DNA of 39,701 nucleotides from a virus. The notes beneath the pieces were generated by a model. The model did not search any database, was not told the origin of the DNA, and saw only the letters and a list, made by a program, of their open reading frames with translations. This document shows positions 1-39,701 of this stretch, in pieces. Each line of letters begins with the position of its first letter. Position 1 is the first letter of the stretch. A program made the translations under genes and the position numbers. The stretch is taken from the IMG/VR virus record IMGVR_UViG_3300042691_025472, positions 1 through 39,701 of that record, one strand, 5' to 3'.

Positions 1-440
1 CTAATCCACAACAGTACTATCAGCCTCCACAACAACAGCAGTACTATCAGCAGCAAGCTGCGCCCGCTTACAATAATATTCCAGTAGATCCGAATATTCC
101 TGATGGCGTTTTACCTCCACCAAATGCAACATTTATTCCAATGCCAAATGGTTATCGTCAGCAAGTGCCTGTTCAACAACCTTTAACTACAAATCTTGAA
201 TCTGTAGGAGGATTTGAAATACCAGATTATAACCGTTCCCCTAAATCATATTTAGAAGACGAAAAACAATTTCGTGATGCACTTATTACCGAAATTAAAG
301 CTTTAAAAAATAATATTAAAGCACAAAAAACTCAACTAAACAAGTTGACTAAAACCATAGAATCGCTTATATTACCGCTCAACAAAGAACAACCTCAACA
401 AGATATAGAAAATATAGATGATAATTCAGATCAATCCTAA
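1..440 (+). CDS. Q/P/Y-rich protein with C-terminal coiled coil (partial, 5' end outside window)
   Basis: The reading frame starting at base 3 is open from the left edge, so the N-terminus lies outside the window. An internal ATG at 141 is not needed to explain the ORF. The visible part opens with a low-complexity stretch of Gln, Pro and Tyr (about 30 residues), followed by a Pro/Asn linker. A charged helical segment rich in Lys, Leu and Asn (about residues 85-125 of the visible part) looks like a coiled coil. The tail is acidic and ends in DNSDQS. The 3' end overlaps the clamp gene by 23 nt, so the two are probably translated from one message. I do not recognise the family; a disordered-plus-coiled-coil protein next to a sliding clamp could be a replication or transcription accessory factor, but nothing here proves it. 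Confidence 0.6.
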   Translation, partial: NPQQYYQPPQQQQYYQQQAAPAYNNIPVDPNIPDGVLPPPNATFIPMPNGYRQQVPVQQPLTTNLESVGGFEIPDYNRSPKSYLEDEKQFRDALITEIKALKNNIKAQKTQLNKLTKTIESLILPLNKEQPQQDIENIDDNSDQS

Positions 441-1158
441 AGAATTTGTAAACGAGTTCATTATTCCTATTAATGAACTTAACAGAGAAGGTAAAATCGC
501 CCTTTTTTGTGATGGAATAAATCTTTACTCAATTTCCGCAACAAAGTCTAGAACTATTAATCTATACAATACTTATAGACCTCTTCATATAGAGGATTCT
601 ATTGAACGTTGCAGTTTGAATGTTCTTAAATTAATTAAAGGATTAGGGTGCGTAGCAAATGACGAAATGTTTGTATCGTTAGATATTTCAAAGGAAAATA
701 ATACTCTGACTTTCGCAACAAAAGAAATTCGTTTTAATATTAGATTATTAGATGATAATCTAATAGAAGTTCCTAAATTTAATCTTGAAGTATTCAAGAA
801 ATTTTCTGTTCACCACGAAGTGAACATAAACTCAAACAAAGTCGTAAACATTAAAAAGGCATTAGAATTTTCTGCCGAAACATCCAAGTTCTATATCGAA
901 CAAGAAAAACAAGATGTTTTCTTTTACTTTGGAGATAAGTCCTCAACCTCAAATCATACGGATGATATTAAAATCCATGTTGCAGAAGGTGTAACTACCA
1001 AAGTACCAAACAAAATCTACGATGTAGATATTTTGCGACTTGTTTTGAAATCAAAAAATGATTTTTCGATGAAATTAAATGATAATGGTGTCATGTATAT
1101 TGAAATCGAAAACAACAACTCAAACCTAAAATATATAACAACTCCACTAATTAAATAA
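418..1158 (+). CDS. 45: Probable DNA polymerase sliding clamp (T4 gp45-like)
   Basis: This 246-residue protein has the size and general pattern of the T4 gp45 trimeric clamp (228 residues): alternating beta strands and short helices, a mid-protein crossover around residues 115-140, and a C-terminal strand (NSNLKYITTPLIK) in the place of gp45's last beta strand. Known clamps encircle DNA, tether the polymerase and, in T4, are the mobile activator of late transcription. That would fit the late promoters throughout this window. The start at 418 overlaps the upstream gene by 23 nt, and no Shine-Dalgarno is visible. Two small genes follow closely, then a terminator. The assignment rests on length, pattern and the presence of primase and clamp-loader genes in the same window; primary sequence similarity is weak. 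Confidence 0.55.
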   Translation: MIIQINPKEFVNEFIIPINELNREGKIALFCDGINLYSISATKSRTINLYNTYRPLHIEDSIERCSLNVLKLIKGLGCVANDEMFVSLDISKENNTLTFATKEIRFNIRLLDDNLIEVPKFNLEVFKKFSVHHEVNINSNKVVNIKKALEFSAETSKFYIEQEKQDVFFYFGDKSSTSNHTDDIKIHVAEGVTTKVPNKIYDVDILRLVLKSKNDFSMKLNDNGVMYIEIENNNSNLKYITTPLIK

Positions 1159-1159
1159 A

Positions 1160-1465
1160 ATGGACTATAAAACATTCTCCGAAAAAGTTAGGAACTCTGA
1201 ATGTTCCTTAACAAAACTCGACTTAATATATAATCATATTGATAGCAGATGTTGGTCTGCTATTATAAATCAAGGAAAAGACAATATTATTGTAACATAC
1301 AGTATTAATCGTTCAGACCTTGGTTCTCAAGTATTTGATGTATTCTCTTCAACTAAAATCTTAACAGATATTGAAGCAGACGATATATATGATGTCATTG
1401 AATTTATGGTAAACAATCCAATGTTCTCAAAAGAAACAACAACTCAATCTCCAACAGAAGTATAA
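1160..1465 (+). CDS. Small hypothetical protein, paralog of its downstream neighbour
   Basis: This 101-residue alpha/beta protein begins 1 nt after the clamp stop codon, so it is co-transcribed with it. Residues around 30-90 (a CWSAIINQG core, a beta strand IIVTYSI, a Ser/Thr-rich turn, then a helix ADDIYDVIEFM) align by eye with the next gene. That gene has KWSFIIDNGG, a strand SIFITCY, a turn, and SIEVLAEYL. The two look like tandem duplicates. I do not recognise the family. The C-terminus is a Thr/Ser/Glu tail of about 15 residues. No signal peptide or membrane segment is seen. Confidence 0.7.
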   Translation: MDYKTFSEKVRNSECSLTKLDLIYNHIDSRCWSAIINQGKDNIIVTYSINRSDLGSQVFDVFSSTKILTDIEADDIYDVIEFMVNNPMFSKETTTQSPTEV

Positions 1466-1468
1466 TTT

Positions 1469-1777
1469 ATGTCAAATAAAATATCAACAAAATCATATTG
1501 CATTAAGCGTCTACGCGATATGGGCTATACCGTGGACAAAATTGATGCTGTCGAATACACACCAGAAGATGAACGTAAATGGTCTTTCATTATAGATAAT
1601 GGAGGAATGTCAATTTTTATAACTTGCTATAAAAATAGCACAATTCATATTTATGATGGTGGTAGGTATACAAATACCAACATGAAACTCGATACAGATA
1701 GTATTGAAGTATTAGCAGAATACTTAAATTCGCGAGGTTTAATTCATAAACATCCAAGGTACGGTCAATATCCTTAA
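1469..1777 (+). CDS. Small hypothetical protein, paralog of its upstream neighbour
   Basis: This 102-residue protein begins 3 nt after the previous stop. It shares the W-S-x-I-I-x-x-G core and the following strand-turn-helix order with the gene at 1160-1465, which suggests a local duplication. It has a more basic N-terminus (SYCIKRLRDMGY) that could form a helix. It is the last gene before a strong terminator at 1782-1813, so it closes the transcription unit that carries the clamp. Function unknown. Its place beside a clamp is the only clue to a role, and that clue is weak. Confidence 0.7.
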   Translation: MSNKISTKSYCIKRLRDMGYTVDKIDAVEYTPEDERKWSFIIDNGGMSIFITCYKNSTIHIYDGGRYTNTNMKLDTDSIEVLAEYLNSRGLIHKHPRYGQYP

Positions 1778-1781
1778 TTTT

Positions 1782-1813
1782 ACAGGGGAACCAAAAGTTT
1801 CCCTGTAATTTTT
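1782..1813 (+). terminator. Rho-independent terminator after the clamp unit
   Basis: A 9-bp stem (ACAGGGGAA pairing with TTTCCCTGT, one G-U pair) has a 7-nt loop and is followed by AATTTTT. It lies 4 nt after the stop at 1777 and just before the late promoter of the next gene, so it separates two transcription units. Confidence 0.85.
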
Positions 1814-1823
1814 ACAGTATAAT

Positions 1824-1831
1824 TATAAATA
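1824..1831 (+). promoter_or_regulatory. T4-type late promoter, TATAAATA, 5 nt before ATG 1837
   Basis: A perfect octamer ends 5 nt before the ATG at 1837. An in-frame ATG at 1831 falls inside the octamer, so it would not be transcribed; this decides the start in favour of 1837. Confidence 0.75.
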
Positions 1832-1836
1832 TGTAT

Positions 1837-2172
1837 ATGGACACACCACCTGAAAATCCTTCCGAGTCCGATTTTAAAAAAGTTGAAAAATTTTTAAAAG
1901 ATATAACTGATAAAAAAGCTCCTAAAGTTAGGAAAAAACCTAAAGTTCTTTCTATAAAAGAAAAACAAAGATTAGGTTCTGCTATTGCTAGTGCTTTGTC
2001 TGAGTATGTAGATTGTTTTATTTTACTTGGATTCGATGTTAGTGGCAATTCAATGGTTCTTATAAATTCTAATAATAATCTTGAAAGCAGAGCACTATCA
2101 GATTTAATTGACGATTTTATAACAACAGGTGACAATGGTATAGATGTTGAAGACGACGAAGACGACGATTAG
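1837..2172 (+). CDS. Hypothetical late protein with acidic tail
   Basis: This 111-residue protein is read from the ATG 5 nt after a perfect late octamer. It has a Pro/Lys-rich charged N-terminal half and a hydrophobic centre (SEYVDCFILLGFDVSGNSMVL) that looks like two beta strands. The C-terminus is strongly acidic (DVEDDEDDD). It overlaps the convergent spike gene by 4 nt at the stop codons and no terminator is visible between them, so late transcripts from the two strands should collide or overlap. I do not recognise the family. Expression with the late genes suggests a virion or assembly protein. Confidence 0.7.
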   Translation: MDTPPENPSESDFKKVEKFLKDITDKKAPKVRKKPKVLSIKEKQRLGSAIASALSEYVDCFILLGFDVSGNSMVLINSNNNLESRALSDLIDDFITTGDNGIDVEDDEDDD

Positions 2173-4193
2173 CAATCTGATTGAGCTAGTTTATTAAGTT
2201 CTTCTTTTAATTCAGTATATTTAGCTTCTAATTCAACTTCTAATTCTTTAACTCTTTGTTTAATATATTCATCTGTATACTTTTGTGTACGAACACCTTC
2301 TCCAATTGGTAAAGAATCATTTTTAGAAATTGTTTGATCCCAATCTGTTTGTCTGATAGATAAAGGACTACAACCATTTCCACCAAATTTTTCAACAACA
2401 GTATTCACTGTTGTTGAATTTTTTACAGGTTGCGCTAAAACAGGAGAAGACCAGTTGTTTCTTGCTCCAACAGCACGAACAGCATCATGTGGATTAGCAT
2501 CTCCTGCTGCTGATTGAACTCCTGCATTTGCTTCTACTTGACTATTTTGTTCAAACAATTTCATTGGCATATTTTTAAAATAATGATAATGTTTATCAAC
2601 AACTGCAAAGTTTGGGCTATATAAAGAGAAAACTGTTAAGCAGTGATCATCTCCGTGACTATCTTTACCAACTGCAATTCCTATTGGTGCTCCTGGTAAT
2701 AAAGTTGCATATGTAGGACTTTTAGGCGCATCAATTGTACAGTCTAGTGGGTCCATAGCAATTTTAACTCCACTCTGACCAAAATAACATTCAGTTGACG
2801 GTAACACGCGAGGTTCCATATTGTGATCGTAAGTGAAATCAGATTCAGTTATATGATACTCACAAGGTGCAGTAATATGATGAACTGATAATTCGCCTTC
2901 AATATGTGCGCCACCACGAATAACAGCATTTAAACCAACGTTCAAATTGCCATCAACTAAAACTTGCTGCTCAATTTCTGTTTGACCGCCAGTATCAAGA
3001 GTTCTTGACAAACGTTTTGGTCGAAGAGAAATAACTTCTCCAGTAACATCAACACGCTCGCCATCAAGTGCTAATTCGCCTCTTGAACCTATAGAAACTT
3101 CTTCACCAGTTAATTTAATAGTTGAACCAAATAAATTAAGAGGACCGCATGTTTTAAATTCAATACCATGTGAACCAACTGTAGCAGTCCAACCATCACA
3201 AACATTTAATTCATAAGAACCACCAGGAAATTTATCAATATCAACACTCTCTATAAGAGATGTTTCGCGATATTGTGTGTAGATTGTAGTTCCAATAGGA
3301 TCAATTTTTACACCACAAGGAACAAGTTTTCCACAAGGATCTTTTCTAAAAGATTCAAAATCATTAAACACAAGACCAATATTTTGAACAAAATGTTTTG
3401 CAATTGTTTCTATACTCGAACCACCGTTAGGGCACTTGTTTTGACCTAATTGTTTTTCATATTCATAAATTCTTTTTTGAATTTCTTCGCGTTTTTGAGA
3501 TATAGTTTTCTTTTGCGTTTCAGTGGCCCATACACCGTCTTGAGATGATGGTGATAGCATCTTACCCCAACACGTCAAACAAAGGTTTCCTCCGCTTCCT
3601 GAAACATCTACATAACCTTCTTTACCATCTTGAACATGTAAGACTTCACGGCTGTTCACTAATCTAGAAGTTACTATTGTTGGAGAATTATTAACTATTA
3701 CTTTTGAAATATTAGAATGCGATGGACACTGTGCAGGAGTTCCTGCTTTTGATTGCTTTGGTGATTGATCTATAAAGTTTTTTTTATCGGTTCTTTTAAC
3801 TTCAAATAATCTTTTAATATCATGAATTTCGCGATATTCGTCTTTGATATTTTGCATTGGTTTGCGCCAACGTTCCGCATCACCTACAGTTTTTAAAGTA
3901 TCACCAAGAACAATTGTTTGAGAATTTTCTTCAACAATTTCTGTTTGAGAACCATTTATAGTTGTTAACGAATCACCTAAAACGTGTTCACGTTTGTCAC
4001 GGGTAGTTAAATCATCTCTTCCAAATTTATCTTGTTTTATAAATGAACCGCTTTTATGAGTTATGGTTATACTCTCTTCATCTTTTGTGTTTATAAATTC
4101 TAAATTTCCTGCGGGTTGATTTAATACAACTTTATCTTTAAAAATTTCTTCTGATTGATTTTGATCGTTACTGTATTTACCGGGATAATGCAT
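2169..4193 (-). CDS. Tail spike / baseplate needle protein with gp5 or VgrG-type beta-helix character
   Basis: This 674-residue protein has an N-terminal region (about residues 28-110) in the style of gp5/VgrG needles: an opening like PAGNLEFIN, then ESITITHKSGSFIKQDKFG, then short alternating strands with Thr, Asp and Gly turns. A middle beta-rich region (about 330-440) repeats strand-turn units, including LTGEEVSIGSRGELALDGERVDVTG split over successive rungs. It ends in a coiled coil (EVELEAKYTELKEELNKL). It is Cys-rich (CLTC, CPNGG, DPCG, CGPL and others), which could bind metal. I see no lysozyme domain. It lies directly downstream of the OB-fold hub protein, matching the OB-then-needle order that is a single polypeptide in T4 gp5. 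A spike role is inference from pattern and context. Confidence 0.65.
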   Translation of the reverse strand: MHYPGKYSNDQNQSEEIFKDKVVLNQPAGNLEFINTKDEESITITHKSGSFIKQDKFGRDDLTTRDKREHVLGDSLTTINGSQTEIVEENSQTIVLGDTLKTVGDAERWRKPMQNIKDEYREIHDIKRLFEVKRTDKKNFIDQSPKQSKAGTPAQCPSHSNISKVIVNNSPTIVTSRLVNSREVLHVQDGKEGYVDVSGSGGNLCLTCWGKMLSPSSQDGVWATETQKKTISQKREEIQKRIYEYEKQLGQNKCPNGGSSIETIAKHFVQNIGLVFNDFESFRKDPCGKLVPCGVKIDPIGTTIYTQYRETSLIESVDIDKFPGGSYELNVCDGWTATVGSHGIEFKTCGPLNLFGSTIKLTGEEVSIGSRGELALDGERVDVTGEVISLRPKRLSRTLDTGGQTEIEQQVLVDGNLNVGLNAVIRGGAHIEGELSVHHITAPCEYHITESDFTYDHNMEPRVLPSTECYFGQSGVKIAMDPLDCTIDAPKSPTYATLLPGAPIGIAVGKDSHGDDHCLTVFSLYSPNFAVVDKHYHYFKNMPMKLFEQNSQVEANAGVQSAAGDANPHDAVRAVGARNNWSSPVLAQPVKNSTTVNTVVEKFGGNGCSPLSIRQTDWDQTISKNDSLPIGEGVRTQKYTDEYIKQRVKELEVELEAKYTELKEELNKLAQSDC

Positions 4194-4207
4194 ATATATA
4201 TATATAT
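4192..4207. repeat. (AT)8 dinucleotide tract at the spike start codon
   Basis: Eight AT units separate the late octamer from the spike ATG. Slippage would change the promoter-to-start distance in 2-nt steps. Confidence 0.8.
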
Positions 4208-4212
4208 TTAAT
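4205..4212 (-). promoter_or_regulatory. Late promoter variant ATTAAATA, 11 nt before the spike ATG
   Basis: The core TTAAATA matches the late family, but the spacing (11 nt) is longer than the usual 5-8 nt and is filled by an AT repeat. It overlaps the stop codon of the upstream gene. Confidence 0.5.
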
Positions 4213-5729
4213 TACGCTGATTCGAAAATTCCTTTATAATCTGCTTTAGATGCAAAAGAACCAAGAATAATTGGGTAATTTAAGTCACCATTTTCGAAAT
4301 AAATCCAAACATGCGAACCAACACCAGGAATTGAAATCATACCTTTAAAATCATTGTTATAGTCTGGCGCACGCATAGGCCCACGATGCATTTGAGAAAC
4401 ACTTCCAACTACATTTGCACCTTTTGTATTATTAATATCATTACTTGGTTTACGACAACGATTTACTGTTGCACGGGATTCATTATTTGCACCTCCAACA
4501 TGCATATCTTTTCTTTGAAAAGTTGGTAAAAGTTTAGATGATATATTGTTAAATATTTCACCTCCTCCACCTCCACGGGAAACCATAGGAGTGCCATTTG
4601 TAATTGGGCTACGAGGCATAACAGTTTTACCTGTGTTAACTGGAATTGGTTGATCTAAAAATCCTTTTAATGCTAACACTTTATTTAAATCAAAAGGATT
4701 TTTATTGTGACGAACATTTATAGCATTAATGTTGTTTCGGTTTGCTATTATTTTAATCGGCCCATCTTCAAAAATTACTTCTTTATTATTATAAGAAGAA
4801 ACTTTAAAATTATTAGGTAAACTTTTTTTATCATTTATAACTAAACTAACTGGAATATCATTATAAGCATATAATGGAGCTTCGTCCGCATCCTCGAATA
4901 AAATAGGTGGTTCAAAAGTAATCATATCTTTTGTATTAACTGATATAAAACACTCTCTGTTAAAAATAGGATTATCTTCTGATAGCGGAACATTATTTAA
5001 AAATATTGTTGGGTTTGAAACATTTATATCAATACCTACAACTGATTTATTATCAAGTGGTAATACTGCGTTATTATTAACTGGTAATACTGCGTTATTA
5101 TTAACTGGTAATACTGCGTTATTATTAACTGGTAATGGCGGGTCTAAATTTAATGGTTGTTCTACAAATAAAGCTGGAAGTTGATCTACAACACTATCAA
5201 CAGACGGGTCTGTGGTTTCAACTGTATTCGGAACAGGTCCGTTTTTATCACATTTATTAGGAAGACAAAATTGTAAACCATTTATAGGAAATTCTAGATT
5301 TATTTTTGTTCTTGGAGGTTGACCGTAATTTGGTAATGGTGATTTACTTGGTCTGCTTGCACTTTGTTGTTTATCTTTTGCAAATGCTGCTGCTGACTTG
5401 TTGCTATCCTGTGATATATATCCAGAATCATTCCCAATATAATAAGAATCAGAAGGAGCATTATAAAAACCAGGACTGCTCATGCCTATTAAAGGAAGCA
5501 TAACTTCTGCCCAAAGTAGTCTTTCTTTTTGACTATCTAAAATTTGAGGATTCAAAGAAGAACCTGTGTTGGAACCCATCACTTTAAAGAATTTATCTTC
5601 TTCTTTATTTTGGTTCCAATTTTTTGTTTGATTTAAGTTAATACCAGGAACATAAACCTTTACACGCCCACTTTGTTGTGGATCATTATTTTGAATAACT
5701 ATTCCTCTATATAATCCTTTATAATCCAT
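4212..5729 (-). CDS. 5: Baseplate hub OB-fold protein (gp5 N-domain/VgrG-like) with a large insertion
   Basis: The N-terminus (MDYKGLYRGIVIQNNDPQQ followed by GRVKVYVPGI) and a strand block RLLWAEVMLPLIG are typical of the gp5/VgrG OB fold. The last strands appear only near the C-terminus (MISIPGVGSHVWIYFENGD then NYPIILGSF), so about 330 residues are inserted within the fold. The insertion is low-complexity and carries three perfect copies of an 8-residue repeat. No lysozyme domain is visible, unlike T4 gp5. I chose ATG 5729 because it follows the upstream stop as TAA-T-ATG, as the gp53-like gene at 8691 also does; ATG 5744, in frame, would add MNLIN and overlap by 14 nt. OB domains of this family cap the gp27 hub trimer and hold the needle, fitting the neighbours on both sides. 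Confidence 0.75.
   Translation of the reverse strand: MDYKGLYRGIVIQNNDPQQSGRVKVYVPGINLNQTKNWNQNKEEDKFFKVMGSNTGSSLNPQILDSQKERLLWAEVMLPLIGMSSPGFYNAPSDSYYIGNDSGYISQDSNKSAAAFAKDKQQSASRPSKSPLPNYGQPPRTKINLEFPINGLQFCLPNKCDKNGPVPNTVETTDPSVDSVVDQLPALFVEQPLNLDPPLPVNNNAVLPVNNNAVLPVNNNAVLPLDNKSVVGIDINVSNPTIFLNNVPLSEDNPIFNRECFISVNTKDMITFEPPILFEDADEAPLYAYNDIPVSLVINDKKSLPNNFKVSSYNNKEVIFEDGPIKIIANRNNINAINVRHNKNPFDLNKVLALKGFLDQPIPVNTGKTVMPRSPITNGTPMVSRGGGGGEIFNNISSKLLPTFQRKDMHVGGANNESRATVNRCRKPSNDINNTKGANVVGSVSQMHRGPMRAPDYNNDFKGMISIPGVGSHVWIYFENGDLNYPIILGSFASKADYKGIFESA
5061..5132. repeat. Three perfect 24-bp tandem repeats inside the OB-fold hub gene
   Basis: Units at 5061-5084, 5085-5108 and 5109-5132 are identical and encode repeats of the form LPVNNNAV. 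A degenerate flanking copy (LPLDNKSV) is also present. They lie in the insertion that interrupts the OB fold, and their identity points to recent slippage or duplication. Confidence 0.9.
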
Positions 5730-5730
5730 A

Positions 5731-6774
5731 TTAATCAAATTCATTTTTACAATCAGGTTTTGTACCTACTACCCGATCATTGGTCGGATCTGTATTTTCA
5801 TTAGAAACATTATTGTCATACATTGGTCTTCCTGACATATCAACAATATATGTAACAGGTTCACCATTTGGACCTTCGTTCATGGTTATTTCAAAACCTT
5901 CTACTTCATATTTAGCAAGTTCTTGAATACAAAAAAATTTATTAATAAGACGCAACGAATCACCTGCTAGTGATAAGGTTGCTGCTATTGCGCCTTCAAG
6001 AGCATCTATGTTTCTCTTACCATTAAAAACATCCATTGTATAGTTATGACCATGTGCTATTGGGATTTCATTTGAATAAGCAGTATGCATAAATGACATA
6101 TTATTTCCTTTTGGCATTGAACGTAACATTAATGTGTTTACAAAATTATTTGCAGTGTCCATTAAACCAAAAATCGAATCTGCCATTTTTAATTGTGCAT
6201 TCTTATTCATTCTACTGTTTGTAGTTAAACAATTAACTCCGTTTTGATCAGGCCATTTCATAGGATCAACTGATGTTTGATTTTGTGATATGCTTGCAAA
6301 ACTACCAACATCTTCACTAGTTTTTTGAAAATAAGGAAAACTGTATATATTATTTTGAATATACATGTTGATTGCAGGATGCATTTTTTGTACTTTATTA
6401 AGAAATCGTTTTAACAAAGGAGTTGACATAATCGCACATGTTTCAGGATTTGTTTTTCCTACAGAACTTGGCGGCATTTGATTAATTGTATTGTTTACAC
6501 TTGCGGCACTATATAAATTTTGCTTTGTTTGATTTTTTATCTTAGGACCATTTCCTAATTTTCCGCCAACAAAAGAAGAGAACTTAGTCAATTCTACTGA
6601 ACTACCTGTCCATGGACCATGATACTCAGCAATCATTTGAATTACACGGTCCAAAGGCATTTCAGATGTTTCTAAAGAATTTCTTAAATCGTCAAATATT
6701 GTTCCATTTTTTCTTTTTCCTGTTGGAGAAGAGTAAAGAGATTTATGAAAATTTTCGGTTACAGCTTGCGACAT
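5731..6774 (-). CDS. Unrecognised protein of the baseplate hub cluster
   Basis: This 347-residue protein lies between the gp27-like hub gene and the OB-fold hub gene and has its own late promoter. It is polar, with many Asn and Met. A possible helical region is at about residues 195-225 (LKMADSIFGLMDTANNFVNTLML) and another at 255-285. It ends in a hydrophilic tail. I see no signal peptide or catalytic motif. Its position and late expression suggest a baseplate component or an assembly factor for the hub. A cell-wall hydrolase replacing the missing gp5 lysozyme domain would be attractive, but I find no lysozyme, amidase or peptidase signature. Confidence 0.75.
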   Translation of the reverse strand: MSQAVTENFHKSLYSSPTGKRKNGTIFDDLRNSLETSEMPLDRVIQMIAEYHGPWTGSSVELTKFSSFVGGKLGNGPKIKNQTKQNLYSAASVNNTINQMPPSSVGKTNPETCAIMSTPLLKRFLNKVQKMHPAINMYIQNNIYSFPYFQKTSEDVGSFASISQNQTSVDPMKWPDQNGVNCLTTNSRMNKNAQLKMADSIFGLMDTANNFVNTLMLRSMPKGNNMSFMHTAYSNEIPIAHGHNYTMDVFNGKRNIDALEGAIAATLSLAGDSLRLINKFFCIQELAKYEVEGFEITMNEGPNGEPVTYIVDMSGRPMYDNNVSNENTDPTNDRVVGTKPDCKNEFD

Positions 6775-6780
6775 ATTTAG

Positions 6781-6788
6781 TATTTACA
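6781..6788 (-). promoter_or_regulatory. Late promoter TGTAAATA, 6 nt before ATG 6774
   Basis: Late octamer variant in the 26-nt gap upstream of the unknown hub-cluster gene. Confidence 0.65.
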
Positions 6789-6799
6789 GTTGAAAATGA

Positions 6800-8368
6800 T
6801 TATGTTTTTATAATTAAAACATCATCTGATTGGAATTTAGTAATTTCTTTGTATGTATGTGTTTTGACTCCAATTAAATTAGTTGTATAATTTCTTGTTC
6901 TATTATTAAAATAATGAATAACGCTTGTAACAAAATACTGACCTTCTAATTTATGATCATATTCTTTATCATTTAAATTTTGTTTTGATAAACCAAAAAA
7001 TCTTCCCGTTTGGCGTACTGTTAAACCTCTTGTTGAGAAACTTATAGCAAGATTCGAAAAAAGATAATATCTTAATAGTTTATTTCTTCCTTCTGATAAA
7101 CGTGTAACTTCTTCTTTTGCAACAGAAACAACTGTTTTTGTATTCATGTTGTCTTTTATAAAAGGTGTAAATACAAGACGATCCTCGTTTTCTTGTGTGA
7201 GTATATTATTGCGAATAGTGTTTTTAAAAAAAGTTTTATATTGCTCTGCATTATGTTTTTTATTTTCTTCGGAGAATTGACCACACGATGAATTATAAGT
7301 TACTACTCTATAATTTGTTAAGTTTTTTGAGTAATCAGAACCATTTAAATCTACTAAACGATAATTATAAATTATGTTATATTCATCTGCTTTTACTTCT
7401 TCTATAGATTCCGCAGCACCTAACGGAGCTTTTATAAGAGGAGGGGTTTTTTCTTTATCAGAATGTTCTTTTAAGAAGAAGTGTTCAATTTGATATTCTT
7501 TTGGACTATTTTGATCTTTGCCCGCCTTTTCAAAATATTTTGAAATTGATTTTAGAGAAAACTGTTTTGGACTCATGCTTTTTTCAGCACGCTCAAATTT
7601 AAAAATACACGGTTCATTATTATAAACATCTGATGCTGTTGTATAATTTAACATATATTCTAGATTGTCTATAAATTTAGCATTTACTGGCGAAGAATAA
7701 TTCATGGTATTCATCTCACTTCCAGAATCCCATTCTTCTATATCTGCTGTAAGTTTAGAATATTTTTCAAAATCTGGATCACGTTTTAACAGTTCTGCAA
7801 CTGCTTCTGAACAAATTAAAGAACGTTCAGTATTATCAATTTGTGATATATTAGTTTTATTAGCGTTTTTACCAACAGTTGATGTTGAAAAATCTGAATC
7901 TTTTTCAATCATTAATTGGTATGCTTTTTCCCAAAAATAAAGTTTTTTCTTTTTATCTTTTATAGTACTACTAGGTAAATCTTGAACGTCATATATAACT
8001 GTTTCAATCTCTATTAACCATTGCTTATCATTAAAGGTATATGATGGCAAACCTTTCATATTAACCGATTTTGGTTTTATAGAAATAAAAAGGGTATCTC
8101 TACCATCATTTCTAAATTTATATATTAAATTTTCTTTTTTGGCTTTTACAGATTTAGTAGTTTCTTCACTTTCTTTTTCAAGAGACTCGTATGGACTGTT
8201 TATAACTATACTACCTTTTATTTTCCAGTCGAAAATGTCTTCTTCTAGAAGTAGTGTATCCCATGCAACATTGTTTAAATAAACGTCATTAACTCCATTA
8301 TAAAGTCTAATAACGCAATCATAATCTTGCCCATCAAAAGAAAAATTACTATTATCTGACATATTCAT
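6800..8368 (-). CDS. 27: Baseplate central hub protein (gp27-like)
   Basis: This 522-residue protein has a beta-rich N-terminal domain (about residues 12-130; DYDCVIRLYNGVNDV, then a strand GSIVINSPY and IEIETVIYDVQDLP) of the tube-like hub type. The C-terminal domain contains STRGLTVRQTGRFFGLSK, then KLEGQYFVTSVIHYF and TNLIGVKTHTYKEI, a pattern I associate with T4-superfamily hub proteins that join the tube to the gp5 needle. Its length is longer than T4 gp27 (391). The start overlaps the gp53-like stop as TAATG; a second ATG is at 8362. A late octamer inside the end of the gp53-like gene gives it a promoter of its own. Confidence 0.7.
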   Translation of the reverse strand: MNMSDNSNFSFDGQDYDCVIRLYNGVNDVYLNNVAWDTLLLEEDIFDWKIKGSIVINSPYESLEKESEETTKSVKAKKENLIYKFRNDGRDTLFISIKPKSVNMKGLPSYTFNDKQWLIEIETVIYDVQDLPSSTIKDKKKKLYFWEKAYQLMIEKDSDFSTSTVGKNANKTNISQIDNTERSLICSEAVAELLKRDPDFEKYSKLTADIEEWDSGSEMNTMNYSSPVNAKFIDNLEYMLNYTTASDVYNNEPCIFKFERAEKSMSPKQFSLKSISKYFEKAGKDQNSPKEYQIEHFFLKEHSDKEKTPPLIKAPLGAAESIEEVKADEYNIIYNYRLVDLNGSDYSKNLTNYRVVTYNSSCGQFSEENKKHNAEQYKTFFKNTIRNNILTQENEDRLVFTPFIKDNMNTKTVVSVAKEEVTRLSEGRNKLLRYYLFSNLAISFSTRGLTVRQTGRFFGLSKQNLNDKEYDHKLEGQYFVTSVIHYFNNRTRNYTTNLIGVKTHTYKEITKFQSDDVLIIKT

Positions 8369-8691
8369 TAAGAATTATTTATCTGAGATACTATCTGTGT
8401 GACAACTGGTGTCTTTAATATTTTAACTCTTGTACCTTCTTTTAAGTCAAATGGATTTTTGATATTATTACCAATTAATATAATCCACCAAAGTCGAGGA
8501 GTTCCGTAATGTTTTTTAGAAAGTTCATAAACAGAACGAAAATCATAAGCAACGTCATATGAGTATAATGAGGGATCTATTTCACCATCAATGTTTATTG
8601 CATTTAGTAAATTAAAAAATTCGTAACCTTCTTCAGTTGTGTAAACAGAAAAGATGTTTGAGTAGTCGTATGTATTTAGTTCTGTTGCCAT
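8368..8691 (-). CDS. 53: Baseplate wedge protein, gp53/LysM-like
   Basis: This 107-residue protein carries the block YELSKKHYGTPRLWWIILIG followed by NNIKNPFDLKEGTRVKIL. This is the wedge gp53-type pattern (compare T4 gp53 AIYGNPQLYWVLLMCND), ending in a LysM-like strand. The frame is open further upstream to 8820, but that extension would overlap the previous gene by more than 120 nt. ATG 8691 follows the upstream stop after one base (TAA-T-ATG), so I use it. It is shorter than T4 gp53 (196), keeping only the conserved domain. gp53 helps join the wedges around the hub. Confidence 0.7.
   Translation of the reverse strand: MATELNTYDYSNIFSVYTTEEGYEFFNLLNAINIDGEIDPSLYSYDVAYDFRSVYELSKKHYGTPRLWWIILIGNNIKNPFDLKEGTRVKILKTPVVTQIVSQINNS
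8376..8383 (-). promoter_or_regulatory. Late promoter GATAAATA, 7 nt before ATG 8368
   Basis: The octamer lies inside the last codons of the upstream gp53-like gene. Confidence 0.6.
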
Positions 8692-8692
8692 A

Positions 8693-9766
8693 TTAAGGAT
8701 TGTTTGGAACTGTATTTTTGTATGCATTCTGTAAATCTGAACCAAGATTTTTAAGAAAAATATCTGCTGCTTCAGCATCAGATATATCTTCTTTTGAAAC
8801 GATTTGAACATTCTTTTCAAGAAGAGATAGAAACGGATCTATTTTACTAATAGCTTCTACTTTTCTTCCTTTTTCTAATGCACTCATAATATTACGTGTA
8901 GGCATTAGAAGTGATGTAAAAGTTATTTCTATTCTATATGCTTCTGGAATTGTTCTATCAGTTCCGCCTAAAACCATTAATCTTGTATTTCCAAGATTTT
9001 TAATATTTAATGATGATACATAACATGCAGGAAATTGAACAACATCAGGAATATAAAGACTATATATTGCTGGTGGATCAACAATTGCGAAATTTCTTCT
9101 TGAAGGAGTGTTTTGATAAGAAAATAAATGGCAGAAACGGCGATTACGATATACATCGTCTTCAGAATCTGTATTAAAAAGATCAAATGTTACTTCAACT
9201 GTTTCTAGTGTAGTGCCTGACCAAGATTCTGGACTTTCAAAATTTATTGCTCCTGGTAACGAAGTATTTACTACTCCTACAGTGGCTCCAGCAACTTCTG
9301 ATGCTTTTCCAACTAGTGAAAACAAACCTCTAGCTCCAAACCCTGCTGCTTGACTTGCTAATTTTAATACACTTGAAAAAGGACTGTCTTCTGAACCAAA
9401 AGTGTTTCCTCTTGTTATTTTTTTATCATTGAAATACGGCAAACGATAACGAAAACCTGTAGGTTCTGCAAAATATTTATAGCGATAAACTGCTTCTGGA
9501 TCATCATTTGCAAGAAATGTATCTGCACCTATAGAACTGAAGTTGTTTATAACTCTTCCATAGTAAATGAGAGATGCTATTAATTGACCTGTAGTTTGTT
9601 GATATTCGGTCAATTCTATATAAGGAACATCTTTACGAGATGATATAGGAGAAAGTGTCCATGGCATATCATTAACAACATCTATTAAACCATCGCCCGC
9701 GCCGCCCGCTGGTTCATAAAATTTACTATTTGATTCTGATTGTTTATATTCGACCGATGATGCCAT
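8693..9766 (-). CDS. 48: Baseplate tail-tube cap protein (gp48-like)
   Basis: This 357-residue protein has a disordered N-terminus, a Gly/Ala-rich middle (SQAAGFGARGLFSLVGKASE, about residues 138-158) and a C-terminal tube-like domain. The domain has a strand TVEVTFDLFNT, a helix of DVYRNRRFCHLFSYQ type, then PPAIYSLYIPDVVQFPACYV, SLNIKNLGNTR and AYRIEITFTSLLMPTRN. T4 gp48 (364 residues) has the same order, ending in STFTLEITMREI. In T4, gp48 and gp54 nucleate the tail tube on the hub. The gene lies between tape measure and gp53-like, a fitting place. Its late promoter overlaps the stop codon of the tape measure gene. Confidence 0.65.
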   Translation of the reverse strand: MASSVEYKQSESNSKFYEPAGGAGDGLIDVVNDMPWTLSPISSRKDVPYIELTEYQQTTGQLIASLIYYGRVINNFSSIGADTFLANDDPEAVYRYKYFAEPTGFRYRLPYFNDKKITRGNTFGSEDSPFSSVLKLASQAAGFGARGLFSLVGKASEVAGATVGVVNTSLPGAINFESPESWSGTTLETVEVTFDLFNTDSEDDVYRNRRFCHLFSYQNTPSRRNFAIVDPPAIYSLYIPDVVQFPACYVSSLNIKNLGNTRLMVLGGTDRTIPEAYRIEITFTSLLMPTRNIMSALEKGRKVEAISKIDPFLSLLEKNVQIVSKEDISDAEAADIFLKNLGSDLQNAYKNTVPNNP

Positions 9767-9771
9767 AAAAG

Positions 9772-9779
9772 TATTTATC
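9772..9779 (-). promoter_or_regulatory. Late promoter GATAAATA, 5 nt before ATG 9766
   Basis: Late octamer overlapping the stop codon of the tape measure gene. Confidence 0.65.
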
Positions 9780-12093
9780 CAACAGATTTATTAGCTCTTT
9801 GACGGAAATCTGCAATAGGATCATCACCTCCGATCATTACAGGAGTTTGTTTACCTCCTGTTGAAATAACTGCTTGAACCACGTTAGAACTACCTTGCAT
9901 TGTTGAATTAGCAATAAGCTGTGTGCCTTGTGCAAATATAACTAACAGTTGTTCAAGTTTAGCATTCATGTCTTTAAATGCTAAATCAAAAGGTCCACCA
10001 TTTTGCGCTGCAACAACATCGTCTTTTGTAGACGGAACAATAAGTTTATTTTTAGTCATTATACCATCTCCAATTTTTTGTGGCATATAAGATCCTGACA
10101 TGCGTCTCTGTTGCGCGTGAATTTCATGAGCATCTAGTTTAGGTTCTTGTTTAGGTTCTTGTTTAGACTCTTGTTTAGACTCTTGTTTTTTATTACGTTC
10201 TGCTAATTTTTTAGCTAAGTCTTCTTCTTTACCAGTTGCCCAATCCCAAAGCTCTTTACCCCAATATAAAGGATTTAACATATCTAAAACATCACCGATA
10301 AAACCGAAAATCTCTTTAAGAGTATCCCATAATTTTAAACTTATATCTGTTATAAAATCACCTACAATAGATAATTTAGAAGTTTTACCACCTTCTGACT
10401 TTTTATCTAAAACTGCGTTCAATACATCAAGACCAATAGATATTGCAGTTCCAATACCAGGGAAAAACGAAGCAATACCAGAACCTATACTAATTAGTCC
10501 TCCAGTTATGTCTCCTTGTTTAAATCTGTCATATGCATCTTTGAGAGATATAAGTGCTCCGATAAAAGGAATACGTTTTGCAATTTGTTTAAGCCCTGCT
10601 CCAAGAAGTTTAAAAATAGATCCTGTTCCTAATTTTGCAACAGAACCTAATACTTTACCTATTCCACCTCCTGCACCAAAACCTTTAAAAAAGTCCATTA
10701 TAGTTTTTGGTATCCTTTGTATCACATTAGAAAAACCTTGAATCTTTCCAAGTATACTTGCTTGAGAATTTTTCACAATGTTAAAACTATTTTTCAGAAT
10801 AGAAAAAGGTTTTGTTAAAGTTCCAATTAATTTATCACCTATTTCAGAAAATATTTTTCCTAATTTTTCTAGTTTTCCAATTTGACCATCTGCACTGAAT
10901 AATTTATCTATTTTTAAAATACCTGCTAATTTTCCAAACAAACCGAATGACATTTTGTTTATAAATTTAAAAAAGAAATTTTTAACACCATAGTATATTC
11001 CTTTTGTTAAAAGAACAGCAATTCCCTGATTCTCTTTTCCAAGAATTTCTTTTAATCCGAAAAAGTTAAATGTTTGTTTTAAAAAATATTTAGGAAGTTC
11101 AAAAAATAGAACTCTTAGTCCTTCGATGCTATAATCTATAAGCTTTCTTAAGAAAGGTGTTATCATTTCTACAAACCGATCTTTTAAATTTCCTAAAATG
11201 GCTTTTATATTTTTACCCATAGGAGTATCTAAGAAACTTGAAATAAAGCCAATTCCTGCAACAAGTGCAATTGTTCCGAGAATGCCTTTTATTATATTTC
11301 CTATAAATGAACCTTCCTTTTTATCTTTATCTTTTTTATTATCTTTTGCTGTAGTATTTTCTTTTGATTGTTTCTCAAAAATTCTAGATAAAATTTCTTC
11401 TACATTCTTGCTTATATCAACAATTCTTACATTAACTATTTTAGGAGTTCCAACAGCAGCTTCTGGTGCTGTTGGAACTCCTGAACCACCACTTAAAGAT
11501 TTATTAAGAACTTTAAGATTATCTCTAAACTCTCTTACGTTTGTTAATGCACTTTCTATTGCAGTGCTAAAGGCAGAAAAACTAGGAATCTTTAGATTAT
11601 CTCTAAACTTTCTTACGTTTTTTAATGCACTTTCTATTGCAGTGCTAAAGGCAGAAAAACCAGGAATCTTTAGATTATCTCTAAACTTTCTTACGTTTTT
11701 TAATGCACTTTCTATTGCATCTCTAAAGGCAGAAAAACCAGGAATCTTTAGATTATCTTTAAACTTTCTTACGTTTTTTAATGCACTTTCTATTGCATCT
11801 CTAAAGGCAGAAAAACCAGGAATCTTTAGATTATCTTTAAACTTTCTTACGTTTTCTACAGCATTATCCACTCCTTTAATAAAAGTATTTAAATTTGGAA
11901 TTTTAAATGCCTTTATCTTTTTAGTAAAATCGTCTATACCATTTTCTAGATTTTTAATTAATTTACCATCCATATTAAATGGAGAATTTTTATTATTAAA
12001 TAACTCAAAAATCTTATCAGCCATGTAGTTTTTACCTGCACCGCTTTTTTTTAAGTATTCGTCAAAAACTGCTATTAAATCTGATGGATTCAT
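9775..12093 (-). CDS. Probable tail tape measure protein with 26-residue tandem repeats
   Basis: This 772-residue protein is helical. Residues 64-193 hold five tandem 26-residue repeats of the type KIPGFSAFRDAIESALKNVR plus KFKDNL. A Lys-rich linker follows, then a hydrophobic segment at about 265-290 (IIKGILGTIALVAGIGFISS). Further hydrophobic Gly-rich stretches lie at about 490-560 (GALISLKDAY, ITGGLISIGSGIASFFPGIG). A short EPKQESKQ repeat follows, and the C-terminus contains VPSTKDDVVAAQNGGPFD, a pattern common at the end of phage tape measures. T4's gp29 is 590 residues. Hydrophobic segments and repeats are usual in tape measures, which set tail length and are ejected first. The neighbours are tube-cap and hub genes. 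I am fairly but not fully sure; another large tail-lumen protein is possible. Confidence 0.65.
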   Translation of the reverse strand: MNPSDLIAVFDEYLKKSGAGKNYMADKIFELFNNKNSPFNMDGKLIKNLENGIDDFTKKIKAFKIPNLNTFIKGVDNAVENVRKFKDNLKIPGFSAFRDAIESALKNVRKFKDNLKIPGFSAFRDAIESALKNVRKFRDNLKIPGFSAFSTAIESALKNVRKFRDNLKIPSFSAFSTAIESALTNVREFRDNLKVLNKSLSGGSGVPTAPEAAVGTPKIVNVRIVDISKNVEEILSRIFEKQSKENTTAKDNKKDKDKKEGSFIGNIIKGILGTIALVAGIGFISSFLDTPMGKNIKAILGNLKDRFVEMITPFLRKLIDYSIEGLRVLFFELPKYFLKQTFNFFGLKEILGKENQGIAVLLTKGIYYGVKNFFFKFINKMSFGLFGKLAGILKIDKLFSADGQIGKLEKLGKIFSEIGDKLIGTLTKPFSILKNSFNIVKNSQASILGKIQGFSNVIQRIPKTIMDFFKGFGAGGGIGKVLGSVAKLGTGSIFKLLGAGLKQIAKRIPFIGALISLKDAYDRFKQGDITGGLISIGSGIASFFPGIGTAISIGLDVLNAVLDKKSEGGKTSKLSIVGDFITDISLKLWDTLKEIFGFIGDVLDMLNPLYWGKELWDWATGKEEDLAKKLAERNKKQESKQESKQEPKQEPKLDAHEIHAQQRRMSGSYMPQKIGDGIMTKNKLIVPSTKDDVVAAQNGGPFDLAFKDMNAKLEQLLVIFAQGTQLIANSTMQGSSNVVQAVISTGGKQTPVMIGGDDPIADFRQRANKSVG
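11515..11904. repeat. Five 78-bp tandem repeats in the tape measure gene
   Basis: The units encode residues 64-89 (degenerate), 90-115, 116-141, 142-167 and 168-193. The central copies differ by only a few bases (for example RDAIE versus STAIE), so the array is recent. A 276-residue open frame on the + strand (11198-12028) is a by-product of this array. Confidence 0.9.
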
Positions 12094-12101
12094 CTTACTT
12101 C

Positions 12102-12109
12102 TATTTATA
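12102..12109 (-). promoter_or_regulatory. Late promoter TATAAATA, 8 nt before the tape measure ATG
   Basis: A perfect octamer in the 49-nt divergent gap 12094-12142. It heads the minus-strand tail module. Confidence 0.75.
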
Positions 12110-12128
12110 ATAGAAAACTACAATAAAC

Positions 12129-12136
12129 TATAAGTA
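12129..12136 (+). promoter_or_regulatory. Late promoter TATAAGTA, 6 nt before ATG 12143
   Basis: Octamer with A-to-G at position 6, the same variant found before the sheath and scaffold genes. Confidence 0.65.
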
Positions 12137-12142
12137 AAATAT

Positions 12143-12709
12143 ATGCGCAATTATAATTACATCTACGAGTCGGCACAAAACGAAAATTTTGAAAGACAAA
12201 TTCTTTCTGGATATTTAACAGAAGCAAAGCTTATTGAAATGTATGAAAACAATGAACTTTCAAATCAACAAATAGCAATTGCTGAAGCATTTTTTGATAG
12301 ATTAAAAGCAAGAGGATCACAAGCACTTGGAGCGATTAGAGGTGCTGGTCAACAATTAAAAGGAACTGCACAACAAGCTGCTGGAAATTTCGCGCAAAAG
12401 GCTGGAAACTTAGCTGCTAAAGGAGTACAAGCTGTTGGCGGAAATATAGACCCAAGTCAAAATAAATTAGCACAATATGGAAATAATTTAGCTCAGCAAG
12501 GTCAACAGTCTGGTCAAACTGCTAAATTTCAATCTTACATCAAAAATTCTGTAAACTCTATTGTTAATGATTTAGCAAGTTTAGGAATGGCTGTAAAAGA
12601 TAAAAATGCTCTTATTGCAGATCTTACTAAAGCTTTAAATAAAAATCTCGTAAATATGCAGTATAATAATACATCACGTCAATATAATTATACATCTAAT
12701 CCTCAATAA
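12143..12709 (+). CDS. Hypothetical late protein with Ala/Gly/Gln-rich centre
   Basis: This 188-residue protein has a helical N-terminus (ENFERQILSGYLTEAKLIEM), a middle of Ala, Gly and Gln with regular spacing (about residues 55-125; GQQLKGTAQQAAGNFAQKAG), and a helical C-terminal third ending in an Asn/Tyr/Ser tail. The centre looks amphipathic and could associate with membrane or be a flexible ejected segment. It has its own late promoter and its own terminator, so it is a single-gene unit, divergent from the tape measure. I do not recognise the family; a virion-associated or ejected protein is a guess. Confidence 0.75.
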   Translation: MRNYNYIYESAQNENFERQILSGYLTEAKLIEMYENNELSNQQIAIAEAFFDRLKARGSQALGAIRGAGQQLKGTAQQAAGNFAQKAGNLAAKGVQAVGGNIDPSQNKLAQYGNNLAQQGQQSGQTAKFQSYIKNSVNSIVNDLASLGMAVKDKNALIADLTKALNKNLVNMQYNNTSRQYNYTSNPQ

Positions 12710-12727
12710 TATAAACATATCAACATT

Positions 12728-12757
12728 AAAAAACCCGATCAATTGATCGGGTTTTTT
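12728..12757. terminator. Bidirectional rho-independent terminator
   Basis: A perfect palindrome (CCCGATCAA pairing with TTGATCGGG) is flanked by six A and six T, so it works on both strands. It lies between the convergent genes ending at 12709 (+) and 12773 (-). Confidence 0.95.
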
Positions 12758-12772
12758 GTTATATAAAACCTA

Positions 12773-13582
12773 TTATGTAAAAAGGTTAGAGTTTAATTCT
12801 ATTTTTCCAATATATTTTTCACCATCAATTTCTTTTTCAATTTTCAAAATTTCATTTATTTGTTTACCAAAAGATTCGTCTATTTTTTCAATAATCTTAG
12901 AGATAATGTTGGTTGATAACGTTTCTACAATTGCTAATCTTTCTGATATAGGAAGACTTAAGAAATTAATTTCCTGTTCTTTAATTTTTAAAATTTTTAT
13001 ATATTGAGTTATCTCAGAGATAAAAAGAGGTGCTAATAAATCTTTAAGTGCATTTTTATCTTTTTCGTCAATTTTCTTAATTTTTGTTTGTTCAAAATAT
13101 CGGTCTGAAATAAATTCTTGGTCAATTGTTGGTAAACCGATTGTTAATGAATACGGACCATCATCTAAAGTTTGGAAACTAAAATCTAATTTTTTCTTTT
13201 TCAATTTAGATATAATTTTATCTAAATCCTCTTCAATAACTTTGGTTGTTTCACCATTTTTAAATTCAACTGAAATTTTATTTTTAACATTCATTTTTCT
13301 TAATTGAAGTAAAATATAAATTTTATCAATTGTTGTAATGCTTGAAAGAGGAATTGAAGAATCAATAACATCTTTGATTATTGAAAATAATATTTGATTA
13401 AACATATTATTCGCAAAAACACCTTCTACAGAAGTTTTAATAATAGATTTTAGGTGTGATGCGTTCATTGGTTTAAAATGAACGTCTTTTTTGAGAGACG
13501 GTAGAAAAAGATCAGATTCAAATTCTTTATTTGATTCTTTTACTAAGTTTATAATATCGTTAATGTTTAGAGTTTCTGACAT
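12773..13582 (-). CDS. Baseplate hub assembly protein, gp26/gp51-like
   Basis: This 269-residue protein opens with an acidic helix, then LFLPSLKKDVHFKPMNASHL and TTIDKIYILLQLRKMNV, the pattern of the T4 gp26/gp51 family. In that family a short 'LPS...' loop leads into a helical domain with 'IDK..I...LR'. T4 gp26 is 208 and gp51 249 residues; they act in hub assembly. The upstream gene (13619-14578) shows the same IDKFIIYMQLRIRS motif, so the pair are likely paralogs. No clear late octamer lies upstream (only AT-rich sequence), so it is probably read through from the upstream gene past a weak hairpin at 13598-13620. Ends at the bidirectional terminator. Confidence 0.6.
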   Translation of the reverse strand: MSETLNINDIINLVKESNKEFESDLFLPSLKKDVHFKPMNASHLKSIIKTSVEGVFANNMFNQILFSIIKDVIDSSIPLSSITTIDKIYILLQLRKMNVKNKISVEFKNGETTKVIEEDLDKIISKLKKKKLDFSFQTLDDGPYSLTIGLPTIDQEFISDRYFEQTKIKKIDEKDKNALKDLLAPLFISEITQYIKILKIKEQEINFLSLPISERLAIVETLSTNIISKIIEKIDESFGKQINEILKIEKEIDGEKYIGKIELNSNLFT

Positions 13583-13597
13583 ATATATAATTATCTA

Positions 13598-13620
13598 AGA
13601 CTTGATTAAAAATCAAGACT
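13598..13620 (-). repeat. Imperfect hairpin between the two gp26/51-like genes
   Basis: A 9-bp stem with one A-A mismatch (AGACTTGAT against ATCAAGACT) overlaps the stop codon of the upstream gene. It has no following T-run on the minus strand, so it is more likely an RNA processing or stability element than a terminator. Confidence 0.4.
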
Positions 13621-14578
13621 ATTTAAATTCACTTGGAGTTTGTTCCATGCCCTCTGTTTGAGAACGATACTCTTCAAATAAGTTCATTTCTCTATTATTA
13701 GAAGGTTCATCTTTTTGAGAATCTTCCATCATCTTTGCTAATATATTCAATTCTAAAGGAGAAATATTTTTATAAAAATTAAAATCGAGATGAGATGTAG
13801 ATGACAAGTTTATATATTTTACTAAAATATTTATTGCCGACGAATCGCTAAACAATATTCGTATAATATCATTTATATTATTAATATCAAGATTAACAGA
13901 AAAAACACTTTTACACTTTTCATTTTTACAAACACTATCAATGAAAAGTGTGTTATATAGAGTTTCGTTTATTTTATCTATATACTCGTTTTTAATTGTG
14001 TTTATAATCTCAAAAGGAATAGCTTCGCAAATTTGATTTTTAGAAATTTCATCTAGATTTCTTAAATCTATTTTAATATCACTATTTAAAAATCTCATAG
14101 TTTTTATAAAAGAGAAAAGATATTTGTTTAATTTCTTATTATAGTCACTACGATCATACTCTGAATTATCATTACGAGAAATATATGATAAATCACACTC
14201 TATTTCAGAGTTTAAAAATGTAAATGTTTTTTGAAAAGAACAATCAACAACAGGTGCAAGTTTATTTGTTATATTGTTAAGATTAATATTAATTTTTGTT
14301 TTTTCATCACATTTATCACAGATACGAACTAAATTTAAATTTGGACCACACGAACGTATTCGTAATTGCATATAAATTATAAATTTATCAATTACTGTAA
14401 AATCTTCTATTTTATAAAAAGAACCATATATATTCTTTTCTAATATATCAGTTAAAATAAAATCTAATTCTTGTTCTTCGTCTATAACTTTTAAAATATT
14501 TCGAAATTGTTCACAGTTTAATTCATATATACGTACATATTTTTGTTTAGAAGGAATCCATACTCTATAAGAAGTCAT
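13619..14578 (-). CDS. Baseplate hub assembly protein, gp26/gp51-like with Cys pairs
   Basis: This 319-residue protein has the N-terminal order of the gp26/51 family: WIPSKQKYVRIYELNCEQF, then VIDKFIIYMQLRIRS, then a CDKC pair (about residue 87) and a CKNEKC pair (about residue 218), which could form a zinc knuckle. Near the C-terminus SPLELNILAKMMED resembles the short helix found at the end of gp26-type proteins and tail assembly chaperones. It starts 77 nt after the gp54-like gene; a weak TATAATTA lies 5 nt before the ATG. Together with its downstream paralog it probably helps assemble the hub around the tape measure; that role is inferred from the T4 family. Confidence 0.6.
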   Translation of the reverse strand: MTSYRVWIPSKQKYVRIYELNCEQFRNILKVIDEEQELDFILTDILEKNIYGSFYKIEDFTVIDKFIIYMQLRIRSCGPNLNLVRICDKCDEKTKININLNNITNKLAPVVDCSFQKTFTFLNSEIECDLSYISRNDNSEYDRSDYNKKLNKYLFSFIKTMRFLNSDIKIDLRNLDEISKNQICEAIPFEIINTIKNEYIDKINETLYNTLFIDSVCKNEKCKSVFSVNLDINNINDIIRILFSDSSAINILVKYINLSSTSHLDFNFYKNISPLELNILAKMMEDSQKDEPSNNREMNLFEEYRSQTEGMEQTPSEFK

Positions 14579-14655
14579 ATTCTTAATTATAATAAATTAT
14601 AAAAAAATCAACATTAACTGAGTGATTGATTTGGTTGAATTTCATATATAATAAA

Positions 14656-15507
14656 TCATACTCTATTATTTTGTGGATCTTGAAAAGCATCTGCTGTGTT
14701 AAGACTTCTGCGAAAATTAAGCGCATCCGAAGAATTATAAATTGCATCAGTAACCGCATATCTACTATATGCAAATTTAACTTGTAATTTTGGAAAATCG
14801 CTACTACTTGAATAATCTAATGTTTCAGATGCAATATTTATAGGTGCACAATTATTAAAAATAAATGTTTTTCTTATTTCTGAACTACTATCATCTTTTC
14901 CATTTCTTCTTAAATGATGAACAATAATTGTTGCTTTTATATCTGTACCTTTAGAAGTTGCAATTAACCCTTTATGTGCTACAAGAATAGACCAAGGACG
15001 CATAAAGCTATCAACAAAAGAAGAATTTGTTTCTAAAAAACCAACTTCAAGAGGTTCAAAATCTTTACGACCATTTATAATTGGTGCATTAATAAAACCT
15101 CTTTTTGAACCTTGGGTTATACCTGCATATTCAACTCCTACATCTTCGCCAGGAAGATTTACTCCTTGAGCAAAAATACAACCGATTATGTTTTGAACAG
15201 GATCTTCTGTTGTTTTCTTTGCGCTATTAAATATGTCCCATTCTTTATTTTCATAATTAAGGTTTAAACTGCTTATTTGTTTTAAAAGATAATCTTTATT
15301 ATTAGGATATATAAATAAAACCCAACTAGATTTTAAAGGAATATTATATGCAAGAGAACATATCTGTTGATGAAAATATGGTATTCCGCCAAATGTGCTA
15401 GACATTGTATTAGGAATTTCTATATGTTCTTTCAGAAATTGTTTAATTTTGTTTACTGGGTTGTACTGAGATTCACTAATACATCCAAAATTTGTACCAA
15501 TAGCCAT
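14656..15507 (-). CDS. 54: Baseplate-tube junction protein (gp54-like)
   Basis: This 283-residue protein has the tube-fold pattern of T4 gp54 (320 residues). The visible elements are FEPLEVGFLETNSSFVDSFM, a helix PWSILVAHKG, a strand DIKATIIVHHLRRNG, then RKTFIFNNCAPINIASETLD and LQVKFAYSRYAV. The T4 protein shows LVISFRMDSE, DIQVNLHSRNG, GCIPISVSAPELSY and FDVTFAYRVM in the same order. In T4, gp54 sits on gp48 and starts tube polymerisation, so this gene and the gp48-like gene would work together. The late octamer overlaps the stop of the upstream basic protein gene. Confidence 0.65.
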   Translation of the reverse strand: MAIGTNFGCISESQYNPVNKIKQFLKEHIEIPNTMSSTFGGIPYFHQQICSLAYNIPLKSSWVLFIYPNNKDYLLKQISSLNLNYENKEWDIFNSAKKTTEDPVQNIIGCIFAQGVNLPGEDVGVEYAGITQGSKRGFINAPIINGRKDFEPLEVGFLETNSSFVDSFMRPWSILVAHKGLIATSKGTDIKATIIVHHLRRNGKDDSSSEIRKTFIFNNCAPINIASETLDYSSSSDFPKLQVKFAYSRYAVTDAIYNSSDALNFRRSLNTADAFQDPQNNRV

Positions 15508-15512
15508 TATTA

Positions 15513-15953
15513 TTACTTACGCTCTTTGCTAAATACGGGTTTAATATTTTTGTATTCTGTTTTTCCTGTTGATCCAACTTTCATGGTTCCATCATCTCTT
15601 ATAAATTTAACTTCCATATTTCCTTGTTTGGAGTTTACTGCACTTCCTGGTTTGCGAGGGTTTACTCCTTTTCGGCGTAAACGTCCACCTAAACCTTTTG
15701 CAATTCCTGCTTCGTCATGACTTTTTTCGGATTTGTTCTTTTTACGAGGATTTAAACTACTGCCAACATATTGTTGTTTTTTAGCAACTTTGGTTTGTTG
15801 AGAAGCTGAACGACTTGATGATCCACGAACTTCACGCATACGAGAAGATGGTGGAGAGAAGAATTTATTATATCTACTCTCACGTCTTTTAGATTTAGCA
15901 GAAGTAAATTCTCCTATAATCGAATATACAAAGTTGTCAAAATTTTTTGTCAT
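15513..15953 (-). CDS. Small basic hypothetical protein
   Basis: This 146-residue protein is very basic (Lys/Arg-rich, with Ser-rich linkers such as SSSRSASQQ) apart from a short N-terminal helix (NFDNFVYSIIGEFTSAKSKRR). The C-terminus forms a small beta pattern (MEVKFIRDDGTMKV). It could bind nucleic acid or an acidic partner. It has a perfect late octamer, but 40 nt upstream, so unlike its neighbours this message would carry a leader of roughly 35 nt. That leader contains a purine-rich GAGAAGAAG stretch. I do not recognise the family. Confidence 0.65.
   Translation of the reverse strand: MTKNFDNFVYSIIGEFTSAKSKRRESRYNKFFSPPSSRMREVRGSSSRSASQQTKVAKKQQYVGSSLNPRKKNKSEKSHDEAGIAKGLGGRLRRKGVNPRKPGSAVNSKQGNMEVKFIRDDGTMKVGSTGKTEYKNIKPVFSKERK
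15514..15521 (-). promoter_or_regulatory. Late promoter variant CGTAAGTA, 6 nt before ATG 15507
   Basis: Matches the TAAGTA sub-class, with two departures at the 5' end of the octamer. Confidence 0.5.
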
Positions 15954-15992
15954 TCTATTATTCGTCTTGTTCGTTATGCTTCTTCTCTTTTA

Positions 15993-16085
15993 TTATTTAT
16001 AAACCTTAGAGCTACTGCTTTTTTCATAACCAGATAAAATATTTCGTTCGGTCTGTTCTTTTATATACTCAACAATATAATTCAT
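15993..16085 (-). CDS. Possible 30-residue late peptide
   Basis: An ATG 5 nt after AATAAGTA opens a 30-codon frame (MNYIVEYIKEQTERNILSGY and a Ser/Lys tail). Its stop codon overlaps the TATAAATA promoter of the next gene. The only support is the promoter-start spacing identical to that of the large late genes; length alone would not justify a call. Confidence 0.35.
   Translation of the reverse strand: MNYIVEYIKEQTERNILSGYEKSSSSKVYK
15994..16001 (-). promoter_or_regulatory. Late promoter TATAAATA, 40 nt before ATG 15953
   Basis: Perfect octamer, but the only one in the window with a long gap to its gene. Confidence 0.65.
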
Positions 16086-16090
16086 AAATT

Positions 16091-16098
16091 TACTTATT
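16091..16098 (-). promoter_or_regulatory. Late promoter variant AATAAGTA, 5 nt before ATG 16085
   Basis: It overlaps the -35 of the + strand primase promoter by two bases, so early and late polymerases would face each other here. Confidence 0.45.
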
Positions 16099-16125
16099 GA
16101 AAGACACCACATTTTATGATACAAT
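16097..16125 (+). promoter_or_regulatory. Sigma70-type promoter of the primase gene
   Basis: TTGAAA (16097-16102), 17-nt spacer, TACAAT (16120-16125). The -10 ends 5 nt before the GTG start, so the transcript should begin at or next to the start codon. Confidence 0.7.
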
Positions 16126-16130
16126 AAGGT

Positions 16131-17129
16131 GTGGAATTACCTCAACCATATGTCATAGATAAAATCTATTCATATTCTACCTGTATTCGAGAATCAAACT
16201 TGCATATCAATGGTTGCTGCCCTGTTTGCCGAGAAGGCAAATCGTGGGGAAGCAAAAGAAGAATGTTTTATTTTCTGAACGACGACTACATTTATTGTCA
16301 TAAATGCGGTAGAGGATGGAATACTTTTTATTGGGTAAAAGAAGTTACTGGTTTAAGTTTCAAACAAATTAAAGAAGAACTGAAAGATTATGATTATGAT
16401 CCAAAGTTCCGATTAATGGTTGATTCTATTGAAGAACGTCATTTTGAAATGCCAGTTTTGCCAGGAGAATGCGTGAACTTAAAAGATAATCTTCAAACAG
16501 AATATTTCTCTTCATATTCTATAGTTAAAAAGGCTAAAGAATACTGTCAATCCAGAAGATTATTCTCTGCGATAAACACTCCAAAAACATTTTATTGCTG
16601 TGTAAACGATAAGTTTCATAACAATCGCTTAATCATTCCATTTTATAATTCATCTGGAAAAATTGAAAGTTATATTTCAAGAAAACTTTTAGATTCAGAC
16701 AACAAGGCAAAATATCTTGTAAAGTTTGGTAGTAAAAAACCAATCTTCAATTTAGACAAAATTGACGAGAACTATCCTTATATTTTTATATTTGAAGGTC
16801 AAATAGACTCTATGTTTGTTAAGAACGGAATTGCTGTTTCTGGAATAATTCTTACAGATGAACAAGATGAAACTTTAACAAAACTTTTCCCATTTCATAA
16901 TAAGATATGGGTGTTGGATAATTATCGCTTTGAAAAAGAAGAAGTGATAGATAGTATAAAAGAAAAACTAAAGAACAATGAAACTCTTTTCTTTTATCCA
17001 AATGAGTTTGCAGATAGTAAAGACCTTAACGAATATTGTGTAAAAAAAGGTCTGGATAGTGTTAATCCAGACCTTTTAATAAGTGGTTGTTTTTCAGGCG
17101 ATAAGGGATTACTTAAGCTGGCAGATTAG
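16131..17129 (+). CDS. 61: DNA primase (T4 gp61-like)
   Basis: This 332-residue protein has an N-terminal zinc ribbon (C30, C33 in CCPVC; C56, C59 in CHKC). A TOPRIM domain follows, with the acidic glutamate in FEGQIDSMF (E222, D226) and the second acidic motif in WVLDN (D263). T4 gp61 is 342 residues with the same order. It makes RNA primers for lagging-strand synthesis with the replicative helicase. The start is GTG: a stop codon lies two codons upstream and the next ATG would remove the zinc ribbon. It is one of the few genes here with a sigma70-type instead of a late promoter, fitting early expression. Its 3' end overlaps the convergent gene by 17 nt and contains a terminator acting on the opposite strand. 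Confidence 0.9.
   Translation: MELPQPYVIDKIYSYSTCIRESNLHINGCCPVCREGKSWGSKRRMFYFLNDDYIYCHKCGRGWNTFYWVKEVTGLSFKQIKEELKDYDYDPKFRLMVDSIEERHFEMPVLPGECVNLKDNLQTEYFSSYSIVKKAKEYCQSRRLFSAINTPKTFYCCVNDKFHNNRLIIPFYNSSGKIESYISRKLLDSDNKAKYLVKFGSKKPIFNLDKIDENYPYIFIFEGQIDSMFVKNGIAVSGIILTDEQDETLTKLFPFHNKIWVLDNYRFEKEEVIDSIKEKLKNNETLFFYPNEFADSKDLNEYCVKKGLDSVNPDLLISGCFSGDKGLLKLAD
17042..17077 (-). terminator. Terminator for the minus-strand gene, embedded in primase coding sequence
   Basis: A 9-bp perfect stem (GGTCTGGAT with ATCCAGACC, 7-nt loop) is followed on the minus strand by seven T, against only four T on the + strand. It lies 36 nt past the end of the minus gene at 17113 and 52 nt inside the primase 3' end, where it encodes part of the primase C-terminus. 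Confidence 0.8.
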
Positions 17130-17628
17130 GAGGCATTTCTAACTGTTCATCATTTTTGCTTGATGCTTGTAATTGATCTTTAAGTTCATCCATTTTTGTT
17201 TTGAGGTCTAAAAACCTTTTCATCTCAGCCTTAGATTCGTCAATTTTCATTCCAAAATCTTCATCTGTGTTTAACACATTAGCTAAAATGTCGTCATCGT
17301 TATTTTCTTGCGCAGGTGTTTTTATACGTTCAATTTTTTCAATTCGTTTACTTAATTCTTGAAAAGCTCTTGCTTTAGATTCTATATCACCTGTTATAGA
17401 AATTGTAGAATCTAATTTAGATTCAAATTCATTGCGCACTCTTTGACGAGTTCCATTAATTTCAGAAGCAGCATCAACAGGAGTTCCAAAGCTGCTATTT
17501 ACAGCGTCTAAGTCGCCAGTTTCACCTGCAACTGCTCTTTGGGCTAAACCATCAGTTTCAGAAGCGGATGGGTGAGTTGGCATTGTTGCTTCTTTTAGTA
17601 ATCTCAGAAAAAATTCGTTATAGGTCAT
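17113..17628 (-). CDS. Hypothetical late protein with C-terminal coiled coil
   Basis: This 171-residue protein has a hydrophobic start (MTYNEFFLRLLKEA), a polar Ala/Gly/Ser/Thr region to about residue 60, and then a long charged helical region (about 65-165). The helical region includes ARAFQELSKRIEKIERI and MKRFLDLKTKMDELKDQL and is likely coiled coil. The tail is MPPNLPA. It has a late promoter with 6-nt spacing and a dedicated terminator inside the primase gene, so it is a single-gene late unit. I do not recognise the family. A virion or scaffold-related role is possible. Confidence 0.75.
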   Translation of the reverse strand: MTYNEFFLRLLKEATMPTHPSASETDGLAQRAVAGETGDLDAVNSSFGTPVDAASEINGTRQRVRNEFESKLDSTISITGDIESKARAFQELSKRIEKIERIKTPAQENNDDDILANVLNTDEDFGMKIDESKAEMKRFLDLKTKMDELKDQLQASSKNDEQLEMPPNLPA

Positions 17629-17634
17629 ACTTAA

Positions 17635-17642
17635 TATTTATT
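17635..17642 (-). promoter_or_regulatory. Late promoter AATAAATA, 6 nt before ATG 17628
   Basis: Shares the 53-nt divergent gap with the sigma70-type promoter of the glycosyltransferase on the + strand. Confidence 0.65.
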
Positions 17643-17647
17643 CCAGC

Positions 17648-17676
17648 TTGACATTTTTTGCAAATTTGTGTATATT
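17648..17676 (+). promoter_or_regulatory. Near-consensus sigma70 promoter of the glycosyltransferase/clamp-loader unit
   Basis: TTGACA (17648-17653), 17-nt spacer, TATATT (17671-17676). The -10 ends 5 nt before ATG 17682. It decides the start: the frame is open from 17658, but that lies inside the promoter. Confidence 0.85.
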
Positions 17677-17681
17677 TAGGT

Positions 17682-18419
17682 ATGGCCCGAAAGTTAAAAA
17701 TAATCATTCCAACAAAACAAAATAAAGATCAATATAATTCTTCAAGCACTAACGAATGTTTAACATCTGTAATTAAAGATTCTACAGTTCAAAAAGACTT
17801 AAATATAAATATAACAATTCAACCAATTTTAGAAAATAAAACTGGTCTTTCAGAATTATATCAAGACATTCTTAATAATAGTGATGATGATTATGTATTG
17901 TTTATGCATGATGATTTAGAAATTCATGATCATTTTTTAATTAAAAAGCTTCTTAAAGCACATGAGAGTTTTGATATTGTTGGCCTTGCAGGTGCAACAA
18001 CTCAAGACTACTCTAAAAATGCGCCTATGGTATGGCATCTTTGCCGTGAAAGACCTGAACACTCTCGCGGAATAGTAGGACACTATATTCCACAAGGATT
18101 TAATGGTGTTTCAGAGACGCATATTAATTCTGCATACTTTGGTCCTACTCCTGGTCCTGTTGTTGTAATTGATGGTTTGTTTATGAGTTTTAAAATGAGT
18201 AGCTTAAAAGGTAAAGGTGAAATCTTTGATCGAAATTTCACATTTCATCATTATGACCTTGCGGCGGCTTGTAGAGCTTATACGAAAGGATTGAGTATGG
18301 GCGTATGGCCTATATTTGTGATTCATCACGGTCTTGGTGAATTTGCTAATGACTCTACATGGCAACGTCATGCAAACGAATTTAAACAACTATACGGACA
18401 CAAGAAACTATCCCTATGA
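17682..18419 (+). CDS. Glycosyltransferase, GT-A fold, StrF-like
   Basis: This 245-residue protein opens with a beta strand RKLKIIIPT. It carries a DxD-like acidic motif in YVLFMHDDLEIHD (about residues 73-85), followed by a helix and IVGLAGATT. Later come VVVIDGLFMSFKMS and FDRNFTFHHYDLAAACRAYTKG, then VWPIFVIHHGLG. This is the order in the StrF-like glycosyltransferase family, where the last blocks hold acceptor and metal-binding residues. The substrate cannot be read from the sequence: modified phage DNA bases, a virion protein or a host surface glycan are all possible. It overlaps the clamp-loader gene by 4 nt (ATGA) and is driven by a near-perfect sigma70 promoter, so it is probably an early gene translated together with a replication protein. 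Confidence 0.75.
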   Translation: MARKLKIIIPTKQNKDQYNSSSTNECLTSVIKDSTVQKDLNINITIQPILENKTGLSELYQDILNNSDDDYVLFMHDDLEIHDHFLIKKLLKAHESFDIVGLAGATTQDYSKNAPMVWHLCRERPEHSRGIVGHYIPQGFNGVSETHINSAYFGPTPGPVVVIDGLFMSFKMSSLKGKGEIFDRNFTFHHYDLAAACRAYTKGLSMGVWPIFVIHHGLGEFANDSTWQRHANEFKQLYGHKKLSL

Positions 18420-18820
18420 AAAACTCATCAGACTTTGCAAGAGACATCTTATCTACAAAAAATCACAAAGACCTTTCTCCTTGTGATCATTTTATACCAT
18501 ATCTTGTTCAGAAATATATTTCTGGTGCAAGTCCAGAACATTGTAATTTAATCAATACTATTCTTAATAATAAGCTTTCTCTTTGGAGCGATGAACAAGA
18601 GATTTACGATTTCTTAAAATGTTTTATTCCAAAAAAGAATTCTGCATATTTCACTTACTTCGGAAAAAAGAAAAAGGAGAAAGAAACTAAAGTTGAAGTT
18701 GAGAGAATATCTTCTGCTCTTGAAATTTCTCAAAAGGAACTGTATGAGTTATTAGATATTTTTCCTGAATTAGAAGAGAGTATGGTCGAAAGTAAAGAAA
18801 AACTCTTGAAATCAAGGTAA
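18416..18820 (+). CDS. 62: Clamp-loader small subunit (T4 gp62-like)
   Basis: This 134-residue helical protein has the order seen in gp62. It begins FARDILSTKNHKD, then FIPYLVQKYISGASPEHCNL (T4-type proteins: pPF.vNR.ls...), and LINTILNNKLSL. Then come IYDFLKCFIPKKNSAYFTYFGK (the 'q.dfl...ipkkk' block) and a C-terminal helix EISQKELYELLDIFPEL. T4 gp62 is 187 residues; this one is shorter. With gp44 (not in the window) it loads the clamp, whose candidate gene is at 418-1158. Translation is coupled to the glycosyltransferase by an ATGA overlap. I saw no terminator after it; the next gene has its own late promoter. Confidence 0.7.
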   Translation: MKNSSDFARDILSTKNHKDLSPCDHFIPYLVQKYISGASPEHCNLINTILNNKLSLWSDEQEIYDFLKCFIPKKNSAYFTYFGKKKKEKETKVEVERISSALEISQKELYELLDIFPELEESMVESKEKLLKSR

Positions 18821-18826
18821 ACCTTT

Positions 18827-18834
18827 CTTAAATA
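18827..18834 (+). promoter_or_regulatory. Late promoter CTTAAATA, 7 nt before ATG 18842
   Basis: Late octamer variant in the 21-nt gap after the clamp-loader gene. Confidence 0.55.
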
Positions 18835-18841
18835 AAAATAT

Positions 18842-19291
18842 ATGGAATCTGAACCCTTGCAACCACTACAACAAAATATTATTTCCGCAGCAATTAAAAA
18901 GCTTTATAAAACTGAAAAAATTGTTAATTATGATTTAGATTTTTCTAAGTGGGAAATTAAAAAATTATATGGTAATACTCTTTGGGTTCAACTTATTGAT
19001 GAACCAGATGCAGATACAATTCAAAAAGGATTAATCACTGTTCCTGTTAGCACAACAAAAGGTCTTTATCGTATTGGTAGAGTTCTAATGTCAGGTCCAG
19101 ATGTTAAACAAGCACAAAAAGACGAATATATTCGGTTTCCTCAAGGAGTTGGTTCGCCATATGAAGTTAGAGTTGGCGGATATAAAACATGGTTATTAAG
19201 AGAAGATCAAGTTATGATGGTTGTAGAACCACCGTTCCAAGACGAAGAAAGAATTCGTCAGCACGTTGAAGATACTATTCTTTCTCAATAA
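18842..19291 (+). CDS. Co-chaperonin-like protein (GroES/gp31-type fold)
   Basis: This 149-residue protein has, after a 35-residue N-terminal extension, a strand order like Cpn10. It runs KLYGNTLWVQLIDEP, then KGLITVPVSTTKGLYRIGRVLMSGP, a loop with DEYIRFP, then YEVRVGGYKTWLLREDQVMMVVE. GroES-type proteins show the same sequence of 'vlV...e...GGi.lp....yg.VlavGp...GD.V.f......y.ll.e.dil'. T4 gp31 (111 residues) replaces GroES so that the host chaperonin can fold gp23. That would make sense here, but late rather than early expression is less usual. Similarity is by pattern; other small beta-barrel proteins are possible. Confidence 0.5.
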   Translation: MESEPLQPLQQNIISAAIKKLYKTEKIVNYDLDFSKWEIKKLYGNTLWVQLIDEPDADTIQKGLITVPVSTTKGLYRIGRVLMSGPDVKQAQKDEYIRFPQGVGSPYEVRVGGYKTWLLREDQVMMVVEPPFQDEERIRQHVEDTILSQ

Positions 19292-19297
19292 TAAATA
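19290..19297 (+). promoter_or_regulatory. Late promoter AATAAATA, 5 nt before ATG 19303
   Basis: Overlaps the stop of the co-chaperonin-like gene. An ATG at 19299 runs into a stop after three codons, so 19303 is the start. Confidence 0.6.
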
Positions 19298-19302
19298 TAT
19301 GA

Positions 19303-19857
19303 ATGAATAACTCTTCACTTCAAAAAATTCTTGCAAATAATGTTGTAGAACTTACATTTGTTAGAAGACATCAACAACTTCGGTGGAATGATATAAGAGG
19401 TTTGTTAGGTACTACTAATTATGAGTTACTCAATGGACCTTTTGGTTATTCGGTTTTGAATTTTCAACCTCCAAAAGGAGTTGGAATGGGATACGATTAT
19501 AAGGCTAAAAATCTTTGTGTTGTTTGGGATTTTTTTCGTCAAGAATACCGAGTATTTGGTGCAGAAAACGTTCAAATAAGAAAAGTATTTGATTTGACAA
19601 ATGAAGAAGAAAAAGATAAATTTTATGAGTGGTTTTATGAATATATTATAAATATGACTGATCAGCAAAAAAATAAATTTATGGGATACGAAGGAGAAGC
19701 ATATGCAACACTACAAAGAGCTAAAAGAGAAGCTACTAAACAAAAAGTTCAAGTGCAACAACAAGCAACTGAACAGAAACCCTCTATTACACAAAGAATA
19801 GCAGGTGTTTATAGCAATATCAAAAATTATCTTTCTAGATTTTTAGGAAAAAAATAA
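19303..19857 (+). CDS. Sm/SH3-like beta-barrel protein (WYL_2/DUF2693-type)
   Basis: This 184-residue protein begins with a short helix and LANNVVELTFVRRHQQLRWND, then a loop (about residues 33-65), then LCVVWDFFRQEYRVFGAENV. These two blocks match the small phage family with an SH3-like barrel: 'vv.VtFtK.DGt.R.m..T' and 'l.VwD.e..gWRsfr.dsi'. The function of that family is unknown to me. A helical region follows, and then a Gln/Lys-rich tail ending in SNIKNYLSRFLGKK. It has its own late promoter, so it may be virion-associated. Confidence 0.55.
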   Translation: MNNSSLQKILANNVVELTFVRRHQQLRWNDIRGLLGTTNYELLNGPFGYSVLNFQPPKGVGMGYDYKAKNLCVVWDFFRQEYRVFGAENVQIRKVFDLTNEEEKDKFYEWFYEYIINMTDQQKNKFMGYEGEAYATLQRAKREATKQKVQVQQQATEQKPSITQRIAGVYSNIKNYLSRFLGKK

Positions 19858-19879
19858 AGTTGAAAATAAGTTTTAAGTT

Positions 19880-19887
19880 GTTAAATA
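19880..19887 (+). promoter_or_regulatory. Late promoter GTTAAATA, 5 nt before ATG 19893
   Basis: Selects ATG 19893 over an upstream TTG at 19860, which lies before the promoter. Confidence 0.55.
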
Positions 19888-19892
19888 TCTTT

Positions 19893-20270
19893 ATGAATTT
19901 AACAACTTCAGAAAAAATTGAAAAAGTTTTTGAAAAATATTTCCAAAAAAACATATCTTTAACTATAAAAGATGAACAGATTAAAAGAGGTAAATTTCTG
20001 CTAATTAAAAATTGTATTATAGGAAATAATTATTATTTCGAACTAACAATTGAACGTGTTAAAAAACTTGATCTTGTAAGAATTCCGTATCCTTTTGAAA
20101 TTGAAGAATATCCAGAAGATAATTTATTATTTCTAGATTATCGTTTATCATCTCTTTTTAAGAATAATAAAAAATTACTAAACGAAATGAATCAATGGTG
20201 TAATACAGAAGCAGACCTAAAAGCATCTAACAAAATGTTTAACAATATTTTAGAAGTTAAATTTGAATAA
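19893..20270 (+). CDS. Hypothetical small protein
   Basis: This 125-residue alpha/beta protein reads from an N-terminal helix (SEKIEKVFEKYFQKN) into strands (LTIKDEQI, GKFLLIKNCIIGNNYYFELTIERV) and a C-terminal helical part. The start follows the late octamer by 5 nt. The next gene begins one base after its stop, so the following two genes are probably expressed from the same promoter. I do not recognise it. No signal peptide, membrane segment or catalytic motif is seen. Confidence 0.7.
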   Translation: MNLTTSEKIEKVFEKYFQKNISLTIKDEQIKRGKFLLIKNCIIGNNYYFELTIERVKKLDLVRIPYPFEIEEYPEDNLLFLDYRLSSLFKNNKKLLNEMNQWCNTEADLKASNKMFNNILEVKFE

Positions 20271-20271
20271 T

Positions 20272-20532
20272 ATGAACGAACAAAATTCACTCTATTTCTC
20301 TATATTTGGAGGATATATCTATGAAGCAAACTCTGAAGAAGAAAAGGTTTTAGATGCTTTTCAAATTCCCTTAACATCAAAACCGAATACTTCTTGTAAA
20401 AAATGTTATGGAAGATTTCATATAGGTTTTAGTACAAAACAAAAACACTTTGTTATTTGTCCAAAATGTTCTAAAAAACATGTTCATGTAGAAAAAATAT
20501 TAAATAAAAAAAATGGAAAAAAAGGAAATTAA
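20272..20532 (+). CDS. Small zinc-ribbon-like protein
   Basis: This 86-residue protein has two Cys pairs, SCKKCYGRFHIG and ICPKCSK, about 26 residues apart. They would form a single zinc ribbon, with a basic tail (KILNKKNGKKGN). CxxCxGxGxxG..CPxC proteins are common in T4-like phages, without known function as far as I can tell. The start ATG 20272 follows the previous stop by one base; an in-frame TTG at 20263 would give a three-residue longer product. It overlaps the next gene by 20 nt. A nucleic acid-binding role is a plausible guess. Confidence 0.65.
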   Translation: MNEQNSLYFSIFGGYIYEANSEEEKVLDAFQIPLTSKPNTSCKKCYGRFHIGFSTKQKHFVICPKCSKKHVHVEKILNKKNGKKGN

Positions 20533-20830
20533 AATAATTAATGGTTTTTGCTTCTTAAATAACGATAAAGTTATTTATGTTGATCTTGTTACAGAAAAAG
20601 CAGATAATTATAATATAAGTTATTTTAAGAAATTTATTGAAGAAAATAATATAGATGAAAACTGTATATTTCTATCAAATAAAGACAAAGGTTTTGTAAC
20701 TCCTTTATACAAGTATAAGCTACAAACATCAAAATCAAAAATTAATATAAAAGCATCTTCACGTTCAATTGATGAACTAGTTACACTTTGCTATAAAGTG
20801 TGTATTGATATGTTTCAAAAGAAATTGTAA
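20513..20830 (+). CDS. Hypothetical small protein
   Basis: This 105-residue alpha/beta protein starts within the 3' end of the zinc-ribbon gene (20-nt overlap), so it is likely translated by coupling. Beta strands near the N-terminus (IKIINGFCFL, DKVIYVDLV) are followed by a helix (FKKFIEENNI) and a C-terminal helix (IDELVTLCYKVCIDMFQ). Family not recognised. It is the last gene of the + group; a possible hairpin follows at 20838-20877. Confidence 0.65.
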   Translation: MEKKEIKIINGFCFLNNDKVIYVDLVTEKADNYNISYFKKFIEENNIDENCIFLSNKDKGFVTPLYKYKLQTSKSKINIKASSRSIDELVTLCYKVCIDMFQKKL

Positions 20831-20837
20831 TTTAGCG

Positions 20838-20877
20838 ATTTAGTAAAATTAAACTCATAGTTAAAACTTTACTAAAT
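20838..20877. repeat. 10-bp inverted repeat between convergent genes
   Basis: ATTTAGTAAA and TTTACTAAAT are separated by 20 nt. The right arm lies in the last codons of the minus gene. The AT-rich stem has no T-run, so it is at best a weak terminator. Confidence 0.35.
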
Positions 20878-21613
20878 TAGATAATAATTGTTCTCCGTCG
20901 TAATAATAAGAAATTAAATTTTTAGCACTAAGAGTCGTAGTAAAAGCAGATGACACTGATCCAAATGTCCAAAGATTTCCAAAAGAAGTTATTGATCTAG
21001 CTGATGTGCCTATGTCAACTATTAAATTTCCTGTTTGACCTGCTGAAAGACCAGTAGGATTATTAAGTCTTGCATTTGAAAAAAGATCTAATTTTGCATT
21101 AGTTCCAACAGTGGTAAAATTCCAATTTATTTGACCAGCAACATTAGTTAAAACTCCTTGAGTTATATAATTATTAACTGCATTTGCTGAAATATAATTT
21201 ATTTGGGTTCTTAAATTACTAGATGCAGTATCTATTAATGTTGTTAAATTACTAGATGCAGTATCTATTAATGTTGTTAAATTACCACTAACACTAATCA
21301 TTGATGAACTTAAGAAATTAATTCTATTATTTAATTCACTGCTAACACTAATCATTGATGAACTTAAGAAATTAATTCTATTATTTAATTCACTGCTAAC
21401 ACTAATCATTGATGAACTTAAGAAATTAATTCGGCTATCTAACACACTGCTAACACTAATCATTGTTGAACTTAAAAAGTTTACAGAATTAACAGTGTAT
21501 GTAGAAAGTTGAAATAATCTTGTATCTAAATTTGAAAAACTTGTATTAAATGTTGAAAGAGTATTTCCTATACATGTAGTTTTAGAAACATAATCAGGAA
21601 TATAATAAGGCAT
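20861..21613 (-). CDS. Fiber-like coiled-coil protein with two tandem repeat arrays
   Basis: This 250-residue protein has a short N-terminal part, then four 18-residue repeats (residues 44-112; INFLSSSMISVSSELNNR and variants) and two 11-residue repeats (residues 111-132; NLTTLIDTASS). After that comes a beta-rich C-terminal domain with Gly and Thr (about 140-250). Heptad-like spacing of hydrophobic residues in the repeats suggests a trimeric coiled-coil shaft. The C-terminal domain could be a tip or attachment domain. I chose ATG 21613, 5 nt after a late octamer; an upstream TTG at 21637 lies before that promoter. Small size suggests a short fiber or whisker, but the family is not recognised. 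Confidence 0.65.
   Translation of the reverse strand: MPYYIPDYVSKTTCIGNTLSTFNTSFSNLDTRLFQLSTYTVNSVNFLSSTMISVSSVLDSRINFLSSSMISVSSELNNRINFLSSSMISVSSELNNRINFLSSSMISVSGNLTTLIDTASSNLTTLIDTASSNLRTQINYISANAVNNYITQGVLTNVAGQINWNFTTVGTNAKLDLFSNARLNNPTGLSAGQTGNLIVDIGTSARSITSFGNLWTFGSVSSAFTTTLSAKNLISYYYDGEQLLSNLVKF
21218..21484. repeat. 54-bp and 33-bp tandem repeats in the fiber-like gene
   Basis: About four 54-bp units (18 residues) at 21278-21484 are followed by two 33-bp units (11 residues) at 21218-21283. The central copies are nearly or fully identical at the DNA level, a substrate for length change by recombination. Confidence 0.9.
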
Positions 21614-21618
21614 AAATG

Positions 21619-21626
21619 TATTTATG
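21619..21626 (-). promoter_or_regulatory. Late promoter CATAAATA, 5 nt before ATG 21613
   Basis: Lies between the terminator of the EF-hand gene and the fiber-like gene, making the fiber a separate unit. Confidence 0.65.
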
Positions 21627-21635
21627 TTAGAAAAC

Positions 21636-21666
21636 AAAAAAGGTCTAGAGAAATCTAGACCTTTTT
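21636..21666 (-). terminator. Terminator after the EF-hand acidic protein gene
   Basis: Perfect 8-bp stem (GGTCTAGA with TCTAGACC) flanked by A6 and T5. Six T follow on the minus strand, and it would also work on +. Confidence 0.9.
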
Positions 21667-21686
21667 ATTAGTTTTTGATTTTTATA

Positions 21687-22586
21687 TTAGAAGTAATTCT
21701 TAGGCTTCTTACCACTGCTGGTTTTGATTCCAGTTTTTGCTTTAGAGAAGTCTGCGTCACCATTAGCTTTTACATGACTAGATGGAGCTTGTTTCTTAGC
21801 TTTACCGTCATAATCGCCTTGGTCGCCAAGGTAAGAACCTTCTGAACCTTCAGTATCATCTGGATCATATCCAGTGTCTTGATCACCAAAGTCTGCATCT
21901 CCATTACCCTTTATAAAAGTAGTTGGTTTTGCACGTTGAGCCTTGCCATCATAATTACGTTGACTGCCTGGGTAATTACCTTCTCCACCATTGAAACCAT
22001 ATGATTCGGCTGGAACACCGTCTTCCATTTCATCACCATATTCTTCACCTTCGTCTTCCATTTCATCACCATATTCTTCACCTTCGTCTTCACCACCTGC
22101 AAGAAGATTTGCAAGTTCGCCAAGACTCATGCTTCTTAGTTCAGAAAGAGTAAATGTCTCTTCTTCGCCACTATCCATTTGGTCATCTGCATTGAATACA
22201 TTATCATCCGCAGATGATGCGCCAAAGTTTCCACCATTCATTTCGTCCATCTCACGAAGGATTTGGTCAAAAATGTTGCCGGAACGTTTAAATGAATCAC
22301 CGTATATTGCACCGGGATTAGGTTCTTTTGATTTTTTTTTCATAGATTTTTTAGATTTTTTGATGTTTTTCATTTTACGCTTAACCGCTTCTTCTGCGGT
22401 TTCATCTTCCTCGTCTTCATCGGAATCGTGATCGCCCATAGAATTTCTAATAGCTTTATCTCTAGCTGCTTCCCAACCTTCAATTTTACCATTTTTGTTA
22501 ATGTCCGCCTTTCCTGCACGGTTTTCTTCAATGATAGAGCCTTGAAGATAGTTGTTTTCGTAAATTGATACTAAATCGTTTTCCAT
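21687..22586 (-). CDS. Acidic repeat protein with an EF-hand loop
   Basis: This 299-residue protein has an N-terminal EF-hand-type loop, D28-I-N-K-N-G-K-I-E-G-W-E39, with all six liganding positions acceptable (D, N, N, K backbone, E, E), inside a helix-loop-helix context. A Lys-rich segment (about 70-90; KKSKKSMKKKSK) follows, then a strongly acidic middle with two copies of an EEYGDEMED unit. The C-terminal half holds two related units of about 40 residues: the first contains NYDGKAQRAKP and NGDADFGDQDTG, the second DYDGKAKKQAP and NGDADFSKAKTG. It ends KKPKNYF. It has its own late promoter and terminator. The alternation of basic and acidic blocks could suit a head core or decoration protein, but I do not recognise a family and calcium binding is inferred from one motif. 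Confidence 0.7.
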   Translation of the reverse strand: MENDLVSIYENNYLQGSIIEENRAGKADINKNGKIEGWEAARDKAIRNSMGDHDSDEDEEDETAEEAVKRKMKNIKKSKKSMKKKSKEPNPGAIYGDSFKRSGNIFDQILREMDEMNGGNFGASSADDNVFNADDQMDSGEEETFTLSELRSMSLGELANLLAGGEDEGEEYGDEMEDEGEEYGDEMEDGVPAESYGFNGGEGNYPGSQRNYDGKAQRAKPTTFIKGNGDADFGDQDTGYDPDDTEGSEGSYLGDQGDYDGKAKKQAPSSHVKANGDADFSKAKTGIKTSSGKKPKNYF

Positions 22587-22592
22587 ATATGT

Positions 22593-22600
22593 TATTTACT
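22593..22600 (-). promoter_or_regulatory. Late promoter AGTAAATA, 6 nt before ATG 22586
   Basis: Late octamer variant in the 55-nt divergent gap before the terminase gene. Confidence 0.6.
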
Positions 22601-22627
22601 TAATTTTTATATTTTTTTGTTAATTAT

Positions 22628-22635
22628 GATAAGTT
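22628..22635 (+). promoter_or_regulatory. Possible late promoter variant GATAAGTT, 6 nt before the terminase ATG
   Basis: Right spacing, but the conserved last A is T, so it would be a weak site. No convincing sigma70 pair was found here. Confidence 0.3.
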
Positions 22636-22641
22636 TAATAT

Positions 22642-25374
22642 ATGGCAGTTAAAAAAATAGACAAATATCTCAACAATAATGAGTCTTTACCAGTTAACAT
22701 CACAATAGATTACACACCTGAACAGGCAATTGAATTTAAAAAGTGTGCAGAAGATATTATATACTTTGCACAAAATTATTTTCATATAGTTAATCTTGAT
22801 ACAGGACGACAAACCATTAAATTGTTTGATGCTCAAAAAGATGCTATTTTAGACATTTTAAAAAATAAAAGAACAATTATTTGTGCAAGTCGTCAGATTG
22901 GTAAACGATTACACGTTGATACTCCTGTTCCGTCTCCGAACGGTTGGACCACAATGGGCGAATTAAAAGACGGCGATATTATTTTTGATTGGAACGGAAA
23001 ACCTACTAAAATAATCAAAGCCCATGATATTCTTGATAATCGAGAATGTTTCAAAATAACATTTAGTAACGGTGAAGAAATAATCGCTGATACCGAACAT
23101 GAGTGGTTTACCCAATCACGAATTGAACGTAGAAAAGGATGTGATGGTTCTGTAAAAACGACAAAACAGTTAGCAGAAACCTTGGTTTACGGTAAAAAAA
23201 TAAAAGAACCAAATCATCGTATTCCGTTTAAACATAAAGTTCAATATAAAGAAAAAGAACTTTCTATAGAACCGTATCTTTTTGGTTATTGGTTAGGAGA
23301 CGGAGAATCTGCTGGTTCTAGAATTATTGTTGGAAAACAGGACGTTGAAGAGGTTTATTTCGAATTGTTGTCTCATATTCGACAAAAAAGATTAATATCT
23401 TTAAAAAATTCTTCATGTTTTAATATTTCCATACTACAAGATGAAAAAGGGAGTTTTAAAAACAAAATAAAAAGTTTAAATGTTTATAAAAATAAACATA
23501 TACCTGACATATATCTTCAGAGTTCTGAACAACAACGTATGTGTTTATTACAAGGACTAATGGATTCAGATGGATATATTAATTCAAAAGGAACAGCTCA
23601 ATTTTATTCTATAAAGAAAAAAATGGCAGAGAATGTTATTGAATTATTAGCCTCATTAGGAATCCAATCTTCTTTAACAACAAAAATTCCAACTATACGC
23701 GGAAAAAAATGTAATAGAGTTTATATAGTAACATTCAAAACCGATCTTCCGATTTTTCGTTTAAAAAGAAAATATAAAAAGATCAACAAAACAAAAATCG
23801 CCCGAAACGATTTTATTTACATCAAAAATATAGAAAGAATAGATTCGGTTCCTACAAGATGTATTACTGTAGATAATCCCGATCAAATGTATCTTGTAGG
23901 AAAAACATTTATTCCCACACATAACACGACACTTATGACTATTGTATGTCTTTGGAATGTTATTTTCAAAAAAGATTATCAAGTAGCTATTCTTGCTAAT
24001 AAAGAAGATCAAGCTAAGGAAATTCTTGAGCGTATTAAACTGGCTTATGAAGAATTACCAAATTGGCTAAAGGCTGGTGTTAGTGAATTTACTAAAGAAA
24101 ATCTGCGTCTTGTAAATGGAAGTAAAATATTTGTATCAACTACATCAGAAAGCGGTATTCGTGGTAAATCTGTTAACCTTCTTTTTGTTGATGAGTTTGC
24201 CCATATCGCATCACAAATTGCAGACCCATTCTTCAAATCAGTGATGCCTACTATTTCATCATCTAAGTCTGCTAAAATTGTTTTAATTTCTACTCCAAAA
24301 GGAGCAGAAGGTAAATTTTATGAGATTTTTCGAGATGCAGAGAAAAAGAAAAATGGTTGGTTTGCAGTTAAAATTCACTATTCACAAGTTCCTGGTAGAG
24401 ATATAGCATGGGTTAAAGAACAACAAGCATCTATTAACTATGATATGGATACATGGAAACAAGAATTTGAAATTGAATTCTTAGAAAATGGAATAGCCGC
24501 TCTTAACCAAGCAATTATTGACCGAATGAAAAGCGAAACATGTCCTGCTGAACTTTCATTTGATGAAGGTGAATATTTTGTTTGGAAACAACCAGAACCT
24601 AATAAAATATACACTATTGGAGTTGACGTTGCAGAAGGTGTTGGACAAGACTTTACAGTGGCAACTGTTCTTGATATTACAGATTTAGATAATATTGAAC
24701 AAACTGCAATATTTGCGTCTAATAAAATACAACCGTGGATTTTTGCTGAAAAATTAAATCAAATAGCACGTTCTTGGGGCAGACCGTTTCTTTGTGTTGA
24801 AAGAAACAAAGAAGGTGGTCAAGTTATTGATGCACTATTAAATGTTCATAATTATGATAATCTTGTAACTTTCTCTATGAAAAATGATAAGCGTAATGTT
24901 TATCAAAGTCCAGGTATTTTCTGTCATCAAAATTCTAAATACACAGGCATTCAAAATATGAAGTATTTTATTGAAACTAAGCAAAGTGTAAAGATTTATG
25001 ATATAAAGACAGTAAGGGAATTTGAAACATTTATTCGTAAAATTAATAAAACTTGGGGTGCTAAAAAAGGGTTTAATGATGATCGTATAATGGCACTTGT
25101 TTGGGCATTAGTATTATTAGAAAAAGATATTGCAGAAAAATATCTTGATATTATAGAGTACGATGAGGCAGGTAAACCTTCAGTAATTCTTGATCCAAAT
25201 CAACACTTGGCAAACTTAAATTTTCATAATTTATTAAATGATAACAAACCTATTCGTAACATTGGAGGTAATAAAGATTTTTCAATATTCTTTAATTATG
25301 AAGAAAAAACTAAAGTAAATTTACCAGAAAAATACGCTAGTATGCTTTATGAGCCTACATGGGAATTCTTATAA
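22642..25374 (+). CDS. 17: Terminase large subunit (gp17-like), interrupted by an intein in Walker A
   Basis: The 910-residue precursor contains a 340-residue intein (residues 89-428), leaving 570 residues of terminase (T4 gp17: 610). Walker A is SRQIGK-TT, split by the intein between K88 and T429. Walker B is LLFVDE at 513-518. The coupling motif LISTPKG is at about 548-554. The nuclease domain shows D662 (IYTIGVDVAEG), E720 (FLCVERN) and the Asp pair in FNDDRIMALVW (about 813-814). The enzyme packages DNA into proheads by ATP-driven translocation and cuts concatemers. Without splicing the ATPase cannot form, so packaging depends on intein removal. The tube and sheath genes follow on the same strand; the small subunit lies 6 kb downstream at 31314. 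Confidence 0.93.
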   Translation: MAVKKIDKYLNNNESLPVNITIDYTPEQAIEFKKCAEDIIYFAQNYFHIVNLDTGRQTIKLFDAQKDAILDILKNKRTIICASRQIGKRLHVDTPVPSPNGWTTMGELKDGDIIFDWNGKPTKIIKAHDILDNRECFKITFSNGEEIIADTEHEWFTQSRIERRKGCDGSVKTTKQLAETLVYGKKIKEPNHRIPFKHKVQYKEKELSIEPYLFGYWLGDGESAGSRIIVGKQDVEEVYFELLSHIRQKRLISLKNSSCFNISILQDEKGSFKNKIKSLNVYKNKHIPDIYLQSSEQQRMCLLQGLMDSDGYINSKGTAQFYSIKKKMAENVIELLASLGIQSSLTTKIPTIRGKKCNRVYIVTFKTDLPIFRLKRKYKKINKTKIARNDFIYIKNIERIDSVPTRCITVDNPDQMYLVGKTFIPTHNTTLMTIVCLWNVIFKKDYQVAILANKEDQAKEILERIKLAYEELPNWLKAGVSEFTKENLRLVNGSKIFVSTTSESGIRGKSVNLLFVDEFAHIASQIADPFFKSVMPTISSSKSAKIVLISTPKGAEGKFYEIFRDAEKKKNGWFAVKIHYSQVPGRDIAWVKEQQASINYDMDTWKQEFEIEFLENGIAALNQAIIDRMKSETCPAELSFDEGEYFVWKQPEPNKIYTIGVDVAEGVGQDFTVATVLDITDLDNIEQTAIFASNKIQPWIFAEKLNQIARSWGRPFLCVERNKEGGQVIDALLNVHNYDNLVTFSMKNDKRNVYQSPGIFCHQNSKYTGIQNMKYFIETKQSVKIYDIKTVREFETFIRKINKTWGAKKGFNDDRIMALVWALVLLEKDIAEKYLDIIEYDEAGKPSVILDPNQHLANLNFHNLLNDNKPIRNIGGNKDFSIFFNYEEKTKVNLPEKYASMLYEPTWEFL
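22906..23925 (+). mobile_element. Intein with LAGLIDADG endonuclease, probable class 3 (W-C-T) type
   Basis: Residues 89-428 of the terminase precursor. The N-terminal splicing block is RLHVDTPVPSPNGWTTMGEL, with Arg where a Cys, Ser or Ala nucleophile is usual. Block B is GEEIIADTEHEW, with H153 and W155. Block F starts at RCITVDNPD (C407), and block G is FIPTHN (T426, N428), with Thr as the +1 residue. W155, C407 and T426 match the W-C-T triad that defines class 3 inteins (as in the mycobacteriophage Bethlehem DnaB intein), which use the block F Cys instead of residue 1. The endonuclease motifs are LFGYWLGDG (213-221) and LLQGLMDSDG (302-311). The acidic Asp/Glu positions are intact, so homing activity looks possible. 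Confidence 0.88.
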
Positions 25375-25380
25375 TAAATA
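25373..25380 (+). promoter_or_regulatory. Late promoter AATAAATA, 6 nt before the tube ATG
   Basis: Overlaps the stop codon region of the terminase gene. Confidence 0.65.
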
Positions 25381-25386
25381 GATATA

Positions 25387-26025
25387 ATGTCTAATTCTCG
25401 TCCAGTCGTACCCAATCTAACCTGCCCCGTTCCAAAAGACGATCCCGCAGGATATTTCACTACACAACAAAGTCAGTTGAATGTAACAAGAAAAGATAAG
25501 TTTTTATTAATAATTGATATTCCTACTATCTTAAAACCACTTCTTCAAAAAGAAGATCGTTTTTGTCGTGGCGGAAATTTAGAAAGACTTCAAATGAGCA
25601 TTTGGGGATTTATTGTTCCTCAAATTTCAATTAATAAATTAGACATATCTTATGGAGGTCAAATTGCAAAATTTTCTGGTCTTAGTCGTCCAGCATATGA
25701 TGCAGTGGCTATTAATTTTACAGTAGATAATCGTTTTGATAATTATTACATTCTTTATAAATGGTTAGATATTCAAAATAACGATACTAAAGGTTATTTT
25801 GATGCGGATAATCTAAGACCTTGTGCAACAGGAAAAGGAAGTGATTACAAAACTACTGTTACTGTTATGGCATTAGATGAATATGAAAAACCTACTGCAA
25901 AGTGGGATTATTTTGGTGCATTTCCAACAATCTTAGGAGCTATTAATGCATCTTATAGAGATGCTGCTGAATTAGAATCTACATTCTCTTTTGAATTTTC
26001 TCAGTTAAAAATGTCATTACTTTAA
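25387..26025 (+). CDS. 19: Tail tube protein (gp19-like)
   Basis: This 212-residue protein has the gp19 order: a strand KFLLIIDIPTILKPL, then LERLQMSIWGFIVPQISINKLDISYGGQ, KFSGLSRPAYDAVAINFTVD and YILYKWLDIQN. It ends with strands TVTVMALDEY, then FGAFPTILGAINASYRD and FSFEFSQLKMSLL. T4 gp19 is 163 residues with the same fold. Hexamers stack into the inner tail tube, through which DNA passes. It lies between terminase and sheath; in T4 the order is 17-18-19, so sheath and tube are swapped here. It has a late promoter with 6-nt spacing. Confidence 0.85.
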   Translation: MSNSRPVVPNLTCPVPKDDPAGYFTTQQSQLNVTRKDKFLLIIDIPTILKPLLQKEDRFCRGGNLERLQMSIWGFIVPQISINKLDISYGGQIAKFSGLSRPAYDAVAINFTVDNRFDNYYILYKWLDIQNNDTKGYFDADNLRPCATGKGSDYKTTVTVMALDEYEKPTAKWDYFGAFPTILGAINASYRDAAELESTFSFEFSQLKMSLL

Positions 26026-26061
26026 AAGATTTGATTGATAAGTAAGATTTTTTTAAAATTT

Positions 26062-26069
26062 TATAAGTA
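26062..26069 (+). promoter_or_regulatory. Late promoter TATAAGTA, 8 nt before the sheath ATG
   Basis: Octamer with A-to-G at position 6, in the 52-nt gap between tube and sheath genes. Confidence 0.65.
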
Positions 26070-26077
26070 ATAACATA

Positions 26078-29000
26078 ATGGCTACTAAACTAAATACACT
26101 CCTAGAAAGTCCCGGCATTTCCATTAACGAAAGAGATTTATCCCAAATAACAGTTAACGCTATCGGGACAAATGTTTTTGTTCCTGGTTTCATGCCACAA
26201 GGTCCATCAGACGAACCTACACCAATATCAACTATTAGTGAGTTTGAAGAAATTTTCGGTCTTCCAACAACACCAGCAGAAAGATATTCACATAATGCTA
26301 TTAAGCAACTTTTAACAACAAGCAATGCAAACGTTACCTTTACTCGTATGCCTTACGGTTCTGGTGCTGGTTATGGTTATGCAGAAACTTATAATGCTCT
26401 TGTTTTTCCTGTTGTAGGTCTTTCCGCAAAAGAAATTACGCCTTGTAATTTCTTCCAAAACTTACCACTTTCAACAATTCAAAGTGATTATCCTTGGCTT
26501 ATCGAACAATATATTAACCAAGATCAATGCTATGGTTCATTAAACTTTGGTTGTCCTCTTGCGTCTCAAACTGAAACGTTTAATTATGTTTATATTCATA
26601 ATACTCCTGCTGAATACAATACTGTTTTAAAGAGTATTAAATTTGTTGCAAATACAAATGCAGATACAAATGCAGTTAAGATTTTCCAATTACGTCCAAC
26701 TGTATCTGGTAATGTAACAACATTTTCAGCAATTAATACATTTACATTATCTGCCACACCTTTAAGCGGTCAGATTTCAAGAACCGCAAGAACAAACAGC
26801 GGCGAAAGCATCTTTACTGTATCTCTTACAAATTCTAGTACTCCTGGGTTTACTGCTTTACCAATAACACAAGGTTTCCTTTCAGGAACTACACTTTCAG
26901 GTATTTATGTTGCACGTAATGATGTATTTGCTACATATTCTACTGCTTCAGTCTTGAAATTCTTTTATGCATCTCCTGATGTTGCAAATACATATAGCAC
27001 AGGTTTATCAACTATTAGTTCAACTTATATTGCGCCAAATTCTGCATTAAATAATGCAAATCAAGATTTCCTTATTCAGTTTTGTGGAACTCCTGTAGAT
27101 GCGGGTCTTACTTGCCAAGCCATTACAGCAATGGGTCTTGAAGTTCCTGAGCAATACAAGTATAAATTCTCTACTCCTTTAGGTGATGCACAACTTAACG
27201 ATTGTAACTTCTATGCTATTGGTGATCCTATTTCTAAATCACTTAATGCAACAGAGTATCAACTTCTTCAAAACTCTCAGTTCAACTGGAAATGTGGTTT
27301 TGGAATCAACGGTAATCCCGCTCTTAACATTCTTGGAAATGATGTTCGTGGTGGTATTATAGTAATTAATAAAATTAAAAGCGCACAGCTTGAAGATTTC
27401 TCTGGTTATTATCTTGCTCTTAACGATAACTTAAACGTTAACCCTGCTACAAACTTTGATGATATTACTGGTGTTTCTGGTTATTATAATGAGGTTTGTC
27501 CTGGTGTTTCCGGTTCATGGGTAGATGTTCCAAATGAAAGACTTAACTTTAAAGTTTCTTCAACATTTGATGAAAATGTACAATCTATTACTGAACTTGT
27601 TCACCAAAACGTAGGTGTAGAATTTGGAAATGCCTCATATAATGATTCTTTAATTTTGAGTCTTTTCAAAGTTCGTCCTGCTCGTCTCACAGAGACAATT
27701 AATAAACTTGATCAAATTCGTCTTGAACAATTTGTTGGTTCTCTTAACTCAAGTCGTATGGTTGCAGATGACTTCGGTGGTCCAGATCGCTCATTCTTCC
27801 TTGAGAAAACTGTTAATAACGGTTCTTCTTATCTTGAAGTTTATATCAACCCGTATCTTTCACAGAATAACTGCTGGTCAAATGAACAAACAGGTCTTCC
27901 ACGTAAAACAGTTCGTATGTTCCGTGAGAAAACCGCAGAAATGTTCTCCGATTTTGATGCACAATTTGCACTCAAAAAATTTGCTGATAAACTTTATGGT
28001 ACAGGTTCTTATACACCAGAATGTACTGATGCTGTATATAATCTTTGCCTTAAGAAAGATATTGGTAATCTTCCTGCAAAACTTGAAAGAATTCTTCGCC
28101 AAGTAGAAAACCCTGTAGACTTCCCAATTGATATTACAATTGATAATGGTCTTTCAACAATTTGGGCAACTAAAGCAGCAGTAGAAACTGATTCTTGCAT
28201 CACTGATCCAAGCATTTGCTACAACTATGACGATACCTACTATGTAAACACTGATTCACTTAGTCCATATGACGGTACAGTTATGAATTCTAATATTCAA
28301 GATCATTGGGAAACAATTTATAATATCTTTGACTCGTTTGCAAGATATACAAGAAAATATGCAGGTGGAGTTCCGAATGTTCACATTCAAGATCCTCTTC
28401 GTCAAATCTTTGTAAATGGTAAAGATTTCAAAATAGTAACTCGTCAAAAAGGTCTTTATATTGATCCTAAGACAAATCAACCAACTGAGCAATATGCAAC
28501 ATTTGGTCGTAACATCTACTCTTACCTTCGTAACCTTTATCAAGGTATTAATTCTTCATACAGCATCTCTTATGCAAACTGGATTAAGTCTTTTGATTCT
28601 ACATCAGACTCTTTCACATGGTTCGGTCCTTCCGCATATGAAGCTGCTCTTTATGCAAGAAATACAGCTACTCAATATCCATGGACAAGTCCTCTTGGAG
28701 TTTCTAACGGATTGCTTGCAAACATAAACGACTTAGGTATTAATCCTAATCAACGTGAACGTGATCTTTTATCTCGTATCGGATTAAACCCAATCGTAAG
28801 ATTCCCAGAAGGAAATCTTAACTGGAACTCTACAACTCTTCTTAAAGAAAGTTCCGCATTGAAAGAAATTTCAGTTCGTCGTGGAGCATTATGGCTTGCT
28901 AAGAGCATTCAGGCAAACCTCTTACAGTTTATTGGTCAACCGAATACTGTTGCAACAAGAGGAAGAGTCAGCAGTGTTCTTCGTCCAATTCTTGAGTTTA

Positions 29001-29185
29001 TGAAAGATAACAGCGGTGTCTATGATTACTTGATTGTTTGTGATGATAGAAATAATACTCCAACATCTATTGATCAAGGAGTGCTTAATGTTGCAGTTTA
29101 TATTAAACCTACTAGACCGGTTAAATTTATTCTTGTGGATCTTGTAATTACAGGAACAGGAGTTGACTTTAACGAATTGATATAA
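26078..29185 (+). CDS. 18: Tail sheath protein (gp18-like), unusually long
   Basis: This 1035-residue protein has the sheath N-terminus ESPGISINERDLSQI with TNVFVPGFMPQGP, FEEIFGLPTT and a Gly/Tyr loop. The C-terminal sheath domain runs RRGALWLAKSIQANLLQFIG, TRGRVSSVLRPILEFM, VYDYLIVCDD and LNVAVYIKPTRPVKFILVDL. T4 gp18 is 659 residues, so about 375 extra residues lie between, as Ser/Thr-rich beta domains (about 170-330) that probably protrude from the sheath surface. Contraction of this sheath drives the tube through the envelope. Codon use is less extreme in A/T than in neighbours, as expected for a highly expressed gene. A terminator follows at 29201. Confidence 0.92.
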   Translation: MATKLNTLLESPGISINERDLSQITVNAIGTNVFVPGFMPQGPSDEPTPISTISEFEEIFGLPTTPAERYSHNAIKQLLTTSNANVTFTRMPYGSGAGYGYAETYNALVFPVVGLSAKEITPCNFFQNLPLSTIQSDYPWLIEQYINQDQCYGSLNFGCPLASQTETFNYVYIHNTPAEYNTVLKSIKFVANTNADTNAVKIFQLRPTVSGNVTTFSAINTFTLSATPLSGQISRTARTNSGESIFTVSLTNSSTPGFTALPITQGFLSGTTLSGIYVARNDVFATYSTASVLKFFYASPDVANTYSTGLSTISSTYIAPNSALNNANQDFLIQFCGTPVDAGLTCQAITAMGLEVPEQYKYKFSTPLGDAQLNDCNFYAIGDPISKSLNATEYQLLQNSQFNWKCGFGINGNPALNILGNDVRGGIIVINKIKSAQLEDFSGYYLALNDNLNVNPATNFDDITGVSGYYNEVCPGVSGSWVDVPNERLNFKVSSTFDENVQSITELVHQNVGVEFGNASYNDSLILSLFKVRPARLTETINKLDQIRLEQFVGSLNSSRMVADDFGGPDRSFFLEKTVNNGSSYLEVYINPYLSQNNCWSNEQTGLPRKTVRMFREKTAEMFSDFDAQFALKKFADKLYGTGSYTPECTDAVYNLCLKKDIGNLPAKLERILRQVENPVDFPIDITIDNGLSTIWATKAAVETDSCITDPSICYNYDDTYYVNTDSLSPYDGTVMNSNIQDHWETIYNIFDSFARYTRKYAGGVPNVHIQDPLRQIFVNGKDFKIVTRQKGLYIDPKTNQPTEQYATFGRNIYSYLRNLYQGINSSYSISYANWIKSFDSTSDSFTWFGPSAYEAALYARNTATQYPWTSPLGVSNGLLANINDLGINPNQRERDLLSRIGLNPIVRFPEGNLNWNSTTLLKESSALKEISVRRGALWLAKSIQANLLQFIGQPNTVATRGRVSSVLRPILEFMKDNSGVYDYLIVCDDRNNTPTSIDQGVLNVAVYIKPTRPVKFILVDLVITGTGVDFNELI

Positions 29186-29193
29186 TATAAATA
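29186..29193 (+). promoter_or_regulatory. Orphan late octamer TATAAATA after the sheath gene
   Basis: Perfect match directly after the sheath stop, with no start codon near and a terminator 8 nt downstream. It could be chance in AT-rich sequence, or a relic of a gene displaced when the endonuclease gene entered. Confidence 0.35.
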
Positions 29194-29200
29194 ATCTAAT

Positions 29201-29229
29201 AAAAAGGAAAAGCTTGACTTTTCCTTTTT
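29201..29229 (+). terminator. Terminator of the sheath transcript
   Basis: Stem GGAAAAG with CTTTTCC, extended by A5/T5, 5-nt loop CTTGA. Lies 16 nt after the sheath stop. The right arm holds the -35 of the next promoter. Confidence 0.85.
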
Positions 29230-29241
29230 ATTGAGTATGAT
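29214..29241 (+). promoter_or_regulatory. Possible sigma70-type promoter of the first homing endonuclease gene
   Basis: TTGACT (29214-29219), 16-nt spacer, TATGAT (29236-29241), 14 nt before the ATG. The -35 overlaps the terminator hairpin loop and arm. Confidence 0.5.
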
Positions 29242-29255
29242 TATAATTAACTAAT

Positions 29256-31025
29256 ATGTTAAACAAACAAGAAATCATAGATTATATAAAAAATAATTTA
29301 TTGATAAATGATACTTTAAATTCTGCTAAAGTGCGATGGTTAGATGAAAAATCTATAGAATATATATCTATAATGAATCGAACATGTTATTTAGATATTA
29401 GCTGTAAATTTACAGAAAGATTATTTCATATATTACATAATATAGAAGATATTCCTAAATGTAAGTGCGGAAAACTTCTTAAATTTAAATCAATAAATGT
29501 AGGATATATAAAAACCTGCTCGTCTCATACATGCATGAGAGATGGTAAAGAGTGGAATAGTTGCTCAGAAACAAAAAAGATAGAAAATCTTAAACAATTA
29601 GAAACGTTTAAAGAATATGTTAGACAAAAAATAAACTATAATGACGAATTAGATATTATAGTTTATATCAAGAAAGTTTTAAAAACTACTGAAAACGGTA
29701 AAAAATCTAAATTATTATCTAATATAGATTATCGAATAAATAAAAGAGAATTATCTTTAATTCTCTTTTTAACAAAAGATTTAATACCTTACACTTTAGA
29801 TGATATTGTAAAGTTTTCAGATTTTAATTTTTCCGAAAGATTTTATATATTATATAACAGAATAAAAGAAATACCTAAATGTTCATGTTATAAAAATAAA
29901 AAATATATATCTTTTATTAATGGATATGCAAATGCGTGCTCTAATAAATGTCGTATAATAGATAACACTAATTTTATTTTTGAATCTATAAAAGAACAAG
30001 GATTTAAAATATTAAACACTGAAGAAATATATAATATTAAAGATAAAGAAATAACTGTACAGTGTTTAAAATGTGGGAAAATCTCTGAAAGAGAAATGTT
30101 TAATGCTCGTTGGAAACATGTATACTGTTCTGGCTGTTATGGTGATATAGGAATTTCTAGAGAAGAAACGGAAGTATACGAGTATATCCAAACATTATCT
30201 AATAATATTCAGCAATCATATTATATAAATAGTAGTAAAAAAGAAATAGATATTTTTGATAGTTCTATTAATTTAGGAATTGAATATAACGGAGTTTATT
30301 GGCATTCAACAAATGATTTATCAGATCTCAAGGAATTTAAAATTAAACATCTACAAAAAACAGAAGAATGTATTCAAAATAATATAAAACTTTTTCATAT
30401 TTTTTCAAATGAATGGTGTAATAAAATAACACAAGATATATGGAAATCTATGCTGAATAATGCTTATAAATTAAATAAAACAATATTTGCTAGAAAATGT
30501 TTTTTGAAACCTATTACAAAAAAGGAATGCGATTTATTTTTAAATGAAAATCATTTACAAGGAGAGGATAAATCGTCTATTCGTTATGGGTTATTGTATG
30601 AAAATAATATAGTTGCCGTTATGACATTTTGTAAATCTCGATTTGATAAAAATTACGATTATGAATTAAGTCGCTATTGTAATAAAAAATATGTAAATGT
30701 AGTAGGTGGTGCAGGTAAATTATTAAAACATTTTATACAAAAAGATAAACCTAAAAATATAGTAACATATGCTAATCGAAGATATTCAGAAGGAAAATTA
30801 TACGAAACTCTTAATTTTAAAAAAATAGGAAATACTTCACCTAATTATTTTTACTTTAAAAGTGGGAATATTCTATATTCACGCAATTCATTTCAAAAGC
30901 ATTTATTAAAAAATAAATTAAATTTATATGATGAAAATAAAACAGAATTCGAAAATATGTTTATAAATGGTTATAAAGTTATTTTTGATTGCGGTAATAT
31001 TAAATATGATTTGAAACTAACTTGA
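29256..31025 (+). CDS. Free-standing homing endonuclease with Cys-rich modules and GNAT-like C-terminal domain (copy 1)
   Basis: This 589-residue protein has N-terminal Cys clusters (CKCGKLLKF to CSSHTC, about residues 69-94; CSCYKNKKY to CSNKC, about 210-230; CLKCGK to CSGCYG, about 270-295). The nuclease core follows: EIDIFDSSINLGIEYNGVYWHS (about 325-350), with D, E and the NGxxWH block. This pattern is seen in Vsr/EDxHD-type homing endonucleases of T4-like phages. The C-terminal half carries NENHLQGEDKSS, GLLYENNIVAVMTFCKSRF, YELSRYCNKKYVNVVGGAGKLL and GKLYETLNFKKIG, which resembles an N-acetyltransferase-like fold. It is more AT-rich than the structural genes around it. It lies between sheath and small terminase and shares its C-terminal half with the gene at 31832. 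The target is presumably an allele of a nearby late gene in other phages. Confidence 0.8.
   Translation: MLNKQEIIDYIKNNLLINDTLNSAKVRWLDEKSIEYISIMNRTCYLDISCKFTERLFHILHNIEDIPKCKCGKLLKFKSINVGYIKTCSSHTCMRDGKEWNSCSETKKIENLKQLETFKEYVRQKINYNDELDIIVYIKKVLKTTENGKKSKLLSNIDYRINKRELSLILFLTKDLIPYTLDDIVKFSDFNFSERFYILYNRIKEIPKCSCYKNKKYISFINGYANACSNKCRIIDNTNFIFESIKEQGFKILNTEEIYNIKDKEITVQCLKCGKISEREMFNARWKHVYCSGCYGDIGISREETEVYEYIQTLSNNIQQSYYINSSKKEIDIFDSSINLGIEYNGVYWHSTNDLSDLKEFKIKHLQKTEECIQNNIKLFHIFSNEWCNKITQDIWKSMLNNAYKLNKTIFARKCFLKPITKKECDLFLNENHLQGEDKSSIRYGLLYENNIVAVMTFCKSRFDKNYDYELSRYCNKKYVNVVGGAGKLLKHFIQKDKPKNIVTYANRRYSEGKLYETLNFKKIGNTSPNYFYFKSGNILYSRNSFQKHLLKNKLNLYDENKTEFENMFINGYKVIFDCGNIKYDLKLT
29742..29770 (+). 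repeat. Terminator-like hairpin inside the homing endonuclease gene
   Basis: Stem GAGAATTA with TAATTCTC, 4-nt loop, flanked by A4 and T5, about 490 nt into the coding region. In form it is a rho-independent terminator, though its stem is AT-rich. Confidence 0.5.
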
Positions 31026-31039
31026 AAACCTACACTCTT

Positions 31040-31291
31040 TTATCGGATGTTTTTTTTCTCTTTCCATTTTTCAAATCTTTTATAATAATCAGTTAATAAC
31101 ACTGCATTATTAACAAGTTCTTTTGTTACTAAATAATCAGAACCCACTTTTTTAAGAATTGGATCTTTATCATATTGAACTAGTTTTGGTGTTACAGGTA
31201 TTTCTAATAAAATATCATTAATATGAGGTTTTTTACAAACACAACTAGATAATAACAAACAACAAATAGTGATAATTTTTCGCATGTTCAT
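31040..31291 (-). CDS. Small lipoprotein, o-spanin candidate
   Basis: This 83-residue protein opens MNMRKIITICCLLLSSCVCK, a signal sequence with two positive charges, a hydrophobic run and a lipobox L-S-S-C (C17). The mature part (about 66 residues) is hydrophilic and ends in a helical segment VLLTDYYKRFEKWKEKKN. Outer-membrane spanin subunits are small lipoproteins of this kind, but no partner i-spanin is seen nearby, so a superinfection-exclusion lipoprotein is equally possible. The start is set by the late octamer 5 nt upstream; an in-frame ATG at 31285 would remove two residues. The open frame extends to 31564, but that is antisense to the small terminase gene. Confidence 0.65.
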   Translation of the reverse strand: MNMRKIITICCLLLSSCVCKKPHINDILLEIPVTPKLVQYDKDPILKKVGSDYLVTKELVNNAVLLTDYYKRFEKWKEKKNIR

Positions 31292-31296
31292 AATCT

Positions 31297-31308
31297 TATT
31301 TATAAATA
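31297..31308. promoter_or_regulatory. Palindromic bidirectional late promoter
   Basis: TATTTATAAATA is a perfect 12-bp palindrome containing a perfect TATAAATA on each strand (31301-31308 on +, 31297-31304 on -). Each octamer ends 5 nt before an ATG (31314 on +, 31291 on -). Confidence 0.85.
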
Positions 31309-31313
31309 TGTTC

Positions 31314-31835
31314 ATGAATAACGATAATAATGATGAATATGATGATGTTTTAAACGCATTAGCAGTTAGTAATATTCTTTCACAAATCCAACCAGAAAAA
31401 GAAATTATTAAGAAAGAATATGATGAAATGGATGAGCTTACTAAAACATTAAAAGATTTAGATGATCTTATTAAAACAAATTCTGCTGTATTAGAAGAAG
31501 CAAAACGTCTTGTGGAAACTACAGGAGATGCTGAATATCTTGAAGCATACTCTAATATTGGCAAAGCTCAAAGTGAAGCACTTAAAAATAAAGTTAAAAT
31601 ATTAACTGAGAAAGAAAAGAATAAAATTACAGAAAAAACAAAAACCAGAGAAATTGATATTAAAGAAAAACTTGCAGATTTTACTATTAATAAAAATAAC
31701 CCTGAAACTCTTCCAGCAGGAACAACATTAAATCAAACAAACGTTATTATGAGCGGTAGCCGTGAAGAAATGTTTGATATGATTATGAAGATGAAAGAAA
31801 AGGAACTGAATATTATAGAAGCAAATAAAGTTTAA
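31314..31835 (+). CDS. 16: Terminase small subunit (gp16-like)
   Basis: This 173-residue protein follows the pattern of T4 gp16 (164 residues). It has an acidic N-terminus, a central coiled-coil hairpin (KEYDEMDELTKTLKDLDDL, then AEYLEAYSNIGKAQSEALKN), and the characteristic C-terminal block TTLNQTNVIMSGSREEMFDMI. The T4 block is [20 protein letters not shown]. gp16 forms rings that recognise DNA and stimulate the large subunit. The start is ATG 31314, 5 nt after a late octamer; the frame is open upstream to 31269, but that part precedes the promoter. In T4 genes 16 and 17 are adjacent; here they are 6 kb apart, with tube, sheath and a homing endonuclease between. The stop overlaps the convergent endonuclease gene by 4 nt. 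Confidence 0.85.
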   Translation: MNNDNNDEYDDVLNALAVSNILSQIQPEKEIIKKEYDEMDELTKTLKDLDDLIKTNSAVLEEAKRLVETTGDAEYLEAYSNIGKAQSEALKNKVKILTEKEKNKITEKTKTREIDIKEKLADFTINKNNPETLPAGTTLNQTNVIMSGSREEMFDMIMKMKEKELNIIEANKV

Positions 31836-33307
31836 ATTTTCCATATATAAGCTTTTGTTCCACAATCCCAAATTCTTCCATATCCTAACTCAGTCATAAT
31901 TTCTTTTTCAGTTTTAGAAAGGTCTACATTTGGATATTTTCTCTTTATTTTTTCTTTGGTGAAATTAGAACGATGTTTACGATCTAATGGATTTTTCTTT
32001 GGAAAATAGTAGTAACGTGGTTCAGAATCATGTGAATAGTGGAATCCTAACATTTCATATAAATTTCCTACACTAATTCTTTTATCAGCATATGATATAA
32101 TACTTTTTGGATAGTATGTTTTTATGAAATAATTTAATAACTTACTAGCTCCTCCAACTATATTATAATTCTGTTTACTGCAAAAACGTATAAGTTCCCA
32201 CTCTACAGATTTGTTATATCTAGGAACACCAAATGTCATAAGACTTACTAATTCGTTGTTATAAAACAAACCTAATTTTATTTTCGATTGATCTTCTCCT
32301 TGAATGTGATTATCATTTAAAAATTTATTTTTATCATCAACTTTTACTTCTTTTATATCACATTTACGTGCATATATTTTGTTATTTGAAATTTTTAATT
32401 TTTGAGAGATGATAGATTGTACGATATCCATTTTATATATCAATTCATCCTCAAAAAAATGTAATAACTGAATGTCTTGAACTTTACAAGATTCTGTCTT
32501 TTTTAAATGATAATCATATTCTTTTAGCATTTCTTCAGAATGCCAATAATTCCCGTTACATTCTATGCCTATTTTTTTATCTGGTATTAATATATCTATT
32601 TCTTTTCCATTTAAAATTTTTCGGTCATTTCTAATATAATATATTTTATGTTCTTCTAAAAACTTTTCTAGTATTTTATGAGTTTTTGATGCAGAACATT
32701 TAGGACATGAATGTCCTATATTACAATGAGAATATGCAATTCGTTCAAAAGAACAATTACATTCTTTACATTTTATTTTTATATAATCGTGACTATGAAA
32801 ACTATCAGGTATTTCACTGTAATCAAAAACGTCGCCGTGTTTTTTTATAGATAATGTTACAAACTCACTCTTAGAGTTCTTAACAAGTTCTTTATGTAAA
32901 GACCTCGCACAAAGAGGGCATCCTCTTTTACTCTTTTTTACATTTGATGGTGTTATGTAAAAATATTCGTCGTGTATTTTACATTTTACCTTTCCTTTAA
33001 TTTTATCACTTACATATTGGAATTCATAAAAATCTAAATTATTCTTTTGCCAATCATTTATACTCTCTAGAAATTGATCTTTTGTATGAATAAATCTTTT
33101 TTTAGTAGCTGTATTTTTACAATTTTTACACCCCTGACCGCTTAAATGAGCACTTGCTCTTTGTTCAAATATTCCGTGAAGCGGACATATTACAGTAACG
33201 ATTTCTCTTGTTGATTTAAAAAATGTTTCTGAATAATCATACTTATCATCGTGTATTTGTTTGCATTTTTCTAAAAACTGATTTTGTGATAAAGATTTGC
33301 CTGCCAT
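31832..33307 (-). CDS. Free-standing homing endonuclease with zinc-finger repeats and GNAT-like C-terminal domain (copy 2)
   Basis: This 491-residue protein starts with repeated Cys/His modules. The first (about residues 8-63) reads FLEKCKQIHDDKYDYSETFF, VICPLHGIFEQ and HLSGQGCKNCK. Further pairs are CPLCA and, after FDYSEIPDSFHSHDYIKIKC, CKECNCSF and CPKC. This is the 'iHgdkYdYs...C..HG.f.q...hl.G.GCp.C' repeat common in phage homing endonucleases. The nuclease core is KEIDILIPDKKIGIECNGNYWHS (about 235-257). The C-terminal half (DNHIQGEDQSK, FCSKQNYNIVGGASKLLNYF, SYADKRISVGNLYEMLGF, IWDCG) matches the other copy at 29256. It sits between the small terminase and the capsid terminator. A late-type octamer lies 5 nt before its ATG. 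Confidence 0.82.
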   Translation of the reverse strand: MAGKSLSQNQFLEKCKQIHDDKYDYSETFFKSTREIVTVICPLHGIFEQRASAHLSGQGCKNCKNTATKKRFIHTKDQFLESINDWQKNNLDFYEFQYVSDKIKGKVKCKIHDEYFYITPSNVKKSKRGCPLCARSLHKELVKNSKSEFVTLSIKKHGDVFDYSEIPDSFHSHDYIKIKCKECNCSFERIAYSHCNIGHSCPKCSASKTHKILEKFLEEHKIYYIRNDRKILNGKEIDILIPDKKIGIECNGNYWHSEEMLKEYDYHLKKTESCKVQDIQLLHFFEDELIYKMDIVQSIISQKLKISNNKIYARKCDIKEVKVDDKNKFLNDNHIQGEDQSKIKLGLFYNNELVSLMTFGVPRYNKSVEWELIRFCSKQNYNIVGGASKLLNYFIKTYYPKSIISYADKRISVGNLYEMLGFHYSHDSEPRYYYFPKKNPLDRKHRSNFTKEKIKRKYPNVDLSKTEKEIMTELGYGRIWDCGTKAYIWKI

Positions 33308-33312
33308 TACAA

Positions 33313-33320
33313 TACTTACA
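33313..33320 (-). promoter_or_regulatory. Late promoter variant TGTAAGTA, 5 nt before the second endonuclease ATG
   Basis: Lies between the capsid terminator and the endonuclease start, so this mobile gene has the same late signal as the structural genes. Confidence 0.5.
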
Positions 33321-33343
33321 CCGAAAAAGTGATCAATACAAGT

Positions 33344-33375
33344 AAAAAAATCCCGCTAGTTTCCTAGCGGGATTT
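33344..33375 (-). terminator. Terminator of the major capsid transcript
   Basis: Perfect 9-bp stem TCCCGCTAG with CTAGCGGGA, GAAA loop on the minus strand, followed by seven T. Lies 22 nt past the capsid stop codon. Confidence 0.95.
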
Positions 33376-33396
33376 GATTTTTATCAGCCTTAGATA

Positions 33397-35028
33397 TTAG
33401 CTAAGGTAGTTGAAGTTGATTGGGTTAGGTGATACTACGCTAAGTGCAGGAGAACCACAAGTTTGTGTCAAGTGACCAGTGTTAAGATCGCGTGCGATAA
33501 TTAAGTGGTAGAAGTTACCAGAACCGAAAAGGTTATCAATAACACCGTAACGAGTCATCATACCAACATTAGGAGTGAAGGTGTGAGGAGAAATGGTGCG
33601 CTGCACTAATACGGGAATATAAGGGCAATATACGATACCAGTGTCCCAGAATTCAGAACCTTTATAACCAAGAAGAGCATACTCAACTGGCTCAGAACGA
33701 ACACCTGCGAGATATTGTGCCTCTGTGCGAGTATCACGATAGATGTTGAACTGACCTGCAAGAGTACCTACGCGAGCAACACCATTTGGATGAGCTTGAA
33801 TTGCGGATGCAATTTCAAATACGCGGAACTCAGGAAGGAGTTGAAGAATTGTGCAAACTTTTGGAGTTGCGATAATGAAGTTAGCAGGACCACGACGGTT
33901 ACGAATTGCGATACGGTTAGCTTCTACAACGATTTTTGCATAGAAGTCAACACCACGCTCTGCGAACCAGCGACCATCTGCGAGTTGTGGTTTCCATACT
34001 GAATAACCATTGCCGAAACCTGCGTTAAGAGCAACTTGAATCATACGGATTACCATTTCACGGTCGATTTCTGCTTGAATTTCATATGACATTGCATTGG
34101 TCATTTCTGAGTCAATATCAATACCATTCATGTTCATAAGATCTTGTTCAAGTTCCATGCTCCATGATGTTCCAAGACGACGAGTACCAGCTTCAACAGC
34201 TTGTTTCTCAATCTTAAGAGACATTGTAGGAATGTTGCTAGATGCTTCAAAGTGAGCAAGAAGTTGAGCAACGCCCATATCTTGAGGAGTGAAGTCAAAG
34301 CAAGAGTTTGCAGAGAGAGGACCATTAGGATTATGAATACCAAGACCAGAAAGACCTTGTGCAGTGATACCAGTGTGAGCAGTGTATAGTTTTTGATAAC
34401 CTGCTTCATCTGTGTTAGCACCAGTCCATACGCCCGGACCTTGTGGGAAGGTTTTTCCTGTATTAGTACAATCTCTATCATTATATGGTGAACATGAAAG
34501 AGCATCTTGGTCATAGAAATAACGAAGAGCAAAAGCAAGACCAACAGGACCGCTCATTGGTTGAACACCAACGATTTCATGAGTGATAAGCTCAGGGAAA
34601 GTACGACGAATCATAGGAATGAGAGTCTTTGGAAGACGCGCATCGCCAGGAGCATACCAATCAGTGTTACCACCAGTACCAGGACCAGTGTTACCATATT
34701 GACCATAAGCTGCAGGAGCATTACCTTGATCAGTACCACCACCGTATACGGACGAACCTGCAACTCCGCCTGCGCCGAATGAACCACCTGCGATCATTCC
34801 TGTTTCTTGAATAAGAGAACGAGGCATATGACCGTTTTGACGAAGCCAAGTTTCTTGGTTTTCGCACATAAGCGCGGTTGCCATTCTTTTTTGGTATCCT
34901 TCGATTGGTCTGGTTTGATTATCAGTAAAATCTAAAATTTTACTCCATTTTGAGATTAATGCTCTTCCTCTTTCTTTTGAAATAAGAGAGGGAGCCGAGT
35001 CAACGTAGTTTGAAGCTAGTGATTGCAT
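33397..35028 (-). CDS. 23: Major capsid protein precursor (gp23-like)
   Basis: This 543-residue protein (T4 gp23: 521) has an N-terminal pro-region (ALISKWSKILDFTDN, helical) ending in PRSLIQE-TGMIAGGS. The sequence I-Q-E at 73-75 fits the T4 prohead protease rule (hydrophobic-x-Glu), so the mature protein would begin at T76, close to T4 where 65 residues are removed. The rest shows the gp23 core: RLPKTLIPMIRRTFPELITHEIVGVQPMSG (split here as two blocks in the text of the family) and a C-terminal domain with FGSGNFYHLIIARDLNTG. GC content and codon use are higher than in neighbours, typical of the most abundant protein. It is read with its own late promoter and a strong terminator. The protease gene lies upstream at 37059-37739. 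Confidence 0.93.
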   Translation of the reverse strand: MQSLASNYVDSAPSLISKERGRALISKWSKILDFTDNQTRPIEGYQKRMATALMCENQETWLRQNGHMPRSLIQETGMIAGGSFGAGGVAGSSVYGGGTDQGNAPAAYGQYGNTGPGTGGNTDWYAPGDARLPKTLIPMIRRTFPELITHEIVGVQPMSGPVGLAFALRYFYDQDALSCSPYNDRDCTNTGKTFPQGPGVWTGANTDEAGYQKLYTAHTGITAQGLSGLGIHNPNGPLSANSCFDFTPQDMGVAQLLAHFEASSNIPTMSLKIEKQAVEAGTRRLGTSWSMELEQDLMNMNGIDIDSEMTNAMSYEIQAEIDREMVIRMIQVALNAGFGNGYSVWKPQLADGRWFAERGVDFYAKIVVEANRIAIRNRRGPANFIIATPKVCTILQLLPEFRVFEIASAIQAHPNGVARVGTLAGQFNIYRDTRTEAQYLAGVRSEPVEYALLGYKGSEFWDTGIVYCPYIPVLVQRTISPHTFTPNVGMMTRYGVIDNLFGSGNFYHLIIARDLNTGHLTQTCGSPALSVVSPNPINFNYLS

Positions 35029-35035
35029 ATATTTT

Positions 35036-35043
35036 TATTTATT
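35036..35043 (-). promoter_or_regulatory. Late promoter AATAAATA, 7 nt before the capsid ATG
   Basis: The most abundant late transcript would start within about 2 nt of the ATG. No purine-rich ribosome site is present. Confidence 0.7.
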
Positions 35044-35052
35044 TGTTTTTGA

Positions 35053-35943
35053 TTATTTTCTGAAATTTAAGCCACTTAAATACAAATCTTCCATTGGGTT
35101 CTGCGGATTAGACTGATTTATTGTCTTATATTCTGATTCTTTGATGATTTCATCGGCTACCCTGTTCCGATCAACGATAAATGTTTTCTTTTCATTAATA
35201 AGTGCGGCCTTTCTAGCTTTATGCTCTTGACGACCATACATATCAATAACGTAGTCAAAATTCTCTTTAATAAAATCTGCTGTTTTACCTTCTAGGCGAG
35301 AGCGAACAAAACGTGCTGCTCCAATAGGAAGATTTGATGTTTTTTCAGCAAGAACCTTTTTACTTTCAGCAACTATTTTTGCTTTCTTAAGTTCAACGTT
35401 CTCCTTGAGAAGAGTGTCCATTTGACGCTTACCATCTACAAGAGCTTCTTTTATATTACCTTTAATATATTTCTCATCAATACCAAGAATCTTGCGAGCT
35501 TCTCCAATTGCTTTAAGAGCATATTGGTTTCTAGCAGCTTCTTCAATTTCTTGTTTAGGAAGATTTTTATCAATATATAAATCAAGGAATTCGTCAACGC
35601 TTTCTACAAGACTATCACGATGACCAATTGCTGTTTCTGCAATAATTTTCTTGTAACCTTCATGTACTGTAATAAGTTTACTGTCATAATCTTCCATGAT
35701 TGCATTTACAACCATTTTGATTTTATTTGTATGATCAGCATCAATTGATGCAATTGCTTTTTCAGAAACAACTTTGAATTTTTGGTATTGTGTCTTAACG
35801 GCACTTTCTACTTCTAATTCAACTCGCTCCTGAACCTTTGCATTTACTTTTTCTTCGATTAAAGAAGAAATTGCTTTCAAAGTGTCCTCGGAAAGAATTT
35901 CCTTGTCCACGGATTCGAAAATAGATTTAAGTTCTGTTAGCAT
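35053..35943 (-). CDS. 22: Prohead core scaffold protein (gp22-like)
   Basis: This 296-residue protein is almost wholly helical and highly charged, as expected for T4 gp22 (269 residues). The N-terminal part has ILSEDTLKAISSLIEEKVNA. Central helices follow with ESVDEFLDLYIDKNLPKQEI. The C-terminal third contains NLPIGAARFVRSRLEGKTADFIKENFDYVI, a block (read in two parts) conserved in this family. It forms the inner core around which the capsid assembles, then is degraded by the protease. Gene order protease, small core proteins, scaffold, capsid agrees with T4 (67-68-21-22-23) apart from the small genes. Confidence 0.85.
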   Translation of the reverse strand: MLTELKSIFESVDKEILSEDTLKAISSLIEEKVNAKVQERVELEVESAVKTQYQKFKVVSEKAIASIDADHTNKIKMVVNAIMEDYDSKLITVHEGYKKIIAETAIGHRDSLVESVDEFLDLYIDKNLPKQEIEEAARNQYALKAIGEARKILGIDEKYIKGNIKEALVDGKRQMDTLLKENVELKKAKIVAESKKVLAEKTSNLPIGAARFVRSRLEGKTADFIKENFDYVIDMYGRQEHKARKAALINEKKTFIVDRNRVADEIIKESEYKTINQSNPQNPMEDLYLSGLNFRK

Positions 35944-35951
35944 ATAATAAT

Positions 35952-35959
35952 TACTTATA
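35952..35959 (-). promoter_or_regulatory. Late promoter TATAAGTA, 8 nt before the scaffold ATG
   Basis: Same TAAGTA variant as the sheath gene. Confidence 0.65.
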
Positions 35960-35991
35960 ATAATATATTTTTTTTCTGCATTTTACACTGT

Positions 35992-36153
35992 TTATTTTGA
36001 AAAAGAGGCTTTAACTTTTTGAAATTCTTTAGATAATGAATTATTAACTTTCATTTTTATAATGTCTCTTAACTCATTATCAGCCTTGGCACGATTTTCA
36101 GTTCCTAAATGATATAGCATTTTTGCTATTTTTGATTGTACTTCACGTTTCAT
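35992..36153 (-). CDS. Small basic protein, 53 residues
   Basis: A 53-codon frame (MKREVQSKIAKMLYHLGTEN, then a helical RAKADNELRDIIKMKV, ending FSK) fills most of the gap between scaffold and thioredoxin-like genes. It is helical and basic and has a late octamer 9 nt upstream. The protein-like amphipathic pattern, late promoter and lack of another explanation for the gap support it as a real gene. Its place among the head genes suggests a minor core or assembly protein, but I recognise no family. Confidence 0.6.
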   Translation of the reverse strand: MKREVQSKIAKMLYHLGTENRAKADNELRDIIKMKVNNSLSKEFQKVKASFSK

Positions 36154-36162
36154 ATGTAAACA

Positions 36163-36170
36163 TATTTACA
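36163..36170 (-). promoter_or_regulatory. Late promoter TGTAAATA, 9 nt before ATG 36153
   Basis: It lies in an inverted repeat, ATGTAAA-CATA-TTTACAT. Confidence 0.5.
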
Positions 36171-36185
36171 TTTTTATTTAAAAAT

Positions 36186-36214
36186 TTGATTTTCTCTCTT
36201 TTTTGCAGTAAGAT
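36186..36214 (+). promoter_or_regulatory. Possible sigma70-type promoter of the thioredoxin-like gene
   Basis: TTGATT (36186-36191), 17-nt spacer, TAAGAT (36209-36214), 7 nt before ATG 36222. The -10 is weak, but the geometry equals that of the primase promoter. Confidence 0.45.
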
Positions 36215-36221
36215 ATATTCT

Positions 36222-36494
36222 ATGGCAAACTTAAAACTAACTAAATTTGGACATGAATATTGCAACCCTTGTAAAGTGATGAAACCTATTCTCACTGAAA
36301 TTGTAAATCAGTTTGGTGACAAACTTCAATTTGAAGATGTTGATACATATAACTCTGATCCAAAAGTTCTAATAGATGCGGGAATTCGTGCAGTTCCGAC
36401 TCTTATTCTCTCAAAAGACGGAAATGAAATTTGGCGACATATTGGACTAACTAACAAAGAAGTTATAGAAACAAAGATTAACGAAAATCTATAA
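36222..36494 (+). CDS. Thioredoxin/glutaredoxin-like protein
   Basis: This 90-residue protein has a thioredoxin fold in minimal form: strand LKLTKFGHEY, active site C14-N-P-C17, helix KVMKPILTEIVNQFG, strand FEDVDTYNSD, the cis-Pro loop IRAVPTLILS and a final helix. The CNPC motif differs from CGPC of thioredoxin. T4 encodes a similar small redox protein (NrdC) that reduces ribonucleotide reductase; that partner is not in this window. The open frame extends to 36123, but ATG 36222 sits just after a possible sigma70 promoter and starts the fold. It is the only non-structural gene in the capsid region, on the opposite strand, and ends in a bidirectional terminator. Confidence 0.85.
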   Translation: MANLKLTKFGHEYCNPCKVMKPILTEIVNQFGDKLQFEDVDTYNSDPKVLIDAGIRAVPTLILSKDGNEIWRHIGLTNKEVIETKINENL

Positions 36495-36529
36495 AAAAAA
36501 GAGGCAGATTATTTCTGCCTCTTTTTTTT
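36493..36529. terminator. Bidirectional terminator overlapping the end of a minus-strand gene
   Basis: Stem GAGGCAG with CTGCCTC, 7-nt loop, flanked by A8 and T8. The right arm and its T-run also encode the Lys/Arg-rich C-terminus of the gene at 36509-36721. Confidence 0.92.
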
Positions 36530-36721
36530 CTTTAATTTTTTCTCCATTTTTGGCAGTTCATTATAATAATCTGGAAATTCTTTTAAATGGTCTTTTACTA
36601 TTTGTAAAGTTTCTTCTGGTGATTTATGATGTTCTTTTTCAGTTTTATATCCTTCTTTTGTGGATTTTTTACCAAATTTATTTACTAAGATTTTATATAA
36701 TTTATCGAATTTATTAGTCAT
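36509..36721 (-). CDS. Small basic protein downstream of the protease gene
   Basis: This 70-residue protein is Lys-rich and helical (FDKLYKILVNKFGKKS; EETLQIVKDHLKEFPDYY), ending in KMEKKLKKKKRQK. The ATG overlaps the stop of the acidic gene by 4 nt (ATGA), so translation is coupled. An acidic protein followed by a basic one, next to the protease and scaffold, resembles the place of the small T4 prohead core genes 67 and 68, though sequence similarity is not evident to me. The C-terminal lysines are encoded by the T-run of a terminator, so they may reflect that dual use. Confidence 0.7.
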   Translation of the reverse strand: MTNKFDKLYKILVNKFGKKSTKEGYKTEKEHHKSPEETLQIVKDHLKEFPDYYNELPKMEKKLKKKKRQK

Positions 36722-37059
36722 ACATCATAACCATGGTCTTCTATAATTTCATTGGATAAATCACGAATTTTATCTGCGCATCTTTCTATTTTCTTTCTAA
36801 AACTTTTATACATTGATTCTTTTGCAAGATCATCTAAATCAGATACTACCGAAAGAATTTCTCTAGCAGTTTCTACATGTTTTTCAGCTATGTCATTATC
36901 GTCTTCGTACTCTTCCTCATCTTCTTCTTCCTCATCTTCTTCTTCTTCGCGTGTACCTACAAACGCATTAACGGGTGAAAGAGGCAGTGCTTGTCTGATT
37001 ACTCCTAAAATAGATGGAGTTAACATATTTTCATAAATTGTTTCTAAGTCTTGTTTCAT
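36718..37059 (-). CDS. Small acidic protein, possible prohead core component
   Basis: This 113-residue protein has a helical N-terminus (LETIYENMLTPSILGVIRQA), a run of Glu/Asp of about 20 residues (about 38-57), and a C-terminal helical half with ETAREILSVVSDLDDL and KSFRKKIERCADKIRDL. It overlaps the protease stop by one base (TAATG) and is followed by a coupled basic gene, so the three form one late operon. T4 gp67 is a small, very acidic core protein beside the protease gene; this is a candidate counterpart on charge and position only. Confidence 0.65.
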   Translation of the reverse strand: MKQDLETIYENMLTPSILGVIRQALPLSPVNAFVGTREEEEDEEEEDEEEYEDDNDIAEKHVETAREILSVVSDLDDLAKESMYKSFRKKIERCADKIRDLSNEIIEDHGYDV

Positions 37060-37739
37060 TATAGTGCGTGTAGGAATTTTTCAAGAGATTCACGAATATA
37101 ATCGTTAATCGCATTTCTATGTTTTGATGGATATTTAGCTAATTTCTTTTCTAATGTGATATATACTTCTGCAACACGACCATCATCAGAAATAATATAT
37201 TCTTTATTTTCAAGAATACCGTTTACAAATGCAGTTGCAACAGAAGGATCAAAAACGTTGTCAACAAGAAGAACGATTGGACTCTTAACAATATTAAAGC
37301 CGTCCGTGCTTTCAGAAATTTGACCAAGGCATTTTGTTGATTTTCCAAATTTAACACCGTCATGAACAAGTGATTCAAGAATTTTACCAGATGGAGTGCT
37401 AAGAATTAAAGATTTACCCATATAAAAATCAGGATCACTCTTATCTCTTTCAAGACTAACAATCTTATCTGCTAATTTACCAAGATCAACATCAGGGTTA
37501 GATGAGTGGTTTAATTCGCCACCACCACGGTTTTGCTGTACATATTCTTTAATGTATGTATCAACAGCAGGAACCATTTCTTCTTCCATATATTTACGAC
37601 GATTCTTGTTTCCACGATTCATCATAACGTACTGACCGCGTATATAAATTCTTTTTTCGTTGTCTCTATTAGTTTGTTCTGATAGAAATTCCAAATCGTA
37701 ATTTGGGTTCTCAACAATCAGTTTTCTGGATATAATCAT
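37059..37739 (-). CDS. 21: Prohead maturation protease (gp21-like)
   Basis: This 226-residue protein (T4 gp21: 212) has GGGELNHSSNPDVDLGKLA, in which H78 is the family's catalytic His. The block LILSTPSGKILESLVHDGVK follows, then FGKSTKCLGQI, where S134 fits the catalytic Ser (usual form 'G.SSRG.G'). The next block, VKSPIVLLVDNVFDPS, contains the downstream Asp positions. This serine protease of herpesvirus assemblin type cleaves scaffold and capsid after hydrophobic-x-Glu; the capsid protein here has such a site at I73-Q-E75. It heads an operon with the acidic and basic small genes and has a perfect late promoter. Confidence 0.85.
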   Translation of the reverse strand: MIISRKLIVENPNYDLEFLSEQTNRDNEKRIYIRGQYVMMNRGNKNRRKYMEEEMVPAVDTYIKEYVQQNRGGGELNHSSNPDVDLGKLADKIVSLERDKSDPDFYMGKSLILSTPSGKILESLVHDGVKFGKSTKCLGQISESTDGFNIVKSPIVLLVDNVFDPSVATAFVNGILENKEYIISDDGRVAEVYITLEKKLAKYPSKHRNAINDYIRESLEKFLHAL

Positions 37740-37744
37740 ATACC

Positions 37745-37752
37745 TATTTATA
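37745..37752 (-). promoter_or_regulatory. Late promoter TATAAATA, 5 nt before the protease ATG
   Basis: Perfect octamer in the 17-nt gap after the neck gene. Confidence 0.75.
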
Positions 37753-37756
37753 AGAT

Positions 37757-38533
37757 TTAATAAAATTTGCCATAAATTGAATCATTTGGAGAGTCAAAAT
37801 CTTCTTTTGCTTCTTCATCAGCAGTTGTAGGTGTTTGATCCTCTACAATAATAGGATTATCAATAGAACTTTCGATTTTTCCATAGTCTCCAGAATCCAC
37901 AGGACCACCAAGGAATTTTTCTTGCGGTGCTCCAGGTTCGTAAGAGTTATCAAATCTCTTAGCAGTTATCTTCCAAACAAAGTGACCACCCATAAAATCA
38001 GCAGGATTAATTGCATCGTGTTTTTCTGTAATTTCAAAAACTATTGGAGATTGTTCAAGTGGACGATCACAAGCAGAATCATCAATAAGAAATAAATCTC
38101 CTGCAAGAGGAATAACTTCTCCCCAAACTTCACGAAAATTTTGAATTGGAATATAAATGACAATATCAAGATCACTCATAACACCAAATTTTGTTAAAAA
38201 TGTAGAATAACTTTGAAAATCTATCACAGCTTTCAGTTTTCTTGGACCACGATAACGAGCAACAGGATTTTCCCCATATATTTCGTTCTGATCATTTAAA
38301 TTATATCCTGTGCTCCAATAAGAAATAGGCATTCCGTAGTTAGATGCATAGTTTGCAACCATTCCACGATAATTACTTTTTACATTAGATATTGTGTTAT
38401 CACATTTTGACACATAAGGATTCTCATTTGTAGGAATTCCTGTATTACCTAAATCAGTTATTCTGCTTTGGGTTGAATTAAAAGTTGTAGTTTTCTTTAG
38501 TGGATTAAAAACGAATGGAACATTATACGCCAT
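37757..38533 (-). CDS. 14: Neck protein (gp14-like)
   Basis: This 258-residue protein matches the order of T4 gp14 (256 residues). It has NPYVSKCDNTI, a 'SYWSTGYNLNDQNEIYGENP' block (T4: YYVPRE...D.IFGED), KLKAVIDFQSYSTFLTKFGVM (T4: AYLNSFEGYEG..SFFSNFGM), and DIVIYIP. Then come EVIPLAGDLFLID (T4: EPKEGDLIYF), VFEITEKHD and FVWKITAKRFDNSYE (T4: RKITAGKFIYSGEE). The acidic tail ends in DSIYGKFY. In T4, gp13 and gp14 close the head after packaging and receive the tail. It is divergent from the gp15-like gene over 25 nt, with overlapping late promoters. Confidence 0.8.
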   Translation of the reverse strand: MAYNVPFVFNPLKKTTTFNSTQSRITDLGNTGIPTNENPYVSKCDNTISNVKSNYRGMVANYASNYGMPISYWSTGYNLNDQNEIYGENPVARYRGPRKLKAVIDFQSYSTFLTKFGVMSDLDIVIYIPIQNFREVWGEVIPLAGDLFLIDDSACDRPLEQSPIVFEITEKHDAINPADFMGGHFVWKITAKRFDNSYEPGAPQEKFLGGPVDSGDYGKIESSIDNPIIVEDQTPTTADEEAKEDFDSPNDSIYGKFY

Positions 38534-38538
38534 GTTAT

Positions 38539-38552
38539 TATTTACATAAATA
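38539..38552. promoter_or_regulatory. Overlapping divergent late promoters of neck and tail-completion genes
   Basis: TGTAAATA on the minus strand (38539-38546, 5 nt before ATG 38533) and CATAAATA on the + strand (38545-38552, 6 nt before ATG 38559) share two bases. Confidence 0.7.
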
Positions 38553-38558
38553 GAATGA

Positions 38559-39659
38559 ATGGAAGATTATAATTACAATTTTGAGAAAAGAAACTTACTT
38601 TTACATTTCATTTCCGCATTTGACGGAGTAAAAATTAAAAGATTTGATGGTTCTAAATTCGCAAAAGAAGTTATAAAGGTTCCTTTTGTTTTTGCACCAA
38701 AGAGTCATATATTGTATGATATTATTGGTGTTACAGATTCTATTCGTCTTCCAATTATGGCAGCAGAAATAAAATCAGAAAATCGTGATAACGAACGAGT
38801 TAAAAATAAAATTGATAAAATAGTTTATAAAAATAACAATGGTTCATTTGTCTCTCTTCAAGTAATACCTTGGAATATAGAAATTGAAATGAATATTCTT
38901 ACAAAATTCCAAGAAGATATGGATCAAATAGTTCAAAATTTTTCAGTAAACACTAATCCTTATGCTATTATTTCTTGGCAGGAACCTAAGTCAGGAAGAG
39001 AATTGAGAACAGAAATACTTTGGAATGGCGATATTTCTTTTCAATATCCTGCAACTGCGAATTATTCTTCAAAAGAACCTCCGTTTCGAGTTACCGCTAC
39101 AACATCATTTACTATAAAAGGTTATTTATTTAAAACTTATATAGAAAATCCAAAACCTATTTGTTTAATAAACACTAATATTTCTTTTACAGATACATTT
39201 TTTTGTAATTATGCAACACTAACTGCTTATATTAGTGATTCTTCAACAGACTCATACTCTATAACTGGAAGACCTGTTATGAGATTTGTTGCACCTTATT
39301 ATGTAAAAGAAGGAACATCCCCGATTATAACTGTTACAGGCTACAGCTTTCATGACACAATTAGTGTATTTGTAAGTGGATCAAATAGTGAAATGTACTC
39401 AGTTTCTACATTCAAACCTTTTTCTGGTTTAGACTCGTTTAATGCGTTTCCTGTAGAACAATTTGAAAAATCATTTAATAAATTATCTTTTTCACTTCCA
39501 TCTCCAAACTCAAGTGGTTTTATTGATGTTATTGCTGTGAATTCATGTGGATATGGTTTATTAACAGAAGATTCTGCGACATACGCACCATACACTAGTG
39601 GATTAATATCTCTAGTTAGTTATCCTCTCATATGTGCGTCTGCTGTTTCTTGTATTTAA
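38559..39659 (+). CDS. 15: Tail completion/sheath terminator protein (gp15-like) with Ig-like C-terminal extension
   Basis: This 366-residue protein matches T4 gp15 (272 residues) over about 200 residues. It has a short N-terminal YNYNFEKRNLLLHFI, VKIKRF with KEVIKVPFVFAPKSHIL (T4: IQIKRQ, FIRVPITYASKEHFM), LPIMAAEIKS and YKNNNG. Then come IPWNIEIEMNILTKFQEDMDQIV (T4: SPIKMIYELSIFTRYEDDMFQIV) and a strand block TATTSFTIKGYLFK (T4: EWSLTFEVNGWMYP). The last 130 residues are extra: RFVAPYYVKEGTSPIITVTGYSF and later NSSGFIDVIAVNSCG look like an IPT/TIG-type Ig fold. gp15 caps the finished tail and joins the neck. A second gene with nearly the same first residues begins at 39676. Confidence 0.78.
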   Translation: MEDYNYNFEKRNLLLHFISAFDGVKIKRFDGSKFAKEVIKVPFVFAPKSHILYDIIGVTDSIRLPIMAAEIKSENRDNERVKNKIDKIVYKNNNGSFVSLQVIPWNIEIEMNILTKFQEDMDQIVQNFSVNTNPYAIISWQEPKSGRELRTEILWNGDISFQYPATANYSSKEPPFRVTATTSFTIKGYLFKTYIENPKPICLINTNISFTDTFFCNYATLTAYISDSSTDSYSITGRPVMRFVAPYYVKEGTSPIITVTGYSFHDTISVFVSGSNSEMYSVSTFKPFSGLDSFNAFPVEQFEKSFNKLSFSLPSPNSSGFIDVIAVNSCGYGLLTEDSATYAPYTSGLISLVSYPLICASAVSCI

Positions 39660-39661
39660 CT

Positions 39662-39669
39662 TATAAATA
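39662..39669 (+). promoter_or_regulatory. Late promoter TATAAATA, 6 nt before ATG 39676
   Basis: Perfect octamer directly after the gp15-like stop. Confidence 0.75.
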
Positions 39670-39675
39670 TTAATA

Positions 39676-39701
39676 ATGGACGATTACAATTATAATTTCG
39701 A
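39676..39701 (+). CDS. Start of a second gp15-like gene (partial, runs off the window)
   Basis: Only MDDYNYNF and two bases of the next codon are visible. The upstream gene begins MEDYNYNFEKR, so this is almost certainly a tandem paralog. It has its own late promoter with 6-nt spacing. T4 has two tail-terminator proteins, gp3 and gp15; this gene could be the gp3 equivalent. Confidence 0.6.

Follow-up and report, generated by a model that had tools for sequence, protein, structure and literature searches.

The large terminase gene of the window, a 39.7-kb IMG/VR virus record, almost certainly carries a class 3 intein that is full-length and includes a LAGLIDADG homing endonuclease. It interrupts a T4 gp17-type terminase within the Walker A loop, between Lys and Ser/Thr. 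The sequence is new and its kind is known: the intein is well formed and ordinary for its class, lies at a recognised hot spot, and has one uncommon residue. The intein adds a well-supported class 3 example in a T4-type packaging motor, and empty alleles that are 95% identical make its junctions and patchy presence unusually clear. It may also be of use as a new intein or as a test case for the effect of residue 1 on class 3 splicing, and it leaves the knowledge of inteins and DNA packaging unchanged.

The split terminase gene and its intein

The terminase is encoded by a 910-residue open reading frame (22642-25374, plus strand), which is split by an in-frame insert of 340 amino acids after SRQIGK within the Walker A loop; the joined exteins amount to 570 amino acids (Table 1). 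The outer parts of the frame matched Terminase_6N (PF03237, 42.2 bits, cut-off 22) and Terminase_6C (PF17289, 40.6 bits, cut-off 22.6) in Pfam, thereby providing both the Walker A/B ATPase and the nuclease of a T4 gp17-type protein. Among the structures in the PDB, solved T4 gp17 was matched by the C-terminal part of the terminase (3ezk, 4.3e-38; 3cpe, E = 7.2e-37). Other genes in the window encode a tail sheath, two tail tube-type proteins, a major head protein, a head maturation protease, a sheath stabiliser and a primase. The virus is a virus of bacteria and, judged from these other genes, fits a distant T4-like myovirus. The product of a minus-strand gene upstream of the terminase (21687-22586) is acidic and contains short internal repeats (EGEEYGDEMED). 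No second copy of the same allele was seen, and the window is a single metagenome-derived record.

Table 1. Positions in the window of the exteins, the intein and its motifs; residues are numbered along the precursor unless intein residues are specified.
Feature	Position	Strand	Basis
N-extein, residues 1-88, ending ...ASRQIGK (first part of Walker A)	22642..22905	+	Open reading frame; same ending in empty alleles
Assigned class 3 intein, residues 89-428, 340 aa, Arg1...His-Asn	22906..23925	+	Residues, relatives, empty alleles, structures, model
Block B DTEHEWF: His153 (B:10) and Trp155 (B:12, WCT triad)	23089..23109	+	His in 181/181 and Trp in 179/181 relatives
First LAGLIDADG motif LFGYWLGDG, intein residues 125-133	23278..23304	+	Alignment; Asp132 in 176/181 relatives
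Second LAGLIDADG motif CLLQGLMDSDG, intein residues 213-223	23542..23574	+	Alignment; Pfam LAGLIDADG_3 / Hom_end
Cys407, block F:4, predicted first nucleophile (WCT triad)	23860..23862	+	Cys in 181/181 relatives
Block G end Thr426-His427-Asn428 (Thr = G:5, WCT triad; Asn predicted to cyclise)	23917..23925	+	Residues; relatives
C-extein, starting Thr429(+1)-Thr-Leu-Met; remaining ATPase and RNase H-like nuclease	23926..25374	+	Pfam Terminase_6N, Terminase_6C; 3cpe

The residues that define a class 3 intein were all located. Residue 1 is Arg (R89, codon CGA) and offers no Cys, Ser or Thr nucleophile; W155 at B:12 aligns with class 3 inteins, C407 at F:4 is invariant among the relatives, and T426 occupies G:5, with H153 at B:10, N428 as the terminal Asn and T429 as the +1 nucleophile. 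The triad and its accompanying residues stand exactly where the first-pass annotation had placed them. In intein numbering, these positions are H65 (H153), W67 (W155), C319 (C407), T338 (T426), H339 (H427) and N340 (N428). Both LAGLIDADG motifs (LFGYWLGDG and LLQGLMDSDG) are intact, as had been supposed: their acidic residues D132 and D222 (intein numbering) are conserved, and the Pfam models LAGLIDADG_3 (PF14528) and Hom_end (PF05204) scored above their cut-offs in the intein. The generic Intein_splicing model of Pfam reached 15.8 bits against a cut-off of 35.8; given the strong matches to class 3 structures, this low score was not taken as evidence against the intein.

Junctions and empty alleles

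Searching with the C-extein yielded terminases that were 74-99% identical, seven of which span the site without an insert (L113, L114, L115, L116, L117, L119 and L120). All seven read in a single frame through ...RTIICASRQIGK/STLMTIVCLWN or a sequence close to it (here and below, a slash marks a junction or insertion site), and near relatives without the insert have a 95% identical terminase in which SRQIGK/STLMTIV is unbroken. Because the empty alleles are continuous across the site, the junctions are K88/R89 and N428/T429 and the insertion is clean. The position inside the Walker A motif, and the start at an Arg in place of a usual nucleophile, had both been read from the window by itself and are now fixed by these alleles. 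Five of the seven were aligned base by base with the joined flanks of the window and proved equal in length, with no gaps; in L113 and L114, 94% of the bases match with zero gaps. Thus, the insert comprises exactly 1020 bases, and terminase sequence was neither lost nor duplicated.

The +1 residue is Ser in all seven empty alleles and Thr in both the window and the intein-bearing relative L002. Just past the junction, bases 0, 2 and 5 of the window depart from those of the empty alleles (Thr versus Ser at +1); apart from these, similarity nearby is about the same as elsewhere. Thr at +1 in intein carriers could be derived from co-conversion or selection. Another relative, L033, carries an intein yet keeps Ser at +1. 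In a tree of C-exteins, in which the long-branch terminases L017, L066 and L020 were left uninterpreted, the window grouped with the empty L113 and L114 (support 99/95) and was the only filled member of a clade of six (100/98). Judged from these sequences, the patchy presence of the intein appears as expected for a mobile element and homing, and either gain in the window or loss in the others would be compatible with it.

Class assignment and the residue at position 1

Class 3 inteins are taken to form a monophyletic clade, and the definition of the class was reportedly broadened by Tori and Perler in 2011. The splicing halves of the window intein (residues 2/4-74 and 304-340) were compared with all solved structures using phmmer, and the best solved relatives were the class 3 DnaB1 inteins of Mycobacterium chimaera (6rix, 1e-26; 6riy, 4.9e-26) and M. 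smegmatis (6bs8, 8e-26). By the same phmmer measure, gp41-1, a class 1 intein, was far weaker (0.012), with its WCT-grafted variant 6riz at 6.6e-4. Across a 14-intein alignment from diverse phages, H65, W67, C319, H339 and N340 were invariant, and Thr338 was swapped only once, to Ser. An AlphaFold2 model built from a 78-row alignment was confident (mean pLDDT 95.5, pTM 0.93). Foldseek matched its whole chain to PI-SceI and other endonuclease-bearing inteins (best E 6e-20), and its splicing domain to class 3 DnaB inteins (TM 0.85-0.91, normalised to the target). The class that had been proposed is thus borne out by the relatives, the empty alleles, the solved structures and the model, as are the junctions, the WCT triad, the endonuclease motifs and the Walker A position.

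The survey of relatives covered 181 full-length inteins, drawn from phage records, bacterial genomes and viral contigs. They were found with patterns placed in the endonuclease motifs, outside the splicing blocks, although the matches were ranked by overall similarity. Cys at F:4, His at B:10 and the terminal Asn were present in all 181 relatives, Trp at B:12 in 179, and Thr at G:5 also in 179 (Ser in 2). The insertion lay between GK and Ser/Thr in 163 of the 181; the earlier impression of an unusual case is therefore unsupported, this site and this class both being common. At residue 1, Ala was present in 154 relatives, whereas Met, Pro, Leu, Asp, Gly, Gln, Cys, Glu and Ser were found in a few. 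Arg occurred in three others with intact signatures, located in other P-loop proteins at VASEGAGK/RAT (L045 and L047, the stretches of which are identical and count as one) and VAAEGVGK/RAA (L049). The idea that Arg1 is unique to the window was consequently rejected. In this comparison of sequences, residue 1 is variable, as expected where it takes no part in chemistry, and Arg appears uncommon but tolerated. The literature excerpts consulted mention no class 3 intein that starts with Arg. It is highly improbable that Arg1 is functional, in the sense that its place next to the N-scissile bond would change the speed of class 3 splicing or its dependence on conditions and so set the moment at which active terminase appears.

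Two other readings of the insert turn on the same residues. Most inteins belong to class 1, yet reading the insert as class 1 or class 2, with its start wrongly placed, is scarcely credible, as the empty alleles force the start at R89, where no Cys, Ser or Thr is found and residues 2-3 are Leu-His. Class 2 inteins moreover have Ala1, a block F Asp and a penultimate Ser (PMC4031507), whereas the window intein has Cys at F:4 and a penultimate His. Both classes were rejected on the basis of residue 1, F:4, the penultimate residue and the fixed junctions. The presence of Arg rather than the common Ala at residue 1 might also be taken as a sign of decay, that is, of a class 3 intein by descent which has lost splicing, the terminase allele being dead or complemented by a co-infecting phage. 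One decayed relative is known: the Arth_1007 intein of Arthrobacter FB24 fails to splice and has neither Cys at F:4 nor His at B:10 (PMC3196547). In the window, however, no catalytic residue is missing, both endonuclease motifs are preserved, the frame stays open over its 910 codons and the model is confident. Arg1 also recurs in three further class 3 inteins whose signatures are intact; decay is thus very unlikely.

Predicted splicing and comparison with known inteins

The chemistry and WCT signature of class 3 inteins have been described (PMC4031507, PMC3196547, PMC7891396), and we infer the mechanism from this established pathway. With Arg at residue 1 and the junction fixed by the empty alleles, only the block F Cys is left as a candidate first nucleophile. 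The thiol of Cys407 would attack the K88-R89 peptide bond, aided by His153 and with Trp155 and Thr426 as class-specific partners, and the N-extein would move from Cys407 to the hydroxyl of Thr429. Cyclisation of Asn428 with His427 would release the intein, and an O-to-N shift would yield SRQIGKTTLMTIV with the ATP-binding loop intact, the spliced product SRQIGKTT thereby restoring it. Once released, the intein is predicted to act on co-infecting relatives, cutting their uninterrupted terminase gene so that it is itself copied in.

Splicing should be needed to obtain a working ATP site: a normal one is not expected in the precursor, so splicing would have to precede packaging. The claim of the first-pass annotation that splicing gates packaging is true only trivially, in that the precursor has an interrupted P-loop; any use of splicing for regulation is conjectural. 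Conditional protein splicing, with the intein as a regulated switch that holds back DNA packaging until a signal arrives, could draw on the broken Walker A loop, as an unspliced precursor should not bind ATP normally, and on the DnaB inteins of M. smegmatis, whose splicing reportedly responds to stress (PMC6195587). We nevertheless regard such a switch as unlikely: the sequence gives no pointer to regulation, close relatives of the same phage are without the intein, and unrelated P-loop proteins commonly carry one at this site, which fits the choice of a site that is hard to lose. The intein looks like a mobile element lodged where deletion is costly rather than a proven packaging switch.

Several relatives show other arrangements. 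In L043 (2237-3895), a related terminase has an intein at the same P-loop site that ends in CTSN (Ser for the penultimate His), and its frame then enters the apparent start of a second, class 1-like intein (ARGQSIN/CVHGDGKITL). Relatives of the endonuclease part in L007-L014 lie in stretches that resemble inserts, have Cys aligned at residue 1 and terminate in SMN; these are perhaps class 1 inteins, which suggests that the endonuclease domain is common to intein classes. The intein of L052 ends in SHN.

The best-matching solved relatives, the Mycobacterium DnaB1 class 3 inteins (6bs8, 6rix/6riy), share the WCT triad, His B:10 and the His-Asn end, and also lie at the P-loop, after GK and before Ser/Thr, as at GVGK/STLGL in M. 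smegmatis DnaB-1 (PMC5222942). They differ in their helicase host, in Ser at +1 and, for the M. chimaera intein, in Ala at residue 1; the solved chains have 139-146 amino acids and are without an endonuclease domain, whereas the window intein has one. In mycobacteriophages, the K/T terminase site (TerL1-a) has been called a 'classic' P-loop site (PMC5050341), although these TerL inteins have a Terminase_1 host, as against the T4-type Terminase_6 of the distant T4-like myovirus. In T4-type gp17, a remark that the Rak2 and K64-1 terminases contain hint and LAGLIDADG domains (PMC5259590) was the only literature found on class 3 inteins. Among cultured phages, gp17 of Escherichia phage ECD7 (Straboviridae, Krischvirus) has the same site and the class 3 signature (SRQLGK/ALD...PTHN/TTA), but its intein is 32% identical to that of the window and begins with Ala. 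The same arrangement is found in Klebsiella phages fENko-Kae01 and RCIP0023, Synechococcus phage B23 and many viral contigs. The closest inteins found are 57-59% identical. The closest is that of L002 (IMG/VR contig 3300032266_000862, 2998-4056; 57% identity), which shares the terminase type, the site and the neighbouring genes with the window intein, and differs from it in Leu at residue 1 and Ser for Thr at G:5 (PSHN).
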